Of a stretch of 64,000 nt of DNA, positions 1 to 64,000 are shown piece after piece. Each line of letters opens with the position of its first letter. Position 1 is the first letter of the stretch. The position numbers and the translations under genes are program-made. The notes under the pieces are model-generated. The model was given only the letters and a program-made list of their open reading frames with translations, made no database searches and was not told where the DNA came from. The stretch is from contig NZ_VCMZ01000001.1 of assembly GCF_006352475.1 (NCBI RefSeq), forward strand, positions 434,001-498,000, written 5' to 3'. Source of the stretch: Acinetobacter pullicarnis (GTDB lineage: Bacteria; Pseudomonadota; Gammaproteobacteria; Pseudomonadales; Moraxellaceae).

Positions 1-2
1 TG

Positions 3-203
3 AAAGAAATTCATGATCGCCGTGAAGCGATTAAATATGCGGTGAAACATGCAGTCGCTGGGGATATTGTGGTCATTGCTGGTAAAGGTCATGAAAATTA
101 TCAAGAAATAGAAGGGGTGCGACATTGGTTTGATGACGTTGTTGAGGTGCAAGGCGCCTTAGGTTGTCAGCCACTGGACCCCAATTTAATCTATACCGCG
201 TAG
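3..203 (+). CDS. murE: MurE C-terminal end (UDP-MurNAc-tripeptide synthetase), 5' truncated by the window
   Basis: An open frame enters from the left edge and gives 66 residues before TAG at 201-203. It contains AGKGHENYQ near the middle, the conserved C-terminal signature of MurE ligases (the family motif is GKGHE.YQ). MurE adds the third stem-peptide residue (meso-diaminopimelate in Gram-negatives) to UDP-MurNAc-dipeptide in the cytoplasm. A second in-frame TAG follows at 204-206. The next gene, murF, starts 10 bases later, as in the conserved mur/mra cluster. The catalytic and ATP-binding parts lie outside the window, so only the end of the gene is supported here. Confidence 0.93.
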
Positions 204-213
204 TAGGAAGATC

Positions 214-1608
214 ATGCATACCTCAACGACAAGTACCGCACCACTCGAAGTCTGGACCACACAAGCCCTCGCTGAAGCAACCCAAGGTCACTGGCATTTA
301 GGGCGAATTCCGACGCAGCCCATAAAACGAATATTGACCGACTCACGTCATGCTGAATTGGGTGATGCCTTTTTAGCACTGAAAGGTGAGCGTTTTGATG
401 CACATGATTTTATTGCACAAGTTGCGGTACAGGGCTGTGAACTGGCTATTGTAAGTCGACCTGTTGATGTGGATATTGCGCAATTGGTGGTTGCGGATAC
501 GCGCTTGGCTTTGGGGCAATTGGGTGCTTATCGCCGTGCACAGAATCGTCAGCTCAAAGTAATTGCTTTGACTGGGAGCAGTGGTAAAACCACGGTAAAA
601 GAAATGCTCAGCAGTATTTTATCTCAGCAAGCACCAACATTGGTGACACGAGGCAATCTAAACAATGATTTGGGTGTGCCGATGATGCTGTTGGAACTGT
701 GCCAGTCACATCAGTATGCAGTTATGGAACTCGGTGCAAGTCATCAAGGTGAGATTGACTATACTGCACAATTGGTTCAGCCAGACGTTGCAGGAATTTT
801 AAATATCGGCACAGCACATTTGGGTGAGTTTGGTGGGCGTGATGGTATCTGCCGTGCAAAATCTGAAATTTATGCTCATCTTGATGCCCATGGAACTGCA
901 ATTATTCCGGCTCAAGACGATTATTACCCCCAGATAAAACAAACAGCTCAAGCTCATTCTCAGCTTAGTTTTGGCCCAGGTGGTGAGGTTTTCGCCACAG
1001 ATATTGAACTTTTGCCACAGTCTTCGCAGTTTTTGTTGCATAGCCCAGCAGGGCAGGCGTGGGTCAGATTACCATTTGCAGGCTTGCACAATGTACGTAA
1101 TGCCGAAGCTGCAGCCGCATTTGCTTTGGCAATTGGCATTGCGCTCGATGTGATCGTTAGTGGGCTGGATACGGCACAAGGTGCGAAAGGCCGTTTGAAC
1201 TTTATACAAAAAAACAATTTCCTCTTTATCGATGATACTTATAATGCCAACCCAAGCTCTATGCGAGCTGCTGCTGATGTCTTGTCGCAACAAGCAGGCA
1301 TTAAAGTGATGGTGATGGGGGATATTGGTGAACTTGGTGATGCAGCCTTCCAAGCGCATAAGGATCTTGGTCGAGATCTTGCCACCGTCGCACTGGACCA
1401 TCTGATTGCCGTTGGTGAGTATTCCCAAGCAATGGCAGTGGGCGCAGCGCCAGATAAAATACAGGCTTTTTCAACACAAGCCGATGCTTTAATTTATTTA
1501 ATAAAACTAGTCAAACAGGATCCAACACAACCTATGAGCTTTTTGTTTAAAGGCTCTCGTTTCATGCATATGGAAACGTTGATGACTGATTTGATGGAGA
1601 AACTTTAA
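214..1608 (+). CDS. murF: MurF, UDP-N-acetylmuramoyl-tripeptide--D-Ala-D-Ala ligase
   Basis: 464 residues, the usual MurF length. MurF attaches D-Ala-D-Ala to UDP-MurNAc-tripeptide, the last cytoplasmic step of the peptidoglycan monomer peptide. Visible features are the ATP-binding loop [11 protein letters not shown] near residue 120, the Mur ligase element [11 protein letters not shown] near 146-156, and the central-domain sequence [11 protein letters not shown] that typifies MurF. The ATG at 214 follows an AGGAAGA ribosome-binding site at 205-211. The stop overlaps the mraY start (TAATG at 1606-1610), so translation is probably coupled. Transcription is expected to continue from murE. Nothing unusual is seen. 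Confidence 0.97.
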
Positions 1609-2726
1609 TGCTGTATTGGTTATTTGAACAACTCGCGGGCTATAACAGCTCGTTTCAAGTGGTTCGATATTTAACATTGCGTTCTTTGTTGAGCGTACTG
1701 ACCGCCTTAACCATTGGTCTGGTCTTAGGCCCAATCATGATTCGTAAGCTACATGCATTAAAGTATGGGCAAGCGGTGAGTTCTTATGCTCCTGAAAATC
1801 ATGCCAAAAAAATGGGTACACCAACCATGGGTGGTTTACTCATTTTGCTCTCCATCGGTTCGAGTACTTTGCTTTGGGCAGATCTATCTAATCCTTATGT
1901 TTGGATTGTCTTGGCGGTCATGGTGATCTTTGGTGCTGTGGGTTGGGCGGATGACTGGATTAAAATTCGCTATAAAGACAATGCCGGCTTACCTGCACGG
2001 AAGAAGTTTTTCTGGACATCTTTGGGTGCTTTGGGTGCTGGTATTGCGCTATACGTGATTGCGGATAATCAGCATAGTCCAGAACATACTGCGGACATGT
2101 TGGACTTACTGATTCCATTCTTTAAAAACCTCAGCATTCCTTTGTCTGCAATTCCAATGGGAATCGGCTTTATCTTGTTCACTTATTTGGTGATCAATGG
2201 TGCTTCGAATGCAGTCAACCTCACCGATGGCCTCGATGGTTTGGCGATTATGCCGATTGTCTTGGTTGCTGCGGGCTTAGGTGTTTTTGCTTACTTGGCA
2301 GGCGATACGCGTTTTGCTGAATATTTGCATATTCCCTATGTAAAATATGCCTCTGAGTTGGTGGTGATTTGTGCGGCAATGATTGGCGCAGGCTTGGCTT
2401 TCCTTTGGTATAATGCACATCCTGCACAAATCTTTATGGGTGATGTTGGGGCATTGGCACTGGGTGCAATGCTTGGAACGATTGCCGTAATGGTTCGCCA
2501 AGAAATCGTATTTGCGATTATGGGCGGTGTATTTGTGATTGAGGCCATATCCGTCTTTTTACAGATTGGCTCATTGCGGATGCGTAATAAGCGGGTGTTC
2601 TTGATGGCGCCGTTACATCATCATTATGAGAAAAAAGGCTGGCGTGAAACGCAAGTCGTGATCCGTTTCTGGATTATTACCATCATGTTGGTGGTACTGG
2701 GTTTGATGACATTAAAATTACGTTAA
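1608..2726 (+). CDS. mraY: MraY, phospho-N-acetylmuramoyl-pentapeptide transferase
   Basis: 372 residues with many hydrophobic spans, matching MraY (about 360 residues, ten membrane helices in known structures). It transfers phospho-MurNAc-pentapeptide from UDP to undecaprenyl phosphate, making lipid I at the inner membrane. Diagnostic motifs are the double aspartate in GWADDWIK near residue 114, [11 protein letters not shown] near 200-210, and the C-terminal HHHYEKKGW near 336. The start codon overlaps the murF stop. A strong terminator follows at 2751-2777, so the local mur unit appears to end here instead of running into murD; the rest of the cell-division cluster is not downstream. Confidence 0.97.
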
Positions 2727-2750
2727 ACTGGCGTAAAGTAAAATCGATAT

Positions 2751-2777
2751 AAAAAGTCGGCATGTGCCGACTTTTTT
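2751..2777 (+). terminator. Rho-independent terminator after mraY
   Basis: AAAAGTCGGCA and TGCCGACTTTT form a perfect stem with a TG loop, followed by a run of T. It lies 25 bases after the mraY stop and 16 bases before rlmA, so it should end the mur transcript. Confidence 0.9.
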
Positions 2778-2793
2778 ATGCTTGGAGTAAATC

Positions 2794-3597
2794 ATGAATG
2801 TACTGATGTGCCCGATCTGTGCACAGCGTTTACAGCGCGAAGACAAGCGTTGGTACTGTGACAACCAACATAGCTATGACGTGGCCAAACAGGGCTATGT
2901 GAATTTGCATGTGGTTCAGCATAAGCACAGCAAAACACCTGGTGATACCGTACTTTCAGTCGAAGCAAGACGTGCATTTTTACAGGGTGGTTTTTATCAG
3001 GCATTGCAACAGGCGGTGGTACAACGTCTTCGAGATTTAAAACTGGATTATGTTTTAGATATTGGTTGTGGTGAAGGCTATTACACCTCAGCGATGCAAG
3101 CTGAAGTGAAGCATTGTATTGGGGTCGATATTGCAAAAAATGCGGTACAAGTCGCTGCAAAACTCAATCCGCAAGTAACTTGGCTGGTGGGAACTGGTGC
3201 CGTTTTACCCGTGATGGATCAGTCTATTGACCTGTGTAGTAGTTTATTTAGCCCGATTCCAAAGCAAGAAATTTTAAGAGTGCTCAAGCCTAAGGGCTAT
3301 TTGTTGGTGGTAACCCCAGCAGAACAGCATTTATATGCCATACGTGAAGCGCTATTTGACCAAGTAAATCCGCATCAGCCTGAAAAGTTTCTGCTTCAAC
3401 TACAAGAAGAATTTGATTTAATTGAGCAGACTGTGGTGGATTCGACACTGCATTTGGAGCAGGCTCAACTGAAAAACCTGATCGCTATGACACCTTATGC
3501 CTATAAAGCCAAAGCAGAAAAACGTGAGTTATTGCAACAGCGTGAATCTTTAGAGGTGATGGCCAGTTTTCAAATTTATTTGTTTCAAAAAAAATAA
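2794..3597 (+). CDS. rlmA: RlmA-type 23S rRNA (guanine-N1)-methyltransferase
   Basis: 267 residues. The N-terminus carries a zinc-binding set of Cys6, Cys9, Cys22 and His26 (MCPIC...YCDNQHSYD), followed by AKQGYVNLH, the recognisable start of RlmA proteins. The class I SAM-binding motif VLDIGCGEGYY is near residue 87. RlmA methylates a guanine in helix 35 of 23S rRNA (G745 in E. coli). The gene has its own GGAG ribosome-binding site and sits between two terminators, so it is probably transcribed alone. The assignment to the G745 enzyme rather than the G748 paralogue (TlrB-type) rests on the Gram-negative context. Confidence 0.9.
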   Translation: MNVLMCPICAQRLQREDKRWYCDNQHSYDVAKQGYVNLHVVQHKHSKTPGDTVLSVEARRAFLQGGFYQALQQAVVQRLRDLKLDYVLDIGCGEGYYTSAMQAEVKHCIGVDIAKNAVQVAAKLNPQVTWLVGTGAVLPVMDQSIDLCSSLFSPIPKQEILRVLKPKGYLLVVTPAEQHLYAIREALFDQVNPHQPEKFLLQLQEEFDLIEQTVVDSTLHLEQAQLKNLIAMTPYAYKAKAEKRELLQQRESLEVMASFQIYLFQKK

Positions 3598-3650
3598 TTG
3601 GAATCAACGCCAATGCGCTAAAAAGCTTGTCTGCTCAAGCTTATATCGTA

Positions 3651-3680
3651 AAAAAACCAGCCATCGTGGGCTGGTTTTTT
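3651..3680. terminator. Bidirectional terminator between rlmA and mrcA
   Basis: A six-A run, ACCAGCC, a six-base loop, GGCTGGT and a T run form a symmetrical hairpin with A/T tails on both sides. It sits between two converging genes and can serve both. Confidence 0.9.
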
Positions 3681-3715
3681 ATCGCTCAAAAGAAGCTCAA
3701 CAAAAGGTCTGGCGC

Positions 3716-6280
3716 TTATTGCACGTCGTTAATCAGATTTTCCAAAGAATCTCGTGCTGGCTTTGCTTCCTTTTTGGGAGCCGTTGGGGTAGGCGTCAAG
3801 CTTGGCTTGTTGCTGTCATCCCCTGGTAAATCTTCAAAGTCACTTGATGGTTTACGTGCAGGAACCACAGGTGCAGGTCGATAAATTGGACGCGCCAGTG
3901 GGAGTGAGTTTCGGTATTCATCTGCTTGTGTGTCAGCGTGATTACCCTCAGACGCCTGCGGTTGACCACGTTCTTCACGGGTTAATGGCGCACTGGCATT
4001 TTTGTCGAATTGAACCCAAGAGGATGGCGTGCCTTGTAAGGATTTATTCATAAATGACACCCAGATTGGCAAGGCAGCAATTCCTCCATATTCACGACGA
4101 CCGAGTGTCGTCGGGCGGTCAAATCCAACCCAAGTCACTGTGACCAATTTACCATTAAAGCCTGCAAACCATGCATCTTTGGCGTCATTGGTGGTTCCGG
4201 TTTTACCTGCGATATCATCACGACCAATACTGAGTGCGGCACGGCCTGTACCATGCACAATTACATCACGTAAAATATTCGCCATTTCAAAGGCTGAACT
4301 CGACTTTAAGATCCGTTGTGCTTGGCGGTATTCACTTTGCTGTTCTTTGGTGAGTTTCTTGGTTTTTACTGTAGTATCAACTGCTTGGCTCGCACCTTGT
4401 TGAATGACTTCATCATCTGGCGTGGTGTGTTCAGGATCTGCGACAACAACCGGATTAGATTGTTCGCCAATACAGCGAATACACGCATATTCGGGTTTGT
4501 TTTCAAAGATGACTTTGCCATAGGCATCTTCAATACGGGTAATAAAGTGGGGTTGAACACGATAACCACCATTGGCAATGGCAGCATAACCTGTTGCCAT
4601 TTGAATCGGGAGAACCTGCGGGGTACCCAGTGCAATGGTGTAGTTACGCGGGATTTGGTCATCTTGTAGGCCAAAATCAATCAGTAACTGACGGGCACGT
4701 TCAAGGCCAACACTTTGTAGCAGTCTGACGGAAACGGTATTCCGCGATAGATACAAGGCACGACGCAGTGGAATCATCCCCAGATAACGCCCATCGGAGT
4801 TCCGTGGTGACCAGCGACCAATGGTGATCGGTGCATCATCCACCATGGTATATGGGGTCATGCCACGCTCAAGTGCAAGCGAATAGACAAAGGGTTTAAT
4901 GATTGAGCCCGGTTGACGCCAACCTTGAATCGCTCGGTTAAAGGTCGATTGATAGAAGTTATAACCACCAACAATAGCAACAATGGCACCATCATTTGGA
5001 TCAATGGCAATCAATTGCCCCTGTACTTTGGGAATTTGAACCAAAGCCCATGAGGTTTTTTCTGAATTCGGTCTTAGGCGAATAATATCTTTGACTTTAA
5101 CAATTTGACCCGCATTTGAGGGGGCGCCACCAACACTATTGGCATTGCGATAGGCGCGTGCCCAAGACATACCAGACCATGGAACGGTCACTTTACTGCC
5201 ATCTTGTAGCAGGGCTTCAAAACTGTTGCTACTGACTTTAATGACTTCAGCTGGAAAGGTATTGGCATAGGCCATGAAGTCTTTTAGCGGTTTATCATGT
5301 GCTTCGGCACCTCGCCAGCCATGACGACGATCATAGTCTTCTAAACCTTTTTGTACCGCATCTTCAGCATATTGTTGGCGCTGGCTATTAATTGTGGTGT
5401 ACACCTTATAGCCCGAATCGGTGGCTTGTTCACCAAACTTTTCCACCAATTCAGCACGGACCATTTCACCAACATAAGGGAATTTATTGTTGATGCTACG
5501 ATCTGGCATTTGCAAATCAATTGGCTCTGCAACTGCCGTTTGATATTCATTTTGATTGATATAGCCCAGTTGTAACATTCGGCCTAAAATCCAATTGCGA
5601 CGTTCAAGTGCGCGATCTGGATTAACGACAGGATTATATTTTGAGGGTGCTTTGGGCAGGCCTGCAATCATGGCCATCTGTGCGATGCTAAGTTCGTTTA
5701 AGTTCTTGTCATAATAAATTTTTGCTGCTGCGGCAATCCCATAGGCATTTTTACCGAGAAAGATTTTATTGACGTACAGCGCTAAAATATCTTCTTTGGA
5801 TAAGTTTTGTTCGATTTTTCGTGCTAGGAATACTTCTGTCAACTTACGTTTTAGGGTTCGGTCTGCACTTAAATAATAATTCTTTGCCACCTGCATGGTG
5901 ATGGTTGAACCACCTGTCTGCACGTTTGAACGCATTAATGTTTCACTCAGCGCACGGCCAAGGCTCTTAAAACTAATCCCACTATGCTCAAAAAATGAAG
6001 AATCTTCAGCCGCTAAAAAAGCCTGAATGAAGTGAGGTGGAATTTGTTTGTACTCAACAGGGACTGAAAGCTTACCGCCATATTCAGCAATTAACTGATT
6101 ATCAGCTGAATATACTTGCAGCGGTTTGATCAATGGCGCTTTTTTGAGTGAGCTCATTTCAGGTAGGGATGGGGCAATATAGAGATACATGCCGTAGAAG
6201 CCCATAGGAATCGCGACCAAGAGCATAATGATCAGCAAAAAAAAGGGATGAATTGAACCTGAACGAGATAGCTTTTTCAT
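3716..6280 (-). CDS. mrcA: Class A penicillin-binding protein 1A (bifunctional transglycosylase/transpeptidase)
   Basis: 854 residues, the usual PBP1A size. One N-terminal membrane anchor (about residues 12-33) is followed by a GT51 glycosyltransferase domain with AEDSSFFEHSG near 91-101 and GGSTITMQVAKN. The transpeptidase domain carries all three active-site motifs: SxxK in PGSIIKPF near 460, SRN near 515, and GKTGTT near 693. The segment between them includes the OB-like insert typical of PBP1A. The enzyme polymerises glycan strands and cross-links stem peptides in the periplasm and is a beta-lactam target. The C-terminus is Pro/Lys rich and probably disordered. It is divergent from pilM, the conserved Acinetobacter/Pseudomonas arrangement. 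Confidence 0.96.
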   Translation of the reverse strand: MKKLSRSGSIHPFFLLIIMLLVAIPMGFYGMYLYIAPSLPEMSSLKKAPLIKPLQVYSADNQLIAEYGGKLSVPVEYKQIPPHFIQAFLAAEDSSFFEHSGISFKSLGRALSETLMRSNVQTGGSTITMQVAKNYYLSADRTLKRKLTEVFLARKIEQNLSKEDILALYVNKIFLGKNAYGIAAAAKIYYDKNLNELSIAQMAMIAGLPKAPSKYNPVVNPDRALERRNWILGRMLQLGYINQNEYQTAVAEPIDLQMPDRSINNKFPYVGEMVRAELVEKFGEQATDSGYKVYTTINSQRQQYAEDAVQKGLEDYDRRHGWRGAEAHDKPLKDFMAYANTFPAEVIKVSSNSFEALLQDGSKVTVPWSGMSWARAYRNANSVGGAPSNAGQIVKVKDIIRLRPNSEKTSWALVQIPKVQGQLIAIDPNDGAIVAIVGGYNFYQSTFNRAIQGWRQPGSIIKPFVYSLALERGMTPYTMVDDAPITIGRWSPRNSDGRYLGMIPLRRALYLSRNTVSVRLLQSVGLERARQLLIDFGLQDDQIPRNYTIALGTPQVLPIQMATGYAAIANGGYRVQPHFITRIEDAYGKVIFENKPEYACIRCIGEQSNPVVVADPEHTTPDDEVIQQGASQAVDTTVKTKKLTKEQQSEYRQAQRILKSSSAFEMANILRDVIVHGTGRAALSIGRDDIAGKTGTTNDAKDAWFAGFNGKLVTVTWVGFDRPTTLGRREYGGIAALPIWVSFMNKSLQGTPSSWVQFDKNASAPLTREERGQPQASEGNHADTQADEYRNSLPLARPIYRPAPVVPARKPSSDFEDLPGDDSNKPSLTPTPTAPKKEAKPARDSLENLINDVQ

Positions 6281-6437
6281 AACAAGTAAGTTTTAATATG
6301 AGCTAATGGCAACGAATTGCTGGTCAGTATAACTTCTCATGTAATAGATTGTTAGATGAGAGTCAGTTCCTATAAAAAAATAAGACCAACAGCATTTCGT
6401 TTTTGTTATTGAGGATAACAAAGACTAGGAAAATATC
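6281..6437. promoter_or_regulatory. Divergent promoter region between mrcA and pilM
   Basis: This 157-base AT-rich gap separates two divergent operons and must hold both promoters. I could not fix convincing -35/-10 pairs by eye. The pilM ribosome-binding site AGGA at 6427-6430 supports the GTG start at 6438. Confidence 0.5.
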
Positions 6438-7499
6438 GTGCTTAGACTATTTCGTAAGCAAAATAGGAAATTAATAGGTGTTGATATTAGTTCTACATCT
6501 GTAAAAATACTAGAGCTTTCTAAAAAAAATGATCGGTATTGGGTGGAAAGCTACGGTCTAAGTCCTTTGGTTGAAGGCAGTGTTGTCGAAAAAAATATTT
6601 TAAATCCAGAACTTGTCGCTGATGCACTTGAGCGTGCCATTCAAATTGCCAATCCTGAAGGCTTAAATATTGCAGTTGCAGTACCGACCTCCATGGTGAT
6701 TCATAAAGTGATTGAAATGGATGCCGACCTTACAGACGATGAGCGTGAAGTCCAAATACGCCTAGATGCAGAACAGTACATTCCATTCCCCTTAGAAGAG
6801 GTCAGTCTCGATTTTGAAGTCTTGCCTGAACCAACTGATGATCCGAACCGAGTCAATGTCTTACTTGCAGCAACACGCACTGAAAATATCGATGCGCGCT
6901 TAGAAGTTTTGGAGTTGGCAAACTTAGATGCAGTGGTTGCTGACGTAGAGAGTTATGCCTTAGAGCGTTCTTTCGCGGTTTTTGCAGACTGTATGCCGAT
7001 AGGAGTCAATACCGTGGGCATACTCGATATTGGCCACACCATGACCACCTTATCTGTATTGCATCATGGCCAAATCATTTATACCCGTGAGCATATTTTT
7101 GGGGGCAAGCAGCTTACTCAAGAAGTCCAAAACCGTTATGGGTTGTCCTATGAGGAAGCTGGCCGTGCTAAAAAAACTAAAAACTTACCCAGTGATTATG
7201 AAACTGAAGTATTAATTCCTTTTTTAGAGACGGTGGTGCAGCAAGCATCGCGATCTTTACAATTCTTTTTCTCCTCCACCTTATTTAATGATGTCGACCA
7301 TTTGTTATTGGCCGGTGGAAATGCCAATATCGCAGGGCTATCCAAGTTGTTGGAACAGAAGTTGGGTTATCGTGTGACCATTGCCAATCCGTTTTTACAA
7401 ATGGGTTTTTCACCGCAAATTGATCTCAAAAAAATTGAGAATGATGCGCCTTCTTTGATGGTGGCATGTGGTCTTGCCTTACGGTGTTTTGATTCATGA
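6438..7499 (+). CDS. pilM: PilM, type IV pilus inner-membrane assembly ATPase-like protein
   Basis: 353 residues, the usual PilM length. PilM is a cytoplasmic actin/FtsA-fold protein that binds the PilN N-terminus and links the pilus motor to the alignment complex. The N-terminal phosphate-binding segment IGVDISSTSVKILELS is plain, and a second nucleotide-binding element GILDIGHTMTTLSVL lies near residue 195. The start is GTG at 6438 with AGGA seven bases upstream; no better ATG exists. It is the first gene of pilMNOPQ, and its stop overlaps pilN as ATGA. The operon is needed for twitching motility and natural transformation in relatives. Confidence 0.96.
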   Translation: MLRLFRKQNRKLIGVDISSTSVKILELSKKNDRYWVESYGLSPLVEGSVVEKNILNPELVADALERAIQIANPEGLNIAVAVPTSMVIHKVIEMDADLTDDEREVQIRLDAEQYIPFPLEEVSLDFEVLPEPTDDPNRVNVLLAATRTENIDARLEVLELANLDAVVADVESYALERSFAVFADCMPIGVNTVGILDIGHTMTTLSVLHHGQIIYTREHIFGGKQLTQEVQNRYGLSYEEAGRAKKTKNLPSDYETEVLIPFLETVVQQASRSLQFFFSSTLFNDVDHLLLAGGNANIAGLSKLLEQKLGYRVTIANPFLQMGFSPQIDLKKIENDAPSLMVACGLALRCFDS

Positions 7500-8119
7500 G
7501 TAAAATCAACTTACTTCCGTGGCGAGAACAGCAGAGAGAACAAAAGAAAAAAAAGTTTCTCGCAATGATGATCTTTAGCGCTATTTTTGCGGTGATGGGC
7601 GTTTTATTGGGCTGGTCATATTTTGCATATATATTAGATGATCAAGCGCAAGCCAATCAGCTTATTGAAAGCAGTAATCAAAGCTTAGATGTACAACTCA
7701 AAAATATTGAAGGTCTAAAAGAACAACGAAATGCCGTCATTGCACGTATGCAACTGATTCAAGGCTTACAGGGGCAACGCCCAATTACGGTACGGTTGGT
7801 TGATGAGCTGGTTCGGGTTACTCCACCAAATCTTTATTTCACTAAAATTAGCCGTGTAGAAGAACATTTTAGCCTTGAGGGCAAGGCTGACAATCCTCAA
7901 ACTGTTGCTGAGTTGCTTCGAAATTTAGATGCCTCCGAATGGTATCGCAATGCTGGAATGAGTTCATTTGTTGCAGTGGATGAACATAAGTTCAAAGAAG
8001 TGCGCACGACAGTCCCTCGTCCTGAAGAAAATTATGGCAGTTTTGTGGTCACTGTCGATATTGGAGAAATCGCCAGTGTCATCATGCCTAAGGCCAAAGC
8101 GACGAAGGTAGCAAAATGA
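7496..8119 (+). CDS. pilN: PilN, type IV pilus inner-membrane assembly protein
   Basis: 207 residues. The N-terminus INLLPWREQQREQKKK is the conserved cytoplasmic PilN motif that docks in PilM. One membrane helix (about residues 24-46) is followed by a coiled coil and a small periplasmic ferredoxin-like domain. PilN pairs with PilO to align the inner-membrane motor with the secretin. It overlaps pilM by four bases (ATGA) and pilO by four bases, indicating coupled translation. Confidence 0.95.
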   Translation: MSKINLLPWREQQREQKKKKFLAMMIFSAIFAVMGVLLGWSYFAYILDDQAQANQLIESSNQSLDVQLKNIEGLKEQRNAVIARMQLIQGLQGQRPITVRLVDELVRVTPPNLYFTKISRVEEHFSLEGKADNPQTVAELLRNLDASEWYRNAGMSSFVAVDEHKFKEVRTTVPRPEENYGSFVVTVDIGEIASVIMPKAKATKVAK

Positions 8120-8832
8120 AGCGCGAGTCTGTCAAAACAGCTGAAACCGAAGAACTGGTGGTGAAAAAGTCAAAATTGACGATTGCTAAATTTTTTCAAC
8201 AATTTAATACGCTCGACATGCAAGGCTATGGCGGCTGGCCGTTATCGGTAAAAATCACCTGTTGTCTATTTATATTTTTATTCGTCAGCTTATTGGGTTA
8301 TTTTTTTGTGGTTCAACCTAAATTAAGTGCCATTGAAGCTGCTGAGGCACAGCAGCAGAGTTTATTGAGTGCCTATAAAGAAAAAGACTCAAAGCTTCGG
8401 AATTTAAAGCAATATCAAGATCAACTACAACAAATGGAGTCTAATTTTAATCAACAATTGGCGCAGCTACCCAAAGAGACTGAGATTCCAAGTTTGGTTG
8501 AGGATATTCATCAGTCAGCGCTGCAATCAGGCTTAAAGATTAAGAACATTCGTCTAGAAAATGAAATTCAACAAGATTTCTTTATTGAGCAACCGATTTT
8601 GATTGAGGCACAGGGCGATTACCATGCTTTTGGGCAGTTTGTCAGTACCTTGGCTGAGTTGCCACGTATTGTGACTTTACATGACTTTGTGATTAGCGCA
8701 CAGGACATGAAGGGCAAAGCTGAGGTGCCGATTGTTGAGTATTCAATTAAGTCGAAAACCTATCGCTATGTAGGGCGCTCAGATCAAGCACAAGCAGATG
8801 ACAACGTGAAGAAAACAAGTGCGGGACGATAA
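8116..8832 (+). CDS. pilO: PilO, type IV pilus inner-membrane assembly protein
   Basis: 238 residues. A cytoplasmic N-terminus of about 50 residues precedes one membrane helix (about residues 51-70), a Gln-rich coiled coil (roughly 75-115) and a periplasmic domain. It forms heterodimers with PilN and contacts PilP. Its ATG overlaps the pilN stop. Typical PilO proteins are about 207 residues; the extra length here is mostly at the cytoplasmic N-terminus and C-terminal tail. Confidence 0.94.
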   Translation: MKRESVKTAETEELVVKKSKLTIAKFFQQFNTLDMQGYGGWPLSVKITCCLFIFLFVSLLGYFFVVQPKLSAIEAAEAQQQSLLSAYKEKDSKLRNLKQYQDQLQQMESNFNQQLAQLPKETEIPSLVEDIHQSALQSGLKIKNIRLENEIQQDFFIEQPILIEAQGDYHAFGQFVSTLAELPRIVTLHDFVISAQDMKGKAEVPIVEYSIKSKTYRYVGRSDQAQADDNVKKTSAGR

Positions 8833-8833
8833 G

Positions 8834-9361
8834 ATGAAGCACTTTCAAATGATTGCTGTAATGCTATTGGGGGGCATTTTAAACGGTTGCAGCTCCAAAA
8901 TTGATGCAGTCAATTTTCAAATGGCGGATATTAACAATCAAGCACCCTTACCGGTTGAGGCTGCACCTGAATTTAAGGCCGTGCCGAAATTCCAATATGC
9001 AGCACAACCACTCAGGAATCCATTTTTACCCAACTCCATCGCCAATGAATTGAAAATGACTTCAAATAAGCGGGCAAAACCGAGCGTGTTGAGAGTCAAA
9101 CAACCACTTGAGCAATTTATGCTTGAAACATTACAGATGAAAGGGACGTTGCAGATTGGCAGTGGTCGTCGCGTTGCTTTAATTAAAATGCCAGATGGAC
9201 ATTTGGAGCAAGTGCAGTTAGGTGATTACTTAGGATTAAATCAGGGTAAAATTATTAAAATATCGGAAACACAAATTGATTTGGTTGAACTAATTTCAGA
9301 TGGACAGTCAGGATATATCGCCAGACCTCGGAGTTTACTGCTGATTCAACCTGTAGATTAA
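8834..9361 (+). CDS. pilP: PilP, type IV pilus assembly lipoprotein
   Basis: About 175 residues. The ATG at 8834, one base after the pilO stop, gives a lipoprotein signal MKHFQMIAVMLLGGILNGC with lipobox LNGC; an upstream in-frame GTG at 8819 would add five residues before the signal and is less likely. A disordered linker leads to the conserved RNPF element near residue 62 and a C-terminal beta-sandwich (LETLQMKGTL...IKMPDG...VQLGDYLG) typical of PilP. It bridges PilN/PilO and the N-domains of the secretin PilQ. Confidence 0.94.
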   Translation: MKHFQMIAVMLLGGILNGCSSKIDAVNFQMADINNQAPLPVEAAPEFKAVPKFQYAAQPLRNPFLPNSIANELKMTSNKRAKPSVLRVKQPLEQFMLETLQMKGTLQIGSGRRVALIKMPDGHLEQVQLGDYLGLNQGKIIKISETQIDLVELISDGQSGYIARPRSLLLIQPVD

Positions 9362-9489
9362 TTGCGTTGAATGCAGCCGTTGCATGTATTAGGTTTCGTT
9401 AGCCTTCATGACTGTTCTCTATACTTCGCTAAACAGCACAATAGTGAAAATGAAAAAAATAAAATAAGCATCTAAGGGAGTATCAGGTA

Positions 9490-11613
9490 ATGAATTTCAA
9501 ATTGCGTCAAATCGTCTTGGCGATGGTTTCATACGCGATATTCACTACAGTTTCTGCTCAGGTGAATATAACCAAAATTCTGCCTGAATATAAGCCAGAG
9601 CAAGGCACTGAACTGCATATTATATTTGATGGTCTTCCTCCTGAGCCTCAGTCTTATCAGCTCGATCATCCCAAGCGCTTGGTTCTAGACTTTAAGGACA
9701 GCAAACAGCTCCTTAAACAGCAGACAATTGCACTGACAGGAGCGGAAGCCTCAAGTGTGACTTTAAGTGAAGATGTACAACGCACACGGCTCACCATCAA
9801 TTTAGGACAGTTTCAAAGTTTTAGTCGACGAGTGGAAGGTAATCGTTTTATTTTGAAAATTAATCCTGTCACCGCCGTTGTGGCAGCGCCAGTGGTCGCT
9901 GCTAAACCGATTGTGGCTGGAGTGAGTCAGATTGATTTTCAGCGTGGCGAGCTGGGGGAAGCGCAAGTTGTTTTTGATTTACTGGGAACACATACTCCAA
10001 TTGATATTCAACAGCAAGGCAATCAGGTGGTGGTTCGAGTGCTGAATCATCCATTGCCTACGTATCTGTTGAAACGCTTTAATGTGCAGGACTTTGCGAC
10101 CTTGGTCAGTAATATCGAAGCACAGAATGAAGCAAATCATGGTGTGATTCGTATTCAAACACTAAAGCCTGCGGAATATATGGCTTATCAAGCAGACAAT
10201 AAACTGTTGTTAAGCTTTAAAGATCCAGAAAATAAAAATGCAAAACAGCCATTGGGACAGGTTTATAACGGGAAGAAAATTTCTTTAGATTTTCAAGATA
10301 TTGAAATACGTCGGGTATTACAGCTTTTGGCCGATTTTACGGGGATGAATGTAGTGACCTCCGATTCGGTGCAAGGCAATATTAGTTTAAAACTCAAAGA
10401 TGTACCTTGGGATCAAGCACTTGATCTTATCTTAAAAACCAAAGGACTAGACAAGCGTCGCAATGGTAATGCGATTTGGATTGCGCCTGTAGCGGAGTTG
10501 ATTAAGTCTGACGAAGATGAAGCCAAGGCGATGGCGCAGAGTAGTAAGTCTGCGGTTTTGCATACCGAATATATTCAATTGAAGTATGCCAAAGCAGTTG
10601 ATATTGAAAAGTTAATTGTTCAGGGGCGCAATAGCAGCAGTGCGGCAGAACCGACAAAAACGGCATCAGGCAATGAGGTGCAAAATGACAACAATGGCAG
10701 TTTACTGAGTCCTAGGGGAACACTCTCCGTCGACTTACGTACCAATACCTTGATTGTGACGGATACTGCAAAAAAAATTGAACAGATTCAAAAAATGATT
10801 GATCAGCTGGATGTTGCAGTAAAGCAGGTCATGATTGAAGCCAGAATTGTACGCGCCACAACCGATTTCACCAAAGACATGGGGGTGAAATGGGGAATGA
10901 TTTCTCGAAATAACGATGTGTTGATTGGCGGAAGTGATACCACTTTATGGGATCTGCGTAAATCCAATCAAAATGTTAAAACGATTGAATCAAATGAAAA
11001 AATTCAACATCCACAAAATCTCAATGTCGACCTTGGCGTGAGTACGCAGGGCGTGAGTCGAATTGCTTTTGGATTAATTAATATTTCAGACTTTATGCTC
11101 GATTTGGAGTTATCTGCTTTGCAAGCCGATGGTTATGGCGAAGTGATTTCGACACCGAAGGTGATGACCGCAGATAAACAGAAAGCCAAAGTCGCCTCAG
11201 GAAAAGAAGTGCCTTATCAAACCTATGGTGAGAATAACAGCGGTTCTCGAACTTCATTTAAGAGTGCATTGCTCAGTTTAGATGTGACCCCAAGCATTAC
11301 ACCCGATGGCAAAGTTCAGATGCAGCTGAATATCACCAGTGACTCACCAGGCGATACTGCACCGAATGGTGAAATTATTTTAAATAAGAACGAAATCAAC
11401 ACCAATGTGCTGGTCAGCAATGGTGAAACGGTGGTGCTTGGAGGGATCTTTCAACAAGAGACCCGCAATAAACAAACCCGAGTTCCAGTGCTTGGGAGTA
11501 TTCCGATTATTGGTCGTTTATTCCGCCGAGATGAAAAATCTGATAATAAATCAGAACTGTTGATTTTCGTGACGCCAAGAATTGTTAATGACAGTCTTAC
11601 AAGAAATCATTAA
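9490..11613 (+). CDS. pilQ: PilQ, type IV pilus outer-membrane secretin
   Basis: 707 residues. A signal peptide (residues 1 to about 23, ending VSA) is followed by two AMIN-type domains (about 27-125 and 145-240) that bind peptidoglycan in family members, an STN/N0 domain beginning ISLDFQDIEIRRVLQLLADF near 266, an N1 domain, and the secretin core. The core includes VLGGIFQQE and VPVLGSIPIIGRLF near the C-terminus, the classic secretin signature. It forms the outer-membrane gate for the pilus. It follows pilP after 128 bases, longer than other gaps in the operon, and has its own AGGGAG ribosome-binding site near 9475. Confidence 0.97.
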   Translation: MNFKLRQIVLAMVSYAIFTTVSAQVNITKILPEYKPEQGTELHIIFDGLPPEPQSYQLDHPKRLVLDFKDSKQLLKQQTIALTGAEASSVTLSEDVQRTRLTINLGQFQSFSRRVEGNRFILKINPVTAVVAAPVVAAKPIVAGVSQIDFQRGELGEAQVVFDLLGTHTPIDIQQQGNQVVVRVLNHPLPTYLLKRFNVQDFATLVSNIEAQNEANHGVIRIQTLKPAEYMAYQADNKLLLSFKDPENKNAKQPLGQVYNGKKISLDFQDIEIRRVLQLLADFTGMNVVTSDSVQGNISLKLKDVPWDQALDLILKTKGLDKRRNGNAIWIAPVAELIKSDEDEAKAMAQSSKSAVLHTEYIQLKYAKAVDIEKLIVQGRNSSSAAEPTKTASGNEVQNDNNGSLLSPRGTLSVDLRTNTLIVTDTAKKIEQIQKMIDQLDVAVKQVMIEARIVRATTDFTKDMGVKWGMISRNNDVLIGGSDTTLWDLRKSNQNVKTIESNEKIQHPQNLNVDLGVSTQGVSRIAFGLINISDFMLDLELSALQADGYGEVISTPKVMTADKQKAKVASGKEVPYQTYGENNSGSRTSFKSALLSLDVTPSITPDGKVQMQLNITSDSPGDTAPNGEIILNKNEINTNVLVSNGETVVLGGIFQQETRNKQTRVPVLGSIPIIGRLFRRDEKSDNKSELLIFVTPRIVNDSLTRNH

Positions 11614-11649
11614 TATGGTTTTAATCAAAGCAATAGAAAAGGTGACTCC

Positions 11650-12180
11650 TTGCTAAGCAATGAGTTTTGCAGTCTACCCAATATCTATCTGGTCGGGCCG
11701 ATGGGCGCGGGGAAAACCACAGTAGGTCGGCATTTGGCGGATTTACTGAATCGGCAGTTCCTCGATAGTGACCATGAGATCGAACGTAAAACGGGTGCGA
11801 GTATTCCTTGGATTTTTGAAAAAGAAGGGGAAATGGGCTTTCGTAGTCGAGAAACTGCGGTGATTGACGAACTTACTGCGCAGTCGCATATGGTGGTTGC
11901 GACCGGTGGTGGGGCAGTCACTCAGGCAGAAAACCGCACTTTTCTGAAAAATCGTGGCATTGTGGTTTACCTTTATACGCCAGTTGAAATTCAATTACAG
12001 CGGACTTATCGCGATAAAAATCGACCCTTGTTGCAGGTGGAAAATCCTGAGCAAAAATTAAATGATCTTTTAAAAATTCGCGATCCGTTATACCGTGACG
12101 TCGCGCATTATATTATTGAAACCAATCAGGGCGCTGCTCGTGATCTGGCACATAAGATTTTGCAGTTGATTACCGCTTGA
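11650..12180 (+). CDS. aroK: Shikimate kinase AroK
   Basis: 176 residues. AroK phosphorylates shikimate with ATP in the aromatic amino acid pathway. The P-loop GPMGAGKTTVGRHLA is near residue 17, the shikimate-binding DSDHEIE near 40 with FRSRE near 64, and ATGGGAV near 87, followed by the lid region RTYRDKNRPLL. The in-frame start is TTG at 11650; the nearby ATG at 11660 is out of frame and no in-frame ATG precedes the P-loop, so TTG is the best choice. It lies directly after pilQ and before aroB, a conserved gammaproteobacterial order. Confidence 0.95.
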   Translation: MLSNEFCSLPNIYLVGPMGAGKTTVGRHLADLLNRQFLDSDHEIERKTGASIPWIFEKEGEMGFRSRETAVIDELTAQSHMVVATGGGAVTQAENRTFLKNRGIVVYLYTPVEIQLQRTYRDKNRPLLQVENPEQKLNDLLKIRDPLYRDVAHYIIETNQGAARDLAHKILQLITA

Positions 12181-12231
12181 ACACTTAAGTTTTTTATATT
12201 CAATTGATTTGCTTTATTGGCATAGGACATT

Positions 12232-13311
12232 ATGCAGACTTTACATGTTGAACTTGGAGATCGACGTTATCCGATCTTTATTGGGAGCGATTTAGATTCA
12301 CAACAATTACTTGCACCTTATATTTCGGGTAAGCAAGTGATGGTCGTGACCAATACCACGGTTGCCCCTTTATATCTTGAACATTATCTAGATGCTTTAA
12401 CCGCATTGGGAAAAGTCGTATCGACCTGTGTTCTGCCAGATGGTGAACAATATAAAAATATCGAGCATTTGAATCTGATCTTTGATGCTTTATTGTCTGC
12501 AGGGTTTAACCGCGATTGTACCGTACTTGCCTTAGGGGGCGGTGTTATTGGTGATATGGCAGGCTTTGCCGCAGCATGTTTCCAACGTGGTGTGTATTTT
12601 GTTCAAGTACCGACAACATTGCTGTCTCAAGTAGATTCGAGTGTTGGTGGTAAAACAGGGATTAATCACCCACTTGGCAAAAATATGATTGGTGCCTTTC
12701 AGCAGCCTCAAGTGGTGTTGGCAGATATGTCCCACCTTAAAACCTTGCCAAAACGTGAGCTTTCTGCGGGCCTTGCTGAAATTATTAAATATGCACTGCT
12801 CGGTGATACCGAATTTCTGGTCTGGCTAGAACAGCACATGGAAAAATTGCTAGCAGGTGATCCGATTTTACTTGCTGAAGCGGTTTATCGCTCTTGCGCA
12901 CACAAAGCACGAATTGTAGCCAGTGATGAGAAAGAGCAAGGTGAGCGCGCCTTATTGAACTTAGGTCATACCTTTGGTCATGCCATTGAATCTTATCTTG
13001 GTTATGGCAACTGGTTACATGGCGAAGCGGTTGCAACGGGGATGGTCATGGCAGCAGATTTGTCTGAGCGCATGGGATGGATCAGTACAGTAGATCTTGA
13101 TCGCGTTAAAAAGATTATTCAATCTGCAGACTTACCAATCGTATGCCCTAAAATTCCATTGGATGAATTTTTAGCTTATATGGCACATGACAAAAAAGTC
13201 CTAAATGGCCAATTGCGCTTGGTGCTTCTCAAGCAGCTCGGTCAGGCGACAATTGGCAGTGATTTCGATGTTGAATCAATGCACCAAGCCATTCTCGCAA
13301 ATCAGCAATAA
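12232..13311 (+). CDS. aroB: 3-dehydroquinate synthase AroB
   Basis: 359 residues. AroB converts DAHP to 3-dehydroquinate using NAD and a divalent metal. Visible features are the NAD-binding [14 protein letters not shown] near residue 102, [19 protein letters not shown] near 126-144, and the metal-ligand region [11 protein letters not shown] near 244. It continues the aroK-aroB unit and is followed 18 bases later by a SPOR-like gene. Confidence 0.97.
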
Positions 13312-13329
13312 TTTCAAGGTAACTGCTTC

Positions 13330-14193
13330 ATGACCCGAACACATTTAAATTGGCAAAATATTCGACACTATATTTGGTTGATTGGTGCTGTGCTATGTCT
13401 TGTTGCAGCCTTTATTTTCTGGGCTGTAACGGATGTTCGAGAATTGGTGATTGAAGAGGATCCGATTGAAGAAGTACAGGTGCAAATTCAGCCCGAAAAA
13501 GTGGCTGCCACAACTAATTTAGGCAGTCTAGAAAATGCGGTGCGACCTTTAGAAATGACCACACGTGTGGTGGCTTCGGGGAATCATGATCCAGAGTTTC
13601 GGGGAACTAAATTTCTACAAGCCAATCAAAAAAATTGGAGCATAGAACTGTTTCGCGTCACTGAGGAAGAAGTGATTAAGAATTTTTTATTGCAGCAACC
13701 TGATCGCAATAAATTTGTTTATTTTCGCTTAAGTGGTGAAAATCAAGCAGAACAATATGTTTTGGGTTATGGACTGTTCTCAAATGAGGTGCAAGTCAAT
13801 ACTGCATTATCACAGTTGAATATTAAACTGCCTGTATCCGTGAAGCCTGCACCGATTCAGTTCAGTCAATATATCGCTTTGGTTAACGATATGGGCAGTG
13901 AAGAGTTGGCGATCAATAAAGAACTGTATGAGGTCAAATTAAAACCGGCCGCATTACCAATTATTGATGAAACGATACTGGCACAAGTAAAGTCTGGGTT
14001 GGCCGCCATTGGCGCTGGTACAACCACCACCAAAACGACGGTGACGACTAAGGATGAACAAGGTAATGTGGTTGATGTACAACGCTCGCAGAGCACCGTT
14101 AAGCCACCGCTAGAGAATAAGCCGAAAGAATCAACCACGCCCAACAATGAAAAGAAAGCCAGCAATCACGAAGTTACAGATCCATTTAATTAA
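13330..14193 (+). CDS. SPOR-like single-pass membrane protein downstream of aroB (DamX-position protein)
   Basis: 287 residues. One membrane helix near residues 16-36 with a short cytoplasmic N-terminus, an acidic linker, a folded section with the sequence NWSIELFRVTEEEVIKNFL near 98 and YVLGYGLFSNEVQVNTAL near 140, then a Thr/Lys-rich disordered tail. The folded section resembles a SPOR domain, which binds denuded septal glycan. The aroK-aroB-damX order of enterobacteria places DamX here, but the SPOR domain is internal in this protein, not C-terminal, and sequence similarity by eye is weak. A role in cell division is inferred from position and fold resemblance. Confidence 0.7.
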   Translation: MTRTHLNWQNIRHYIWLIGAVLCLVAAFIFWAVTDVRELVIEEDPIEEVQVQIQPEKVAATTNLGSLENAVRPLEMTTRVVASGNHDPEFRGTKFLQANQKNWSIELFRVTEEEVIKNFLLQQPDRNKFVYFRLSGENQAEQYVLGYGLFSNEVQVNTALSQLNIKLPVSVKPAPIQFSQYIALVNDMGSEELAINKELYEVKLKPAALPIIDETILAQVKSGLAAIGAGTTTTKTTVTTKDEQGNVVDVQRSQSTVKPPLENKPKESTTPNNEKKASNHEVTDPFN

Positions 14194-14244
14194 AAGTGAT
14201 TGTCTAAGTACTAAAATGGCGCAAGCCAGATTAGTAAGAAAAAT

Positions 14245-14273
14245 AAGCGCACCTTTGGGGTGCGCTTTTTATT
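14245..14273 (+). terminator. Rho-independent terminator after the aroB operon
   Basis: AAGCGCACC and GGTGCGCTT form a perfect nine-base stem followed by TTT-rich sequence, 52 bases after the SPOR-like gene. It separates the pil/aro unit from gltB. Confidence 0.9.
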
Positions 14274-14345
14274 TGGTGTATTATTTTTAGTGCAAAGAAT
14301 TGAATATTTCTGATGTTTTTTAACGCGTTGATTACTTCTCAATTG

Positions 14346-14362
14346 TTGGCATATTTTTTGCT
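14346..14362 (+). promoter_or_regulatory. Predicted sigma-54 (RpoN) promoter for gltBD
   Basis: TTGGCATATTTTTTGCT matches the -24/-12 consensus (TTGGCAC N5 TTGCW) at nearly every fixed position, and the GG and GC dinucleotides (14348-14349 and 14360-14361) are exactly ten bases apart. It points toward gltB, giving an expected start near 14373 and a leader of about 250 bases. Nitrogen control of glutamate synthase is biologically sensible, but the match is by eye only. Confidence 0.6.
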
Positions 14363-14623
14363 GTAATTGAGTACTAATTGGAAAATATGTCCCCATTTTG
14401 GCGCAAAAAACCTCTAATAGTATGTAATTTAAGAAGTTTTACTTGCTTTAAAAAAGTGCGAAATTTGTAAAGTCCATTTGCAATTAAAGTGAATACGAAC
14501 TGGTACAGCATCCTCTGAGCGTGGTTTACTGGAACTACACATTTTGAATGACTGTTTGAGATCGTAAAAGTGAGATATTCAATGTTTAGCCCATAAAGGG
14601 CCTTTGTTAAAGAAGGGTACGCT
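14363..14623 (+). other. Long untranslated leader of gltB
   Basis: The gap between the terminator at 14245-14273 and gltB has no credible open frame. It contains the sigma-54 motif and then about 260 bases of AT-rich sequence, with a small hairpin GCCC-ATAAA-GGGC at about 14590-14602 shortly before the gltB ribosome-binding site AGAAGG (14611-14616). I see no known riboswitch. Additional sigma-70 promoters are possible but not clear. Confidence 0.4.
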
Positions 14624-17600
14624 ATGCACATGCCATCGCCTAATACAGTAGCTCCCGCTCAAGGGTTATATCAACCGGATGAGTTTAAGGATAATTGTGG
14701 TTTCGGCCTAATCGCTCATATGCAAGGTGATGCAAGCCATCACTTGGTTAAGACCGCAATGCATAGTCTAAGTTGTATGACCCATCGTGGTGGGATTGCG
14801 GCGGATGGTAAGACGGGAGATGGTTGTGGTCTACTTTTGGCCATGCCAAAACAATTCTTCCGTGAAGAAGCGAAAAAGCTCAGTGATATTACCCTAAGTG
14901 AAATTTTTGCAGTGGGATCAGTATTTCTAAACTTAGATCCTGCTCTGGCGGCCCATTCAAGAAAAATATTAAATAAAGAAATTGAAGCTGAAGGCCTCAA
15001 CGTTTTGGCTTGGCGGGTGATCCCAACCAATAACGATGCTTTGGGTGAAATTGCAATGCGGTCTTTGCCAGCTTTTGAGCAAGTCATTGTCAATTGCCCG
15101 ATGGGGGTGAGCGAAGTTGAATTTAACCGTAAATTGTTTTTAGCACGTCGCCGTGCAGAGCAACAGTTGACGCAAGATTCGTATTTTTATGTGACCACAC
15201 TCTGCTCAACCGTAATCAGCTATAAAGGCCTCATGATGCCTGAAGCGATTGCTGACTTTTATACCGATTTGGCCGATGAGCGTTTAGCATCGCATATTGT
15301 GGTTTTCCATCAACGTTTCTCGACCAATACCTTACCGCGTTGGCCATTGGCACAGCCTTTCCGTTATTTGGCACACAATGGCGAAATTAATACCATTACA
15401 GCAAATCGTAATTGGGCGATGGCACGCACCCCAAAATTTGAAAATCCATTGCTGCCAGGTTTAACTGAACTCAATCCAATCGTCAATCGTACTGGTTCAG
15501 ATTCTTCAAGCCTCGACAATATGCTTGAAATCTTGGTCGGTGGTGGCATGGATCTGTTCCGTGCGCTGCGCATGTTGGTGCCACCAGCATGGCAGAATGT
15601 TGAAACCTTAGATGCTGATTTACGTGCATTTTATGAATTTAACTCAAAACACATGGAAGCTTGGGATGGTCCAGCAGGTCTGGTAATTCAAGATGGTCGG
15701 CATGCGATTTGTATGTTGGATCGAAATGGTTTACGCCCAGCACGTTGGGTGATTACCAAAAATGGCTATATTACACTGGCCTCTGAGATTGGGGTTTGGG
15801 GCTATGCACCTGAAGATGTTTTGTCCAAAGGCCGTGTAGGTCCAGGGCAAATCTTGGTGATTGATACCTTAACGGGCAAGCTGCTTGATACCAAAGATGT
15901 GAGCAATCATCTAAGTAAAATGCGTCCATACCGTGAGTGGCTGCGTGAACATTCGATTCGTGTGCAGGGAAGCCCTGAGTTAGAGGAATATTTATGTGAT
16001 CAAGGCTTAAAAGGCGATGCTCTGAAAGCTGCACAGAAAATGTTTATGGTGACCTTTGAAGAGCGTGATCAATTGCTGCGACCGATTGCAGAAAGTGGTC
16101 AGGAAGCTGTGGGTTCAATGGGGGACGATACTCCAATGGCGGTACTTTCACGCCAAGTTCGCCATGTATCCGATTTCTTCCGTCAACAGTTTGCACAGGT
16201 AACCAATCCACCGATTGACCCATTACGTGAATCGATTGTGATGTCTTTGGAAACGTGTTTAGGCCGTGAACAAAATGTATTTGAGCAAAGCCCTGAACAT
16301 GCTGATCGCCTCATCATTTCAAGCCCTGTGCTTTCAAACTCTAAAATGCACCAAATTCGTACGCTGGGTCGTACTGGCTATGAAACGATAGACATCGATT
16401 TAAATTATGCAGAAAGTGAAGGCTTAGCCGCTGCAATTCAACGAATTTGTGAAGTTTCTGCACAAGCCATCCGTGATGGAAAAACCTTGTTGGTCTTGTC
16501 CGATAAAAAAATTCGTGAAGGTTATTTGCCTGCCAGTGCGGTCATGGCAACGGGTGCAGTACATCACTATTTGATTCAACAAGGCTTACGTACCGATGCC
16601 AATATTATTGTTGAAACAGCGGTGGCACGTGATCCGCATCAGTTTGCCGTGATCTTGGGTTTTGGCGCAACCGCGATTTATCCATACTTGGCCTATGACG
16701 TGATTAATGACCTGATCGCTAAAGGGGAGCTGTTGGGTGATCCAATTCATGCCCAAGCCAATTTCCGTAAGGGAATTGAAAAAGGCTTGCTCAAAGTCTT
16801 GTCTAAAATGGGCATTTCAACGGTTGCCTCTTATCGTGGTGGGCAGTTGTTTGAAGCGGTCGGCTTATCCAATGAAGTGGTGGATACCTGTTTCACAGGG
16901 GTGCCAAGTCGTATTCAGGGGGCAACCTTTGTCGATATCGAAAATGATCAGAAAAAACTGGCTGAACTTGCATGGAAATCCCGTAAACCAATTGATCAAG
17001 GTGGCCTGCTGAAGTTTGTGTTTGGTAAGGAATATCATGCCTTTAATCCAGATGTGATCAACTCCCTGCATCAAGCGGTGCGGACTGGAAACTATGCAGA
17101 TTTTAAAGCCTATGCTGAGCTCGTAAATACGCGTCCGATCGCCACCATCCGTGATTTATTTAAACTAAAAACGGATCAACCGATTGCACTTGATGCGGTT
17201 GAGTCAGTTGAAGCGATTTTACCAAGATTTGACTCTGCTGGGATGTCACTCGGTGCCTTGTCACCTGAAGCACATGAAGCCATTGCGATTGCGATGAATA
17301 CCATTGGTGGGCGCTCAAACTCTGGTGAGGGTGGTGAAGATCCTGCACGTTATGGCACCATTCGTAACTCTAAAATTAAGCAAATTGCCTCAGGTCGTTT
17401 TGGGGTCACGCCAGCCTATTTGATGTCCGCTGAAGTACTACAGATTAAAGTTGCCCAAGGAGCAAAACCCGGTGAAGGTGGCCAGTTACCTGGAGGTAAG
17501 GTCAATGGTTTAATTGCACGGTTACGGTATTCAGTACCCGGTGTAACCCTGATTTCACCGCCACCGCACCATGATATTTATTCGATTGAAGATTTATCAC

Positions 17601-19105
17601 AGCTGATTTTTGACTTAAAGCAAGTCAATCCGAAAGCCATGGTTTCAGTCAAACTGGTGTCAGAGCCGGGTGTGGGCACCATTGCTGCTGGGGTGGCCAA
17701 AGCCTATGCTGATTTTATTACCATTTCAGGTTATGACGGTGGTACGGCTGCATCGCCATTGTCCTCAATTCACCATGCCGGTTCACCGTGGGAATTGGGC
17801 TTGGCAGAAGCACATCAAGCCTTACGTGTGAATGATTTGCGTGGCAAAGTTCGTGTACAAACCGATGGTGGTTTAAAAACTGGCCTTGATGTGGTGAAAG
17901 CTGCCATTTTAGGGGCAGAGAGTTTTGGTTTTGGTTCAACTCCGATGATCGCATTAGGCTGTAAATACTTGCGAATCTGCCATTTAAATAACTGTGCAAC
18001 TGGCGTGGCAACTCAACAGGACCATTTACGTCAAGAGCATTATATTGGCGAACCCGAAATGTTGATTAACTTCTTCCACTTTATTGCAGAGGAAACCCGT
18101 GAATGGCTTGCAGCACTGGGTGTCTCACGTTTGGCTGATTTGATCGGGCGTACCGACTTACTTGAAGTGTTACCGGGTGATACTGACAAACACGCACATT
18201 TAGATTTGAGCGCTTTGCTGCAGTCACATCCTTCAGCAGAGGGTAAAGCGCAGTACTGCCAAGTACAAGGCAATGCACCATTTGATAAAGGCATTTTGGC
18301 AGAGAAAATGGTGGCAGAGATGTTGCCAGCGATTGAAGCAGAAACAGGCGGTGAATATCACTTTAGCATTGGTAACTGTGATCGCTCAATTGGTGCGCGT
18401 ATTTCTGGTGAGATTGCCAGCCGTTATGGCAATCTGAGTATGGAAGCGCATCCCGTTAAAGTGAACCTGAAAGGGACTGCGGGTCAGTCGCTTGGGGTTT
18501 GGAATGCCGGTGGTTTGCATATCAAACTTGAGGGTGATGCCAATGACTATGTTGGTAAAGGCATGGCAGGCGGGCGTCTCTCAATTTTCCCACCTAAAGG
18601 TTCGCCGTTCCAAACTCAAAACACTGCGATTATTGGCAATACCTGTTTATACGGTGCAACTGGCGGTAAAGTCTTTGCTGCGGGCACTGCAGGTGAACGT
18701 TTTGCGGTACGTAACTCCGGTGCTTTTGCGGTGATTGAAGGGGCGGGTGATCACTGCTGCGAATATATGACGGGTGGTATTGTGACGGTATTGGGTAAAG
18801 TTGGACATAATTTTGGTGCAGGCATGACCGGTGGTTTCGCCTATGTGCTCGATTTGGACAATGACTTCGTCGATCATTACAATCATGAACTGATTGAGTT
18901 AAATCGCATCTCGACCGAAGTCATGGAAGAGCATCAAGAGTTTCTGATGCGGATTCTCGATGAACATATTCAAGAAACTGGGAGTGCTTGGGCCTATAAG
19001 ATCCGCAATGAGTTTGATTTTTATAGCCGTAAATTTTGGTTGGTCAAACCCAAAGCTGCCAATTTACAAACGCTGTTAAAAGCCACTCAAGCCGATCCAC
19101 AATAA
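14624..19105 (+). CDS. gltB: Glutamate synthase (NADPH) large subunit GltB
   Basis: 1493 residues, the normal length. GltB hydrolyses glutamine and transfers ammonia to 2-oxoglutarate. The N-terminal class II amidotransferase domain begins at Cys25 in DNCGFGL; about 24 residues should be removed to expose this nucleophile. The FMN/synthase domain is central and includes [12 protein letters not shown] near 903. The 3Fe-4S cluster cysteines have C-x5-C-x4-C spacing in [16 protein letters not shown] near 1112. The C-terminal GXGXG beta-helix domain spans roughly 1240-1450. The ATG at 14624 has AGAAGG at good spacing; an ATG at 14630 is an alternative. It is followed by gltD. Confidence 0.97.
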
Positions 19106-19129
19106 TTCCACGACCCTGATTTTAGGCAG

Positions 19130-19157
19130 GTGTGGATAACTGTTTGGTTATCCACAC
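19130..19157. repeat. Perfect 11-bp inverted repeat in the gltB-gltD gap, containing two DnaA-box 9-mers
   Basis: GTGTGGATAAC (19130-19140) and GTTATCCACAC (19147-19157) are exact reverse complements around a six-base loop. Each arm contains the consensus DnaA box TTATCCACA (19148-19156 forward; 19131-19139 reverse). It lacks a T run, so it is not an obvious terminator. It may be an intra-operon mRNA hairpin, a DnaA-binding site, or both. Confidence 0.8.
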
Positions 19158-19160
19158 TGA

Positions 19161-20597
<1,437 letters not shown>

Positions 20598-20641
20598 GTA
20601 AGTCATCACTGGACTTTAAACAATCCGCCCAGCGATACACT

Positions 20642-20675
20642 GAGGCTCGTAATTGAATTACGAGCCTTTTTCTTT
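20642..20675. terminator. Terminator after gltD, overlapping the end of the converging lysR gene
   Basis: AGGCTCGTAAT (20643-20653) pairs perfectly with ATTACGAGCCT (20657-20667), followed by a T-rich tract on the plus strand. The minus-strand LysR stop codon (20658-20660) lies inside the right arm, so one structure probably serves gltD and is embedded in the lysR 3' end. Confidence 0.88.
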
Positions 20676-21548
20676 GGGGAAGGGCAAGGCCTCCAGAAAG
20701 TTCTGTTGCAAAATAGAGCTGTCATTGCTATTCCAAATACAATAGGTCTCTGAACGAATACTGTTGTCGTTAATTTTAATAAAGCAGGTGTTTTCCTTTT
20801 TCAGGTTCTGCATGGATTGCGGCACCAAAGCAATGCCAAGCCCCGCCTCGACAACCTCGACAATGGTGAGCCAATTGTGAATCTCATGTGCAATATACGG
20901 GCTAAAACCCGCATTCACGCAGATACTGGTAATCTTATCGTGATAGTGCGGTGCGACTGAACGCGGAAACAGCACAAAATTTTCATTTTCCAACAAGGCT
21001 AAATCAATCACGGGTTCGGAGGCCAGTGGATGGCTTTTCGGTAGGCAGCAAACAAAGTCCTCTGACATGAGCAGTCGATAGACGATATCGGGCTCTGAAT
21101 TTAAACTATGCACGAAACCTATATTAATTTGCTCTTGTTTTAAAGCTTGAGTTTGTTCGGATGAATTCATTTCTTTGAGCAGCACCTTAATATGCGGATG
21201 CTGTAATTGAAATGCGTTAATCACATTATTTAAACCACGCAGCAGCATTGAACTGCCGAAACCAATACGTAAATTACCGAGCATACCGCGCGCAACCCGT
21301 TTACCAATTTGACGCATATCCTCAGAATGCCTTAATAAGGTTAAAGCCTCTTTATAAAATAATGCACCGGCATCGGTAAGTGCCACGGTTTTGTTGTTGC
21401 GAATAAAAAGAGAGAATCCTAAGTTGCTCTCAAGCTGTTGAATACTCATGCTAAGCGGGGGTTGAGAAATATGTAAGCGTTTTGCTGCACGACCAAAATG
21501 TAATTCCTCAGCCACCATTACAAAGTATTTAAGGTGTTTTAAGTTCAT
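20658..21548 (-). CDS. LysR-family transcriptional regulator of the adjacent acyl-CoA gene set
   Basis: 296 residues, normal for LysR. The N-terminal winged helix-turn-helix reads LKHLKYFVMVAEELHFGRAAKRLHISQ in two stretches (residues 3-30), with the recognition region PPLSMSIQQLE following. The remainder is a periplasmic-binding-protein-like effector domain. The gene is divergent from an acyl-CoA dehydrogenase/CoA-transferase/transporter/SDR set, the typical position for an activator that responds to a pathway intermediate. The effector is unknown. Confidence 0.9.
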   Translation of the reverse strand: MNLKHLKYFVMVAEELHFGRAAKRLHISQPPLSMSIQQLESNLGFSLFIRNNKTVALTDAGALFYKEALTLLRHSEDMRQIGKRVARGMLGNLRIGFGSSMLLRGLNNVINAFQLQHPHIKVLLKEMNSSEQTQALKQEQINIGFVHSLNSEPDIVYRLLMSEDFVCCLPKSHPLASEPVIDLALLENENFVLFPRSVAPHYHDKITSICVNAGFSPYIAHEIHNWLTIVEVVEAGLGIALVPQSMQNLKKENTCFIKINDNSIRSETYCIWNSNDSSILQQNFLEALPFPKEKGS

Positions 21549-21746
21549 TGCTATTTTCCCGACATCATCGTCGCTTTAAATAAGTTCTAAGACGTTGTTC
21601 GCCATAATTGGTTATTAATAGTTTGTGATGCAGTCGATATATTTTATATATCACGTGATGCATATTATATATTTTACTTCATTTAGCAAGCTTCATAATC
21701 TGACCTACTCCAAGGCTATAATCAAATAATCGGGTAGAAGCTGGAT
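21549..21746. promoter_or_regulatory. Divergent control region with repeated GTGATGCA motifs and a TATAAT box
   Basis: Two copies of GTGATGCA (21625-21632 and 21655-21662) are exactly 30 bases apart, each followed by very AT-rich DNA. The second overlaps the palindrome ATCACGTGAT (21650-21659). A perfect -10 box TATAAT lies at 21717-21722 with no good -35, as expected for an activator-dependent promoter of the rightward genes. The repeats are candidate LysR operators. Confidence 0.55.
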
Positions 21747-23492
21747 ATGGGTAATTTAAGTATAGTGCAACATATTGATGTTAGTAATAATATTCCAGAT
21801 CGACATGGTCAAAACTTTTTTAGAGAAGATCCGAACTTTCAACAACTGCTAAAAATTTATTTACCAGCTGACTTATATCAGCACCTATTACCGCACTTTG
21901 AAAAATTGGGCGCGGATCTGGGCAGTACTCTGGATGACTTGGCATTAAGTGCAGACAAAAATCCACCAACGTTACAGTATCGTAATCGCCAAGGCTTTGA
22001 TGAGCAAAAAGTTAATAAACATCCCGATTATATTGAGCTGGAAAAGAAAGCGTACATCGATTTGAATTTGGCAAGTATGTCACATAGAGAAGGTGCATTT
22101 GGTTGGAATGACGTTATGCCGCCTATGGTCAAATATGCCATGACCTACTTATTTGTGCAGGCTGAATTTGGTTTGTGTTGTCCAGTCAGTATGACGGACT
22201 CATTGACGATGACCATGTGCAAATACGCGTCAAAAGAAATTATTGATAAATACCTACCCAATTTAACCAGCGCTGATTTTGATGAATTGACTCAAGGTGC
22301 CATGTTTATTACTGAACAGGGTGCGGGTTCTGATGTTTCTCAAATTACGACGGTTGCACATGAGAAAGACGGGAAATGGTATTTAACAGGAGACAAATGG
22401 TTCTGTTCAAACCCTGATGCTGGTGTCGCGATGGTGCTTGCACATGTTGAGGGTGCACCAGCGGGAATGAAAGGTTTGGGCTTATTCTTGATGCCGAAAC
22501 TACTCGATAATGGCAAGCACAATCATTATGAAATCTTACGTTTAAAAGACAAGATGGGCTCACGCTCCATGGCCAGTGGTGAAATTTCACTGCAAGGTGC
22601 AGAGGCGCATTTACTCGGTGAGATTGGTCGTGGTTTCCAACAGATGGCAGACATGATCAACTGGTCGCGACTTTCAAATGGTGTTCGTGCCGCAGGCTTA
22701 ATGCGTCGTTCAGTCGGTGAAGCGCTGTATATCTGTAAAAACCGTCATGCCTTTGGCAAGACCTTGCAAGATTTGCCGTTGCAAAGAAAGCAATTGCTAA
22801 AAATGATGTTGCCGAGTGAACAAGCCAAAACCATGGTGCTACATACTGCACGCGTATTGAATTTGTCGAAGCTTGGCAATGCACAGGCCTTGAAATGTAT
22901 TCGTATTTTAACGCCATTGATTAAGTTCCGCGCCTGCCGTGATGCACGTAAAGTTACAGGCGATGCGATGGAAGTCCGTGGTGGTTGTGGGTTTATTGAA
23001 GAATGGTCAGATGCACGTATTGTTCGAGATGCACATTTGGGTTCAATCTGGGAAGGTACCAGTAATATTGTGGCGCTCGATGTGATTCGTGCCGTTGAAC
23101 GTGCCGAAGCCTTGCCTGATTTGAAAGCTTATCTGTTGCACTTGTTGAGTCATGAAAAAATACCAGCGATTTCTCGTCAGGTACTAACCCACAAGTTACT
23201 TGAAGTTGAGCAGTTTATTCTCAATATTGTTGCTGAGAAAAATCAATCAGATACGCGTAAAGCGGCTTCTGCACTTTATAACATTTGCACTGCAATTATG
23301 ATGGCTTGGGAAGCAGTACAACTTGAAGATCATTGGCAGCGTTTGGCTTGGGCACATTTGGTGATCAAATATAAATTGAGCCCAGTACATCCATTTGCAC
23401 GTGATCATAACACGCAGCTTGATGTGGTGTTATCGACATTAATTCAACAAGACAGCGTTAATTTAGAGCAAGCAATGTCAATTATTGCCTAA
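21747..23492 (+). CDS. AidB-like acyl-CoA dehydrogenase family flavoprotein
   Basis: 581 residues, much longer than standard acyl-CoA dehydrogenases (about 380-400). The long N-terminus and the sequences MFITEQGAGSDVSQ near residue 190, LTGDKWFCSNPDAG near 213, LKDKMGSRSMASGEI near 265 and IWEGTSNIVALDVIRAV near 435 match the AidB-type branch, including the aidB-like replacement of the usual flavin-binding segments. A C-terminal extension follows residue 450. FAD binding is expected. The substrate cannot be read from sequence. It is the first gene of a set with a class III CoA-transferase 18 bases downstream, suggesting that the transferase makes the CoA ester that this enzyme oxidises. Confidence 0.85.
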   Translation: MGNLSIVQHIDVSNNIPDRHGQNFFREDPNFQQLLKIYLPADLYQHLLPHFEKLGADLGSTLDDLALSADKNPPTLQYRNRQGFDEQKVNKHPDYIELEKKAYIDLNLASMSHREGAFGWNDVMPPMVKYAMTYLFVQAEFGLCCPVSMTDSLTMTMCKYASKEIIDKYLPNLTSADFDELTQGAMFITEQGAGSDVSQITTVAHEKDGKWYLTGDKWFCSNPDAGVAMVLAHVEGAPAGMKGLGLFLMPKLLDNGKHNHYEILRLKDKMGSRSMASGEISLQGAEAHLLGEIGRGFQQMADMINWSRLSNGVRAAGLMRRSVGEALYICKNRHAFGKTLQDLPLQRKQLLKMMLPSEQAKTMVLHTARVLNLSKLGNAQALKCIRILTPLIKFRACRDARKVTGDAMEVRGGCGFIEEWSDARIVRDAHLGSIWEGTSNIVALDVIRAVERAEALPDLKAYLLHLLSHEKIPAISRQVLTHKLLEVEQFILNIVAEKNQSDTRKAASALYNICTAIMMAWEAVQLEDHWQRLAWAHLVIKYKLSPVHPFARDHNTQLDVVLSTLIQQDSVNLEQAMSIIA

Positions 23493-23510
23493 GCAGGGAG
23501 CATTCAGGGA

Positions 23511-24704
23511 ATGAATACAGGTGCATTAAAGGGAATTAAAGTGATCGACCTGAGCCGTGTGTTGGGTGGACCATTTTCCACACAGGTTCTGGCCGATCAT
23601 GGTGCTGAAGTCATTAAAGTTGAGCCACCGCAAAAAGATGAAACACGCTTTTGGGGGCCGCCATTCCGCAATGATAGTGCTGCCTATTTTTCTGGGGTGA
23701 ATCGCAATAAACAGGGGATTTCGATTGATTTAACCCAAGCCAAAGGTCAAGAAATTTTATTGACCTTACTGGAAGGGGCAGATGTACTGGTCGAAAACTT
23801 TAAGATCGGCACCTTAGAGAAATGGGGGCTTGGTTTTGAAGCGGTGTTGAGTAAGAAGTTTCCGCGTTTAATTCATTGCCGAGTGACTGGTTTTGGTGTG
23901 GATGGTCCGATGGGGGGCTTTCCTGGCTATGACTCTGTGATTCAAGCAATGTCAGGGATTATGAGTGTTAATGGCGAGCCGCAAGGTGAGCCATTGCGGG
24001 TGGGATTGCCCGTGGTGGATATGGTGACTGGGCTGAATGCGGTGATTGGCGTGCTCTTGGCATTGCAAGCACGCCAAGTAACGGGTCAAGGTCAATTGGT
24101 TGAAGCGGCATTGTTCGATTCTGGGGTATCACTGCTGCATCCACATATTCCAAACTATTTATGGTCTGGCAAAGTGCCGAAAGCCACGGGCAATGCACAT
24201 CCCAATATCAGTCCTTATGACGCATTTAAAACCAGAACCAATGCGATTTATATCGCCGTGGGCAATAACAATCAATTTGCCAAACTGTGTCAGCACTTAG
24301 ACTTAGCTGCGATTCCAAGCGACACGCGTTTTGAGTCGAATGCACAGCGCTGTTTGTATCGAGCAGAACTTAAACAAATTTTAGAAGAACGTTTACTTGA
24401 GTTTGATGGCGATAGTGTGGCTTTTGACTTGATCAAAGCTGGTGTGCCGTGTGGCCCAATCTTGAATGTTGAGCAAATCGTCCAACATCCACATACCACA
24501 CATCGTCAGATGGTGATTGGGATTGGTGACGATTATCAAGGGATTGGTTCCCCAATTAAGCTCAGCCACAACCCTGCAAGTTATCGCACAGCACCACCAG
24601 CCTTTGCTGAAAATACGGTTGAAGTATTGAAGAACAATGGCTTTAGCCAACAACAAATTGACGTGTTGATTGAACAAGGTGTGATTGGTCAACAAAAAAA
24701 GTAA
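23511..24704 (+). CDS. CaiB/BaiF family (class III) CoA-transferase
   Basis: 397 residues, the usual family size. Members move CoA between an acyl-CoA donor and a free acid. Seen are the N-terminal VIDLSRVLGGPFSTQVLADHG in two parts (residues 11-31), GAEVIKVEPP, NRNKQGISIDL near 65, and GYDSVIQAMSG near 141; in this family the catalytic aspartate lies after the conserved DM..G segment, here VVDMVTGLNAVIGVL near 167. It starts 18 bases after the dehydrogenase and is clearly co-transcribed. Related enzymes include glutarate/succinate, carnitine and mesaconate CoA-transferases; the substrate here is open. Confidence 0.9.
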   Translation: MNTGALKGIKVIDLSRVLGGPFSTQVLADHGAEVIKVEPPQKDETRFWGPPFRNDSAAYFSGVNRNKQGISIDLTQAKGQEILLTLLEGADVLVENFKIGTLEKWGLGFEAVLSKKFPRLIHCRVTGFGVDGPMGGFPGYDSVIQAMSGIMSVNGEPQGEPLRVGLPVVDMVTGLNAVIGVLLALQARQVTGQGQLVEAALFDSGVSLLHPHIPNYLWSGKVPKATGNAHPNISPYDAFKTRTNAIYIAVGNNNQFAKLCQHLDLAAIPSDTRFESNAQRCLYRAELKQILEERLLEFDGDSVAFDLIKAGVPCGPILNVEQIVQHPHTTHRQMVIGIGDDYQGIGSPIKLSHNPASYRTAPPAFAENTVEVLKNNGFSQQQIDVLIEQGVIGQQKK

Positions 24705-24889
24705 AACAAGGGATTGCTTAACGACTTATTTAAACTTAGGTTACTAAAACAAGCAAAATATTGATGTAGACGAATAAGATAAATTTAAACCTATTCAATC
24801 AAGCCCGTTAAACATGCAGGGATGCTTAGGAAATCCCACCGCATATGGCTTGAGAGGTTTTGTTGTCTTTAAAAATACGGAATAATCAT

Positions 24890-26212
24890 ATGGAACATGT
24901 GAGTGAGGCACAACAAGCCAAAATTGCTAAAAAAGCAGGTATGGCGTCATTTGTTGGAACCACCATTGAGTGGTATGACTTTTATGCCTATAGCACCGCA
25001 GCAGCCTTGGTTTTTAGTAAAATTTTCTTTCCAACGATTAGTACTGCAAGCGGGACCTTGGCGGCATTTGCCACATTTTGGATTGGTTTTTTAGCACGTC
25101 CATTGGGTGGCATGATCTTTGGACACTTAGGTGACCGAATTGGGCGTAAAAAAACCCTGATTGTCACCTTGATGTTGATGGGGGTGTGTACCACCGCGAT
25201 TGGTTTTTTGCCGACCTATAACTCGATTGGTATAGCAGCCCCGATTCTATTGATTGTCTTACGATTAATTCAAGGAATTGCCATGGGCGGAGAGTGGGGC
25301 GGTGCGGTGGTACTCGCTGCTGAGCATGCACCGAAAGGCAAAGAGCTGTTGTACTCTGCCTTTGCCCAACAAGGTTCACCAGTGGGTAACTTGTTGGCAA
25401 CCTCAATCTTCTTTATGTTCTCTTTCTTGCCAGATGAGCAGTTTCTGTCTTGGGGATGGCGTGTGCCATTCTTACTGTCAGCCTTCTTGGTGATTACTGG
25501 CCTGTGGATTCGTGTTGGTGTCGAAGAATCACCAGTAATGAAGCAACTCAAAGAAAGTAAAACCTTGGTCAAAGTCCCATTAAAAGAGGTGCTTGCAAAG
25601 TATAAAGTCATGGTGGCTTTGGGTATGGGTGCCTGTATTATCGGACTATCTGCAACCTACTTTAAAACTACATTTGCCTTGTCTTGGGCGGTGAATGAGA
25701 TTGGTTTTACCCGTTCAGACTTTTTAGGAATCATCACCATTGCATTGATTACACAGGTGATCTTCCAACCATTGGGTGCGATTATTGCCTCTAAGATTAA
25801 TCTAAAAAAAGCAGTGATTTTTATCTTATTACCTGAAGTGGTTTTATTGCCATTGGCCTTCTATTTAATTTCAACCAAGTCGTTCCTTTGGGCAGCGATT
25901 GGGATGGCAGCAGCAACGATTCCTCATTCCATGTATTACTCGTTCTTGGGCGGAATTTTGGTGAAAGCCTTCCCAGCCAACGTGCGCTATACCGGGATTT
26001 CGTTGAGTTATCAAATGTGCGGCATGATCTTCGCGGGTTCAACTCCAATTATTGCGCAATTCTTGCTGAATCAGAGCGGCTCAATTATGCCAGTCATTCT
26101 ATTGGCGATCGTACACGTCTTTGCCAGTATGATTTGTGCGGTGTACTTGATTACCAAGTATGAGTCACTGCAGCGTAGTCATCTGATTCCGAAGTTTGGT
26201 GAAACGAGCTAG
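24890..26212 (+). CDS. MHS-type major facilitator transporter (organic acid:H+ symporter)
   Basis: About 440 residues with twelve likely membrane helices. The family signature TTIEWYDFYAY follows the short cytoplasmic N-terminus, and GHLGDRIGRKKTL is the MFS loop 2-3 motif; RPLGGMIFGHLGDR is typical of the metabolite:H+ symporter (ShiA/ProP/KgtP-like) branch. The ATG at 24890, preceded by GGA-rich sequence, is preferred over an in-frame TTG at 24860. A 185-base gap separates it from the CoA-transferase, so it may have its own promoter as well as read-through. It probably imports the acid used by this gene set. Confidence 0.88.
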   Translation: MEHVSEAQQAKIAKKAGMASFVGTTIEWYDFYAYSTAAALVFSKIFFPTISTASGTLAAFATFWIGFLARPLGGMIFGHLGDRIGRKKTLIVTLMLMGVCTTAIGFLPTYNSIGIAAPILLIVLRLIQGIAMGGEWGGAVVLAAEHAPKGKELLYSAFAQQGSPVGNLLATSIFFMFSFLPDEQFLSWGWRVPFLLSAFLVITGLWIRVGVEESPVMKQLKESKTLVKVPLKEVLAKYKVMVALGMGACIIGLSATYFKTTFALSWAVNEIGFTRSDFLGIITIALITQVIFQPLGAIIASKINLKKAVIFILLPEVVLLPLAFYLISTKSFLWAAIGMAAATIPHSMYYSFLGGILVKAFPANVRYTGISLSYQMCGMIFAGSTPIIAQFLLNQSGSIMPVILLAIVHVFASMICAVYLITKYESLQRSHLIPKFGETS

Positions 26213-26233
26213 AGTCTTAAAAAGGAAGCTGTG

Positions 26234-26941
26234 ATGAACAATCGAAATAATCGCGTTTTAATCACAGGCGGTGCTGCTGGGATTGGTGCGGCCATTGCCA
26301 CCTCCTGCCGTAGCCGCGGCTATGAGGTGGTGATTTTAGATCAGAAAAATGCAGATTATTGCGTTGATCTTTCCAATATTGAAGAAACCGCTCAGGCCTT
26401 GCAGCAGATTTTACAGCAAGGCCCGATTACCCGTTTAGTGAACAATGTCGGTATGGTTGCACCTGCAGCCATTGAAGCACAAAGTTTGGCGCAGTTTGAT
26501 CAAGTCATGGCACTCAATATCCGCTGTGCCTTGCAATGCAGCCAAGCCTTGATTCCAGGCATGAAACAGCAGCAGTTTGGACGGATCGTCAACATGTCCT
26601 CTCGGGCGGCACTGGGTAAAACCTTTCGTGCAGCTTATGCAGCGAGTAAAGCAGCATTAATTGGCTTAACTCGGGTATCGGCTTTGGAGTTGGCTGAGTT
26701 TGGAATTACCGTTAATGCCATTGGGCCCGGTCCGATTGAAACAGCGTTATTTAAACAAGCCAATCCGATTGATGCACCGCATACACAGCAAATTTTAAAT
26801 AGCGTGCCTGTGAAACGCTTTGGTCAACCCGAAGATGTGGCACATGCTTGTGATTTCTTTTTAGATGAACAGTCCGGCTTTATTACCGGACAAGTACTGT
26901 ATGTCTGTGGCGGCATGACGGTAGGTGTAAACGGGATTTAG
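26234..26941 (+). CDS. Short-chain dehydrogenase/reductase
   Basis: About 235 residues, a classical SDR. The cofactor motif TGGAAGIGAAIA is near residue 11, NNVGMVAPA (NNAG equivalent) near 75, the catalytic serine in NMSSRAA near 125 and YAASKAAL (Y-x3-K) near 139. The first in-frame codon is GTG at 26231, but the ATG at 26234 has the better distance to AAGGAAG (26221-26227). It follows the transporter by 21 bases and ends the gene set with a perfect palindromic terminator. It may oxidise a hydroxyacyl intermediate; whether NAD or NADP is used is not determined. Confidence 0.9.
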   Translation: MNNRNNRVLITGGAAGIGAAIATSCRSRGYEVVILDQKNADYCVDLSNIEETAQALQQILQQGPITRLVNNVGMVAPAAIEAQSLAQFDQVMALNIRCALQCSQALIPGMKQQQFGRIVNMSSRAALGKTFRAAYAASKAALIGLTRVSALELAEFGITVNAIGPGPIETALFKQANPIDAPHTQQILNSVPVKRFGQPEDVAHACDFFLDEQSGFITGQVLYVCGGMTVGVNGI

Positions 26942-26972
26942 TTTGGGCTGTACATCGCTTGAATAAATCGTG

Positions 26973-27003
26973 AAAATCCAGCTGATATCAGCTGGGTTTT
27001 TTG
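26973..27003 (+). terminator. Terminator after the SDR gene
   Basis: CCAGCTGATATCAGCTGG (26978-26995) is a perfect 18-base palindrome followed by a T run. It lies 36 bases after the SDR stop. Confidence 0.85.
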
Positions 27004-27066
27004 TGATCAAGATTGTTATTTCCATGATATTTTTGAAATATATTGCTATAAATTAGGGATATTGTA

Positions 27067-27729
27067 ATGTCAGTTAGTGGAGGCGTTGGAGCGGTCGGCA
27101 TTGTTTTTATATGGCTTATATTATTGATATTGAGCCTTTTATTGACGCTGATTCATGGTTTTCGAATTTACCGTGCTCGTCGTCGCGGGCTGGCTAGGCC
27201 AAAGCTAAGTAAGTGTATGGCTAATTTTATCTTCTCCCCATTTATTCTACTGGTTTTGCTCATACTATATTTTGCATGGGGACGTTATCAGGATGAAAAA
27301 TTATCTGAATTTGAAGCAGAAAAAGATAAAGATAGAAATTTCACCCTAGTGGAAGATACATCATTTGGTGGCATTGTTTTACCTGCAGGAACGAATATTG
27401 ATAAGTCTATACTGTTTGGTTTTGAATATAAGTCATCACGTGATTTAAATAATGTCCTAGCGATTCGTTTTCCATATCCTGTACAGATAAATGGCATGTC
27501 AGTCATTACGGTCTATCCTAGGGCAGGAACTTTGATCTTGGCAGAGGGTTATCATTTTATTGAACAGGGCAAAAAATGGAATTGTCCAAAAACTCATTAT
27601 TTTAGAGTGAATTTGAATAACGAGGATTTATATCGTCTAGGTGATGAAAGTAGCGAACCTTATCCACCTGAAAGCTTTCAGCCCAATCGTTGGACATTTG
27701 ATGAGTGTTCGGAAACAATAAAGGATTGA
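27067..27729 (+). CDS. Membrane protein of unknown function
   Basis: 220 residues. Two strong hydrophobic segments (about residues 9-31 and 55-75) flank a basic loop containing RARRRG; the remaining 140 residues form a polar domain with a charged start (EAEKDKDRN) that should lie outside the membrane. I recognise no family. Two cysteines near the end (KWNCPK and DECSE) could form a disulphide if the domain is periplasmic. The start ATG has weak Shine-Dalgarno sequence (AGGGA at 27055-27059). It sits alone between a terminator and a DHA2 pump. Confidence 0.75.
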   Translation: MSVSGGVGAVGIVFIWLILLILSLLLTLIHGFRIYRARRRGLARPKLSKCMANFIFSPFILLVLLILYFAWGRYQDEKLSEFEAEKDKDRNFTLVEDTSFGGIVLPAGTNIDKSILFGFEYKSSRDLNNVLAIRFPYPVQINGMSVITVYPRAGTLILAEGYHFIEQGKKWNCPKTHYFRVNLNNEDLYRLGDESSEPYPPESFQPNRWTFDECSETIKD

Positions 27730-27864
27730 GTTTACCTTATACCGCAACGCGCAGTTATGCAAAGCAAAAGGTTTTGTTCTGCGTTGATTTCTATGAAAAT
27801 AATTAACAGATTGGTGGCTGAATTAAGTATAGTGATTCTTATTCAATGAATATTGAGTCCTCAG

Positions 27865-29271
27865 ATGTCACTCTCAAGTAAGCCGATTTATCTGATCGCT
27901 GCGCTGTATATCAGTACCTTTCTATGTTTGGTCGATTTAAGCAGTGTCAATTTGGCACTTAGCGTGATTCAGCAGCAATTTCAAAGTGATATGGCTGATC
28001 TTCAGTGGGTGATCGACAGTTATGCCTTAAGCCTATCGAGTTTGATGCTTGCTGTCGGTGCTTTGAGTCAGCGTATTGGCCGCAAGCGATTGTGGTTGAT
28101 TGGCGTGCTGATCTTTATTCTAGGCTCAGTGATTTGTGCGATTGCACCGAGTTTTAGTGTACTGATTATTGGCCGTTTGATCCAAGGGGTGGCAGGTGCA
28201 GTGCTGATTCCATTGGCCTTGGCGATTTTGGTTCATCATTTTCAGCAACCACAAGACAAAGCCCGTGAGATTGGTCGTTGGAGTTCATTTAGTGCCTTTT
28301 CACTGGTGGTTGGTCCATTGATCGGCGGCTTGATGGTGCATTATTTCGGCTGGCAAAGTATTTTTTGGTTGAACTTGCCCGTTGGCATACTGACTTTATA
28401 TTTGGGATGGCGTGGGATTGAGGCAGACCAAACAACCCATGTGGTTGCCTTTGATTATCTAGGTTTAATCTACAGTGCGGTGGCTGTGGCAACCTTGGTA
28501 TATAGCATCATCATGTTGCAGCAAGCAGATCAAATTCAGTGGTTATTGGGCTGTGGTTTGATTTTTATGTTGGCGATGATGGCTTTTATTTGGCGACAAA
28601 AGCATGCGGAATATCCTTTAATTCCCAATCATTTATTTAAAAATCGACCTTTTTTAGCCTATAACGCGATTTCATTTATTTTAGGCTTTGCTGGCTATAG
28701 TTCATTGTTTGTATTTGCATTGTTCTACCAAGATCAAGTCCAGCTTTCAGCGGCAGAAACGGGGTGGTTGATTGTACCACAATTCTTAATGCAAGCCATC
28801 GTATCTATTGTCTTTGCTCGGTTGGCGCAGAAATATCATTTGATCCGTTTGTTGAAAACTGGGTTGGCGATGAGTGGTGTAGCGTTATTGGGCATGTTGA
28901 GTTTTCAGGCGGATTCATCTTTGCTGCTCTATATCAGCTTGGCTGCGTTATTGGGTGCAGGCGTTGGGTTGATTGTTCCAGGTTCAAGCACATTGATTAT
29001 GGGGACTGTAGAACCGCAAGATATTAACTTCGCAGCCGCGATTTTAAATACGCTTCGGCAGTTGGGCATGACTTTTGGCGTCGCAATACTCGGTACGACA
29101 ATGACACTAGTGGCAGTGCGAGGTGAGCAACAAGGATTGGCACAGACCACTGCACAGTTGTTGGCCTTTCATAGTGCAGTGGTTGTGATGGGGCTGCTAT
29201 TTCTATTGGCGATATGCTTTGTGCGTAAAGGAGCACTTCACCAAGCAACTCCACTTAAAGATCATTGTTAA
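27865..29271 (+). CDS. DHA2-family (14-helix) major facilitator drug efflux pump
   Basis: About 468 residues with roughly fourteen hydrophobic spans. It shows VDLSSVNLALSVI near the start (the DHA2 motif D1-like VD.T.VNVALP), GALSQRIGRKRLW (loop 2-3 motif), and RLIQGVAGAVLIPLALAIL (motif C neighbourhood) near 115. Such pumps expel drugs, dyes or organic solutes with protons; the substrate is not predictable. The ATG at 27865 is preferred over TTG at 27853. No regulator is adjacent. Its 3' end overlaps the converging mnhG gene by 17 bases. Confidence 0.88.
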   Translation: MSLSSKPIYLIAALYISTFLCLVDLSSVNLALSVIQQQFQSDMADLQWVIDSYALSLSSLMLAVGALSQRIGRKRLWLIGVLIFILGSVICAIAPSFSVLIIGRLIQGVAGAVLIPLALAILVHHFQQPQDKAREIGRWSSFSAFSLVVGPLIGGLMVHYFGWQSIFWLNLPVGILTLYLGWRGIEADQTTHVVAFDYLGLIYSAVAVATLVYSIIMLQQADQIQWLLGCGLIFMLAMMAFIWRQKHAEYPLIPNHLFKNRPFLAYNAISFILGFAGYSSLFVFALFYQDQVQLSAAETGWLIVPQFLMQAIVSIVFARLAQKYHLIRLLKTGLAMSGVALLGMLSFQADSSLLLYISLAALLGAGVGLIVPGSSTLIMGTVEPQDINFAAAILNTLRQLGMTFGVAILGTTMTLVAVRGEQQGLAQTTAQLLAFHSAVVVMGLLFLLAICFVRKGALHQATPLKDHC

Positions 29272-29638
29272 ATTTCCGTGCTTTACGGCTGTGTTTTTGC
29301 CAAGGCAAGGGACGGTTGATGGCCTCAGGCACATCACCGCCCATTGAACGTAAGCGCAAATGAATGGCGGCTTGTGCAATCAAGTTGGCCGATACTGGTG
29401 CGGTCACAAAAGCCAAAAAGGTAATGATAAGTTCGGCAAAACCAAAACGACCATGACCTGCTGCATAAATCATGGCAGCCAGCAAAAAGCTTCCAAGTCC
29501 CAAGGTGCTTGACTTGGTTGGTGCATGTAGTCGCATGAATAAATCGGGTAGGCGCACCATCCCAATTCCACCGACCAGTGTAAAAAATGCCCCGATAATT
29601 AATAGGATCGACACAATGATTTCAATGCTTTGATGCAT
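29255..29638 (-). CDS. mnhG: Mrp Na+/H+ antiporter subunit G
   Basis: 127 residues. Three hydrophobic helices with GGIGMVRLPDLFMRLHAPTK near residue 23 match MnhG/PhaG/MrpG. It is a small accessory membrane subunit of the multi-subunit monovalent cation/proton antiporter and is the last gene of the minus-strand operon. The polar C-terminal tail is a little longer than in Bacillus MrpG. Its end overlaps the converging MFS gene by 17 bases. Confidence 0.93.
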   Translation of the reverse strand: MHQSIEIIVSILLIIGAFFTLVGGIGMVRLPDLFMRLHAPTKSSTLGLGSFLLAAMIYAAGHGRFGFAELIITFLAFVTAPVSANLIAQAAIHLRLRSMGGDVPEAINRPLPWQKHSRKARKFNNDL

Positions 29639-29647
29639 GGTTGACTC

Positions 29648-29923
29648 CTAGTCGATGACATGGCCAGTGGTGAAATAACGGGCCAGTGCCGCAGTTGAGA
29701 CAAAGCCCAACATGGCCACCAAAAGAGCCCCTTCAAATAAAGAGGTTGTGGTCCAATAAATGCCTAAAATGATGATTAAACAGGTGGCATTTAAAAATAG
29801 CGTATCCAAGGCCAACAGTCGGTCAACAATCGAAGGTCCAATAATTAAACGGATCAAACACAGCAACATTGAAATCGTCACTGCCAATAAGCTGATGCCC
29901 AAGGCATAAGGCAATAGGGTCAT
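29648..29923 (-). CDS. mnhF: Mrp Na+/H+ antiporter subunit F
   Basis: 91 residues with three membrane helices. LIRLIIGPSIVDRLLALDTL near residue 23 is the conserved MnhF/MrpF element. Its ATG overlaps the mnhE stop as ATGA, so translation is coupled; mnhG follows after nine bases. Confidence 0.93.
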   Translation of the reverse strand: MTLLPYALGISLLAVTISMLLCLIRLIIGPSIVDRLLALDTLFLNATCLIIILGIYWTTTSLFEGALLVAMLGFVSTAALARYFTTGHVID

Positions 29924-30444
29924 GAAGGGTCTCCTTGCTTGGCATTGAAGATCGCGAGTAATGGTGCCTCATAGCGTGTTTTGATATCTAAAATATCCGC
30001 TTCTGGATCGTCGCAATTGAGTGCATGTACCAAAATATCACCGCGCTCTTGATCGATACCAGCAGTTACGGTTCCAGGGGTGGTGGTGATGATCATCGCC
30101 AGGAGGGTGTTGACTTGTTCATGGTTGGTATCGAGTGGCACACGATACCATTTGGGTTTGAGCTGTTGCATCGGCCCCAGAACTTGTTTAGCGACCACGA
30201 CATTCGAGACCAGAATATCGCGTAGCACCACCCAAAATAACTTTAAAGCTTGGCCCCACTGAATATTCGGGGTTCTAACAATAAAAGGCTGAACCATTTT
30301 AGGAATAATAAGGCCCAATAAGATGCCGACCGTTATATTGAAGACATCCAGCGTTTCATTCAGCATCGGCCAAGTGATGGCCACCAATACCGAGACAAAG
30401 GGATGGGGCAGCATACGATCGAGAAAAGAAATCTTCTGTTTCAT
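29920..30444 (-). CDS. mnhE: Mrp Na+/H+ antiporter subunit E
   Basis: 174 residues. Two or more N-terminal hydrophobic segments are followed by a cytoplasmic domain with ILVSNVVVAKQVLGP and TTTPGTVTAGID, typical of MnhE/MrpE. It lies three bases after mnhD and overlaps mnhF. It stabilises the antiporter complex in characterised systems. Confidence 0.93.
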   Translation of the reverse strand: MKQKISFLDRMLPHPFVSVLVAITWPMLNETLDVFNITVGILLGLIIPKMVQPFIVRTPNIQWGQALKLFWVVLRDILVSNVVVAKQVLGPMQQLKPKWYRVPLDTNHEQVNTLLAMIITTTPGTVTAGIDQERGDILVHALNCDDPEADILDIKTRYEAPLLAIFNAKQGDPS

Positions 30445-30447
30445 GAG

Positions 30448-32259
30448 TTAAGGCTCCATCGGCTTTATTTCAGCAGGAACAAGATGTTCCAGACGATTGG
30501 CATCTTGTTGTTGCTGAATTTGCTGTTGCTTATTCGGTGAAATATGTTCGCCTTCTAAGGTGTTCCGATGGATGAGATACGGAATATAGTTGGCGTAGAT
30601 ATCGGTACTTTCACCGGCATATTTGGTTTCAGGCAAATAGTCTGGGCTAAATGGCTGTACGCTAATCACTTGATTATTTTGATCAGTTTTTAGAATGACA
30701 TCAATGTACTGCTGACGATCACTGATTTGTGTTGCGGTCTGCTCGATATACGTCAAAATTGGCGCGGCACAAACCACATAGACCACCAATGCAGCCAATA
30801 AGAGATAAATCGCCTTGTCATTACGTGGTGGTGCGTGTTCTGGTAAGGCTTGATAAGCTGCATAAGCCGCTTCCTTGGGATTGTCTTCTGGTGTGGTTGC
30901 ACGCCAAAACAAAATAAAACCAGCACGGGTAAAGGCCAAAATACTGAGCAAGCTCACCACTAAAATGGTGCCAATAATCCAACCTTGTGTAGCAGTGTTG
31001 GTGGTAGCGCTTAAAATCAAGACTTTACCCCAGAAACCACTAAATGGTGGTAGACCTGCCATCATTAAGGCAATGATAAAAAAGGTCATTGAAACGGCAT
31101 AGTGCTGTTTCATTTTGGGTGCAATTTTTAAATGATCTTTGAAGCTACCACGTTGTGAGGTCACCCAACCGCAGAGCAGATAAAATGCAGCAGCAATTAA
31201 GGTACTGTGTACCAAATAGAATAGTGCCGCGGCCCATGCATCACGGTTTTGCATCGAAATTGCAATTAAAATCGTACCAATCGAAGACAGCACCATAAAG
31301 CCGACAAAGCGACGCAAGCGATCTGCCGCCAATGCACCAATCACCCCATACAGTGAAGTGATCAAGGCAATTGGTAATAACCAAGAACTGATAATATTTT
31401 GGCTGAACGCATCATGAAACACCGTCCCGTTGATCCGCAGAATGGCATAAATACCGACTTTGGTCATGATGGTAAAGATTGCAGCAACAGGAGTGGTCGC
31501 AACCGCATAGGTTTTTGGTAGCCAAAAGCCCACAGGCAACATCGCAGCTTTAATCCCAAAGACCACGAATAACAATAAACCACCTGCCGTGGCCAACTTA
31601 TGTTGATCGTTTTCGAGCAGAGGGATGATGCGTGCCACATCTGTCATATTCAGACTGCCGACACTGCCGTAGATCATGCCGAGGCCGATCAGGAACAGTG
31701 CAGACGCAAATAAGTTGATGGTGACGTAATGGATACCCAATTGAAAACGTGCTTTGCCTTGACCATGTAACAGCAACACATAGGATGCCATTAACAAAAC
31801 TTCAAAGAATACAAACAGGTTAAATAAGTCGCCCGTTAAAAATGCGCCATTGAGTCCCATTAAAAGGAAATGGAACATCGCATGAAAATAACGACCACGT
31901 TCATCCCATTCTTTACTGGCAAACCAGAGCACAGGGACAGCCAAGCCATAGGTCAGTAAAACCATGAGCGCTGAAAGGCGATCAAGAACCAAAACGATCC
32001 CAAAAGGGGCGGTCCATTCACTGAGTTCGTAGACCACAATATTGCCGTTGCTGGCTTGAATCAGATAACTCACCGCAGTGATAAAGCCCAAAACCACAGA
32101 CAGTAAACTGATGCCACGACGCCATGGTTGTCGCCAGTCGTGTGCCAAAGAACCCGAACCTGGATTGCCCAGTATCACCAATGCAAAGGCGGTGAATGCT
32201 GGAATTAAAATTGCAAAAATGGGCGCGTGACTTTGCCAAAAGTCTAGAAAACTCATCAT
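30448..32259 (-). CDS. mnhD: Mrp Na+/H+ antiporter subunit D
   Basis: 603 residues, about 100 longer than Bacillus MrpD because of a polar C-terminal extension after residue 505 (Gln-rich near the end). The core is a NuoM/NuoN-like proton-channel protein with GLNGAFLTGDLFNLFVFFE near 133, GIKAAMLPVGFWLPKTYA near 235 and a lysine in the central membrane region. It is one of the ion-translocating subunits. The ATG overlaps the mnhC stop (TAATG). Confidence 0.94.
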   Translation of the reverse strand: MMSFLDFWQSHAPIFAILIPAFTAFALVILGNPGSGSLAHDWRQPWRRGISLLSVVLGFITAVSYLIQASNGNIVVYELSEWTAPFGIVLVLDRLSALMVLLTYGLAVPVLWFASKEWDERGRYFHAMFHFLLMGLNGAFLTGDLFNLFVFFEVLLMASYVLLLHGQGKARFQLGIHYVTINLFASALFLIGLGMIYGSVGSLNMTDVARIIPLLENDQHKLATAGGLLLFVVFGIKAAMLPVGFWLPKTYAVATTPVAAIFTIMTKVGIYAILRINGTVFHDAFSQNIISSWLLPIALITSLYGVIGALAADRLRRFVGFMVLSSIGTILIAISMQNRDAWAAALFYLVHSTLIAAAFYLLCGWVTSQRGSFKDHLKIAPKMKQHYAVSMTFFIIALMMAGLPPFSGFWGKVLILSATTNTATQGWIIGTILVVSLLSILAFTRAGFILFWRATTPEDNPKEAAYAAYQALPEHAPPRNDKAIYLLLAALVVYVVCAAPILTYIEQTATQISDRQQYIDVILKTDQNNQVISVQPFSPDYLPETKYAGESTDIYANYIPYLIHRNTLEGEHISPNKQQQIQQQQDANRLEHLVPAEIKPMEP

Positions 32260-32624
32260 TAAGGCTCATCCTCACGTAGATCTACAGCGGTGGGTTCCTC
32301 TTTTGAGTCCACATGATCGGTTCCAGTTTCATAACGACTGCGCAATGCCAGTTGTACAATAAATGCAGTGGTTGCAAAGCCAATCACGATTGCCGTCAAG
32401 ACCAAGGCTTGTGGCAGTGGATCGGTGACTTTGGTGGCATCGGTCAGAATTGCAGGGGAGGTCAGTTGGAGCCGACCCATGGCAAATAAAAATAAATTCA
32501 CGGCATAGCCGATGGTGGCTAAACCCAGTACCACTGGAAATGTTCTTGCACGCAAAATTAAATAAATGCCTGCAGAAACCAGTAATCCAATTGAAGAAGC
32601 GAGTAAAAATTCTAAACTAATCAT
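32259..32624 (-). CDS. mnhC: Mrp Na+/H+ antiporter subunit C
   Basis: 121 residues, three helices, NuoK-like. GIYLILRARTFPVVLGLATI near residue 19 and DPLPQALVLTAIVIGFATTA near 67 are the MnhC signatures. The acidic C-terminal tail (KEEPTAVDLREDEP) is cytoplasmic. It is three bases downstream of the fused A/B gene and overlaps mnhD. Confidence 0.94.
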   Translation of the reverse strand: MISLEFLLASSIGLLVSAGIYLILRARTFPVVLGLATIGYAVNLFLFAMGRLQLTSPAILTDATKVTDPLPQALVLTAIVIGFATTAFIVQLALRSRYETGTDHVDSKEEPTAVDLREDEP

Positions 32625-32627
32625 GAA

Positions 32628-35507
32628 TTACTCCTTAGGTAATGGGCCAGACATGCTGGAATGTCGTGAGTCACCCAGTACAGAAATGAGTAACATGGTG
32701 GCACCGACCACGGTGATATATACCCCTAAATCGAAAGCTGCCGCAGAGGCCAAATGGAAAGTGCCGAATAATGGCGTATCCACATAAATATGCGCACTGG
32801 TCAGGAACGGACGCCCCCATAACCATGCTGCAACACCAGAAACACCCGCAATGCTGAGTCCAAGGCCAATCCAAGTTTCATAGCGGCGACCAGAGTTGGC
32901 GCGCAATAGTTTCTCGGCATGGTCTTGACCCAAGGCGATATATTGAATAATCAAAGCCATTGAGGTGATAAGGCCAGCAATAAAGCCCCCGCCTGGATAG
33001 TTATGTCCGCGAATGAAAATGTATAAGCTGACCACCAAAGCCAGTGGCAAAATCCACGAAGCCGTCATACGGAACATCAACGGTGATGGATTAAAACGGT
33101 AGCTGAGCCCTTGGGTGATGGTGGTGCCGTGGGTACGCATGCCATCCATAAGGCAGAGCGCACCAATCGCGGCAATTCCCAACACGGTAATTTCCCCGAA
33201 GGTATCGAAACCACGGAAATCGACCAAAATCACGTTGACGATATTTGATCCACCGCCGAGCGGCAGGGACTGTTGGACAAAGAACCATGAAATTGAATGA
33301 TGGTCACGGGTCAGCAACATCCAAGTGATCCAACCAATGCCCAGACCTGCCACAATTGCAATGACCGCATCTCGCCAACGACGGCCTCGATTCGATTCAT
33401 AAGGGGTAAGCTGTGGTAATAGCGACAGACTCATCAGCAATAATACGGTGGTGACCACATCAACACTAATCTGGGTCAATGCCAAATCGGGTGCAGAGAA
33501 AGTGACGAATACCATGGTGACCACAAGGCCAATTGCACCAGTAATCAACACGGCTTTGATGCGTTCGTGGTGGAACCACAACAGCATCCAACAGGCTGAA
33601 AATAGCAATAACCATAGGACAATCGCCACCAATGGTGCAGCGGTTAATTCACGGCTACCTGCGGTGAGACCTTGATTGAACAGCGGGACGGCCACAATCG
33701 CAATGGTGAATAGTAAGATCCAAGCCAAATAGGTTTGTAAGGAGCCTGTTTCTGTTTTTTTCTTAATAAAACGAGAACCACGCAACAACTGTTTAAGGCC
33801 GTTTTCAAAAATGAGTTTGCCTTGGAATTTACCCAAATACAGGTCAAGGTCAATTTTTCGAATACGACCATTGCGTGCTAGGGCGAAGTAAAACAACACC
33901 CCACCAACCAGCGCAATCGCACTCATCAACAATGGCAAATTAAAACCATGCCAAATGGCCAGTTCAGCGCCTTTGAAGTCAGCAAGTTGGGTACTGGCTC
34001 GGGTGCCGGCATTGATGATAGATTGAATCAGCAGTGCCGGTAAAATCCCCACCAAAATACAAATGGTCGCCAAGAGAACCGCTGGCGCTCGCATGCCGAT
34101 TGGGGGTTCATGCGCATGTTTATTGGGCACATCTTTGCCAACAGGGCCGTCGAAGAATACCCCATGCACTAAGCGAGTGGAGTAGGCGACGGCAAATAGA
34201 CCTGCACAGGTTGCAATCACAGCAGCCACAATCATGAATGGGCCAGTGAGATTTGCCAGCAGCTCAGTAAAGAACATTTCTTTGGAAATAAAGCCATTGG
34301 TCAGTGGGACACCTGCCATTGCTGCAGCCGTGATCATGGTCAAGGTTGCAGTAAATGGCAGTAGTTGCCAGATGCCACTGAGTTTTCTCAAGTCGCGGGT
34401 TTGGGTTTCATGATCGATAATACCTGCGATCATGAACAATGCCGCTTTAAATGTTGCATGGTTAATAATATGGAAAATTGCTGCTGCAACGGCCAAAGGT
34501 GAACCGATGCCGAGTAAGCAGACGATCAGTCCCAAGTGGCTGATGGTGGAATAGGCCAATAAGCCTTTTAAATCTTCTTTGAAAATGGCAAATAACGCAG
34601 CCATACACAGGGTAAATAAACCAACGCTGGTCACGATGTTGTGATAGAGCGAAGCCCCCACAAAAATTGGCAATAACCGCGCCAATAAAAAGATCCCCGC
34701 TTTGACCATGGTGGCCGAATGCAAATAGGCCGATACCGGTGTCGGTGCAGCCATGGCATTGGGTAACCAGAAGTGAAAGGGGAACTGCGCACTTTTGGTA
34801 AATGCACCCAGTAAAATCAACAATAAAATCGGAACAAATAAAGGGTCTTGTTGAATCTGTTGGCCCATTGCTAAAATCTGATCAATCTCATAGGTACCTG
34901 TTACTTTACCCAAAAGAATGAAGCCACCGAGCATGGCCAAACCACCCATACCAGTGATGGTCAAAGCCATACGTGAGCCACGTTGCGCGGCATCGTAATT
35001 GCTCCAGTAACCGACCAGTAGAAAGGACGAAATACTGGTAAGCTCCCAGAAAACCAATAATATCATTAGGTTATTGGAGAGTGAAATACCGAGCATAGCT
35101 GTCATAAACAGCATGAGTAGGCTATAGAGCTTACTCAACGAGTTTTGCGGACTCAGATAGTAATAGGCGTAAATATAAATGAGGGTGCCGATCCCACTGA
35201 TCAGCAAAGCGAAAATCAAACCGAGTGCGTCAAGCCTGAAGCTGAGGTCAACCCCTAAAGTGGAGAGCCAAGGCCAACTCTCAATGATGGTTGCGCCTTG
35301 AAAGACCTGTTTGGTTTGAGTCAGTAACAAGATAAAACTGGTTAAACTGACGCCTATAGCTCCTAGAGCCATTACCCCGCGCGAAAACTGCTTCAACCAC
35401 GAGACAAGGGTAGTGCCAAGTATTAACGGTAACAATATAATAATCGGTAGCACACTCGTATCCAATGTCGTGAATAGGTTTGAACCTAAATGAATATTAT
35501 CTTTCAA
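32628..35507 (-). CDS. mnhA: Mrp Na+/H+ antiporter fused subunits A and B
   Basis: 959 residues. The first 500 or so form a NuoL-like channel with LVFWELTSISSFLLVGYW near residue 150 and the lysine-containing TKSAQFPFHFWLPNAM near 237. The MrpA C-terminal domain (about 600-740) follows, and the last 140 residues (after about 815) carry GHNYPGGGFIAGLI, the MnhB signature, so subunits A and B are one polypeptide as in the PhaAB type of six-gene operons. The complex exports Na+ or K+ in exchange for protons and supports salt and alkaline tolerance. The start is uncertain: the longest frame begins at TTG with no clear ribosome-binding site. Confidence 0.93.
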   Translation of the reverse strand: MKDNIHLGSNLFTTLDTSVLPIIILLPLILGTTLVSWLKQFSRGVMALGAIGVSLTSFILLLTQTKQVFQGATIIESWPWLSTLGVDLSFRLDALGLIFALLISGIGTLIYIYAYYYLSPQNSLSKLYSLLMLFMTAMLGISLSNNLMILLVFWELTSISSFLLVGYWSNYDAAQRGSRMALTITGMGGLAMLGGFILLGKVTGTYEIDQILAMGQQIQQDPLFVPILLLILLGAFTKSAQFPFHFWLPNAMAAPTPVSAYLHSATMVKAGIFLLARLLPIFVGASLYHNIVTSVGLFTLCMAALFAIFKEDLKGLLAYSTISHLGLIVCLLGIGSPLAVAAAIFHIINHATFKAALFMIAGIIDHETQTRDLRKLSGIWQLLPFTATLTMITAAAMAGVPLTNGFISKEMFFTELLANLTGPFMIVAAVIATCAGLFAVAYSTRLVHGVFFDGPVGKDVPNKHAHEPPIGMRAPAVLLATICILVGILPALLIQSIINAGTRASTQLADFKGAELAIWHGFNLPLLMSAIALVGGVLFYFALARNGRIRKIDLDLYLGKFQGKLIFENGLKQLLRGSRFIKKKTETGSLQTYLAWILLFTIAIVAVPLFNQGLTAGSRELTAAPLVAIVLWLLLFSACWMLLWFHHERIKAVLITGAIGLVVTMVFVTFSAPDLALTQISVDVVTTVLLLMSLSLLPQLTPYESNRGRRWRDAVIAIVAGLGIGWITWMLLTRDHHSISWFFVQQSLPLGGGSNIVNVILVDFRGFDTFGEITVLGIAAIGALCLMDGMRTHGTTITQGLSYRFNPSPLMFRMTASWILPLALVVSLYIFIRGHNYPGGGFIAGLITSMALIIQYIALGQDHAEKLLRANSGRRYETWIGLGLSIAGVSGVAAWLWGRPFLTSAHIYVDTPLFGTFHLASAAAFDLGVYITVVGATMLLISVLGDSRHSSMSGPLPKE

Positions 35508-35754
35508 GGATTACAGGAGCTCAAGGAAAGATCCAAAATGTTCAATCTTGAAAGCCAAGTTAATTACAGATGAAAAGAAAACAAGTTGTGTTGCGCAACT
35601 CGTAAAAGAGGTGGTAAAACCGCCACATAGAAAGATAGAACTAAAAGCGGTTTTGATCTTATTACATGGTTAAAACAACATCAAATCATTTTACACTTTG
35701 AGGTTAATTATAGGGATTTAATTCGAGTATGCGGTTGAATTAAACGTAGAATGT

Positions 35755-37146
35755 CTAAATTTCAGGCGAACAGGGCAGGATATGCGTCTTGGTGTCGTCA
35801 TCAGCTTGGAGCAGGCGGTTTAACTCCGATTGCTCAAGTTCCGTGAGTTGTTGAATTTGTGCAAATATCTCTTCAGCTTTGGAGGGTGCTGTGGCTGTTT
35901 CATGCGCAGGATGTGCCACCAAGAGCGGCGCGAGCATGTGCTGATATTGGTTTTCGTAGTCGTGCCAACTTTTTTTAGGTTGGATCGAATATAAACGTTG
36001 TTGTTGTAATCTGAGATATTGATAATCAAGTGAATTATCTAAAAGGTCAGGGCATTGCCCCGTGGCAATAATTTGAAGCTGCGGAAAAGCCTGATGTAAC
36101 CGATCTAAGATGACTGCACTCATTTCTTGATCAAGTCCCGCATCAATCTGATCAATCAGTAAGACCCCTTCACCTTCTTCACATGGATACAAACTCATCG
36201 GATTGAGAATGCAAAGCCGACGCACGATATCCCCGATTAAGGCCACCCAGTTTTTAAGACTTGAAGACAATTGCTGATATAAACAAATCTGATTTTGATA
36301 GCAAACCATCAGTTGCATTTTAGGTTGGTAGTCGAGGTAAATATCACTAATTTCTGGAATAACAATATTTAGACTCCGCTTTAAGGCCAACAGATTTGGG
36401 GCAATGGGCTGCGAGTGGATTTTTTGTAAGGTTTGATTCAGATAATCTTGTTTTTGTTCTGCTGTTGCGGTTTGAGGATTGGGCTCTGCGGCAATGAACT
36501 GTTGAAAGCGTTGTGCTGTTTGGGCATTTTCAATATCTGAAACTTCACGTAACCATTCAAAAAAACGGGCAAAGGTGGTAAAGGGAATTGCTGCAAATTC
36601 ATAAGCTGCATGGGATTGGAACAGGCTGGGATTATTCTTGCTGAGCAAATTGATTTCATTGCTAAAACGTTCGCTAGGATAGTAGGCAATCATCGGTAGC
36701 CCTTGTAAAGGGTCGTGTTGGATGGCTTTGTAGTAAAGTTCGACGCATTGGTCAAGCTGCCTAGTTTCAACTTTACTATGACCAACCCCATTGGGCAGTA
36801 AGGTTTTATACAGTTGCCAATGGCAGCAATTGAGATTTTGTGGGTGAGGGTCACTACTTTCTGGTAAGCAACCAATCTCAGTCGGAATCTGTATGCCGAT
36901 ATCAATTTTAGACTGATGTTGCTGATACTGAATATCTTGATCTAACATCACCACACCGGCACTGCGAATGTCTTTAAAACGTGAGGGAAACCAGCTTAAC
37001 CCTTGATAAATATTTTTAATAATCGCAGTTTTACCACTGGCTTGCTCACCTAAAATCAAGGTGACGGGATGCGCAGTGATCTGGAAGTCAATTTTTAAAT
37101 GATTAAAATGATAACAATTTTTGAGTTGTAAATAACTGAGTTGCAT
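35755..37146 (-). CDS. AAA/SMC-type ATPase downstream of the UvrD-like helicase
   Basis: 463 residues. The N-terminus (YLQLKNCYHFNHLKIDF) is the start of an SMC/RecF-like ATPase. The Walker A is GEQASGKTAI near residue 33. An ABC-signature-like stretch LSSSLKNWVALIGDIVRRL lies near 300 and the Walker B VLLIDQIDAGLD near 335, followed by a switch region IIATGQCPDLLD, where the usual TTHSP histidine is replaced by GQC. The Walker B catalytic position is Gln, not Glu. There is no TOPRIM or HNH nuclease domain that I can see; the last 60 residues are polar. It starts 27 bases after the helicase stop, so the two are co-transcribed. The function is unknown. Confidence 0.8.
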   Translation of the reverse strand: MQLSYLQLKNCYHFNHLKIDFQITAHPVTLILGEQASGKTAIIKNIYQGLSWFPSRFKDIRSAGVVMLDQDIQYQQHQSKIDIGIQIPTEIGCLPESSDPHPQNLNCCHWQLYKTLLPNGVGHSKVETRQLDQCVELYYKAIQHDPLQGLPMIAYYPSERFSNEINLLSKNNPSLFQSHAAYEFAAIPFTTFARFFEWLREVSDIENAQTAQRFQQFIAAEPNPQTATAEQKQDYLNQTLQKIHSQPIAPNLLALKRSLNIVIPEISDIYLDYQPKMQLMVCYQNQICLYQQLSSSLKNWVALIGDIVRRLCILNPMSLYPCEEGEGVLLIDQIDAGLDQEMSAVILDRLHQAFPQLQIIATGQCPDLLDNSLDYQYLRLQQQRLYSIQPKKSWHDYENQYQHMLAPLLVAHPAHETATAPSKAEEIFAQIQQLTELEQSELNRLLQADDDTKTHILPCSPEI

Positions 37147-37173
37147 CGTTCACCTCATGGTGCATGACTGCGC

Positions 37174-38670
37174 TCATGAGGCAGCTGCTTTATTTTTAAA
37201 GGGTGCTTTAGGTTTCAATTGTTGTACTAAATCATAGATATGATGAATGTTTAGGCTTACTTTAGCACGGGTACACGCCACATATAAGAGGCGCAGCTCT
37301 TCATCGCTAATTTTATGTTCTAAGCCATTAATCTTAAATTGGTAGTCATCTTCAATATGTACCCGATTCCATTCGAGACCTTTGGCTTTGTGCGCCGTGG
37401 AAATCACATAATCCGCTTGTTCAATCGGGGTAATCTTGGCCAAGGCCTTTTTCAGTGGGGCAGTGCCGTGATCGTCAACCAATTTCACTAAAGGTTTTAT
37501 ATCACTACCATCGTTGGTTTCACAATACTCATGCACATCATGCCATGAATTAAACCACGCCAATTCAGGAACATCAGTGACGCGTTTGCCTTGCTTAAGC
37601 AGACTGGCGGCATCGACAAAACGATTGAGTTTAACCTGATCGGCTTGGAGACCAACTTTATCGCCTTGGACTAAGCCCGATAACAGCAGTTCCATGGCAC
37701 GGGCATTGGTACGACATAAAATTGCATCGCGCATTTTGGTATGTGGTTTATTGACGGCACGTGATTTCACATGGCTATTGCCTATTAATGGCACGGTTTC
37801 GTTGAGGCCACCGAGTAAAGCATTGGCAACTTCTGCAATCGGTTCACCAAAACGGAACGATGTGGTCAGGCGCGACTCAGGCAAAGGCAGATGCTGCATG
37901 GCATTAATCGCACCGCGCCAGGCATAGATTTGTTGATGTGCATCACCGACATAGATGACTTGAGTTTGTTTTTGGCGAAGTAGAATACCGAGCATTAAAG
38001 GGTCAGCATCTTGTGCTTCGTCAAAAAGGACATAATCCGCGGGAATATTAGGTTCAGACAGTGCCCACAATTTTAAATAAATGTCGTGACCAATACCGGC
38101 TTGGTGTTGCATATCAACCGACTCTAACCAACGTCGCTCCACCGCAGGATATAAATGCTTTTGTAGGCTATCGATATCGTCTGGATGCAGCCAAGAAGGG
38201 GCTTGCAGATGGCGTGGCGCAGGATATTGTGAGCTGGTTGAACAGAAATGACTGACCGCATTGGCGACTAAACTGGCCAAACGACTTGGCATTAATACAT
38301 ATTTTTCATAACGCCCGCCCATCATGCGACGCAAGGTGATCGGCTCTAGACGATATTCTTTGGCAATAAAACTTGGACTTAAACGTGGTAGACGTAATTT
38401 ATCAGTAATTCCGCGGGGCACGCTGCGAAAGGCCAATGAGTGAAAGGTACGACAGTCTACATTGCGATGAAATTTTTGTTGTGCTTCAGCGGCAATCGCT
38501 TTGTTAAATGCCAAATACATTCCACGTCGCTGTGGCATGGCATCACTAATTAATTGCAATGTCGTGGTTTTACCTGTGCCTGCATAGGCAATCACTTTAA
38601 AGGATTGGCCTTTTTCAGCTTCTGCAATTGCAAAGCGTTGTTCGGGGGTCGGACTAAACAGATCAGGCAC
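37174..38670 (-). CDS. UvrD/FBH1-like superfamily 1 DNA helicase
   Basis: 498 residues, shorter than UvrD (about 720). All SF1A motifs are present in order: motif I AYAGTGKTTTLQL near 29, Ia YLAFNKAIAAEA near 53, II YVLFDEAQDADP near 213, III VIYVGDAHQQIYAWRGA near 238, IV TTSFRFGEP near 268, V ISTAHKAKGLEWN near 425 and VI RLLYVACTRAK near 462. The compact size and sequence resemble the helicase core of FBH1 and GajB-type proteins. The start is GTG with no strong ribosome-binding site. It forms an operon with the ATPase gene downstream. Likely a DNA unwinding or anti-recombination enzyme; a defence role is possible but unproven. Confidence 0.88.
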   Translation of the reverse strand: MPDLFSPTPEQRFAIAEAEKGQSFKVIAYAGTGKTTTLQLISDAMPQRRGMYLAFNKAIAAEAQQKFHRNVDCRTFHSLAFRSVPRGITDKLRLPRLSPSFIAKEYRLEPITLRRMMGGRYEKYVLMPSRLASLVANAVSHFCSTSSQYPAPRHLQAPSWLHPDDIDSLQKHLYPAVERRWLESVDMQHQAGIGHDIYLKLWALSEPNIPADYVLFDEAQDADPLMLGILLRQKQTQVIYVGDAHQQIYAWRGAINAMQHLPLPESRLTTSFRFGEPIAEVANALLGGLNETVPLIGNSHVKSRAVNKPHTKMRDAILCRTNARAMELLLSGLVQGDKVGLQADQVKLNRFVDAASLLKQGKRVTDVPELAWFNSWHDVHEYCETNDGSDIKPLVKLVDDHGTAPLKKALAKITPIEQADYVISTAHKAKGLEWNRVHIEDDYQFKINGLEHKISDEELRLLYVACTRAKVSLNIHHIYDLVQQLKPKAPFKNKAAAS

Positions 38671-38803
38671 AGTATTAGAATCTTTAATTAAATTGATATC
38701 GTTTTAAGCGGGTCGAGTATAGCAAAGTTCTGCGTGAGAAGGACATTATCCAGTGCTTGCGCGCATTGATCTTATTTTACACCAAGCAAAGGGCTGAGCT
38801 TCG

Positions 38804-39652
38804 TTAGCCGAATAAGGCGCTAAAGTGTTGAATCAATTTAGAATCACTATTTTTTTGCCAGGCGATAGAAATATCACAGCTTTCGATGTTGGTGAGTGCC
38901 AGACATTGCAGTTGTCTGTGCTGTGCTTCAGCTAAAAATGGACTTGGAATCACACTAAAGCCAAGGTGTTGTTGGATCGCATCTAGGGCCAAGCTGTAGG
39001 ACTCAATCGCACATTGACGGTGCACGCAAATTTGCTGTTGTGCCAACCAGTTTTTTAGCAACAGTTCATGCATGCTGGGGCCACCATAGCGAAATAAAAT
39101 TTGTTCTGCTGCATGCAATTTAAAGTCTTGCCATGAGGCGGCATTGAAGACCAAATAAAGGGTTTCTTGAATAATGACCCGACTGTGTAATTGGGGGTGT
39201 TGTACGTTGGCATCGATAAAAATGAGATCAAACTCGGCAGCCAGTAATTTTTCTAACAGCAGTAGAGAAGAACAACAAGAGATATTCACTTGTACCGCAG
39301 CATGCGTTTTTAAGAACTGAATGGTCTGTTGCTGAATATATTTTTCTAACACGATATTCAGCGTCCCAATATTTAAATCGCCAACCAATTGATGCTGATT
39401 AAATAAGTCTTGGCATTTTTTACTTTGTTTGACCAAGGCTTTGGCTTCGATATAAAAGGCGCGTCCTTCGGGCGTAATACTGAGTTTGCGTTGTTTCCGA
39501 TTAAAGAGGGTTACTTTTAGAATATCTTCTAGGTCGTGAATACGTGCAGTAATATTGGAGGGAACACAATGCATTTTTTCAGCTGCTGCGTAAATGGTGC
39601 CTTCTTCAACCAGTGCACAAAACAGTGCAAGTTGTGAAAATTTAATTGCCAT
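38804..39652 (-). CDS. LysR-family regulator at the end of the microcin export operon
   Basis: 282 residues. The N-terminal helix-turn-helix (FSQLALFCALVEEGTIYAAA, residues 5-24, then EKMHCVPSNITARIHDLE) and following linker are typical of LysR proteins; the rest is an effector-binding domain. It starts 32 bases after the ABC exporter stop on the same strand with GGAG-like sequence upstream, so it is probably part of the microcin transcript, though it could have its own promoter. LysR genes are more often divergent from their targets, so this placement is unusual. The target genes and effector are unknown. Confidence 0.85.
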   Translation of the reverse strand: MAIKFSQLALFCALVEEGTIYAAAEKMHCVPSNITARIHDLEDILKVTLFNRKQRKLSITPEGRAFYIEAKALVKQSKKCQDLFNQHQLVGDLNIGTLNIVLEKYIQQQTIQFLKTHAAVQVNISCCSSLLLLEKLLAAEFDLIFIDANVQHPQLHSRVIIQETLYLVFNAASWQDFKLHAAEQILFRYGGPSMHELLLKNWLAQQQICVHRQCAIESYSLALDAIQQHLGFSVIPSPFLAEAQHRQLQCLALTNIESCDISIAWQKNSDSKLIQHFSALFG

Positions 39653-39684
39653 TTCCCGCTCCTTTTAAGTGTTGTGTACTGCCT

Positions 39685-41787
39685 TTAACGTGCAATTTGA
39701 ATAATGCGATCGGCACTATCAATGCTTGATTGGCGATGGGCTATAAATATTCGAGTGATATTTAAAGCGCGAATCGATTGGTTGATGATGGCTTCATTTT
39801 CGGGGTCCAGATGGCTGGTGGCTTCATCCATAAATAAGATCGCAGGTTGTCGATACAGCGCTCTGGCAATGAGGAGGCGTTGCACTTGCCCCCCCGATAA
39901 ACTCGATCCAAGTGCGCTGATCAGGGTTTCAAAGCCCATCGGCATATGCATGATTTCGTCATAGATATTGCAGTTCTTGGCACATTCAATAATGCGGGCT
40001 TCATTTTTATGCAGATCAAAGCTAGAAATATTGTCGGCAACCGAGCCTGCAAATAATTTGTCATCTTGTAATACACAGGCAATGGATTGGCGATAATTGT
40101 TGAGACCGACTTTATAAATATCGTGCTCATTAAATAATAAAATGCCTTTTTCTGTGATGAGTAAACCGCTCATGAGTTTCATCAAGGTTGATTTGCCTAC
40201 GCCTGATGGCCCGACAATGGCGACACTCTCACTGGCTTTAATCAGGAGGCTAAGGTTTTCAATAATGGGTGCGGAAAAAGCATCATAGGCATAACTGAGG
40301 TTTTGGACTTCAAAGGAGGCGGCTTGATTGGGCAGTGCCAAGATGCGACTTTCTTGTTGTGGTTCGGGAGGACTGAGCGCAATATCGGCCAAACGTTCAT
40401 GATGTAACGACAGCATGCGTAGCTCTAGGATTAAATTGATGAGTTGCGCTGAACGTTCTGAAAATTGACCACGATAAATATTAAAGGCCACAAACATTCC
40501 GAGCGTGAGTTGGTGATCAATCACCATCGATGCACCCAACCATAAAATCAAGATTTGATCGAGTGTGGTGATCAATGAATTGACCCCTGCATACAGCATG
40601 TCTAAGCGCGCAACGCGTATGCCAGCATTGGTGGTGTCGATATTAAGATTCATCCAAAATTGCGCACGGTTGCGATTGAGGCTTAAGGCTTTTAAGGTGG
40701 AAATCGCATAGAGGCTTTCCATAAAATGTGAGTTGGCTTTGGCCTGTTTTATAATCTGTTCTTCAGCAGCTTGGCGGTAAAGTTGAAAAGTCAGTACACG
40801 TAGCAGGACATAGATCAGCGTGAAAGCCAGCACCACCCACAGCAACCATCCCGCATAGAGATACATCATGATCATTAAGCCGATCGACATCAGACAGTCG
40901 ATGAAGCCGTTGACCAAACCTGTGCTTAAGGTATTACGAACAGCATCAAGCGAGAGAAATCGAGATTGAATGTCACCAGGATTACGCTTCTGAAAATAAT
41001 GCAGTGGGAGCCTGAGTAGATGTTGAAAAAAACCATGATTCCATTGCACACTTAAAAAGGTGTCCATGAGCAAGGTCATCCAAGCACGCAGCATTGCCAC
41101 CAAGGTGCGGAAAATAATAAAACAGAATAAGCCCAAGCAAATCAAGGTGAGTAGGTCGTGATCGGCAGCCAAAATCACATGGTCCATGACCACTTGTGTG
41201 CCTATTGGCAATAAAATATTAATAGCTTCAAGCACCACAGATAGTGCCAAAATTCGCAGCAGAAAGCCTGGGAATCCATTGATATTTTTTAGCAAACTAC
41301 GGAAGTGTAGTTTTTGGCGTTCGGTTTCTCTGGCAAAATTTGGATTGGGCCAAAGCTCTAACGCGACGCCAGTAAAATGCTGCGAGAGCTCTGGAAAAGA
41401 CAGGCTGTAGCGACCAAAAGCAGGGTCGTGAATAATGGCTTTGTTGCGCTTGATGCCAACCAACACCACAAAATGGTTTAAGTCCCAATGTAAAATACAG
41501 GGCCGTTTTAACAGGTGGATTTCGTCTAGGGCCAAAGAGAGCGGGCGGCTGTCCAAACCAAGTTTATGTGCAATATCAATTAATATCGCTAGAGTTGCGC
41601 CGTGTGATGAGATGCCATATTTTTGTCTGAGACTAAATAGGTCAATGTCCTTGCCCAAGAAACGACAGATCATCACCAAACACGCCAAGCCACATTCAGC
41701 TGCTTCGGTTTGTAACACCTGCGGAATAGTTGGTCTTAGATTAAACTGTAGTTTTTTTTTGAGTTCAGCAATGAGGTCTTTATTCAT
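39685..41787 (-). CDS. Peptidase C39-containing ABC exporter of the microcin/bacteriocin (CvaB-like)
   Basis: About 700 residues. It has an N-terminal C39 protease domain with catalytic Cys in QTEAAECGLACLVM near 26-40, His in LNHFVVL near 106 and Asp in HDPAFG near 122, then a six-helix ABC membrane domain (about 160-440) and a nucleotide-binding domain: Walker A GPSGVGKST, signature SLSGGQVQRLLIARAL, Walker B ILFMDEATSHLD. Such proteins cleave double-glycine leaders and export the mature peptide. The ATG at 41787 with AGGTG upstream is preferred over the GTG at 41799, giving an 8-base overlap with the HlyD gene. It acts with the HlyD adaptor and an outer-membrane TolC-type protein encoded elsewhere. 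Confidence 0.94.
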   Translation of the reverse strand: MNKDLIAELKKKLQFNLRPTIPQVLQTEAAECGLACLVMICRFLGKDIDLFSLRQKYGISSHGATLAILIDIAHKLGLDSRPLSLALDEIHLLKRPCILHWDLNHFVVLVGIKRNKAIIHDPAFGRYSLSFPELSQHFTGVALELWPNPNFARETERQKLHFRSLLKNINGFPGFLLRILALSVVLEAINILLPIGTQVVMDHVILAADHDLLTLICLGLFCFIIFRTLVAMLRAWMTLLMDTFLSVQWNHGFFQHLLRLPLHYFQKRNPGDIQSRFLSLDAVRNTLSTGLVNGFIDCLMSIGLMIMMYLYAGWLLWVVLAFTLIYVLLRVLTFQLYRQAAEEQIIKQAKANSHFMESLYAISTLKALSLNRNRAQFWMNLNIDTTNAGIRVARLDMLYAGVNSLITTLDQILILWLGASMVIDHQLTLGMFVAFNIYRGQFSERSAQLINLILELRMLSLHHERLADIALSPPEPQQESRILALPNQAASFEVQNLSYAYDAFSAPIIENLSLLIKASESVAIVGPSGVGKSTLMKLMSGLLITEKGILLFNEHDIYKVGLNNYRQSIACVLQDDKLFAGSVADNISSFDLHKNEARIIECAKNCNIYDEIMHMPMGFETLISALGSSLSGGQVQRLLIARALYRQPAILFMDEATSHLDPENEAIINQSIRALNITRIFIAHRQSSIDSADRIIQIAR

Positions 41788-43072
41788 GATCTGAATCACC
41801 TACACTTTTTGAAATGCCATAAAGCGGTGAGAAGATCCATTGGTAGAGTGGTCTTTTTTCTAGAAAAAGTGTGGCTTCAGTGGTCATGCCAGAACTGAGA
41901 AGTAATGATTTTCCTTTCCAGTCGATGCTGTTTTTCTGCGGTTGAATGTTGACTTTATAATAGGCACTGTCGTTATTTTTAGGGGCGCTGCCATAACGCA
42001 AGAGCTCATTGTTCGAGGCCGGAACATTGGAAATCGCTGTGATTTTCCCTGCAAACTGACCAAATTTTTCATAGGGAAAAGCCTGATAGCGCAAGTTAAC
42101 GGGATCACCGATTTTGATATAGGGGATGCTGCTATTGGGCAGCCATAAAACAATGGAAAATTGCGTCTTTTTATGCGGAGAGAGTTGGACCAAACTATCA
42201 CCAGCATTCACCATTTGGCCTTGGCTGACCGCAATGCTTTCAATATAGCCGGCTTGCTGCGCTTGTATGACCACAACATGCTCGGCATTGGCATCGTTAT
42301 ATTGACGTTCAAGCGCACTGTGTTGAATTTGATACTGTAAAATTTGCTGCTCAAACTCGGTTGCCTTAGAGATCACTTCTTTTTCGGCATCATTGATTTG
42401 GATATCTTGTTGGATCAATTGGGCTTTAAGATTGTCAATGCTGCTTTGCCGCTCATAGTAAAGATAACGCAGTTGATTGACTTGCTCACGATTAACCAGC
42501 CCTTGCTTTAGATATTGGGCATAATCCTTGGCGATTTTCTGCATTTCTTGTAGACCACTTTGCGCGTCAACGTAGCGGCTGATCGCTTGCTGATTGGCGA
42601 TTTTATATTTTTCAAGTTGGGTATTTAGACTCGCGACATGAATGCGTTTATTTTCCTTTAAGGTCTGCATAATCACCTCAATATCGTTCAACTGTTTTTC
42701 AATTGCCTGTAGGGTATTTTGACTGGCATTGCCATTGCTGGTATTGCGGCTGACATCCAGCTTAAATAGGGGATCACCCTTTTGGACATATTGTCCGGTG
42801 CTGTAAAAACTGTTGAGTATGAAACCCTGCTGCGGTGCGAAAATATTGACGGGATGGGGGATTGAAATCACTTCGCCAGTCACACTGACGCGACGAGTAA
42901 ATTGAGCGAAAATAATGAAGACCAAAAATAATGCAATGATCAAGGCTGATCCCAATCCAAACCAATAGGCTGGAATTTGCGATACTAATATTGCATCGCC
43001 CAACCAGCGGTTTTTTTTAACCTGAATCACTTCTGGTCTAAATATTTGATTTGATGGATTGTCACGGTCCAT
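41780..43072 (-). CDS. HlyD-family periplasmic adaptor of the microcin exporter (CvaA-like)
   Basis: About 430 residues. An N-terminal cytoplasmic stretch (FRPEVIQVKKNRWLG) precedes one membrane helix (about 32-57). A biotinyl-lipoyl-like half motif (PVNIFAPQQGFILNSFYSTG) near residue 78, a long helical hairpin (about 115-265) and the second lipoyl half (VIQAQQAGYIESIAVSQGQM) near 270 are the membrane-fusion layout, followed by a beta-barrel domain. RPEVIQ and LSSGMTTEATLFLEKRPLYQW match CvaA-like adaptors. The ATG at 43072 is chosen over an upstream in-frame TTG. It overlaps the exporter gene, so the two are translationally coupled. Confidence 0.92.
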   Translation of the reverse strand: MDRDNPSNQIFRPEVIQVKKNRWLGDAILVSQIPAYWFGLGSALIIALFLVFIIFAQFTRRVSVTGEVISIPHPVNIFAPQQGFILNSFYSTGQYVQKGDPLFKLDVSRNTSNGNASQNTLQAIEKQLNDIEVIMQTLKENKRIHVASLNTQLEKYKIANQQAISRYVDAQSGLQEMQKIAKDYAQYLKQGLVNREQVNQLRYLYYERQSSIDNLKAQLIQQDIQINDAEKEVISKATEFEQQILQYQIQHSALERQYNDANAEHVVVIQAQQAGYIESIAVSQGQMVNAGDSLVQLSPHKKTQFSIVLWLPNSSIPYIKIGDPVNLRYQAFPYEKFGQFAGKITAISNVPASNNELLRYGSAPKNNDSAYYKVNIQPQKNSIDWKGKSLLLSSGMTTEATLFLEKRPLYQWIFSPLYGISKSVGDSDHE

Positions 43073-43189
43073 AAAGATCAATCATTGATTGGATAAGGCT
43101 TAAAACTATAATCCTAAGATGCGTGGATGCTGTAACTGTTTCAGGCCATTTGATACAGGCTTTTGCAAGCTGTGTAGCCAAGGGAGTTA

Positions 43190-43218
43190 AAGCCCCAATA
43201 TGAAATTGAGGCTTTATG
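43190..43218 (-). terminator. Hairpin between the microcin gene and the exporter genes
   Basis: AAAGCC-CCAAT and ATTG-AGGCTTT arms (about 43194-43214) form a stem with one or two mismatches and a short loop. It has no long T run on the minus strand, so it may be a partial terminator or processing site that lowers exporter expression relative to the peptide. Confidence 0.4.
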
Positions 43219-43284
43219 AAGGGGAGGAAATGCTGAAACTTGCATGGGTATTAATAATAGAAATTGACAATATACAAGCAGGGT

Positions 43285-43557
43285 TTATTTAGCTGCCCCT
43301 AAACCAGATGAAGACAAGACCGCTGTGCCAATGGCCTTACCGATTTGTAAACCTAAGTTTATTACGCCGGTACCAATAGCCTTACCAACTGCTTCACCGA
43401 TTTTGGAATTGCCTGTTAGACCGAATTGTTGACCAATCTGCCCTGAAATTTGACTGCCGATTTGGCCACCAACTTGACCGGCAATAGTGCCGAGTGCATC
43501 AGATAAAATGCCAGCACCTGAGACATATTGGATTTGTTCTGTACTTAATTCTTTCAT
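43285..43557 (-). CDS. Putative class II microcin/bacteriocin precursor with double-glycine-type leader
   Basis: 90 residues. The N-terminus MKELSTEQIQYVSGA is a classic double-glycine leader (conserved EL, hydrophobic Ile9 and Val12, then G-A instead of G-G), so cleavage after Ala15 would release 75 residues. The mature part is very rich in Gly (19 of 75) with repeated GxxxG-type spacing (GQVGGQIGSQISGQIGQQFG), two near-copies of GKAIGT, no Cys and few charges. This is a glycine-zipper composition expected to insert in membranes. It is just upstream of the HlyD adaptor and the C39 exporter on the same strand. The ATG has GGAGA about 12 bases upstream. No immunity gene is evident next to it. 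It could also be a colony-behaviour peptide rather than a toxin. Confidence 0.85.
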   Translation of the reverse strand: MKELSTEQIQYVSGAGILSDALGTIAGQVGGQIGSQISGQIGQQFGLTGNSKIGEAVGKAIGTGVINLGLQIGKAIGTAVLSSSGLGAAK

Positions 43558-43900
43558 AGATTACATATTCTCCATATTGGTTGTGAAAGAAACGTCGTTA
43601 ATTTGAAACTAACGTGCAGCAGAAACTAACCTGATTTCATCGGAGCTAAAAGTGATAAAAAATGAACGATATTATTCACTTTTTATTTTATTTGTATAAT
43701 TAGTTTTTATAAAACAATTGCTTGGTTGTATTTTTGATTTTTGTTTATATTAATTTTTTATGTGCTTTCTCATTTTAAGTTAAACTAACTTTTGAGGCGA
43801 TATACTGCGGTAGAGCGCAATAAATATTAAGAGATGCAGGCTTATGTCCACTTTAAAATAAGCAGAAAATAGTGGATTTGATTAATAAGATAGGTGGTGT
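43558..43900 (-). promoter_or_regulatory. AT-rich upstream region of the microcin gene with repeated AAACTAAC motifs
   Basis: No gene longer than a dozen codons is visible. The octamer AAACTAAC occurs at 43606-43613, 43623-43630 (17 bases apart) and 43782-43789; the last lies in AAGTTAAACTAACTT (43777-43791), a near-perfect inverted repeat. The DNA between 43660 and 43770 is extremely AT rich. The region must hold the microcin promoter, and the repeats are candidate regulator sites; a precise -35/-10 could not be fixed. Confidence 0.5.
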
Positions 43901-44424
43901 GGTTTTTCGAAAGGCAACCTCTCCCGGCCTCTCCTTAAAAGGAGAGGAGAAATGCGTTAAGGCTATATTTCCTCTTCCTTTGGGCATAGGTATCTACACA
44001 AATATTTAAGAAATATATGTAGTCGAAATATGTAATCTATTTGAGCTTAATACAAGGTATTTAAGTCCTGTTTAGATTTGGAATTTAGGGCTGAATGCAA
44101 ATTTCATTGAATTTCAGAAATCCCCAATCTCCCCTAACCCCTCTTTTCCAAAGAGGGGGACTTTTTTGGGAATTCAAAGCCTAGTTTATGCTACACAACG
44201 CTCCTTCCTTAGAAAAAGGAAGGTTGGGATGGATTGCTTTGAATCGTAATCCATATATCAAAAGATGTGTAGATACCTATGCCCTTTGAGATGAGGGTTA
44301 GGGAGAGGGGAGTCATAAGGTACGGATGGTTTTTCGAAAAGCAACCTCGCCCAGCCTCTCCTTAAAAGGAGAGGGGAAACGTACTGGGTTATTTTCCCTT
44401 TGGGATGAAGGTCAGGGAGAGGGC
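43901..44424. repeat. Hairpin-rich intergenic repeat block between microcin gene and hisIE
   Basis: Two 50-base direct copies (43901-43950 and 44328-44377, about 90% identical) each contain the palindrome CCTCTCCTTAAAAGGAGAGG. Between them lie a perfect 19-bp inverted repeat, GGGCATAGGTATCTACACA (43982-44000) and its complement (44266-44284), and two further hairpins: CCCTCTTT/AAGAGGG (44138-44157, followed by a T run) and CCTTCCTT/AAGGAAGG (44203-44223). No open frame of note. It looks like accumulated or nested copies of small non-autonomous repeats. A related hairpin occurs at 56854-56875. Confidence 0.8.
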
Positions 44425-45207
44425 TTAATCCTGACGACTGGCTTTTTCTTTCAGGCCCGATAGACCTTGGCGACGTGCCAATTCATCTAAAACAATTTGT
44501 GGTTCAATGTCGAAATAACCAAGCATAACAATACTATGGAACCACAAGTCTGCTGTTTCATAAATCAGATCGTTTTTATGGTCGGCAATTTTTTCGTGCT
44601 GATATTCTTTAGCAGCAATGATCAATTCAACACTTTCTTCACCAACTTTTTCTAAAATTTTATTTAAGCCTTTGTGATAGAGCGATGCCACATAAGAAGA
44701 ATCCGGGTTGGCACCTTTGCGCTCAGTCATCATCTGACCTAAATAGCTAAGCACTTCAACCGTTTCAGCCTGTGCATTGGAGCTTTGCATTGCAAGCGTA
44801 TGCGGATTCGTTGATTTTTCTGCGTAAATTTGGCTTGGGTCTTTGAGTTGGGCATCGACAATTTCCCAGCCTTGCGGTGTGAGCTTGCGGTAGAAGCAGG
44901 ATTCACGACCAGTATGACAAGAAATGCCACCATGTTGTTCAATTTGCAGCACAATTACGTCGGCATCACAGTCTAAGCGAATTTCATGTACAGTTTGGAA
45001 ATGCCCAGATTCTTCGCCTTTATGCCAAAGTTTCTGACGCGAACGTGAAAAATACACCGCTTGATTTTTTTCAGCAGTCAAGCTTAAGGCTTCGCGATTC
45101 ATCCACGCCACCATTAAGATACGGCCGCTTTGATGGTCCTGAGCAATTGCAGGAATTAAACCTTGTGAATTAAATTTTACTTCATCAAGCCATTGCAGAT
45201 TGTTCAT
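44425..45207 (-). CDS. hisIE: HisIE, bifunctional phosphoribosyl-AMP cyclohydrolase / phosphoribosyl-ATP pyrophosphatase
   Basis: About 260 residues. The N-terminal cyclohydrolase half has [13 protein letters not shown] near residue 32, [16 protein letters not shown] near 54, and [20 protein letters not shown] near 79, with zinc-binding cysteines. The C-terminal half is the pyrophosphatase ([18 protein letters not shown] near 184; [17 protein letters not shown] near 208). These are the second and third steps of histidine synthesis. The ATG at 45207, preceded by GGTGAT, is preferred over an in-frame TTG at 45234. The gene stands apart from other his genes. Confidence 0.95.
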
Positions 45208-45363
45208 AGAGATATCACCAAATTCATTGATCAAAAGCGTGTAGGATCACACCGCATCAGCCTCATAGTGTAAGGGAAAGCCTTGAGTTTGCCCAAATTA
45301 TTTTTATGAAAATACCAAATTGAATCAGATCGGCAAAAGAATCTAGAGAAGTACTTGCGCTAT

Positions 45364-46446
45364 TTAAAGCGCTTGTAAATGCTCAGTAAAATTCTGTTTT
45401 TCCACCATTTCCAAAAACTCATCGCCCAAGCGCTGGCTTTCAGCAATACATTGTTGCCACAGCTGAATGCGTTTTTGTTGATCCATGCCCTTTAAAGTAA
45501 AGTCTTTACGATCGGGTAAACGTCCCAAAGGTAAGCTTTTAAGGTATTCGGCAGAGGGTGAAATCAACAAGGTACGGGTTTGGTTTTGTGGGTTGGCTTG
45601 CCGCGATTTCCACATTTTATCAAACCAGCCGGGAATGATCTGATCGGTGAAATGTGGATATAACACAATACCTTGGCTGTTATATGGCAGGTCAATATGA
45701 TAGTCGATCAGACCACCATCTCGGTAACTGCCTGCTGGGGCATCGGGAATATCACGTACCGCATTCATTACCCCTGGAATAGAGGCGGAAGCCATCAACC
45801 ATGCTTCGACGTTTTCAGCGGTGAGCTGTTGATAATGGGTTTGAAATGCATCCTGTTCGAAACTCAATTGTTGTGCATGTTGCGGCTGACTGATCACACG
45901 TTGCATAAAATGCTGACAATGTTTACGGGCGACTGCATTGCTGCCAATAATGGCGGCCACCGAAGCAAAGAGCGGGAGATTCTTATCGCTTTGAAACAGA
46001 TGTTGGGCTTTGGCCGAGATCACCGCAAGGTGATAATCGGGATGTTGAACCAAGTGTTCGGTTTTGCCTTTGATTAATTCAGCAAGCATGCCTCGGCAAA
46101 CGTCACTGACGGTCTGGCGTGACATTTTATTGTCAAAGACCAGTTCGGTGTAAAGCTGTGCCAGACGTTCAGTCCCTGGTTTGGCTCCCCATGCCAAAAT
46201 GCTGGCAAAACGCCAACTGCCAATTGAAGCACCAATGAGGGTGCGACGTTGTGGCGCTTGAGGGAGGAATTCTCCGAAAATAGCTTGATCAAGCCCTTGT
46301 ATTCCAATTCCTTTTGGACCGCCAGCAGCACCGGGAATAATATCAACCTGTTCTGCTTTAAAACCTTCATCAGCAATCAGCTGACGTGCCAATGCGCCGG
46401 CACGAATATTTAAACTTGGTGTTGATTTTTTTAAAATTTGAATCAT
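45364..46446 (-). CDS. Patatin-like phospholipase
   Basis: 360 residues. The oxyanion-type glycine stretch GGPKGIGIQG is near residue 42, the nucleophile elbow GASIG near 72 and the catalytic aspartate motif YRDGGLID near 244, together the Ser/Asp dyad of patatin lipases. No signal peptide is evident, so it is probably cytoplasmic. It is divergent from a nucleotidyltransferase gene 223 bases away. The substrate, presumably a phospholipid or acyl ester, is unknown. Confidence 0.87.
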   Translation of the reverse strand: MIQILKKSTPSLNIRAGALARQLIADEGFKAEQVDIIPGAAGGPKGIGIQGLDQAIFGEFLPQAPQRRTLIGASIGSWRFASILAWGAKPGTERLAQLYTELVFDNKMSRQTVSDVCRGMLAELIKGKTEHLVQHPDYHLAVISAKAQHLFQSDKNLPLFASVAAIIGSNAVARKHCQHFMQRVISQPQHAQQLSFEQDAFQTHYQQLTAENVEAWLMASASIPGVMNAVRDIPDAPAGSYRDGGLIDYHIDLPYNSQGIVLYPHFTDQIIPGWFDKMWKSRQANPQNQTRTLLISPSAEYLKSLPLGRLPDRKDFTLKGMDQQKRIQLWQQCIAESQRLGDEFLEMVEKQNFTEHLQAL

Positions 46447-46669
46447 ATTGAAACACTCAATCGAGCACGTTGGTCAATCTAAGCCCAGCATGTCATGTGG
46501 TAAGCAAAGCAAGCGGACTAATCTAAACAAAGCCGATAGATGGCTCAATGGCGAGAGTTACCGTGAGATGACTGGTGAGTCAGTAATGGCAAGCAAACCT
46601 GAGACTTGTATCTTAGTATTGCCAGTGCTATACCCATTAGTTCAAAAAAAATAGAGTGAGCGATTTAAA

Positions 46670-47434
46670 ATGGATATCCAACGACACATCCAGCACGTTT
46701 TTCAAGATCGTGACGATATTCCATTGTTTTATATCGAAAGTGGTAGTCGTCTTTGGGGCATGGCCAGTCCAGACAGTGATTATGATGTACGCGGTTTTCA
46801 TTTGCCCTCTAAGGCACAATACTTTGATTATCAGAAACATCGTGATTTGATTGAAATCATGGATGGTGATTTCGATTTTGTCTCTTTTGATTTAGATAAA
46901 ATGTTTGGTTTACTGGCCAAAAGTAATCCGACGGTATTGGAATGGGTGAGAGCGCATGTTGTTTACTTTAACCAGTTCGCAGGTTGGAGCCCGTTCGTTG
47001 ATGGTTTATTGGCTAAAATTGATTATAAGGCTTTATATTTTCATTATTTATCCTTGGCAAAGGGTGGCATGAGCGTGATGCAAACGCCAACCAATTTCAC
47101 CTATAAAAAAGTCTTTTACTCGATTCGTGGCTTATTGTCCGCTGAACTTGCTGCAAAACAACAAATGCCAGCGCTGAAAATTACTGAGCTATTTCAACAA
47201 ATCACCCCGAATGATCCGTTACGGCAATGGGGTGAAGACTATCTCGAAATTAAGCAACAACAACGTGAGAAAGCACTGTTATCTGAGCTTGAGCAACAGG
47301 CTGTAACCCGCTTATTGACTAATAAAATTGCGGATTTAACAGCCCATGAACCGAATAAAGGTCCACATGCAGTAGCATTACAACGTTATTTAACCGACTA
47401 TAGTTTTCAGTTAAAACAGCATTATTATGGCTAA
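46670..47434 (+). CDS. RlaP-type (Pol beta superfamily) nucleotidyltransferase
   Basis: 254 residues. SGSRLWGMASPDSDYDVRGF near residue 24 is the nucleotidyltransferase active site (GS...DSDYD), with a probable third carboxylate in DFDFVSFDLDK near 66. This matches the predicted nucleotidyltransferase family often found beside RNA ligases (COG3541/RlaP). No RNA ligase is adjacent. The C-terminal part is helical. It is transcribed alone, with a strong hairpin terminator 18 bases after the stop. The substrate is unknown. Confidence 0.85.
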   Translation: MDIQRHIQHVFQDRDDIPLFYIESGSRLWGMASPDSDYDVRGFHLPSKAQYFDYQKHRDLIEIMDGDFDFVSFDLDKMFGLLAKSNPTVLEWVRAHVVYFNQFAGWSPFVDGLLAKIDYKALYFHYLSLAKGGMSVMQTPTNFTYKKVFYSIRGLLSAELAAKQQMPALKITELFQQITPNDPLRQWGEDYLEIKQQQREKALLSELEQQAVTRLLTNKIADLTAHEPNKGPHAVALQRYLTDYSFQLKQHYYG

Positions 47435-47451
47435 GATAGACCGTCTAAACA

Positions 47452-47497
47452 CCATTACTCAGTTTAGGTTGAACTGAGTAATGGCATTCTTCTATTT
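47452..47497 (+). terminator. Terminator after the nucleotidyltransferase gene
   Basis: CCATTACTCAGTT (47452-47464) and AACTGAGTAATGG (47472-47484) are perfect 13-base complements around a seven-base loop, followed by a T-rich tract. Confidence 0.85.
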
Positions 47498-47795
47498 TTA
47501 TTTGCGACAATATGCATTTATTTAATCTAAATGATATTCAATTAAATAATTTCTGCTAAACTGTCCGCACTTAGCACAATCATCGAGTTTAGAGGCAGCT
47601 TGCCATCATTCTCAGTCGTTGCTCCTCCTTTTTTTGATCTCGATCTAACACCTTGTGAATACGGTGTATCCAGTCGCTTGTTCTAAGCGCATTACCAAAC
47701 AATTACCTTTTACTCAGTGCTTGTCATTGGGCTGACCTTTACCATTCTTAAAATAAGGTTCAGCAAGACCAGCCGTTCCATATGTGTAGTTCAAA
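47498..47795 (+). other. Noncoding leader region of the craA-like gene
   Basis: About 300 bases without a plausible open frame. It holds the promoter and leader of the efflux gene. A weak hairpin CACC...GGTG lies near 47650-47665. I cannot identify a known regulatory RNA, and there is no strong ribosome-binding site immediately before the start codon. Confidence 0.4.
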
Positions 47796-49025
47796 ATGCA
47801 AAAGCTTCCAACCACAACCTTGAGTCGTGCCACGCTGATGTTTCCATTGGCATTGGTTCTTTTTGAGTTTTCAGTTTATATCGGCAACGATTTAGTCCAA
47901 CCGGCAATGTTGGCAATTACCCGCGATTTTGGGGTGAGTAGTTCATGGGCACCTTCGTCCATGTCATTTTATTTATTGGGCGGGGTCTCCGTCGCGTGGC
48001 TATTGGGGCCACTGTCAGATCGTCTCGGTCGTAAACGGGTGTTATTGGCTGGAGTATTGTTCTTTGTACTCTGCTGTTTACTGATCTTATTCACCCAGAA
48101 TATCCAACAGTTTCTAGTACTGCGTTTCTTACAAGGCTTTGGTCTATCTGCGATTAGTGCTGTGGGCTATGCTGCAATTCAAGAAAGCTTTGAAGAGCGT
48201 GATGCAATTAAAGTCATGGCATTGATGGCCAATATTTCATTGCTTGCACCGCTGTTAGGTCCCATCTTTGGGGCTGCTTTGATTGATCATGTGTCATGGC
48301 ATTGGGGCTTTATTGCGATTGCATTGATGGCTGGGCTGAGTTGGTTTGGTCTAAAGTACAAAATGCCAACGCATCAAATCAGTTATACCAAACGCTCTTT
48401 TGGCACTGTTTTTGATGATTTCAAACAGGTTTACCGCAATAAACGTTTTTTGGCGCTGACCATGTCTTTGCCTTTGGTTTGCGGGCCGATCATGCTGTGG
48501 GTCGCATTATCCCCCATTATTTTGGTTGAAGAATTGGGCTTAAGCGGTTTTGAATATGGTCTGGCACAATTTCCGGTGTTAGGCGCCTTAATTCTAGGCA
48601 ATGTACTGCTGATGAAAATTATCGACAAATATCCATTGGGGAAAACCATCCTGATTGGTGTGCCGATGATGTTATTGGGTGGCGTGATTCTGCTGGTAGG
48701 AATGATTTGGCAAGACTATCTGCTGTTTTGTTTGTTGCTGGGCATGAGCCTCATGAGTTTTGGTGAAGGGATTAGCTTTTCAATACTATTCCGTTTTGCC
48801 CTGATGTCCTCTGAGGTTTCTAAAGGAACAGTCGCAGCCGCAGTCTCTATGCTGATGATGTCTATCGTCTTTATCATGATTGAGGCATCGCGGATCTTGT
48901 ATGCGCAATGGCATATCTGGTCGTATAGCTTGCTTTGCTTCGCCTTGGTGGCGATTTGGTTTGGTTTTCCAAGAAGTGCCATCAAACAACTGATGCAAGA
49001 ACGTAAGCAACAGGGTCAGTTTTAA
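47796..49025 (+). CDS. craA: CraA/MdfA-family multidrug efflux transporter
   Basis: 409 residues, the same length as Acinetobacter baumannii CraA, with twelve likely helices. The N-terminal sequence FPLALVLFEFSVYIGNDLVQ near residue 16 contains the membrane-embedded acidic residues characteristic of MdfA/CraA (Glu in FEFSVYIGNDL). GPLSDRLGRKRVLLAG near 69 is the MFS loop motif, and GEGISFSILFRFALMSSEVS near 323 is shared with CraA as recalled. CraA exports chloramphenicol and other drugs with protons and gives intrinsic chloramphenicol resistance in A. baumannii. Substrate range here is inferred. Confidence 0.88.
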   Translation: MQKLPTTTLSRATLMFPLALVLFEFSVYIGNDLVQPAMLAITRDFGVSSSWAPSSMSFYLLGGVSVAWLLGPLSDRLGRKRVLLAGVLFFVLCCLLILFTQNIQQFLVLRFLQGFGLSAISAVGYAAIQESFEERDAIKVMALMANISLLAPLLGPIFGAALIDHVSWHWGFIAIALMAGLSWFGLKYKMPTHQISYTKRSFGTVFDDFKQVYRNKRFLALTMSLPLVCGPIMLWVALSPIILVEELGLSGFEYGLAQFPVLGALILGNVLLMKIIDKYPLGKTILIGVPMMLLGGVILLVGMIWQDYLLFCLLLGMSLMSFGEGISFSILFRFALMSSEVSKGTVAAAVSMLMMSIVFIMIEASRILYAQWHIWSYSLLCFALVAIWFGFPRSAIKQLMQERKQQGQF

Positions 49026-49038
49026 ATATAAAAGAACA

Positions 49039-49076
49039 GGGAGGCCACACTTAACGGTGTTGAGCCTCCTATTTTA
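49039..49076 (+). terminator. Terminator after the craA-like gene
   Basis: GGAGGC (49040-49045) and GCCTCC (49064-49069) close a stem with a smaller inner CACAC/GTGTT pairing, followed by TATTTTAT. It lies 14 bases after the stop codon. Confidence 0.75.
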
Positions 49077-49371
49077 TATGACGCTACTACAATGATTTAA
49101 GGGATTGATTATTGACTGTGGAGCGGACATTCGTCGCTCTGGGTGCGTGCGGTATATATTTAAACTGTTAATATTTTTGGCTTTAATGTTGTAGTCGCGC
49201 AGTTTGGCTATCTCATTATATTTTTAGAATATAGAATAAAAAATACGATCAATGTCATAGATCAAACGTGTTTGAAATATAACTTAAGAAGAATTAAATT
49301 TTATGGGTCGAGACTTTTATGGGGATTCATCCTGTCACCCATTTTAGGACGACTCGTTTTCATAGAGTACC
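49077..49371. other. Noncoding region before the phosphatase gene
   Basis: About 295 bases with no credible open frame on either strand. It should hold the promoter of the downstream phosphatase gene; the sequence from 49200 to 49300 is AT rich. Nothing else recognisable. Confidence 0.35.
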
Positions 49372-50238
49372 ATGCTGATGTATAACCAAAGTTCGAGTGC
49401 TGAAATCAATAAACCCACCGCAATTACGCATCCAAAACCCCATATTATTCAACCTAATCTTGTACTTGCTGATACACCACGGTTAATTGCCGCTGACAAT
49501 TTTCGAGATATTGCGGGGGATAGCACTGCAAACAACTATGTAAATCGTGATGGACTTCGCTTACGTCGTGGTCTGATTTATCGGTCGAATTATTTACCGC
49601 TCCAAGATGCAGATCAACAGACCTTGCAAGACCTAGACATCAAAATGGTCTATGACTTAAGAACGATGGCAGAACGAAAAAAACAACCTGATTTACTCAG
49701 CCCAGCAATAGATATTGCGCTGATTAATATCATGGGCATAGATACGGTTTCCATTCCTAGGTTTCATATATCTGCTGATGCCATTGATTATATGACGCAA
49801 TTGGTGCGCAGTTTTATTATGCATCCTGAAGTGAGTTACCGCTTTGGGGTGGTGATTCGCGGCTTAATTTATAATTTAAATTCACAAGTTTTTCATTGTA
49901 CCGATGGAAAAGATCGTACTGGTTGGACCGCAGCGGTGATTCAAATGTTATTGGGTGTTGATGAGGAGGTGATTCGATCCGACTATTTATTAACCAATAC
50001 ATATACTGCAGAAAGAGTGCAAAAGAGCTATGCAGATGCAGTTAAAACATATGGGCAAAAAATTGCAGATGCCTATGCCCCGGTATTGAGGGTTCAAGAT
50101 GCATTTTTAGATGCTGAATTAACCGCGTTAAAAACCACTTTTGGCTCTATTGAGCAATATGCAAAACAGGCTTTGCTACTCAGTGATGCCGATATTGCAG
50201 CATTGAAGAAAAAAATGTTGGTGGGTTATTCGGTATAG
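49372..50238 (+). CDS. Tyrosine-specific/dual-specificity protein phosphatase (Y_phosphatase3 type)
   Basis: 288 residues. NFRDIAG near residue 43 and LRRGLIYRSNYL near 66 are the N-terminal signatures of this bacterial phosphatase group, and HCTDGKDRTGW near 178 is the CX5R catalytic loop with nucleophilic Cys and Arg. A DLRTMAERK stretch (usual DLR...E) is near 95. No signal peptide is seen. Relatives dephosphorylate phosphotyrosine or phosphoinositides. The ATG at 49378 is an alternative start. Transcribed alone. Confidence 0.88.
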   Translation: MLMYNQSSSAEINKPTAITHPKPHIIQPNLVLADTPRLIAADNFRDIAGDSTANNYVNRDGLRLRRGLIYRSNYLPLQDADQQTLQDLDIKMVYDLRTMAERKKQPDLLSPAIDIALINIMGIDTVSIPRFHISADAIDYMTQLVRSFIMHPEVSYRFGVVIRGLIYNLNSQVFHCTDGKDRTGWTAAVIQMLLGVDEEVIRSDYLLTNTYTAERVQKSYADAVKTYGQKIADAYAPVLRVQDAFLDAELTALKTTFGSIEQYAKQALLLSDADIAALKKKMLVGYSV

Positions 50239-50252
50239 CACCCAATTGATTT

Positions 50253-50301
50253 AATCCCTCAAACAGACTTGGAGATGAGGCTCAGGTATGTTTGAGGGAT
50301 T
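50253..50301. repeat. Perfect 13-bp stem-loop between converging genes
   Basis: AATCCCTCAAACA (50253-50265) and TGTTTGAGGGATT (50289-50301) are exact complements with a 23-base loop. It sits between the phosphatase and the converging YccS-type gene. No clear T run follows on either side, so it may be a bidirectional terminator of a weak type or a repetitive palindrome. Confidence 0.7.
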
Positions 50302-50359
50302 GGAAGAGAAGATTTTGAGGATAGCAAATCATATTGGTATTTTTCACAGATCTGCACCT

Positions 50360-52507
50360 TCACTGAATATCCAGAGCCAATAATTTATTTCTTAACTGTA
50401 AAAACTCAGGCAAGGTTTCTAGCAATAAACTAATCTGTTTAAGTGCCAATAATAAATCATCGGATAACGCCTCTTGCGCACTGAGTTGCTGAATTTCTGC
50501 TAATTTAAATTCAATTTGCGGCAAGTCTAAAGCCCGTTGTTCTAATAACACCGCATGCAATAACTGCTGGCACCACTGCATTAAATTGAGTAATTGCGGA
50601 TCTTGTACTTGCACACGATGGCTGCCGAGTGCCGAAATATAACTGAGTTGACTGTGGCTATAAACCAGATAGCGAAATGCCGTTTGAATTAAATCGGGAT
50701 TGGGATTGGGTTCAGTACTTAAACTGGAAATCATGCTCGATAATTCAGTTTGTGTATTGTGGGCAGAGCGCCGTGCTTGGCGATAGGTCACGCTGTTATC
50801 TCTCCCCGTTTGGTATTGGGCGATGACCAGATCAAAATAATCCAAACTGCTGTGCAGACTCTTTTTAATATGCTTAGAAATATTACGAAAGTTCCAGTCT
50901 GGCCAAATCACACTCACCGCAAACCATGCAATTAAACAGCCGAGTAAGGTATCGATAATCCGTGGCAAAATCACGCTATAACCGGCACCTTTTAAATTGA
51001 AAATCAGTAATACCATTAAGGTTGCCATGAGGGTGGCCATGGCATATTTTTTTGAGCGCAAATAGAAAAAAGCAACGCCAAAGACAATGGTCAATACGAG
51101 TTGTCCCTCAATACTGGGAACAAAATACAAAATCGGAATGCCCAGTAATACCCCCAACACTGTACCCAAGGTACGTCGTTTTAAACGGCTTTTAGTGGCG
51201 AAGTAGCTGATCTGACAAACAAATAAACTGGTGAGTAAGATCCAATAACCATGTTGTGCAAAAGGCAGCAGCGAAATAGCATAACCAACCGCAAAGACAA
51301 AACCAATGCGTACTGCATGACGAAATAGCGCAGATTGCGGGCTTAAATGCGGTTTGAGTTTAAGCCATAAATCCGTTGCGCCATGGATATCATCATCCAA
51401 TAGATTTAGGTCATCCAGTTGCGTTGAATACTGTGCGGCATAATGTTGCTGCTGCCCCACGCGACTGAATTGTTCATCAATGTTGCTTAAGTTTTTTAAA
51501 ATTAGCAGCAGATTTTTGACTTCTAAATTGGCTGGGTTGCGTGCGATCCAATCATGAATTGAAAGCTCAAGTTGTGCTAAAGCATAGGCTTGATCGGAAT
51601 CGATATGATAAGGGCGCTGCTGCACAATACAGTCAGCAAGCTGATTACAGGCCTTGGCCTTTAAACCTAAATTCTTTTGAATGCGATAAATTAAATCACT
51701 ACGACTAAATTGCCGATGTAGTTGTTCATAATGTAAATAGTTCGATGCGGCTTGCTCATGTAAGTCTTGGGCAAGGAAGTACAGGTTTAAATATTCAATG
51801 GTATCTTGATTGGCGCGTGAGGCTTTGAGCCGCGTCAGCAAGCTACGTTTGCTATTATTTAAGCTGATGACCACCTGACTATTTTGTAGCGATAAGGCAT
51901 AAAGCAATTGTTCAATATTATGGCTATTGTCGGGATCAAATAAGCGAGCCTTGGTTTTAAACAGTTCGGCAATCTGTGTAAAGCTTTGCGCCAGATTGTC
52001 TTGTACCGCTTGGGTGGGTTTGAGTAAATAAAAAATAATCGCCGTCAGGCCATACCACAGCGTGCCCATCACAAAATAACTGGGTTGTGTATACCAAGTG
52101 GCGTACTCACCTAAGCCAAACATGGTGTAAATCGACAGTAACACCGTACCAAATGAAATGCTGGCATAGCGTTGCCCAAGGGCGCCCATCAGCATAAAAG
52201 CAGCACTTGATAGCGATAAATATAAGATAAATAAAATTTTATGCGGGTAGAGAAAATCTAAGATACTGCTAACTGTAAAGAATAAGATGCAGACATAGCC
52301 CAAATTACGCAGTCGGATACTGAGTCGATCATCAGAGTCAGTCAGCGCTGTGGCAATGGCTCCAAGTGTGACGGGTACAATCAAATTTTCATGACCACTG
52401 AAGAATAATCCTAAGGTGGTTCCACTCAAAACAATGCACATTTGGCAGCAGTAAATCAGCACTGAATTTGATTTAACGTTTTGAAAGTATCCGAAGAAGT
52501 TATTCAC
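50360..52507 (-). CDS. YccS/YhfK-type FUSC-family inner-membrane protein
   Basis: 715 residues in the pattern of YccS: six hydrophobic segments in the N-terminal 160 residues, a long helical cytoplasmic section (about 170-390), a second block of membrane helices (about 395-530), and a C-terminal cytoplasmic region. The second block contains YWILLTSLFVCQISYFATKS near 424 and RTLGTVLGVLLGIPIL near 447, the conserved FUSC sequence. The family is related to aromatic acid efflux (AaeB) and fusaric acid resistance pumps, but YccS function is not established. Confidence 0.87.
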   Translation of the reverse strand: MNNFFGYFQNVKSNSVLIYCCQMCIVLSGTTLGLFFSGHENLIVPVTLGAIATALTDSDDRLSIRLRNLGYVCILFFTVSSILDFLYPHKILFILYLSLSSAAFMLMGALGQRYASISFGTVLLSIYTMFGLGEYATWYTQPSYFVMGTLWYGLTAIIFYLLKPTQAVQDNLAQSFTQIAELFKTKARLFDPDNSHNIEQLLYALSLQNSQVVISLNNSKRSLLTRLKASRANQDTIEYLNLYFLAQDLHEQAASNYLHYEQLHRQFSRSDLIYRIQKNLGLKAKACNQLADCIVQQRPYHIDSDQAYALAQLELSIHDWIARNPANLEVKNLLLILKNLSNIDEQFSRVGQQQHYAAQYSTQLDDLNLLDDDIHGATDLWLKLKPHLSPQSALFRHAVRIGFVFAVGYAISLLPFAQHGYWILLTSLFVCQISYFATKSRLKRRTLGTVLGVLLGIPILYFVPSIEGQLVLTIVFGVAFFYLRSKKYAMATLMATLMVLLIFNLKGAGYSVILPRIIDTLLGCLIAWFAVSVIWPDWNFRNISKHIKKSLHSSLDYFDLVIAQYQTGRDNSVTYRQARRSAHNTQTELSSMISSLSTEPNPNPDLIQTAFRYLVYSHSQLSYISALGSHRVQVQDPQLLNLMQWCQQLLHAVLLEQRALDLPQIEFKLAEIQQLSAQEALSDDLLLALKQISLLLETLPEFLQLRNKLLALDIQ

Positions 52508-52646
52508 AGTGGTTTCTCGGTTTTCAATGCGATAGCAGTAGACTGGTCGGATTCGATTTTACAGTCAACTGATTTTTGATGGGGAGATGAGGTTCTTATG
52601 GGTTTGAACGGTGAAAAATTGAGTGCATTATTTTGCGTGATGCAAT

Positions 52647-52672
52647 TGTGGATATCCATCGAGATATCCACA
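52647..52672. repeat. Perfect 10-bp hairpin downstream of sodC
   Basis: TGTGGATATC (52647-52656) and GATATCCACA (52663-52672) pair exactly with a six-base loop. It lies 34 bases past the sodC stop in the transcription direction and may act as its terminator, though there is no T run. Confidence 0.6.
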
Positions 52673-52705
52673 ACTGGCGCTTTAAAATCAACAGGAGCCG
52701 TTAAA

Positions 52706-53263
52706 TTATTGAATCACACCACAAGCAATACGATCACCGCCACCACCCAGTGGTTTTGGATAATCTGAATAGTTGTCACCACCAGCATGTACCATGATAG
52801 AACGGCCTTGTATGTCCGCGAGTTTTAGCCGTGGCGCAATCACAGTGGTACGTGCATTGCCATTCCCATCAACATTTAAGACCGGTAAGTCACCAAGGTG
52901 TCCGTCATTGGGCGTGCCGTGTTTAGCAACATTGTTGGGGTTGAAGTGACCACCAGCAGCCAAAGCAGCGCCCATTTTTCCGTCTTTTTCAGCAGGTGCA
53001 CATGAAGCATGCTCATGGATATGAAAGCCATGAAAGCCAGAAGGAAGATGGCTGAGTTTAGTTTGTATGGTCAGCCCTTGAGGGCTATCAAATAGCGTCA
53101 CTTCGCCAATATTTTGACCAATGCCTTGTGCTGTTACGGCATTTAAGTTCACAGTCTGTTTGGGTGTTTGTGGTGGTTTTTTAGCGAAAGCGGTACTGCA
53201 TCCAATTGCGCTAAAAAACAGGGTTGCAACCAATGTAGTTATTTTAAAAGCTTGAGTCGACAT
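52706..53263 (-). CDS. sodC: Periplasmic Cu,Zn superoxide dismutase
   Basis: About 185 residues from the ATG at 53263, which has GGAAG upstream; the longer frame from 53299 is unlikely. The N-terminus is a signal sequence ending near ...AIGCSTAFAKK, so it is either a lipoprotein or a cleaved periplasmic protein. Metal ligands are visible in GFHGFHIHEHASC near 72, AGGHFNPNNVAKHG near 103 and HLGDLP near 121; MVHAGGDNYSD near 153 and GGDRIACGVIQ at the end complete the family pattern, with the two disulphide cysteines. It converts periplasmic superoxide to peroxide. Confidence 0.95.
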   Translation of the reverse strand: MSTQAFKITTLVATLFFSAIGCSTAFAKKPPQTPKQTVNLNAVTAQGIGQNIGEVTLFDSPQGLTIQTKLSHLPSGFHGFHIHEHASCAPAEKDGKMGAALAAGGHFNPNNVAKHGTPNDGHLGDLPVLNVDGNGNARTTVIAPRLKLADIQGRSIMVHAGGDNYSDYPKPLGGGGDRIACGVIQ

Positions 53264-53373
53264 GCGAAACTTCCTAAATTTATTATGCAGATCAATCAAT
53301 TAAAGCAAAGCTAAGAATGGGGTACAAGCTTAACTTGCACTACTTTGTATGGTTTTTATTAACGCCCAATGAC

Positions 53374-54489
53374 TCAGTAGAGTGGTGGGGATTGATCGTC
53401 AATATCATGTGCCATTGTTGCATCGGGCAATAACGTTGCTTCAGGACTTTCATGTAGCCATTCACGCCAGATTGCCAAGAGAACGGCCAACAGCACGGGA
53501 CCAATAAACAAACCAACCAAACCAAAACTGGCAATTCCACCCAGTACACCAAACATAATCAGAATAAATGGAATCTGGGTCGCACCTGAAATAACCAAGG
53601 GACGAATTACATTGTCTGAGGTACTGACGATACAGATGCCCCAAACCATTACACCAATAGATTCAAGTGTTTGTCCTTGAGAAAATAGCCAGAGAGACAC
53701 CGCGCCATAAGCGAAAGGTGTGCCAAATGGAATTAAAGCAAAGATAAAGGTAATCAGGGTGAGTACCATTGGGTTGGGAACCCCTGCAACAAAATAGCTT
53801 AATCCAGCCAACAGGGCTTGAGCGACTGCAGTGAGACCAACGCCATAAACCACCGCACGTGTGGTGTCTGAAATGGTATCTAAATAGTGATGTACGCGCG
53901 GACCAACAATTTTTTCGAGGGCTTTACTGACTTGGTGCAGAATGACTTTTCCATCACGATAGAAAAAGAATAAAGTCATGATTACAAAGCCAAGTTTGAC
54001 CAGATTGCGACTGATTTCACTGGCCACGACTTTACCGTAGCTTAAATTGGCTTGAATCCAGGTATTCATAGTTTGGGTTAAGCTGCTTGGGTTGGCATTG
54101 ATTTCTTGCACAATACGCGCGATTTCTGGGCCAATCATGGGGAGGTTTAAGATAAAGTCGGGAATAGAGATATGACCTGAAATTAATTGACTATGTAAGT
54201 CGACATATAGATTTCGGCCTTCTTGTTGTAATAAAAAAACAGCAAAGATTAAGGGCAACCCGATCACTAAGGTCACCAAGCACATCATAATCGCGGCACC
54301 CAAACTACGACGATGTTCACCACAGCGCGCTTGAATATATTTATAAATGGGCCAGGTCATATACGTAATAATACTGGCCCAAAGAACGGGCACAATAAAA
54401 TACTTGAGAACGTCATAGCCTAAAAAAATCAGAATCAAGCATAGGCAAAATAACAATACACGTTGTAAGGATGGATTTAATTCTTGCAC
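53374..54489 (-). CDS. AI-2E/PerM-family membrane transporter
   Basis: 371 residues with about eight hydrophobic segments. The family element GLPLIFAVFLLQQEGRN is near residue 76 and the C-terminal helices contain FALIPFGTPFAYG near 240 and SDNVIRPLVISG near 291 (a D..I.P motif typical of the family). Members include E. coli TqsA, YdiK and PerM, with varied or unknown roles including AI-2 and cation transport. The start is GTG at 54489 with AGAAGAGA upstream. No clear operon partner. Confidence 0.88.
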   Translation of the reverse strand: MQELNPSLQRVLLFCLCLILIFLGYDVLKYFIVPVLWASIITYMTWPIYKYIQARCGEHRRSLGAAIMMCLVTLVIGLPLIFAVFLLQQEGRNLYVDLHSQLISGHISIPDFILNLPMIGPEIARIVQEINANPSSLTQTMNTWIQANLSYGKVVASEISRNLVKLGFVIMTLFFFYRDGKVILHQVSKALEKIVGPRVHHYLDTISDTTRAVVYGVGLTAVAQALLAGLSYFVAGVPNPMVLTLITFIFALIPFGTPFAYGAVSLWLFSQGQTLESIGVMVWGICIVSTSDNVIRPLVISGATQIPFILIMFGVLGGIASFGLVGLFIGPVLLAVLLAIWREWLHESPEATLLPDATMAHDIDDQSPPLY

Positions 54490-54641
54490 TCAGTTCTCTT
54501 CTTTAAATTAAAGGATCATGGTGGTTATTCAGATTGAAACGGAATAACCCAAAGTTTTTTGATTATTTACGATCGCTGTTTAAGGATGCTCCAGCTGCTC
54601 ATTAAACAACATGACTACGCAGCTTGTAGTGAATTTGGATA

Positions 54642-55286
54642 TTAAAACCAATCACTTGGATCATCTATTAAAGCATCAAGTGCAGGTTGCCATTGTTGTT
54701 GAATCGCTAAAAAATTCTTTTGATTTTTATCAAAAACGCTGAGCCCTTGCATTGCCAAAGAACCATAAGCGGAGCGCTCGGAAATCCATCCCACCGGCTG
54801 TTGTTCAATTTTTTCAAAAAACTGCTGAATATCTTTGGAGCTGGCACTGTTGGCTCTGACGCGATTGGCAATTAAATGGATATCAACTTTACCTTTACGA
54901 ATGCGTTTAATGTCATGAATGTGCTTTAAGAAGCGTCGGGTACTGTCGATATCAAAAAATGAGGGCTGTAATGGGGTCACAATGGCATGGCATTCACTGA
55001 TCAGTTGCTCCGCATGCTCACCGGTTAGGGCACCTGGTGCATCAATAATCAGATAGTCTAGGTTTTTAGGAACATCCCCAATTGATTTTTCTTGGCGCCA
55101 ATCTAGGCTCAGTATTGTTGGTGTTGAGTCTGGGCGTTGTTTTAACCACTGTAACGCCGATTTTTGATTATCGGCATCAGCGAGTGCGACAGTATAATTT
55201 TTATGTGCTAATGCTGACGCTAATGTGATCGCAGTGAGAGTTTTTCCGCAGCCGCCTTTCTGATTTGCAATAAGTATCGTCTTCAT
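54642..55286 (-). CDS. Orphan ParA/MinD-superfamily ATPase
   Basis: 214 residues, a small ParA. The deviant Walker A NQKGGCGKTLTAIT is near residue 8 with both lysines, and the Walker B region YLIIDAPG is near 80. There is no N-terminal DNA-binding extension and no parB next to it, so it is not the chromosomal parAB pair. It is divergent from a membrane-anchored nuclease-like gene. Small ParA proteins position plasmids, chemoreceptor arrays, carboxysomes and other cargo; the cargo here is unknown. Confidence 0.88.
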   Translation of the reverse strand: MKTILIANQKGGCGKTLTAITLASALAHKNYTVALADADNQKSALQWLKQRPDSTPTILSLDWRQEKSIGDVPKNLDYLIIDAPGALTGEHAEQLISECHAIVTPLQPSFFDIDSTRRFLKHIHDIKRIRKGKVDIHLIANRVRANSASSKDIQQFFEKIEQQPVGWISERSAYGSLAMQGLSVFDKNQKNFLAIQQQWQPALDALIDDPSDWF

Positions 55287-55416
55287 ATTTTGTATTACAT
55301 AAAGTCAATTAAGATTTGTTTCTAGCTTACCACCATTTTCCGTTGATTCATCGGGGCACGACAAAAGTTTGAGTGTTGTTTACACTGTGCTGAATTCTGT
55401 TGAGAGGGGGGAGGCG

Positions 55417-55887
55417 ATGTCAATTTGGGTGGCAATGTTTATTGGTGCTTGTTTGGGCATGATTGTGGCCACATTTTTGTTATCAGGAAGTCGGAGTGCA
55501 AGAACAAAAGCTGAATATGAACAGTATATTGCAGAGTTAGAGTTGGAACATCAACAGGCCTTAGTCAATGCACAGCGTCGCAGTGTCAATACCAGTCGTG
55601 CGGTACTCAAAGGCAAAATGGCTGAGCAACTTGCCCCACTTTTACCACAGTTTCGATACTTGCCCAGTGATGCTAAATTTTTAGGTGACCCAGTTGATTA
55701 TGTGGTCTTTGATGGATATACCGATTTTCGGGATGGGGATGGAACAGCTGAAGATATTGAAGTGGTTTTAATTGATATCAAAAGTGGTGGTGCACGCTTA
55801 AGCAAAGGTCAACAGGCGATTGCAGCGGCAGTTCAGGCTGGACGGGTGCGTTTTGAAACGGTTCACATTGATTTTAATGAAGAATAA
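55417..55887 (+). CDS. Membrane-anchored Holliday-junction-resolvase-like (PD-(D/E)XK fold) protein
   Basis: About 156 residues from the ATG at 55417, which has a very strong GGGGGGAGG ribosome-binding site; an in-frame GTG at 55369 is less likely. A hydrophobic helix (about residues 4-23) is followed by a charged coiled coil (about 28-60) and a compact domain with GDPVDYVVFDG near 90 and EVVLIDIKSGGARL near 115. The D...D-x-K spacing fits a PD-(D/E)XK nuclease, resembling the Endonuc_Holl family. Membrane attachment of such a domain is unusual. It is divergent from the orphan ParA gene. Confidence 0.8.
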   Translation: MSIWVAMFIGACLGMIVATFLLSGSRSARTKAEYEQYIAELELEHQQALVNAQRRSVNTSRAVLKGKMAEQLAPLLPQFRYLPSDAKFLGDPVDYVVFDGYTDFRDGDGTAEDIEVVLIDIKSGGARLSKGQQAIAAAVQAGRVRFETVHIDFNEE

Positions 55888-56019
55888 AAATTGAATGCGA
55901 TTAAACAGAATCATGACAAATCAATCACGAATCTAAACGGTATCGTTAGCGGAGATGGATTTTAATCTCTCATTCTGTACATAAGCTTGATACTTCAAGT
56001 GACATATGCAGGTATAGCA

Positions 56020-56088
56020 GCGTTTGAGCGTTTGAGCGTTTGAGCGTTTGAGCGTTTGAGCGTTTGAGTGTTTGAGTGTTTGAGCGTT
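56020..56088. repeat. Tandem octamer repeat GCGTTTGA
   Basis: Eight uninterrupted 8-base units (six GCGTTTGA, then two GTGTTTGA) and a partial ninth, at 56020-56088. The unit length is not a multiple of three. It lies between the nuclease-like gene and an exported-protein gene, about 90 bases before the latter's start, where length changes could alter promoter spacing. Confidence 0.95.
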
Positions 56089-56180
56089 AGCAGTGCAAGG
56101 TTGCACGAAACGATAGCGGCAAGTGGAATGACTGGCCTTGGTCGGGTAGGATGAAATCAGCGAAATTGTTGGGGGTGAGT

Positions 56181-56810
56181 ATGTTAAGAAATATGGTTTA
56201 TGCAGCACTAGTATGCAGTAGTGCATGGCAGGTTCAGGCAGCGAGCTTTGCGAAACAAGACCTACAACCGATCGCCAGTCGTCAAATCTCATTCGATCAA
56301 TCTGCGAGCAATCAGTCTGCTGAATTTAATATTGCCAAAGGTTTAGCACCGACCTTAAAGTCTCAGCAAATGTCTGTACTTGAACCTTTTGCAGGAGAGT
56401 TCCGGATTTTAGGTTCAAAAGAATATCACCAAGATGAACAGGCAAAATTCTCACCGATTGATTATGCCGTGACCCGTGGAATGTTTACTGAGCCGGAAAT
56501 CGCGCGGCAAATTTCGATCAATCAATATGATCGGTTTTTAAATTGGAAAATGGCGCGCCCACCGATCTCACCGCATCTTGCCACCCAATTGGTGAACAAT
56601 ATGCACATTATTCCAGGCAACCCAGAAATTGCTGAGCAAATCAAAAAAGTAAAACGGGGAGATTTGGTTCGCTTGCAAGGTGATCTGGTGCAAATTAATG
56701 ATAAAGACTTGGTTTGGAAATCTGCACTTGATTGGAATGGCGTTGGTGATGGGGCTTGCCGCTTAATTCGGGTCGATTCCATTCAATGGATCGAACGACA
56801 AAATATCTAA
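56181..56810 (+). CDS. Exported protein of unknown function
   Basis: About 209 residues from ATG 56181, which directly gives a signal peptide (MLRNMVYAALVCSSAWQVQA) and follows a GGGGGTGAG ribosome-binding site; an upstream ATG at 56151 would add ten residues. The mature protein contains no recognised domain by eye but has a central segment EFRILGSKEYHQDEQAKFSP near residue 82 and a C-terminus ending GDGACRLIRVDSIQWIE. It may be a periplasmic or outer-membrane-associated protein. The octamer repeat is upstream. Confidence 0.8.
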   Translation: MLRNMVYAALVCSSAWQVQAASFAKQDLQPIASRQISFDQSASNQSAEFNIAKGLAPTLKSQQMSVLEPFAGEFRILGSKEYHQDEQAKFSPIDYAVTRGMFTEPEIARQISINQYDRFLNWKMARPPISPHLATQLVNNMHIIPGNPEIAEQIKKVKRGDLVRLQGDLVQINDKDLVWKSALDWNGVGDGACRLIRVDSIQWIERQNI

Positions 56811-56845
56811 GTCTCAGTGCGCTGAAATGCCCTTATATATCGGCT

Positions 56846-56875
56846 AAAAAAAAGCCCTCTCCCAAAGGAGAAGGC
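56846..56875 (-). terminator. Terminator for the minus-strand lipoprotein gene
   Basis: On the minus strand GCCTTCTCC and GGAGAGGGC-like arms (56854-56875) form a hairpin followed by eight T (56846-56853). The palindrome resembles the repeats at 43901-44424, so it may be a repeat copy used as a terminator. Confidence 0.75.
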
Positions 56876-56947
56876 GGAGTAAAACGGTCTAGCATTTGTT
56901 ATGTATCATTTTTTACGCATATTAATTTATCAGTATTCTGCAATGTT

Positions 56948-57502
56948 TTAAGTTTTTGTTTGTAATGATTTCCAATTATTTAACTGTGCTTGTGCACTTA
57001 AATAATCAGTACGATCTACCGTGTCACTCTCTAAGCGAATTGGATGCTCTGCAGTGGCATGGCTGACGGGCAGACTTTGCTGTGCTTGGCTTTCCCAGTA
57101 TTGATAGAGCAGCCCTTGAATGTAGCGGCCTTGCTCTGTACGGAGATTCAGTGCTTTCAGCATATGTAATGCAGACTGCATATAATCACGTTGGCGCAGT
57201 ACTGCGATATCGGTGCTTAGATTGCCTTGCTGCTGTAAGTTTTTTAAATCTGCCTCTACATCGGTACGCAGCAAATCGATTTTTTCATAAAAGGTCTCCA
57301 GCACTGCAATGTCATGTGCATCATCTTTGCTTGCTGCAAAAGTCCGAAGCGTGAGTGTCTGCTGCTCAGGCATATGCGCGGATGAGCTATGCGTCTCAGC
57401 AGTAGATGCCGATTGATTCTGATCAGATTTTGGCGTGCAGGCACTAAATAGTCCGATACTCACACAAACGATTAGCAGCTTATTTAATTTTAGGAACGTC
57501 AT
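56948..57502 (-). CDS. Putative lipoprotein of unknown function
   Basis: 184 residues. The signal MTFLKLNKLLIVCVSIGLFSAC ends in lipobox FSAC, so Cys22 should be lipidated. The mature part has a Ser/Gln-rich linker and a helical region (about 60-150) with no family I recognise. It follows the methyltransferase gene by 26 bases on the same strand and is probably co-transcribed; a terminator follows. Confidence 0.8.
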   Translation of the reverse strand: MTFLKLNKLLIVCVSIGLFSACTPKSDQNQSASTAETHSSSAHMPEQQTLTLRTFAASKDDAHDIAVLETFYEKIDLLRTDVEADLKNLQQQGNLSTDIAVLRQRDYMQSALHMLKALNLRTEQGRYIQGLLYQYWESQAQQSLPVSHATAEHPIRLESDTVDRTDYLSAQAQLNNWKSLQTKT

Positions 57503-57528
57503 TTAGTTACTCCATCTCGGACGCTGGT

Positions 57529-58302
57529 TTATTGCTTTTGATAGTGATAGGCATAGGTCTTATAGGGGAATCCAATCTGATCTTGGGGCGATTTCCCCGT
57601 TTCTTGTTGCACAATCTGTTCAAATTTATTTTTCAATTCAAGCTGTTGCGCGGTAGGCATTGCTGCAATAAAACTGGTAGAGAGCAGTCGCTTACTGACC
57701 ACATCCTCAACACGACCATATTGTATTTGCTCAAATACTTGTACATCAATTCGCTCAAATAAAGCTTGTTGTTGAAACACATGTTCCCATGCACCGCTAT
57801 GATAGCGCGGGGTGTCGGCTTCATATTCGGCCAGTAGATCCGCCAAGGTTTTAACCCAGCCGACTTGCTCATCCCGTTGATTCCACACCAAGCCCAATGC
57901 CCCTTGAGGTTTTAGAATCTGATGAATAGATTGTAGGCTTTCAATATCTGCAAACCAATGAAATGCTTGGGCACAAATCACAGCATCAATACTTTTCGGG
58001 CTGAGGGGGATTTGATGACTAGCAGCCTGTATGGTTTTGATGTGCGGATGCTGCAATTTCAATTGTTGTAGCATTGCTGTCACGGGCTCAACGGCAATAA
58101 CATTGGGGCTGACTTGGGTTAAATAATCAATAAACTTACCTGTGCCTGCACCCAAATCAACCAGACTGGCGGTGTGATTTAAGTGCAAACTTTGCTGTAA
58201 CCACGTGACAATCTCTTGTGGATAGTTAGGGCGAACTTGTTGATATAACTCGGCTGCTGAACTGAAGCCGCTTTGTGCCGTCTGATGAACTGAATCCGTC
58301 AT
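57529..58302 (-). CDS. Class I SAM-dependent methyltransferase
   Basis: 257 residues. The SAM-binding motif I SLVDLGAGTGKFIDYL is near residue 42, post-I AVEPVTAM near 70 and a motif IV-like DAVICAQAFHWFAD near 107 (the AFHWF sequence is typical of the Methyltransf_11 group). Substrate unknown; relatives methylate small molecules including quinone or fatty acid derivatives. It heads a two-gene minus-strand unit with the lipoprotein gene. Confidence 0.88.
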   Translation of the reverse strand: MTDSVHQTAQSGFSSAAELYQQVRPNYPQEIVTWLQQSLHLNHTASLVDLGAGTGKFIDYLTQVSPNVIAVEPVTAMLQQLKLQHPHIKTIQAASHQIPLSPKSIDAVICAQAFHWFADIESLQSIHQILKPQGALGLVWNQRDEQVGWVKTLADLLAEYEADTPRYHSGAWEHVFQQQALFERIDVQVFEQIQYGRVEDVVSKRLLSTSFIAAMPTAQQLELKNKFEQIVQQETGKSPQDQIGFPYKTYAYHYQKQ

Positions 58303-58915
58303 GGATATTGCCTCTATCGTATTTGTTTTAATGGACTGTTTGACTCAATTGTTTTTACACACCTTTTTAATCAGCTTGTGGTGATGAACAACGTTCTGTT
58401 AAAAGTTGGCTATGCCGCTCAGCTCTACGCTAACCGACTTTGCTGAAAACACAAAATTTGGCTGCAACATAACGATATTTAAAGTCGGTAAGATGAATGG
58501 GTTTAATCCAGTGCAGCGTAAACCTTGTGGATCAGCTCAAGTATAAAGACCAGAGCGCAGGAGGATTGTTTGCAGCCGAATCGAAGGCGGTCTTGAAGAT
58601 TCGACGTTATCTAAGTCGTGATTGTGGTGTCGAGAACAAGAGCTTGAATTGGATGGGCGATTGGGGCAGGTATTTGATTAATGTGCTGACCGAGTGAGGC
58701 GATGTGGAATGGGGCTGAAATGGCTGTGGCTGTACCGCGCTGAGTTGGATTCATACAAAAAAGCGGATTTGCCTTTGGTTTTCTGACAATGTGGAAGATA
58801 ATGTGCTTTTTTATCTGCTTGGCATGGCTAAAATAGACCTCTTGGCTTTAAGTTGCGGTGTTTATGTATCATTCAAAGCAAATAAGGATTGTCATTAACC
58901 TTTTTCGGTGTTGCC
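58303..58915. other. Long gap with no intact gene (contains a gene remnant)
   Basis: This 613-base stretch separates the methyltransferase and hydrolase-like genes, which are divergent. It includes the siderophore-interacting-protein-like remnant at 58497-58697; the flanks (58303-58496 and 58698-58915) must hold both promoters, but I cannot place them. No RNA gene is recognised. Confidence 0.5.
58497..58697 (+). pseudogene. Remnant of a siderophore-interacting protein (SIP/ViuB-type) C-terminus
   Basis: A 66-residue frame whose middle, AAESKAVLKIRRYLSRDCG, resembles the conserved C-terminal segment of NAD(P)H-dependent siderophore-interacting ferric reductases (pattern E-x-x-A-V-x-x-I-R-R-Y-L...G, then a W...W/Y region). 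The FAD-binding N-terminal two thirds of such a protein is absent. No good ribosome-binding site. The local GC content is higher than in neighbouring noncoding DNA, supporting decayed coding origin. The match is by eye and should be considered tentative. Confidence 0.45.
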
Positions 58916-60181
58916 ATGGATAAGCAAATTATTTTTGAAGATGATCATATCAGAGCAATTTATTTAAAAGGTACTTCGAAGACCTTGGTGATTTCTTTTG
59001 GTGATTTAATTACGCGTGCCAAAGGGACGCTGATTAATGCTGAAAAATCATTAATTAAATATGACTATGCTGTGATTGGCATAATGCCTAAACAGAAATC
59101 CTGGTTTCCTGCTGACAGTATGCAGGCTTTAATGTTAGAACTTGCTCCAATTTTACAGCAGTTTCAACGTATTGTTGGATATGGCGGTTCAATGGGCGGT
59201 TATGCCGCAATTAAGTATTCGAAATTACTTGGCCTCAAGCGTGTTGTTGCGATGGTGCCTCAGTATTCGATTGATCCAGAAGAAGTTGAAGATCGCCGTT
59301 ATAGCGATTTTTATGATATTGATTTGCATGCTGATATGCGGATTCAAACGCAAGACTTAGCAAGCGATTGCGAATATATCATTATTTATGATCCTTATTT
59401 TGATCATGACCGTGAGCACTATTTAAAAATACAAGCCGTCATCCCAGCCTCAGCATTACATACGCTGCATTTGCCTTATACCGGGCACGATGTGATTGCA
59501 GTATTGGCGAGTTCTGCGTTATTGCATGATTTTATTGAACGTGAATTTGAACCGACGTATTTTTACAAGCAAATGCGTGAGGTGAAAAAGAACAGCAAGT
59601 TTTATTATCGCAGTGTGATTGCGCGCTTACTTGGCGGTCACAATGAGGCCTTGGGCAAGATTTTAAAAGGTCGTGATTTGCAACTGGATAATCAGTTTTT
59701 TGATAGCCATTTAAAACAGACGATTACGCGCATTCTGCTGAGCAATAAACGTGTCGATGAACAAGACTTACAAAAGCTTGGCATTCAAGTCAATTTATCG
59801 CTTGAGAAAAAAACCCAACTGCATGATGATTTGGGACAGGTATTGGTTTTTAACATTATCACCCAAAAAATAGAAAGCTATCCACAAGATGTTATTGATA
59901 TTAATGGTAAATATATTATTCCATTACAAGTCAAACAAACTGGACTGGCGCAGGTTGAAGTCAATAATGAGCGTTATTTTATTGCGATGAATGAAAGGCG
60001 TGTGATTAAGTTATTTAAGCTCAATGCACCTCTAAGCCTAGATATGACGCCAATTATTATTAAGGTCTATAGTGAATTCTGTGCAATAACCTATAAGCAA
60101 TTGAATATGCGTAGTGACGAAGGTCAGTGCTACTTTGATAGCGAAGATATCATTGAGCAGACTAAATTCTGGATTCAATAA
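58916..60181 (+). CDS. Alpha/beta-hydrolase-like protein with unassigned C-terminal domain
   Basis: About 421 residues from ATG 58916; an in-frame TTG at 58889 lies too near its AAGGA. The first 230 residues look like an alpha/beta hydrolase: nucleophile elbow GYGGSMGGYAA with Ser near 91, a candidate Asp in YDPYFDHD near 157 and His in YTGHDVIAVL near 189. The remaining 190 residues (from about 235) are not recognised. No signal peptide. Similar proteins occur near surface polysaccharide genes, but none are seen here. A D-2-hydroxyacid dehydrogenase gene follows after 28 bases and is probably co-transcribed. Confidence 0.75.
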   Translation: MDKQIIFEDDHIRAIYLKGTSKTLVISFGDLITRAKGTLINAEKSLIKYDYAVIGIMPKQKSWFPADSMQALMLELAPILQQFQRIVGYGGSMGGYAAIKYSKLLGLKRVVAMVPQYSIDPEEVEDRRYSDFYDIDLHADMRIQTQDLASDCEYIIIYDPYFDHDREHYLKIQAVIPASALHTLHLPYTGHDVIAVLASSALLHDFIEREFEPTYFYKQMREVKKNSKFYYRSVIARLLGGHNEALGKILKGRDLQLDNQFFDSHLKQTITRILLSNKRVDEQDLQKLGIQVNLSLEKKTQLHDDLGQVLVFNIITQKIESYPQDVIDINGKYIIPLQVKQTGLAQVEVNNERYFIAMNERRVIKLFKLNAPLSLDMTPIIIKVYSEFCAITYKQLNMRSDEGQCYFDSEDIIEQTKFWIQ

Positions 60182-60209
60182 TCTGAACGTCGAGATACAG
60201 GAGTAAGGC

Positions 60210-61163
60210 ATGAAAGCTGTATTTTTAGACCATGCGTCTTTGGACCAAAATGATTTAGATTTCAATGCATTAGCAGTACTTTTTACTGAGCTGAAATATT
60301 ATTCAGCCAGTACTTCTGAACAAAGCTTAGCGCGTATTGCAGATGCTGATGTCGTCATCACCAATAAGGTGGTGATTGACCGTGAAATGCTACTGCATTG
60401 TCCACAGTTAAAGCTGATTTTGATCTCTGCAACAGGTACCAATAACGTTGATCTGCAGCAAGCAAAACTGCAAGGCATTGTGGTATCCAACTGTCAAGGC
60501 TACGGCACGGCTGCAGTTGCACAGCATACCTTTGCACTGATGTTGGCCTTGGCGACTTCCTTACTTAAATATGATCGTGCAGTTCGCGATGGATATTGGT
60601 CAACCTCGACGCAGTTTTGCTTGCTCGATTTCCCAATTGTAGAGTTGGCCAATAAAACGCTTGGTATTGTGGGCTATGGCGAACTCGGCCAAGCCGTTGC
60701 AGCCATTGCCAAAGCTTTTGGGATGAATGTTTTGGTCGCAGCCTTACCACATCGTCCGCACAGCGCTGACCGTGTAGCTTTGGCTGAATTGTTACCGCAA
60801 GTGGATTTTCTCACATTACATTGCCCGTTGACGGAACAAACGCGTGATTTGATTGATACACCAGCCTTTACCGCCATGAAAACCAGCGCTTTTTTAATCA
60901 ACTGTGCGCGTGGTGGTATCGTCAATGAAGCGGCTTTGGTGACGGCATTAACCCAAGGCCAGATTGCGGGTGCGGCAATTGATGTACTCAGTATTGAACC
61001 CCCACCAGCCAATCATATTTTATTGTCAGGCGATGTGCCAAATCTGATTATTACCCCACATAGTGCATGGGGCAGCGTCGATGCCAGACAGCGTATCGTG
61101 AATCAAATGGTTGAAAATATGCAAGCATTTAGCCAAGGCAAAGCACTTCGTCAAGTGAACTGA
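60210..61163 (+). CDS. D-2-hydroxyacid dehydrogenase (glycerate/hydroxypyruvate reductase type)
   Basis: 317 residues, the family norm. The NAD(P) fingerprint VGYGELGQAVAAIAKAFG is near 151, with the catalytic Arg in NCARGGIVNE near 232, Glu in DVLSIEPPP near 261 and His in ITPHSAWGS near 283. The closest recalled match is hydroxypyruvate/glycerate dehydrogenase HprA, which reduces hydroxypyruvate or glyoxylate. Substrate specificity is uncertain. RBS CAGGAG lies just upstream. Confidence 0.9.
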   Translation: MKAVFLDHASLDQNDLDFNALAVLFTELKYYSASTSEQSLARIADADVVITNKVVIDREMLLHCPQLKLILISATGTNNVDLQQAKLQGIVVSNCQGYGTAAVAQHTFALMLALATSLLKYDRAVRDGYWSTSTQFCLLDFPIVELANKTLGIVGYGELGQAVAAIAKAFGMNVLVAALPHRPHSADRVALAELLPQVDFLTLHCPLTEQTRDLIDTPAFTAMKTSAFLINCARGGIVNEAALVTALTQGQIAGAAIDVLSIEPPPANHILLSGDVPNLIITPHSAWGSVDARQRIVNQMVENMQAFSQGKALRQVN

Positions 61164-61220
61164 AATCAGTTATTCCGATCCTAACCCCTTTAACCGCAGC
61201 CGAAACAGCGAATTCCCGTT

Positions 61221-61781
61221 TTAAAGAAAAAAGACTTTATTGGGAACAACTTCTGCTGTCTTGGGCGGTGTTGGTAAGCGGGGTGCTGCTGGCATCGTAC
61301 TTCCTGCTGGTGAAGCCTCGGTTGTCGCACTCGCAGGTTGCTGTGTTTCAGCATTTGACTTGGCTGGAATGTTGGGTGTTATCGGTGGTTGTACAATCGC
61401 AGCGGGTGCAACAGGATTAGGTTTGGGCGCTGGCGTATTATTTGAAGACTGATTGAGTGGCTTTTGTTCGATTGGTACATTTTGTGCTTCACCGCCTGTC
61501 ACAGCATCCCAAGCCTGGTTCACTTTGGGTTTAATTTTGGCAAGACCCGTTTCAGTTGCATCCTCCACTTTCTCTGCAGTATGTTGAACTTTTTCCTGGG
61601 TTTTATGCGCTAAAACTTTAAAGATATTCGGATTATCACCATAGGCTGGTGGGGCTTTTACCGTTGTTGCTGGTGTTTCCGCTGTTGCTGGTGTTATTGG
61701 CTTCACTTCGGGTGATACCGCAAAGCACAGTGCACTTGAACCGAATACTGCTGCAATAAACGTGTTTTTTATCCAACGCAT
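61221..61781 (-). CDS. Pro/Ala/Thr-rich exported protein of unknown function
   Basis: 186 residues. A signal peptide (MRWIKNTFIAAVFGSSALCFA) is followed by a low-complexity Thr/Pro/Ala linker, a short helical section with repeated KVE/AEK (about 55-75) and a long Pro/Ala-rich tail, ending NKVFFL. No domain is recognised. The composition suggests a disordered periplasmic or surface protein. It converges on the D-2-hydroxyacid dehydrogenase gene. Confidence 0.75.
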   Translation of the reverse strand: MRWIKNTFIAAVFGSSALCFAVSPEVKPITPATAETPATTVKAPPAYGDNPNIFKVLAHKTQEKVQHTAEKVEDATETGLAKIKPKVNQAWDAVTGGEAQNVPIEQKPLNQSSNNTPAPKPNPVAPAAIVQPPITPNIPAKSNAETQQPASATTEASPAGSTMPAAPRLPTPPKTAEVVPNKVFFL

Positions 61782-62047
61782 AAATATTTACCTAAAAAAT
61801 AGAATAAGGTGACATACAGCATATATTCAACGGTATCTTTTAAATAAGTCATATTTTGAAATATCGATTAAATCACATTGTAAATTAAATAAATCGTTGC
61901 TTAATTTTGAAGATAAATATAATACCTATAAAAGTGAATGTTTAGTATAAAAAATATAAAAAACAATAAATTAAGCAACAATAAGAAACTGTTTAAAAAG
62001 AATTAAATATCTCATGATCAAGTTTCACTTAAAGTGAGGTGCGCAAA

Positions 62048-62335
62048 GTGAAATATCTAAGAATTTCAACTTTAGTATTGCTGATGGGTACATCTGCGCT
62101 TTATGCAGAAACCATACAAATTAATGGTTATATTTCTGAATTTAGTTGTTCTGCAGACGATACTGATAATAACTGCATAGATTTACATCGATTAGTTTCT
62201 GATAATAATGATCAGAATAAAACAATAAGTAATACAAGAAGCTTAATCAAACAACCTGAAAGTAAATTTTATTCTATTTCAATTGCAGAACTAGAAGATA
62301 ATAAAGCTGCAGTTATTTTAGCTGATTATATTTAG
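62048..62335 (+). CDS. Small exported protein of unknown function
   Basis: About 95 residues. The best start is GTG at 62048, with GAGGTG seven bases upstream; another in-frame GTG at 62039 overlaps that site. The N-terminus is a signal peptide (KYLRISTLVLLMGTSALYA) with cleavage before ETIQ. The mature part has two Cys (FSCSADDTDNNC) that may form a disulphide and is otherwise acidic and Asn-rich. It lies in very AT-rich DNA. Family unknown. Confidence 0.7.
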   Translation: MKYLRISTLVLLMGTSALYAETIQINGYISEFSCSADDTDNNCIDLHRLVSDNNDQNKTISNTRSLIKQPESKFYSISIAELEDNKAAVILADYI

Positions 62336-62444
62336 TTCCTAACCTAACAATAAATACTCTCATTTTATATTAAATATTATAAAAATGACTTGCTCAGAAT
62401 ACACACTACAATGATGTGGAAGAGCATAGGTCGTTAATATTAAG

Positions 62445-63356
62445 CTATTTTTTATGTTTCAGTATTTCATAAAGCGCACCAAATAACTGTGGATATTGAA
62501 ACTGATAGCCCTCAGTTTCGAGCGCCTTGGCATGCACAAATTGGCCATTTAAAATCAATTGGGATTGTTCACCTAATAGCAGTTTTAACAGCCAAGCGGG
62601 TAATTCCATCCTTGGCTTACGTTTAAGCAGTTGTGCCGCAAGCTGTGCAAAGTCCTGTTGAGTATTTTGGCTCGGGGCGACCAGATTATAAATTTTCTGG
62701 GTACTTTCACTGTGCATGAGCAATTCAATTGCACCCAAAACATCTTGAATATGTACCCAGACCAATGGCTGTAGACCATGACTGATGCGACCAAACAGAT
62801 TCATTTTAATCGGAATAAGCATCTGTTTTAAAATACCGCCATCTGCAGCCAAGACCACACCCATGCGAATAATTTTGGTTTTTTGCTTGCTAAAACTTAA
62901 GGCGGAAAGCTCCCAATATTGACAGAGTTCAGACATAAAAATGGCTTGGCCTTTAGATTGCTCATCGCAGGAGGCTTGCCACTGTTCTGTGGTATCAATG
63001 CCGTAATAACCAACAGCAGAACCCGAAATAATTCGTTTGGGATAAATTTTATGTTGCTCTAAATAAAGATAGAGTGCATGCGTGGCATCAATACGGCTAT
63101 CGAGCAATTGCTGTTTACGGCATTTGGTCCAACGTTTTTGAGCAATATTCTCACCAGCAAGGTTAATTACATAATCGATTTGTAAGGGTTCTAATTGATG
63201 TAGGTGTTGAATCCAAACGAGATTTTTATGCTGAAATGGTGGGTTTGTACGGCGAGTTAGCCCAATGACCCAATAATGCCGTGCTAATAAATATTGAATT
63301 AAATGTGAACCAATAAAGCCTGTTGCTCCTGTGATCAATACCGTATTTTGCTTCAT
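62445..63356 (-). CDS. TIGR01777-family (YfcH-like) NAD-dependent epimerase
   Basis: About 303 residues. The extended-SDR cofactor motif TGATGFIGSHL is near 9, and NLAGENIAQKRWT near 66 is the hallmark of the TIGR01777 family. GSAVGYYG near 112 carries the active-site Ser/Tyr region, and GLQPLVWVHIQDVLGAIE near 194 is also conserved. The C-terminal domain DUF1731 (PAWLLKLLLGEQSQLIL) follows near 255. Family function is unknown (E. coli YfcH). The ATG at 63356 is preferred over GTG at 63362. Confidence 0.92.
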   Translation of the reverse strand: MKQNTVLITGATGFIGSHLIQYLLARHYWVIGLTRRTNPPFQHKNLVWIQHLHQLEPLQIDYVINLAGENIAQKRWTKCRKQQLLDSRIDATHALYLYLEQHKIYPKRIISGSAVGYYGIDTTEQWQASCDEQSKGQAIFMSELCQYWELSALSFSKQKTKIIRMGVVLAADGGILKQMLIPIKMNLFGRISHGLQPLVWVHIQDVLGAIELLMHSESTQKIYNLVAPSQNTQQDFAQLAAQLLKRKPRMELPAWLLKLLLGEQSQLILNGQFVHAKALETEGYQFQYPQLFGALYEILKHKK

Positions 63357-63648
63357 TTGCACTGCTCATCCTTGTTTCCTCTATCTATAGCGGTCAATAG
63401 AATGGAATGCAATGATCAAAAAACACACTGTATCAGGTGGTATAAAATGCTGCGCAAATTGGTTTTTTAGACTGGAGTAAGGAATGAAATATTTAACCTA
63501 GCATCAACTTTTTAGATCAACCCATTACACTTTATTTGACCATTTAATTGGATCGGCTGAAGTTAAAACTTAAAAAATAATTATAGCCATTCAAAGTAAT
63601 CATCCCTACATTCCAGCTTAGCAATGCGGGGACAAGCATGTGAAGCGC

Positions 63649-63999
63649 TTAACTGCATTTAGCCAGATTTGATTTTTTAAAGTTTTTTTGTAGAATTTTA
63701 AAATTCTGTTGCTGTACAGCATTGTGAACATCAAAAACATTTTGGAATTGTTCAGTGTCAGCATGAATGCGAGTATAGGCAGAAAGCAGTTGATCACCTT
63801 TGAAAATCCAATATTCGGTAGCTTGCCCCATTTCAAAATTTCCAGTGAACTCAATAACGCAATTGTCTTTTTGCTGAATGAGGCGTGCTTGATTATTTTT
63901 GGTGTTGGGTTCTGCTTGAATGTTTTTATGTTGTTCCAGTACGACTGGCGTATTGGAATGGATGGTCGTCGTGGTACATGCGGTCAGGCTAAGACCCGT
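63649..63999 (-). CDS. Lipoprotein, 5' end outside the window
   Basis: The minus-strand frame runs from the right edge to TAA at 63649-63651 and is open throughout. The first visible residues, TGLSLTAC, include a lipobox LTAC, so the Cys (codon near 63978-63980) is probably the lipidation site. Start codon and first signal residues are missing. The mature protein has CVIEFTGNFEMGQATEYWIF (in parts) near the middle and a Gln/Lys-rich C-terminus ending KCS. Only a late in-frame Met would give a short 60-residue frame, which is not the real start. Family unknown. Confidence 0.8.
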   Translation of the reverse strand, partial: TGLSLTACTTTTIHSNTPVVLEQHKNIQAEPNTKNNQARLIQQKDNCVIEFTGNFEMGQATEYWIFKGDQLLSAYTRIHADTEQFQNVFDVHNAVQQQNFKILQKNFKKSNLAKCS

Positions 64000-64000
64000 T

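Follow-up and report, generated by a model that had tools for sequence, protein, structure and literature searches.

The four genes considered here lie on the minus strand of the window, i.e. the whole stretch of 64,000 nucleotides of Acinetobacter pullicarnis DNA that was analysed, in the order peptide gene, HlyD adaptor, C39 ABC exporter and LysR (Table 1). The open reading frames and Pfam domains placed all four on one strand exactly where the first-pass annotation had put them. These genes and about 1.2 kb of non-coding DNA make up the whole of a 5.76 kb insert, within which no further recognisable kind of gene was found. Among the 131 Acinetobacter genomes compared, 107 have the two genes flanking the insert less than 150 bp apart. 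The full set of four genes was found in 2 of the 174 other Acinetobacter genomes searched, those of A. calcoaceticus JUb89 and of a genome designated G094; the JUb89 cassette occupies the same hisIE-helicase interval as that of the window, and the G094 cassette a different chromosomal site. The upstream non-coding DNA also holds a copy of a dispersed repeat that has 50 matches in its own genome, itself counted, with 12 others longer than 200 bp (at least 84%).

Table 1. Positions of the cassette genes and associated features in the window
Feature	Position	Strand	Basis or remark
Glycine-zipper peptide precursor, 90 aa	43285..43557	-	ORF and homologues
Leader MKELSTEQIQYVSGA, 15 residues	43513..43557	-	Sequence; GA as double-glycine-type site
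HlyD/CvaA-like membrane fusion protein, 430 aa	41780..43072 (ATG)	-	PF13437/PF16576; alternative TTG start 43081
C39-peptidase ABC exporter, CvaB-like	39685..41787 (ATG)	-	Alternative GTG start 41799
LysR-type regulator, last cassette gene	38804..39652	-	PF00126 and PF03466
Promoter-region footprint GTTCATTTTTTATCACTTTTA	43647..43667	-	About 90-110 bp upstream of peptide start
Stem-loop after peptide gene	43188..43216	-	Folding; counterparts in JUb89 and G094
Dispersed repeat copy, about 320 bp	43973..44308	.	Upstream non-coding DNA

The exporter carries the domains PF03412 (1.1e-33), PF00664 and PF00005. Its residues Cys32, His105, Asp121 and Gln26 (numbered from the ATG), which we take to be the catalytic residues of the C39 domain, were identical in 27 of 27 aligned exporters; the intact protease and the double-glycine-type leader, here with a GA site, that had been recognised beforehand were both borne out. 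The HlyD adaptor shows 50% identity to its counterpart in G094 and 60% to that in JUb89. As candidates for a TolC-type channel, 26 matches to the domain PF02321 were obtained genome-wide, none of them in the cassette. A tree was built from 27 exporters chosen out of the best 80 of 460 relatives, with L039 and L141 left out for want of a usable exporter frame. The window exporter grouped with CvaB/MccN-type exporters of Enterobacterales and was separated from the other Acinetobacter C39 exporters, those of loci with a cupin gene included (100/100 for the split). Within the clade of the window exporter there is a Salmonella plasmid locus with an MccN-like peptide. Other loci of this clade were left out of the family loci: three from Yersinia have a different GG peptide, those from Pantoea and Kosakonia have other GA/GG peptides, and a pattern search for a GG peptide found none at those from Rahnella, Ewingella and Hafnia. 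A Klebsiella pneumoniae exporter that is 55% identical, and is not in the tree, adjoins two glycine-rich GG peptides and fimbrial genes.

The precursor is predicted to be cleaved after the GA by the C39 domain, which would release a mature peptide of 75 residues beginning with GILSDALG. Its leader is identical to that of JUb89 at 12 of 15 residues and to that of G094 at 9 of 15. Both Acinetobacter genomes found to have a close exporter keep the peptide frame whole, with 51% and 59% identity, as do 7 further exporter-linked loci, so that the small frame, whose loss from relatives keeping the exporter had been raised as a possible objection, has not been lost there. These further loci are from Limnobaculum, Enterobacillus (two loci), three Gilliamella-type genomes and a Klebsiella michiganensis plasmid. 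Differences within the cassette peak at third codon positions, and several of the non-peptide genes are saturated in dS.

A strong match to the peptide was found in 3 of 175 Acinetobacter genomes, and relatives of it in 7 of 394 Enterobacterales genomes. A search of 5.8 billion proteins with the single sequence gave 3 candidates, none at 0.001, and a plasmid search with the window peptide gave no match up to an E value of 1. With a five-row profile, 58 relatives without a Pfam family were retrieved from public proteins; 16 of the 17 with a named organism are from Enterobacterales, and UniRef names some of the relatives 'Bacteriocin'. Since the frames are intact, the differences are concentrated at third positions and the profile has 58 relatives, we concluded that the peptide gene is more than a chance reading frame. 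Some genomes hold more than one copy, unlinked or in tandem (5 matches in Limnobaculum and 7 in Enterobacillus); tandem peptides also occur at the Gilliamella-type loci, and some relatives lie away from any exporter within the stretches fetched.

The mature window peptide has no Cys and a net charge of about +2. Its residues 6-36 form a 31-residue zipper stretch containing neither proline nor charge, and a second zipper is broken by E40 and K44. Eight GxxxG pairs were observed in it against 4.4 expected from shuffles (p 0.027), and the same shuffle test gave p values from 0.002 to 0.047 for four relatives; the enrichment is thus modest in the window copy alone and consistent over the five sequences. 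For GxxxGxxxG in the window copy, p was 0.08. AlphaFold models the peptide as two helices, with a confidence (mean pLDDT 52) too low to serve as the basis of a structural search.

The cassette was also searched for a cognate immunity gene. No such gene (30-250 aa) was found in the 5.76 kb insert of the window, and the three nearest genes on each side, among open reading frames of at least 150 aa, all exceed 250 aa. At 10 exporter-linked loci, compared over about 1.5 kb beyond peptide and exporter with a match threshold of 1e-4 and leaving out small frames that overlap, by over half their length, an open frame longer than 250 codons, no small open reading frame besides the peptide was conserved beyond one genome pair. 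Since the peptide is the sole small frame so conserved, no linked and conserved immunity gene was found. Two candidates were considered and rejected. A 62-aa frame between tandem Gilliamella-type peptides matches 29 residues of a 34-aa frame in one genome and nothing at 1e-4 in a third; a 52-aa hydrophobic frame just upstream of one Enterobacillus peptide has no match at 1e-4 in the other loci.

The HTH of the LysR protein is conserved at 47 to 55 of 66 residues. A 21-nt footprint upstream of the peptide start is identical at 19 of 21 positions in G094 despite the other chromosomal site of that cassette, and none of 300 random pairs was as good; it is a candidate regulator site. In two genomes (G126 and G102) a solitary LysR gene stands at the site occupied by the window cassette, and a search for an operator common to the window and these lone LysR genes gave weak matches at best. 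The gap of about 0.2 kb between the peptide gene and hlyD contains a stem-loop, for which two slices gave -15.1 and -17.4 kcal/mol (z -2.5 and -2.1); its counterparts have z values of -3.4 in JUb89 and of -4.8 and -3.3 in G094. The window stem-loop is not followed by a T-run and is absent from the output of a terminator scan. It may possibly uncouple transcription of the peptide from that of the exporter.

The locus had been read at first as a putative class II microcin secretion locus. Class II microcins are defined by five components, a cognate immunity protein included (PMC9746304). The precursor with a GG/GA leader, the C39 exporter and the membrane fusion protein are present in the window, and the TolC-type component is available in the genome outside the cassette. 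That part of the reading was upheld, as leader peptide, exporter and adaptor are conserved together; the cognate immunity protein was found neither in the window nor at the 10 loci. Because the definition includes that protein (PMC9746304) and none was found linked, a strict assignment of the locus to the class II microcins is not supported. It shares the leader type, the C39 exporter and the adaptor with MccV and MccN, and its peptide has a different core. One of the closest described systems is Mcc17978 (mcaABCD) of A. baumannii ATCC 17978, which likewise combines a GA-leader peptide with HlyD and a C39 exporter and has a cupin-like immunity gene, mcaB; LysR is not mentioned in the main text of that report (PMC10333792). 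No such cupin-like gene is present in the window gap between peptide and hlyD, and in the tree the window exporter does not belong to the group from Acinetobacter loci carrying a cupin/JmjC gene, which served as proxy for Mcc17978 since Mcc17978 itself is not in the tree.

In described features the peptide resembles the Cdz system of Caulobacter crescentus, with which it shares a small glycine-zipper peptide, a G[G/A/S] leader and an adjoining type I exporter (PMC5380434). Cdz-like peptides are described as having 60-151 residues, a leader ending in G[G/A/S] and a zipper without proline or charge (PMC5380434); the window peptide has 90 residues, a GA leader and such a zipper at residues 6-36. 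A short charged or polar C-terminus is also part of that description, and the window peptide ends in SSSGLGAAK. Retention at the cell surface and killing by contact are further traits given for Cdz-like bacteriocins (PMC5380434). CdzC/D form a pair in which the zipper glycines are separated by small hydrophobic residues only, and they come with an immunity protein, CdzI, with three predicted transmembrane domains (PMC5380434), whereas the window has one peptide, Q/S/T within the zipper, a linked LysR and no CdzI-like neighbour. A single peptide is predicted for most Cdz-like systems, whose immunity proteins are described as hard to identify (PMC5380434).

Taken together, these data suggest that the gene set most likely serves to produce, process and export a glycine-rich hydrophobic peptide, as a horizontally moved export cassette that would serve one small membrane-active product. 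The C39 domain would remove the GA leader, and the mature peptide would leave the cell by way of the ABC exporter and the HlyD adaptor, together with a TolC-type channel whose gene lies elsewhere in the genome. Outside, it would most likely insert into or aggregate on the membranes of neighbouring bacteria in the manner of a bacteriocin, with the producer protected by other means, e.g. by an unlinked gene or for want of a receptor. The LysR protein of the cassette is the probable regulator of the peptide promoter. We give about an even chance to the reading that the peptide is membrane-active, of a Cdz-like or microcin-like type, and has no linked immunity. The occurrence of the cassette in three genomes, the exporter-linked relatives, the profile relatives with some named 'Bacteriocin', the exporter clade and the K. 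pneumoniae exporter beside GG peptides, the invariant protease residues, the Cdz-like features and the TolC-family proteins count for this bacteriocin-like reading; the lack of a linked immunity gene, the multi-copy relatives, the modest GxxxG enrichment, the low pLDDT and the null single-sequence searches count against it.

The main alternative, though less likely, is a secreted peptide that is not toxic, and either self-assembles on the surface or matrix of the producer or acts as a cell-density signal, its expression being tuned by LysR in Acinetobacter. The missing immunity gene at the 10 loci, the several unlinked or tandem copies in Limnobaculum and Enterobacillus, the conserved regulator HTH and the promoter-region footprint all agree with such a role, for which there is a precedent in Synechococcus: small secreted proteins with a GG motif, EbfG1-4, which need a peptidase transporter, PteB, enable biofilm formation there (PMC4997328), although the organism is unrelated and the likeness one of description. 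More broadly, the peptides might possibly form a distinct C39-exported glycine-zipper family lacking dedicated immunity, multi-copy in some hosts with solo genes served in trans by a single exporter, and with a function in surface assembly, kin interaction or signalling in place of classical killing, coupled to LysR in Acinetobacter; that the family is previously undescribed belongs to this same doubtful but serious reading. Against a non-toxic role, the exporter kin resemble bacteriocin exporters, and a sporadic distribution with variable cores is typical of competition genes.

Action on the producer's own population, by autolysis or fratricide, has been proposed for the Naps of Neisseria gonorrhoeae, bacteriocin-like GG peptides that, with a C39 peptidase, promote stationary-phase death and are reported not to kill competitor species (PMC11798529). 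The lack of an immunity gene at the window locus would suit it. We consider it unlikely here, as mature Naps are short cationic peptides of 36, 16 and 31 aa that come with napI, a putative immunity gene (PMC11798529), unlike the 75-residue window peptide with its charge of about +2 and no napI-like neighbour. Leader, PCAT and MFP fit the published definition of a classical class II microcin (PMC9746304), and its immunity gene might be unlinked or locus-specific and unrecognised; such an arrangement would have to hold at all 10 loci, the mature peptide lacks Cys and the insert has no further recognisable gene, and we regard it as quite improbable. It is scarcely credible that the cassette is a decaying or unexpressed remnant, as its rarity in the genus and the solitary LysR genes in G126 and G102 might hint, because four frames are intact in three species, differences are highest at third positions and the protease residues are kept.

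Peptides that Gram-negative bacteria secrete by means of a GG leader are commonly assigned to the microcins or bacteriocins, and toxicity is usually argued, at the genome level, from an immunity gene. In the present family, from Acinetobacter and Enterobacterales, peptide and exporter stay together, and no conserved linked immunity gene was found. If the peptide is toxic, it would reveal how a producer survives a membrane-active peptide without such a gene; if it is not, a part of the so-called bacteriocins would be something else.

The four genes that the first-pass annotation had described, for a glycine-zipper peptide, a HlyD adaptor, a C39 ABC exporter and a LysR regulator, are all present on the minus strand where it had placed them. 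Because these gene families are well known, the set reads as a cassette predicted to work in peptide export. All 27 exporters aligned share the Cys, His and Asp that are presumed to be catalytic, plus one Gln. The peptide gave no above-threshold domain, the best matches being PF04357 at 0.29 (Pfam) and NF051885 at 0.19 (NCBIfam). Its predicted cleavage after GA would release a 75-residue product without Cys and with a net charge of about +2, in which 8 GxxxG pairs were observed versus 4.4 expected (p 0.027). An AlphaFold model of the peptide, made from five sequences, is of low confidence and places one helix at residues 6-44 and another at 51-84.

Coordinates of the features, given on the window or, for L-numbered fetched loci, local to each locus
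Feature	Location	Strand	Remarks
Peptide precursor	43285-43557	minus	90 residues; Pfam/NCBIfam matches sub-threshold only
HlyD adaptor	41780-43072	minus	PF13437/PF16576
C39 ABC exporter	39685-41787, or to 41799 with GTG start	minus	PF03412, PF00664, PF00005
LysR regulator	38804-39652	minus	PF00126, PF03466
Dispersed-repeat copy	43973-44308		about 320 bp; in non-coding part of the hisIE-helicase interval
Solitary LysR, hisIE-helicase site	L137:9086-9946		47-49% to cassette LysR
Solitary LysR, hisIE-helicase site	L138:9039-9923		47-49% to cassette LysR
Cupin-like/GG-peptide locus	L031:3066-8133		G077
Solo GA-leader peptide	L172:5911-6213		Enterobacterales
Solo GA-leader peptide	L173:6843-7160		Enterobacterales
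GA-leader locus, different type	L022:3970-12191		Acinetobacter
GA-leader locus, different type	L025:4763-13012		Acinetobacter
GA-leader locus, different type	L027:10294-15884		Acinetobacter
GA-leader locus, different type	L029:6505-14795		Acinetobacter
Two-peptide GG-leader locus	L141:2828-7124		Klebsiella pneumoniae NZ_CP129856.1

With the single peptide sequence as query, matches were found in 2 of 149 genomes, A. pullicarnis itself and the Acinetobacter genome G094, and a search with the exporter gave matches at 1e-60 in 14 of the 149 (own genome included), the sole close one being that of G094 (67% identity; others 29-50%); the searches may omit records very near the own genome, and the counts therefore exclude close strains. 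In the search of other Acinetobacter genomes that had been suggested as a check, a five-row profile matched G094 and A. calcoaceticus JUb89, like the own genome, with E below 1e-30. At E up to 0.05 this profile matched 8 of 175 genomes, own included, the five weaker ones (E 5e-4 to 0.03) only in the leader region. Both G094 and JUb89 carry the genes in the order peptide, HlyD, exporter, LysR, as in the window, the identities to the window proteins being 73% (exporter), 60% (HlyD), 51% (peptide) and 68% (LysR) for JUb89 and 66%, 51%, 59% and 39%, respectively, for G094.

The cassette is flanked by genes read from sequence as putative hisIE and a putative UvrD-like helicase gene, which are separated by under 150 bp in 107 of 131 Acinetobacter genomes present among the matches listed for both (150 places each; 175 genomes searched each); in 22 of the remaining 24 both are on one contig, spaced 184 bp to more than 100 kb. 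The JUb89 cassette occupies the same interval, and that of G094 lies at another site, between topA-like and leuC-like genes as judged by eye. Two further genomes, G126 and G102, have a solitary LysR gene in the hisIE-helicase interval (49% and 47% identical to the cassette LysR), with neither peptide nor exporter within the 19 kb fetched, which fits either a cassette whose peptide and exporter genes were lost or a LysR gene that was there first. Since the G094 LysR gene travels with the cassette at a different site, its membership in the cassette is favoured. Near the same site, just past hisIE, G077 carries a gene that looks cupin-like, a GG peptide, HlyD and a C39 exporter gene broken into two frames.

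To 27 chosen exporters, a set outside which Mcc17978's own exporter lies, a tree was fitted. The window, JUb89 and G094 exporters form one group (support 100/100), nested in an otherwise Enterobacterales clade (13 rows) and adjoining Limnobaculum and Enterobacillus (84/80). The other 8 Acinetobacter exporters, including those from loci with a cupin/JmjC gene, fall on the opposite side of a 100/100 split; the immunity gene reported for Mcc17978, the A. baumannii ATCC 17978 microcin, is of the cupin-like kind (PMC10333792).

With a cut-off of E 0.001, the five-row profile picked out 58 proteins from 2048 candidates, some labelled 'Bacteriocin' by UniRef and none with a Pfam domain. Organism names are given for 17 of them, namely the JUb89 peptide and 16 others, which we take to belong to the order Enterobacterales and which are from Gilliamella, Limnobaculum, Budviciaceae, Enterobacillus, Cedecea, Pluralibacter, Kosakonia, Intestinirhabdus, Klebsiella michiganensis, Serratia, Dryocola and unnamed Enterobacteriaceae. 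When 25 of the 58 were aligned with the window and G094 peptides, M1, L4, S13, G14, G16, D20 and G30 were invariant in the 27 rows. The resulting profile matched at 1e-6 in 7 of 394 Enterobacterales genomes, an even sample of the order including the centre (Limnobaculum); at 1e-4 there were 5 family matches in Limnobaculum and 7 in Enterobacillus, of which several stand alone or in tandem and lack an exporter within the 9-10.5 kb fetched. Seven of 8 genomes that encode family peptides also gave an exporter match at 1e-60, its identity to the window exporter being 55-64% in six and 42% in G443. The eighth, G424, and G518, whose exporter is elsewhere, share a solo GA-leader peptide with the same flanking genes and no exporter alongside. 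In K. michiganensis the peptide gene is on a plasmid from a fruit fly source, at a distance of about 2.4 kb from the HlyD and C39 genes; transposase genes surround the locus and the intervening frames resemble transposase pieces.

Other export loci were also seen. Four Acinetobacter loci of a different GA-leader type encode a peptide of 107-112 aa, HlyD, a C39 exporter and a roughly 600-aa FAD cholesterol-oxidase-like protein that begins with a twin-arginine-like sequence; TatC-like and outer-membrane-efflux-like genes are also present in L022, L025 and L029, not in L027 (PF09129, PF00902 and PF02321 were assigned in L022, the others being likened by look). The K. pneumoniae locus, possibly a Cdz-like system, encodes two glycine-rich GG-leader peptides of 121 and 122 aa adjoining fimbrial genes, HlyD and a C39 exporter that shares 55% identity with the window exporter.

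Upstream of the peptide start by about 90-110 bp lies a 21-bp element, identical at 19 of 21 positions between window and G094 and likewise between JUb89 and G094; agreement as good arose with first-order random sequences in 0 of 300 and 1 of 300 trials, respectively. Promoter prediction gave no stand-out site (8 promoter-like sites versus 12.8 in shuffles). A stem-loop 3' of the peptide gene was predicted in the window (z -2.5 and -2.1), JUb89 (z -3.4) and G094 (z -4.8 and -3.3), and may cause more peptide than exporter to be made. In G094 T-rich DNA follows on from its 3' arm, and in JUb89 that arm ends in five T; the window stem-loop has neither feature and is absent from the terminator scan output.

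For an immunity gene, we compared ORFs of 30-250 aa outside large open frames (cut-off 1e-4) in 10 loci where HlyD and C39 genes adjoin the peptide or lie close by: the window, JUb89, G094, Limnobaculum, two Enterobacillus, K. michiganensis, and G319, G565 and G557, the latter two with the Gilliamella-type neighbourhood of G319. Cross-locus matches were confined to the peptide, its antisense frames and two short G319-G565 matches. Among the window ORFs of at least 20 aa listed around the peptide, none of those of at least 30 aa except the peptide matched elsewhere, antisense shadows aside. In the window the flanking genes are 5757 bp apart, an interval filled by the cassette genes plus about 1.2 kb of non-coding DNA, including one of 50 matches of a dispersed repeat in the own genome (itself included); there is therefore little space for an overlooked immunity gene. 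A linked conserved immunity gene was not detected across the 10 loci, and immunity is possibly unlinked or locus-specific.

We give about an even chance to the predicted activity of a bacteriocin-like peptide without linked immunity. Cdz-like systems, named after the glycine-zipper bacteriocin of Caulobacter crescentus, are reported to be mostly single-peptide with immunity hard to identify, and the window peptide largely shows the features by which they were defined in that survey (PMC5380434). A role of the cargo in assembly or signalling appears less probable, though GG-leader peptides have a reported biofilm precedent in Synechococcus (PMC4997328); self-directed lysis is improbable, its precedent being the autolysis reported to involve such peptides in Neisseria gonorrhoeae (PMC11798529). 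Among the matches listed, open-access titles and abstracts held nothing on the cassette or the peptide family. Some family members may already be among the Cdz-like candidates in the species list of the survey (PMC5380434).
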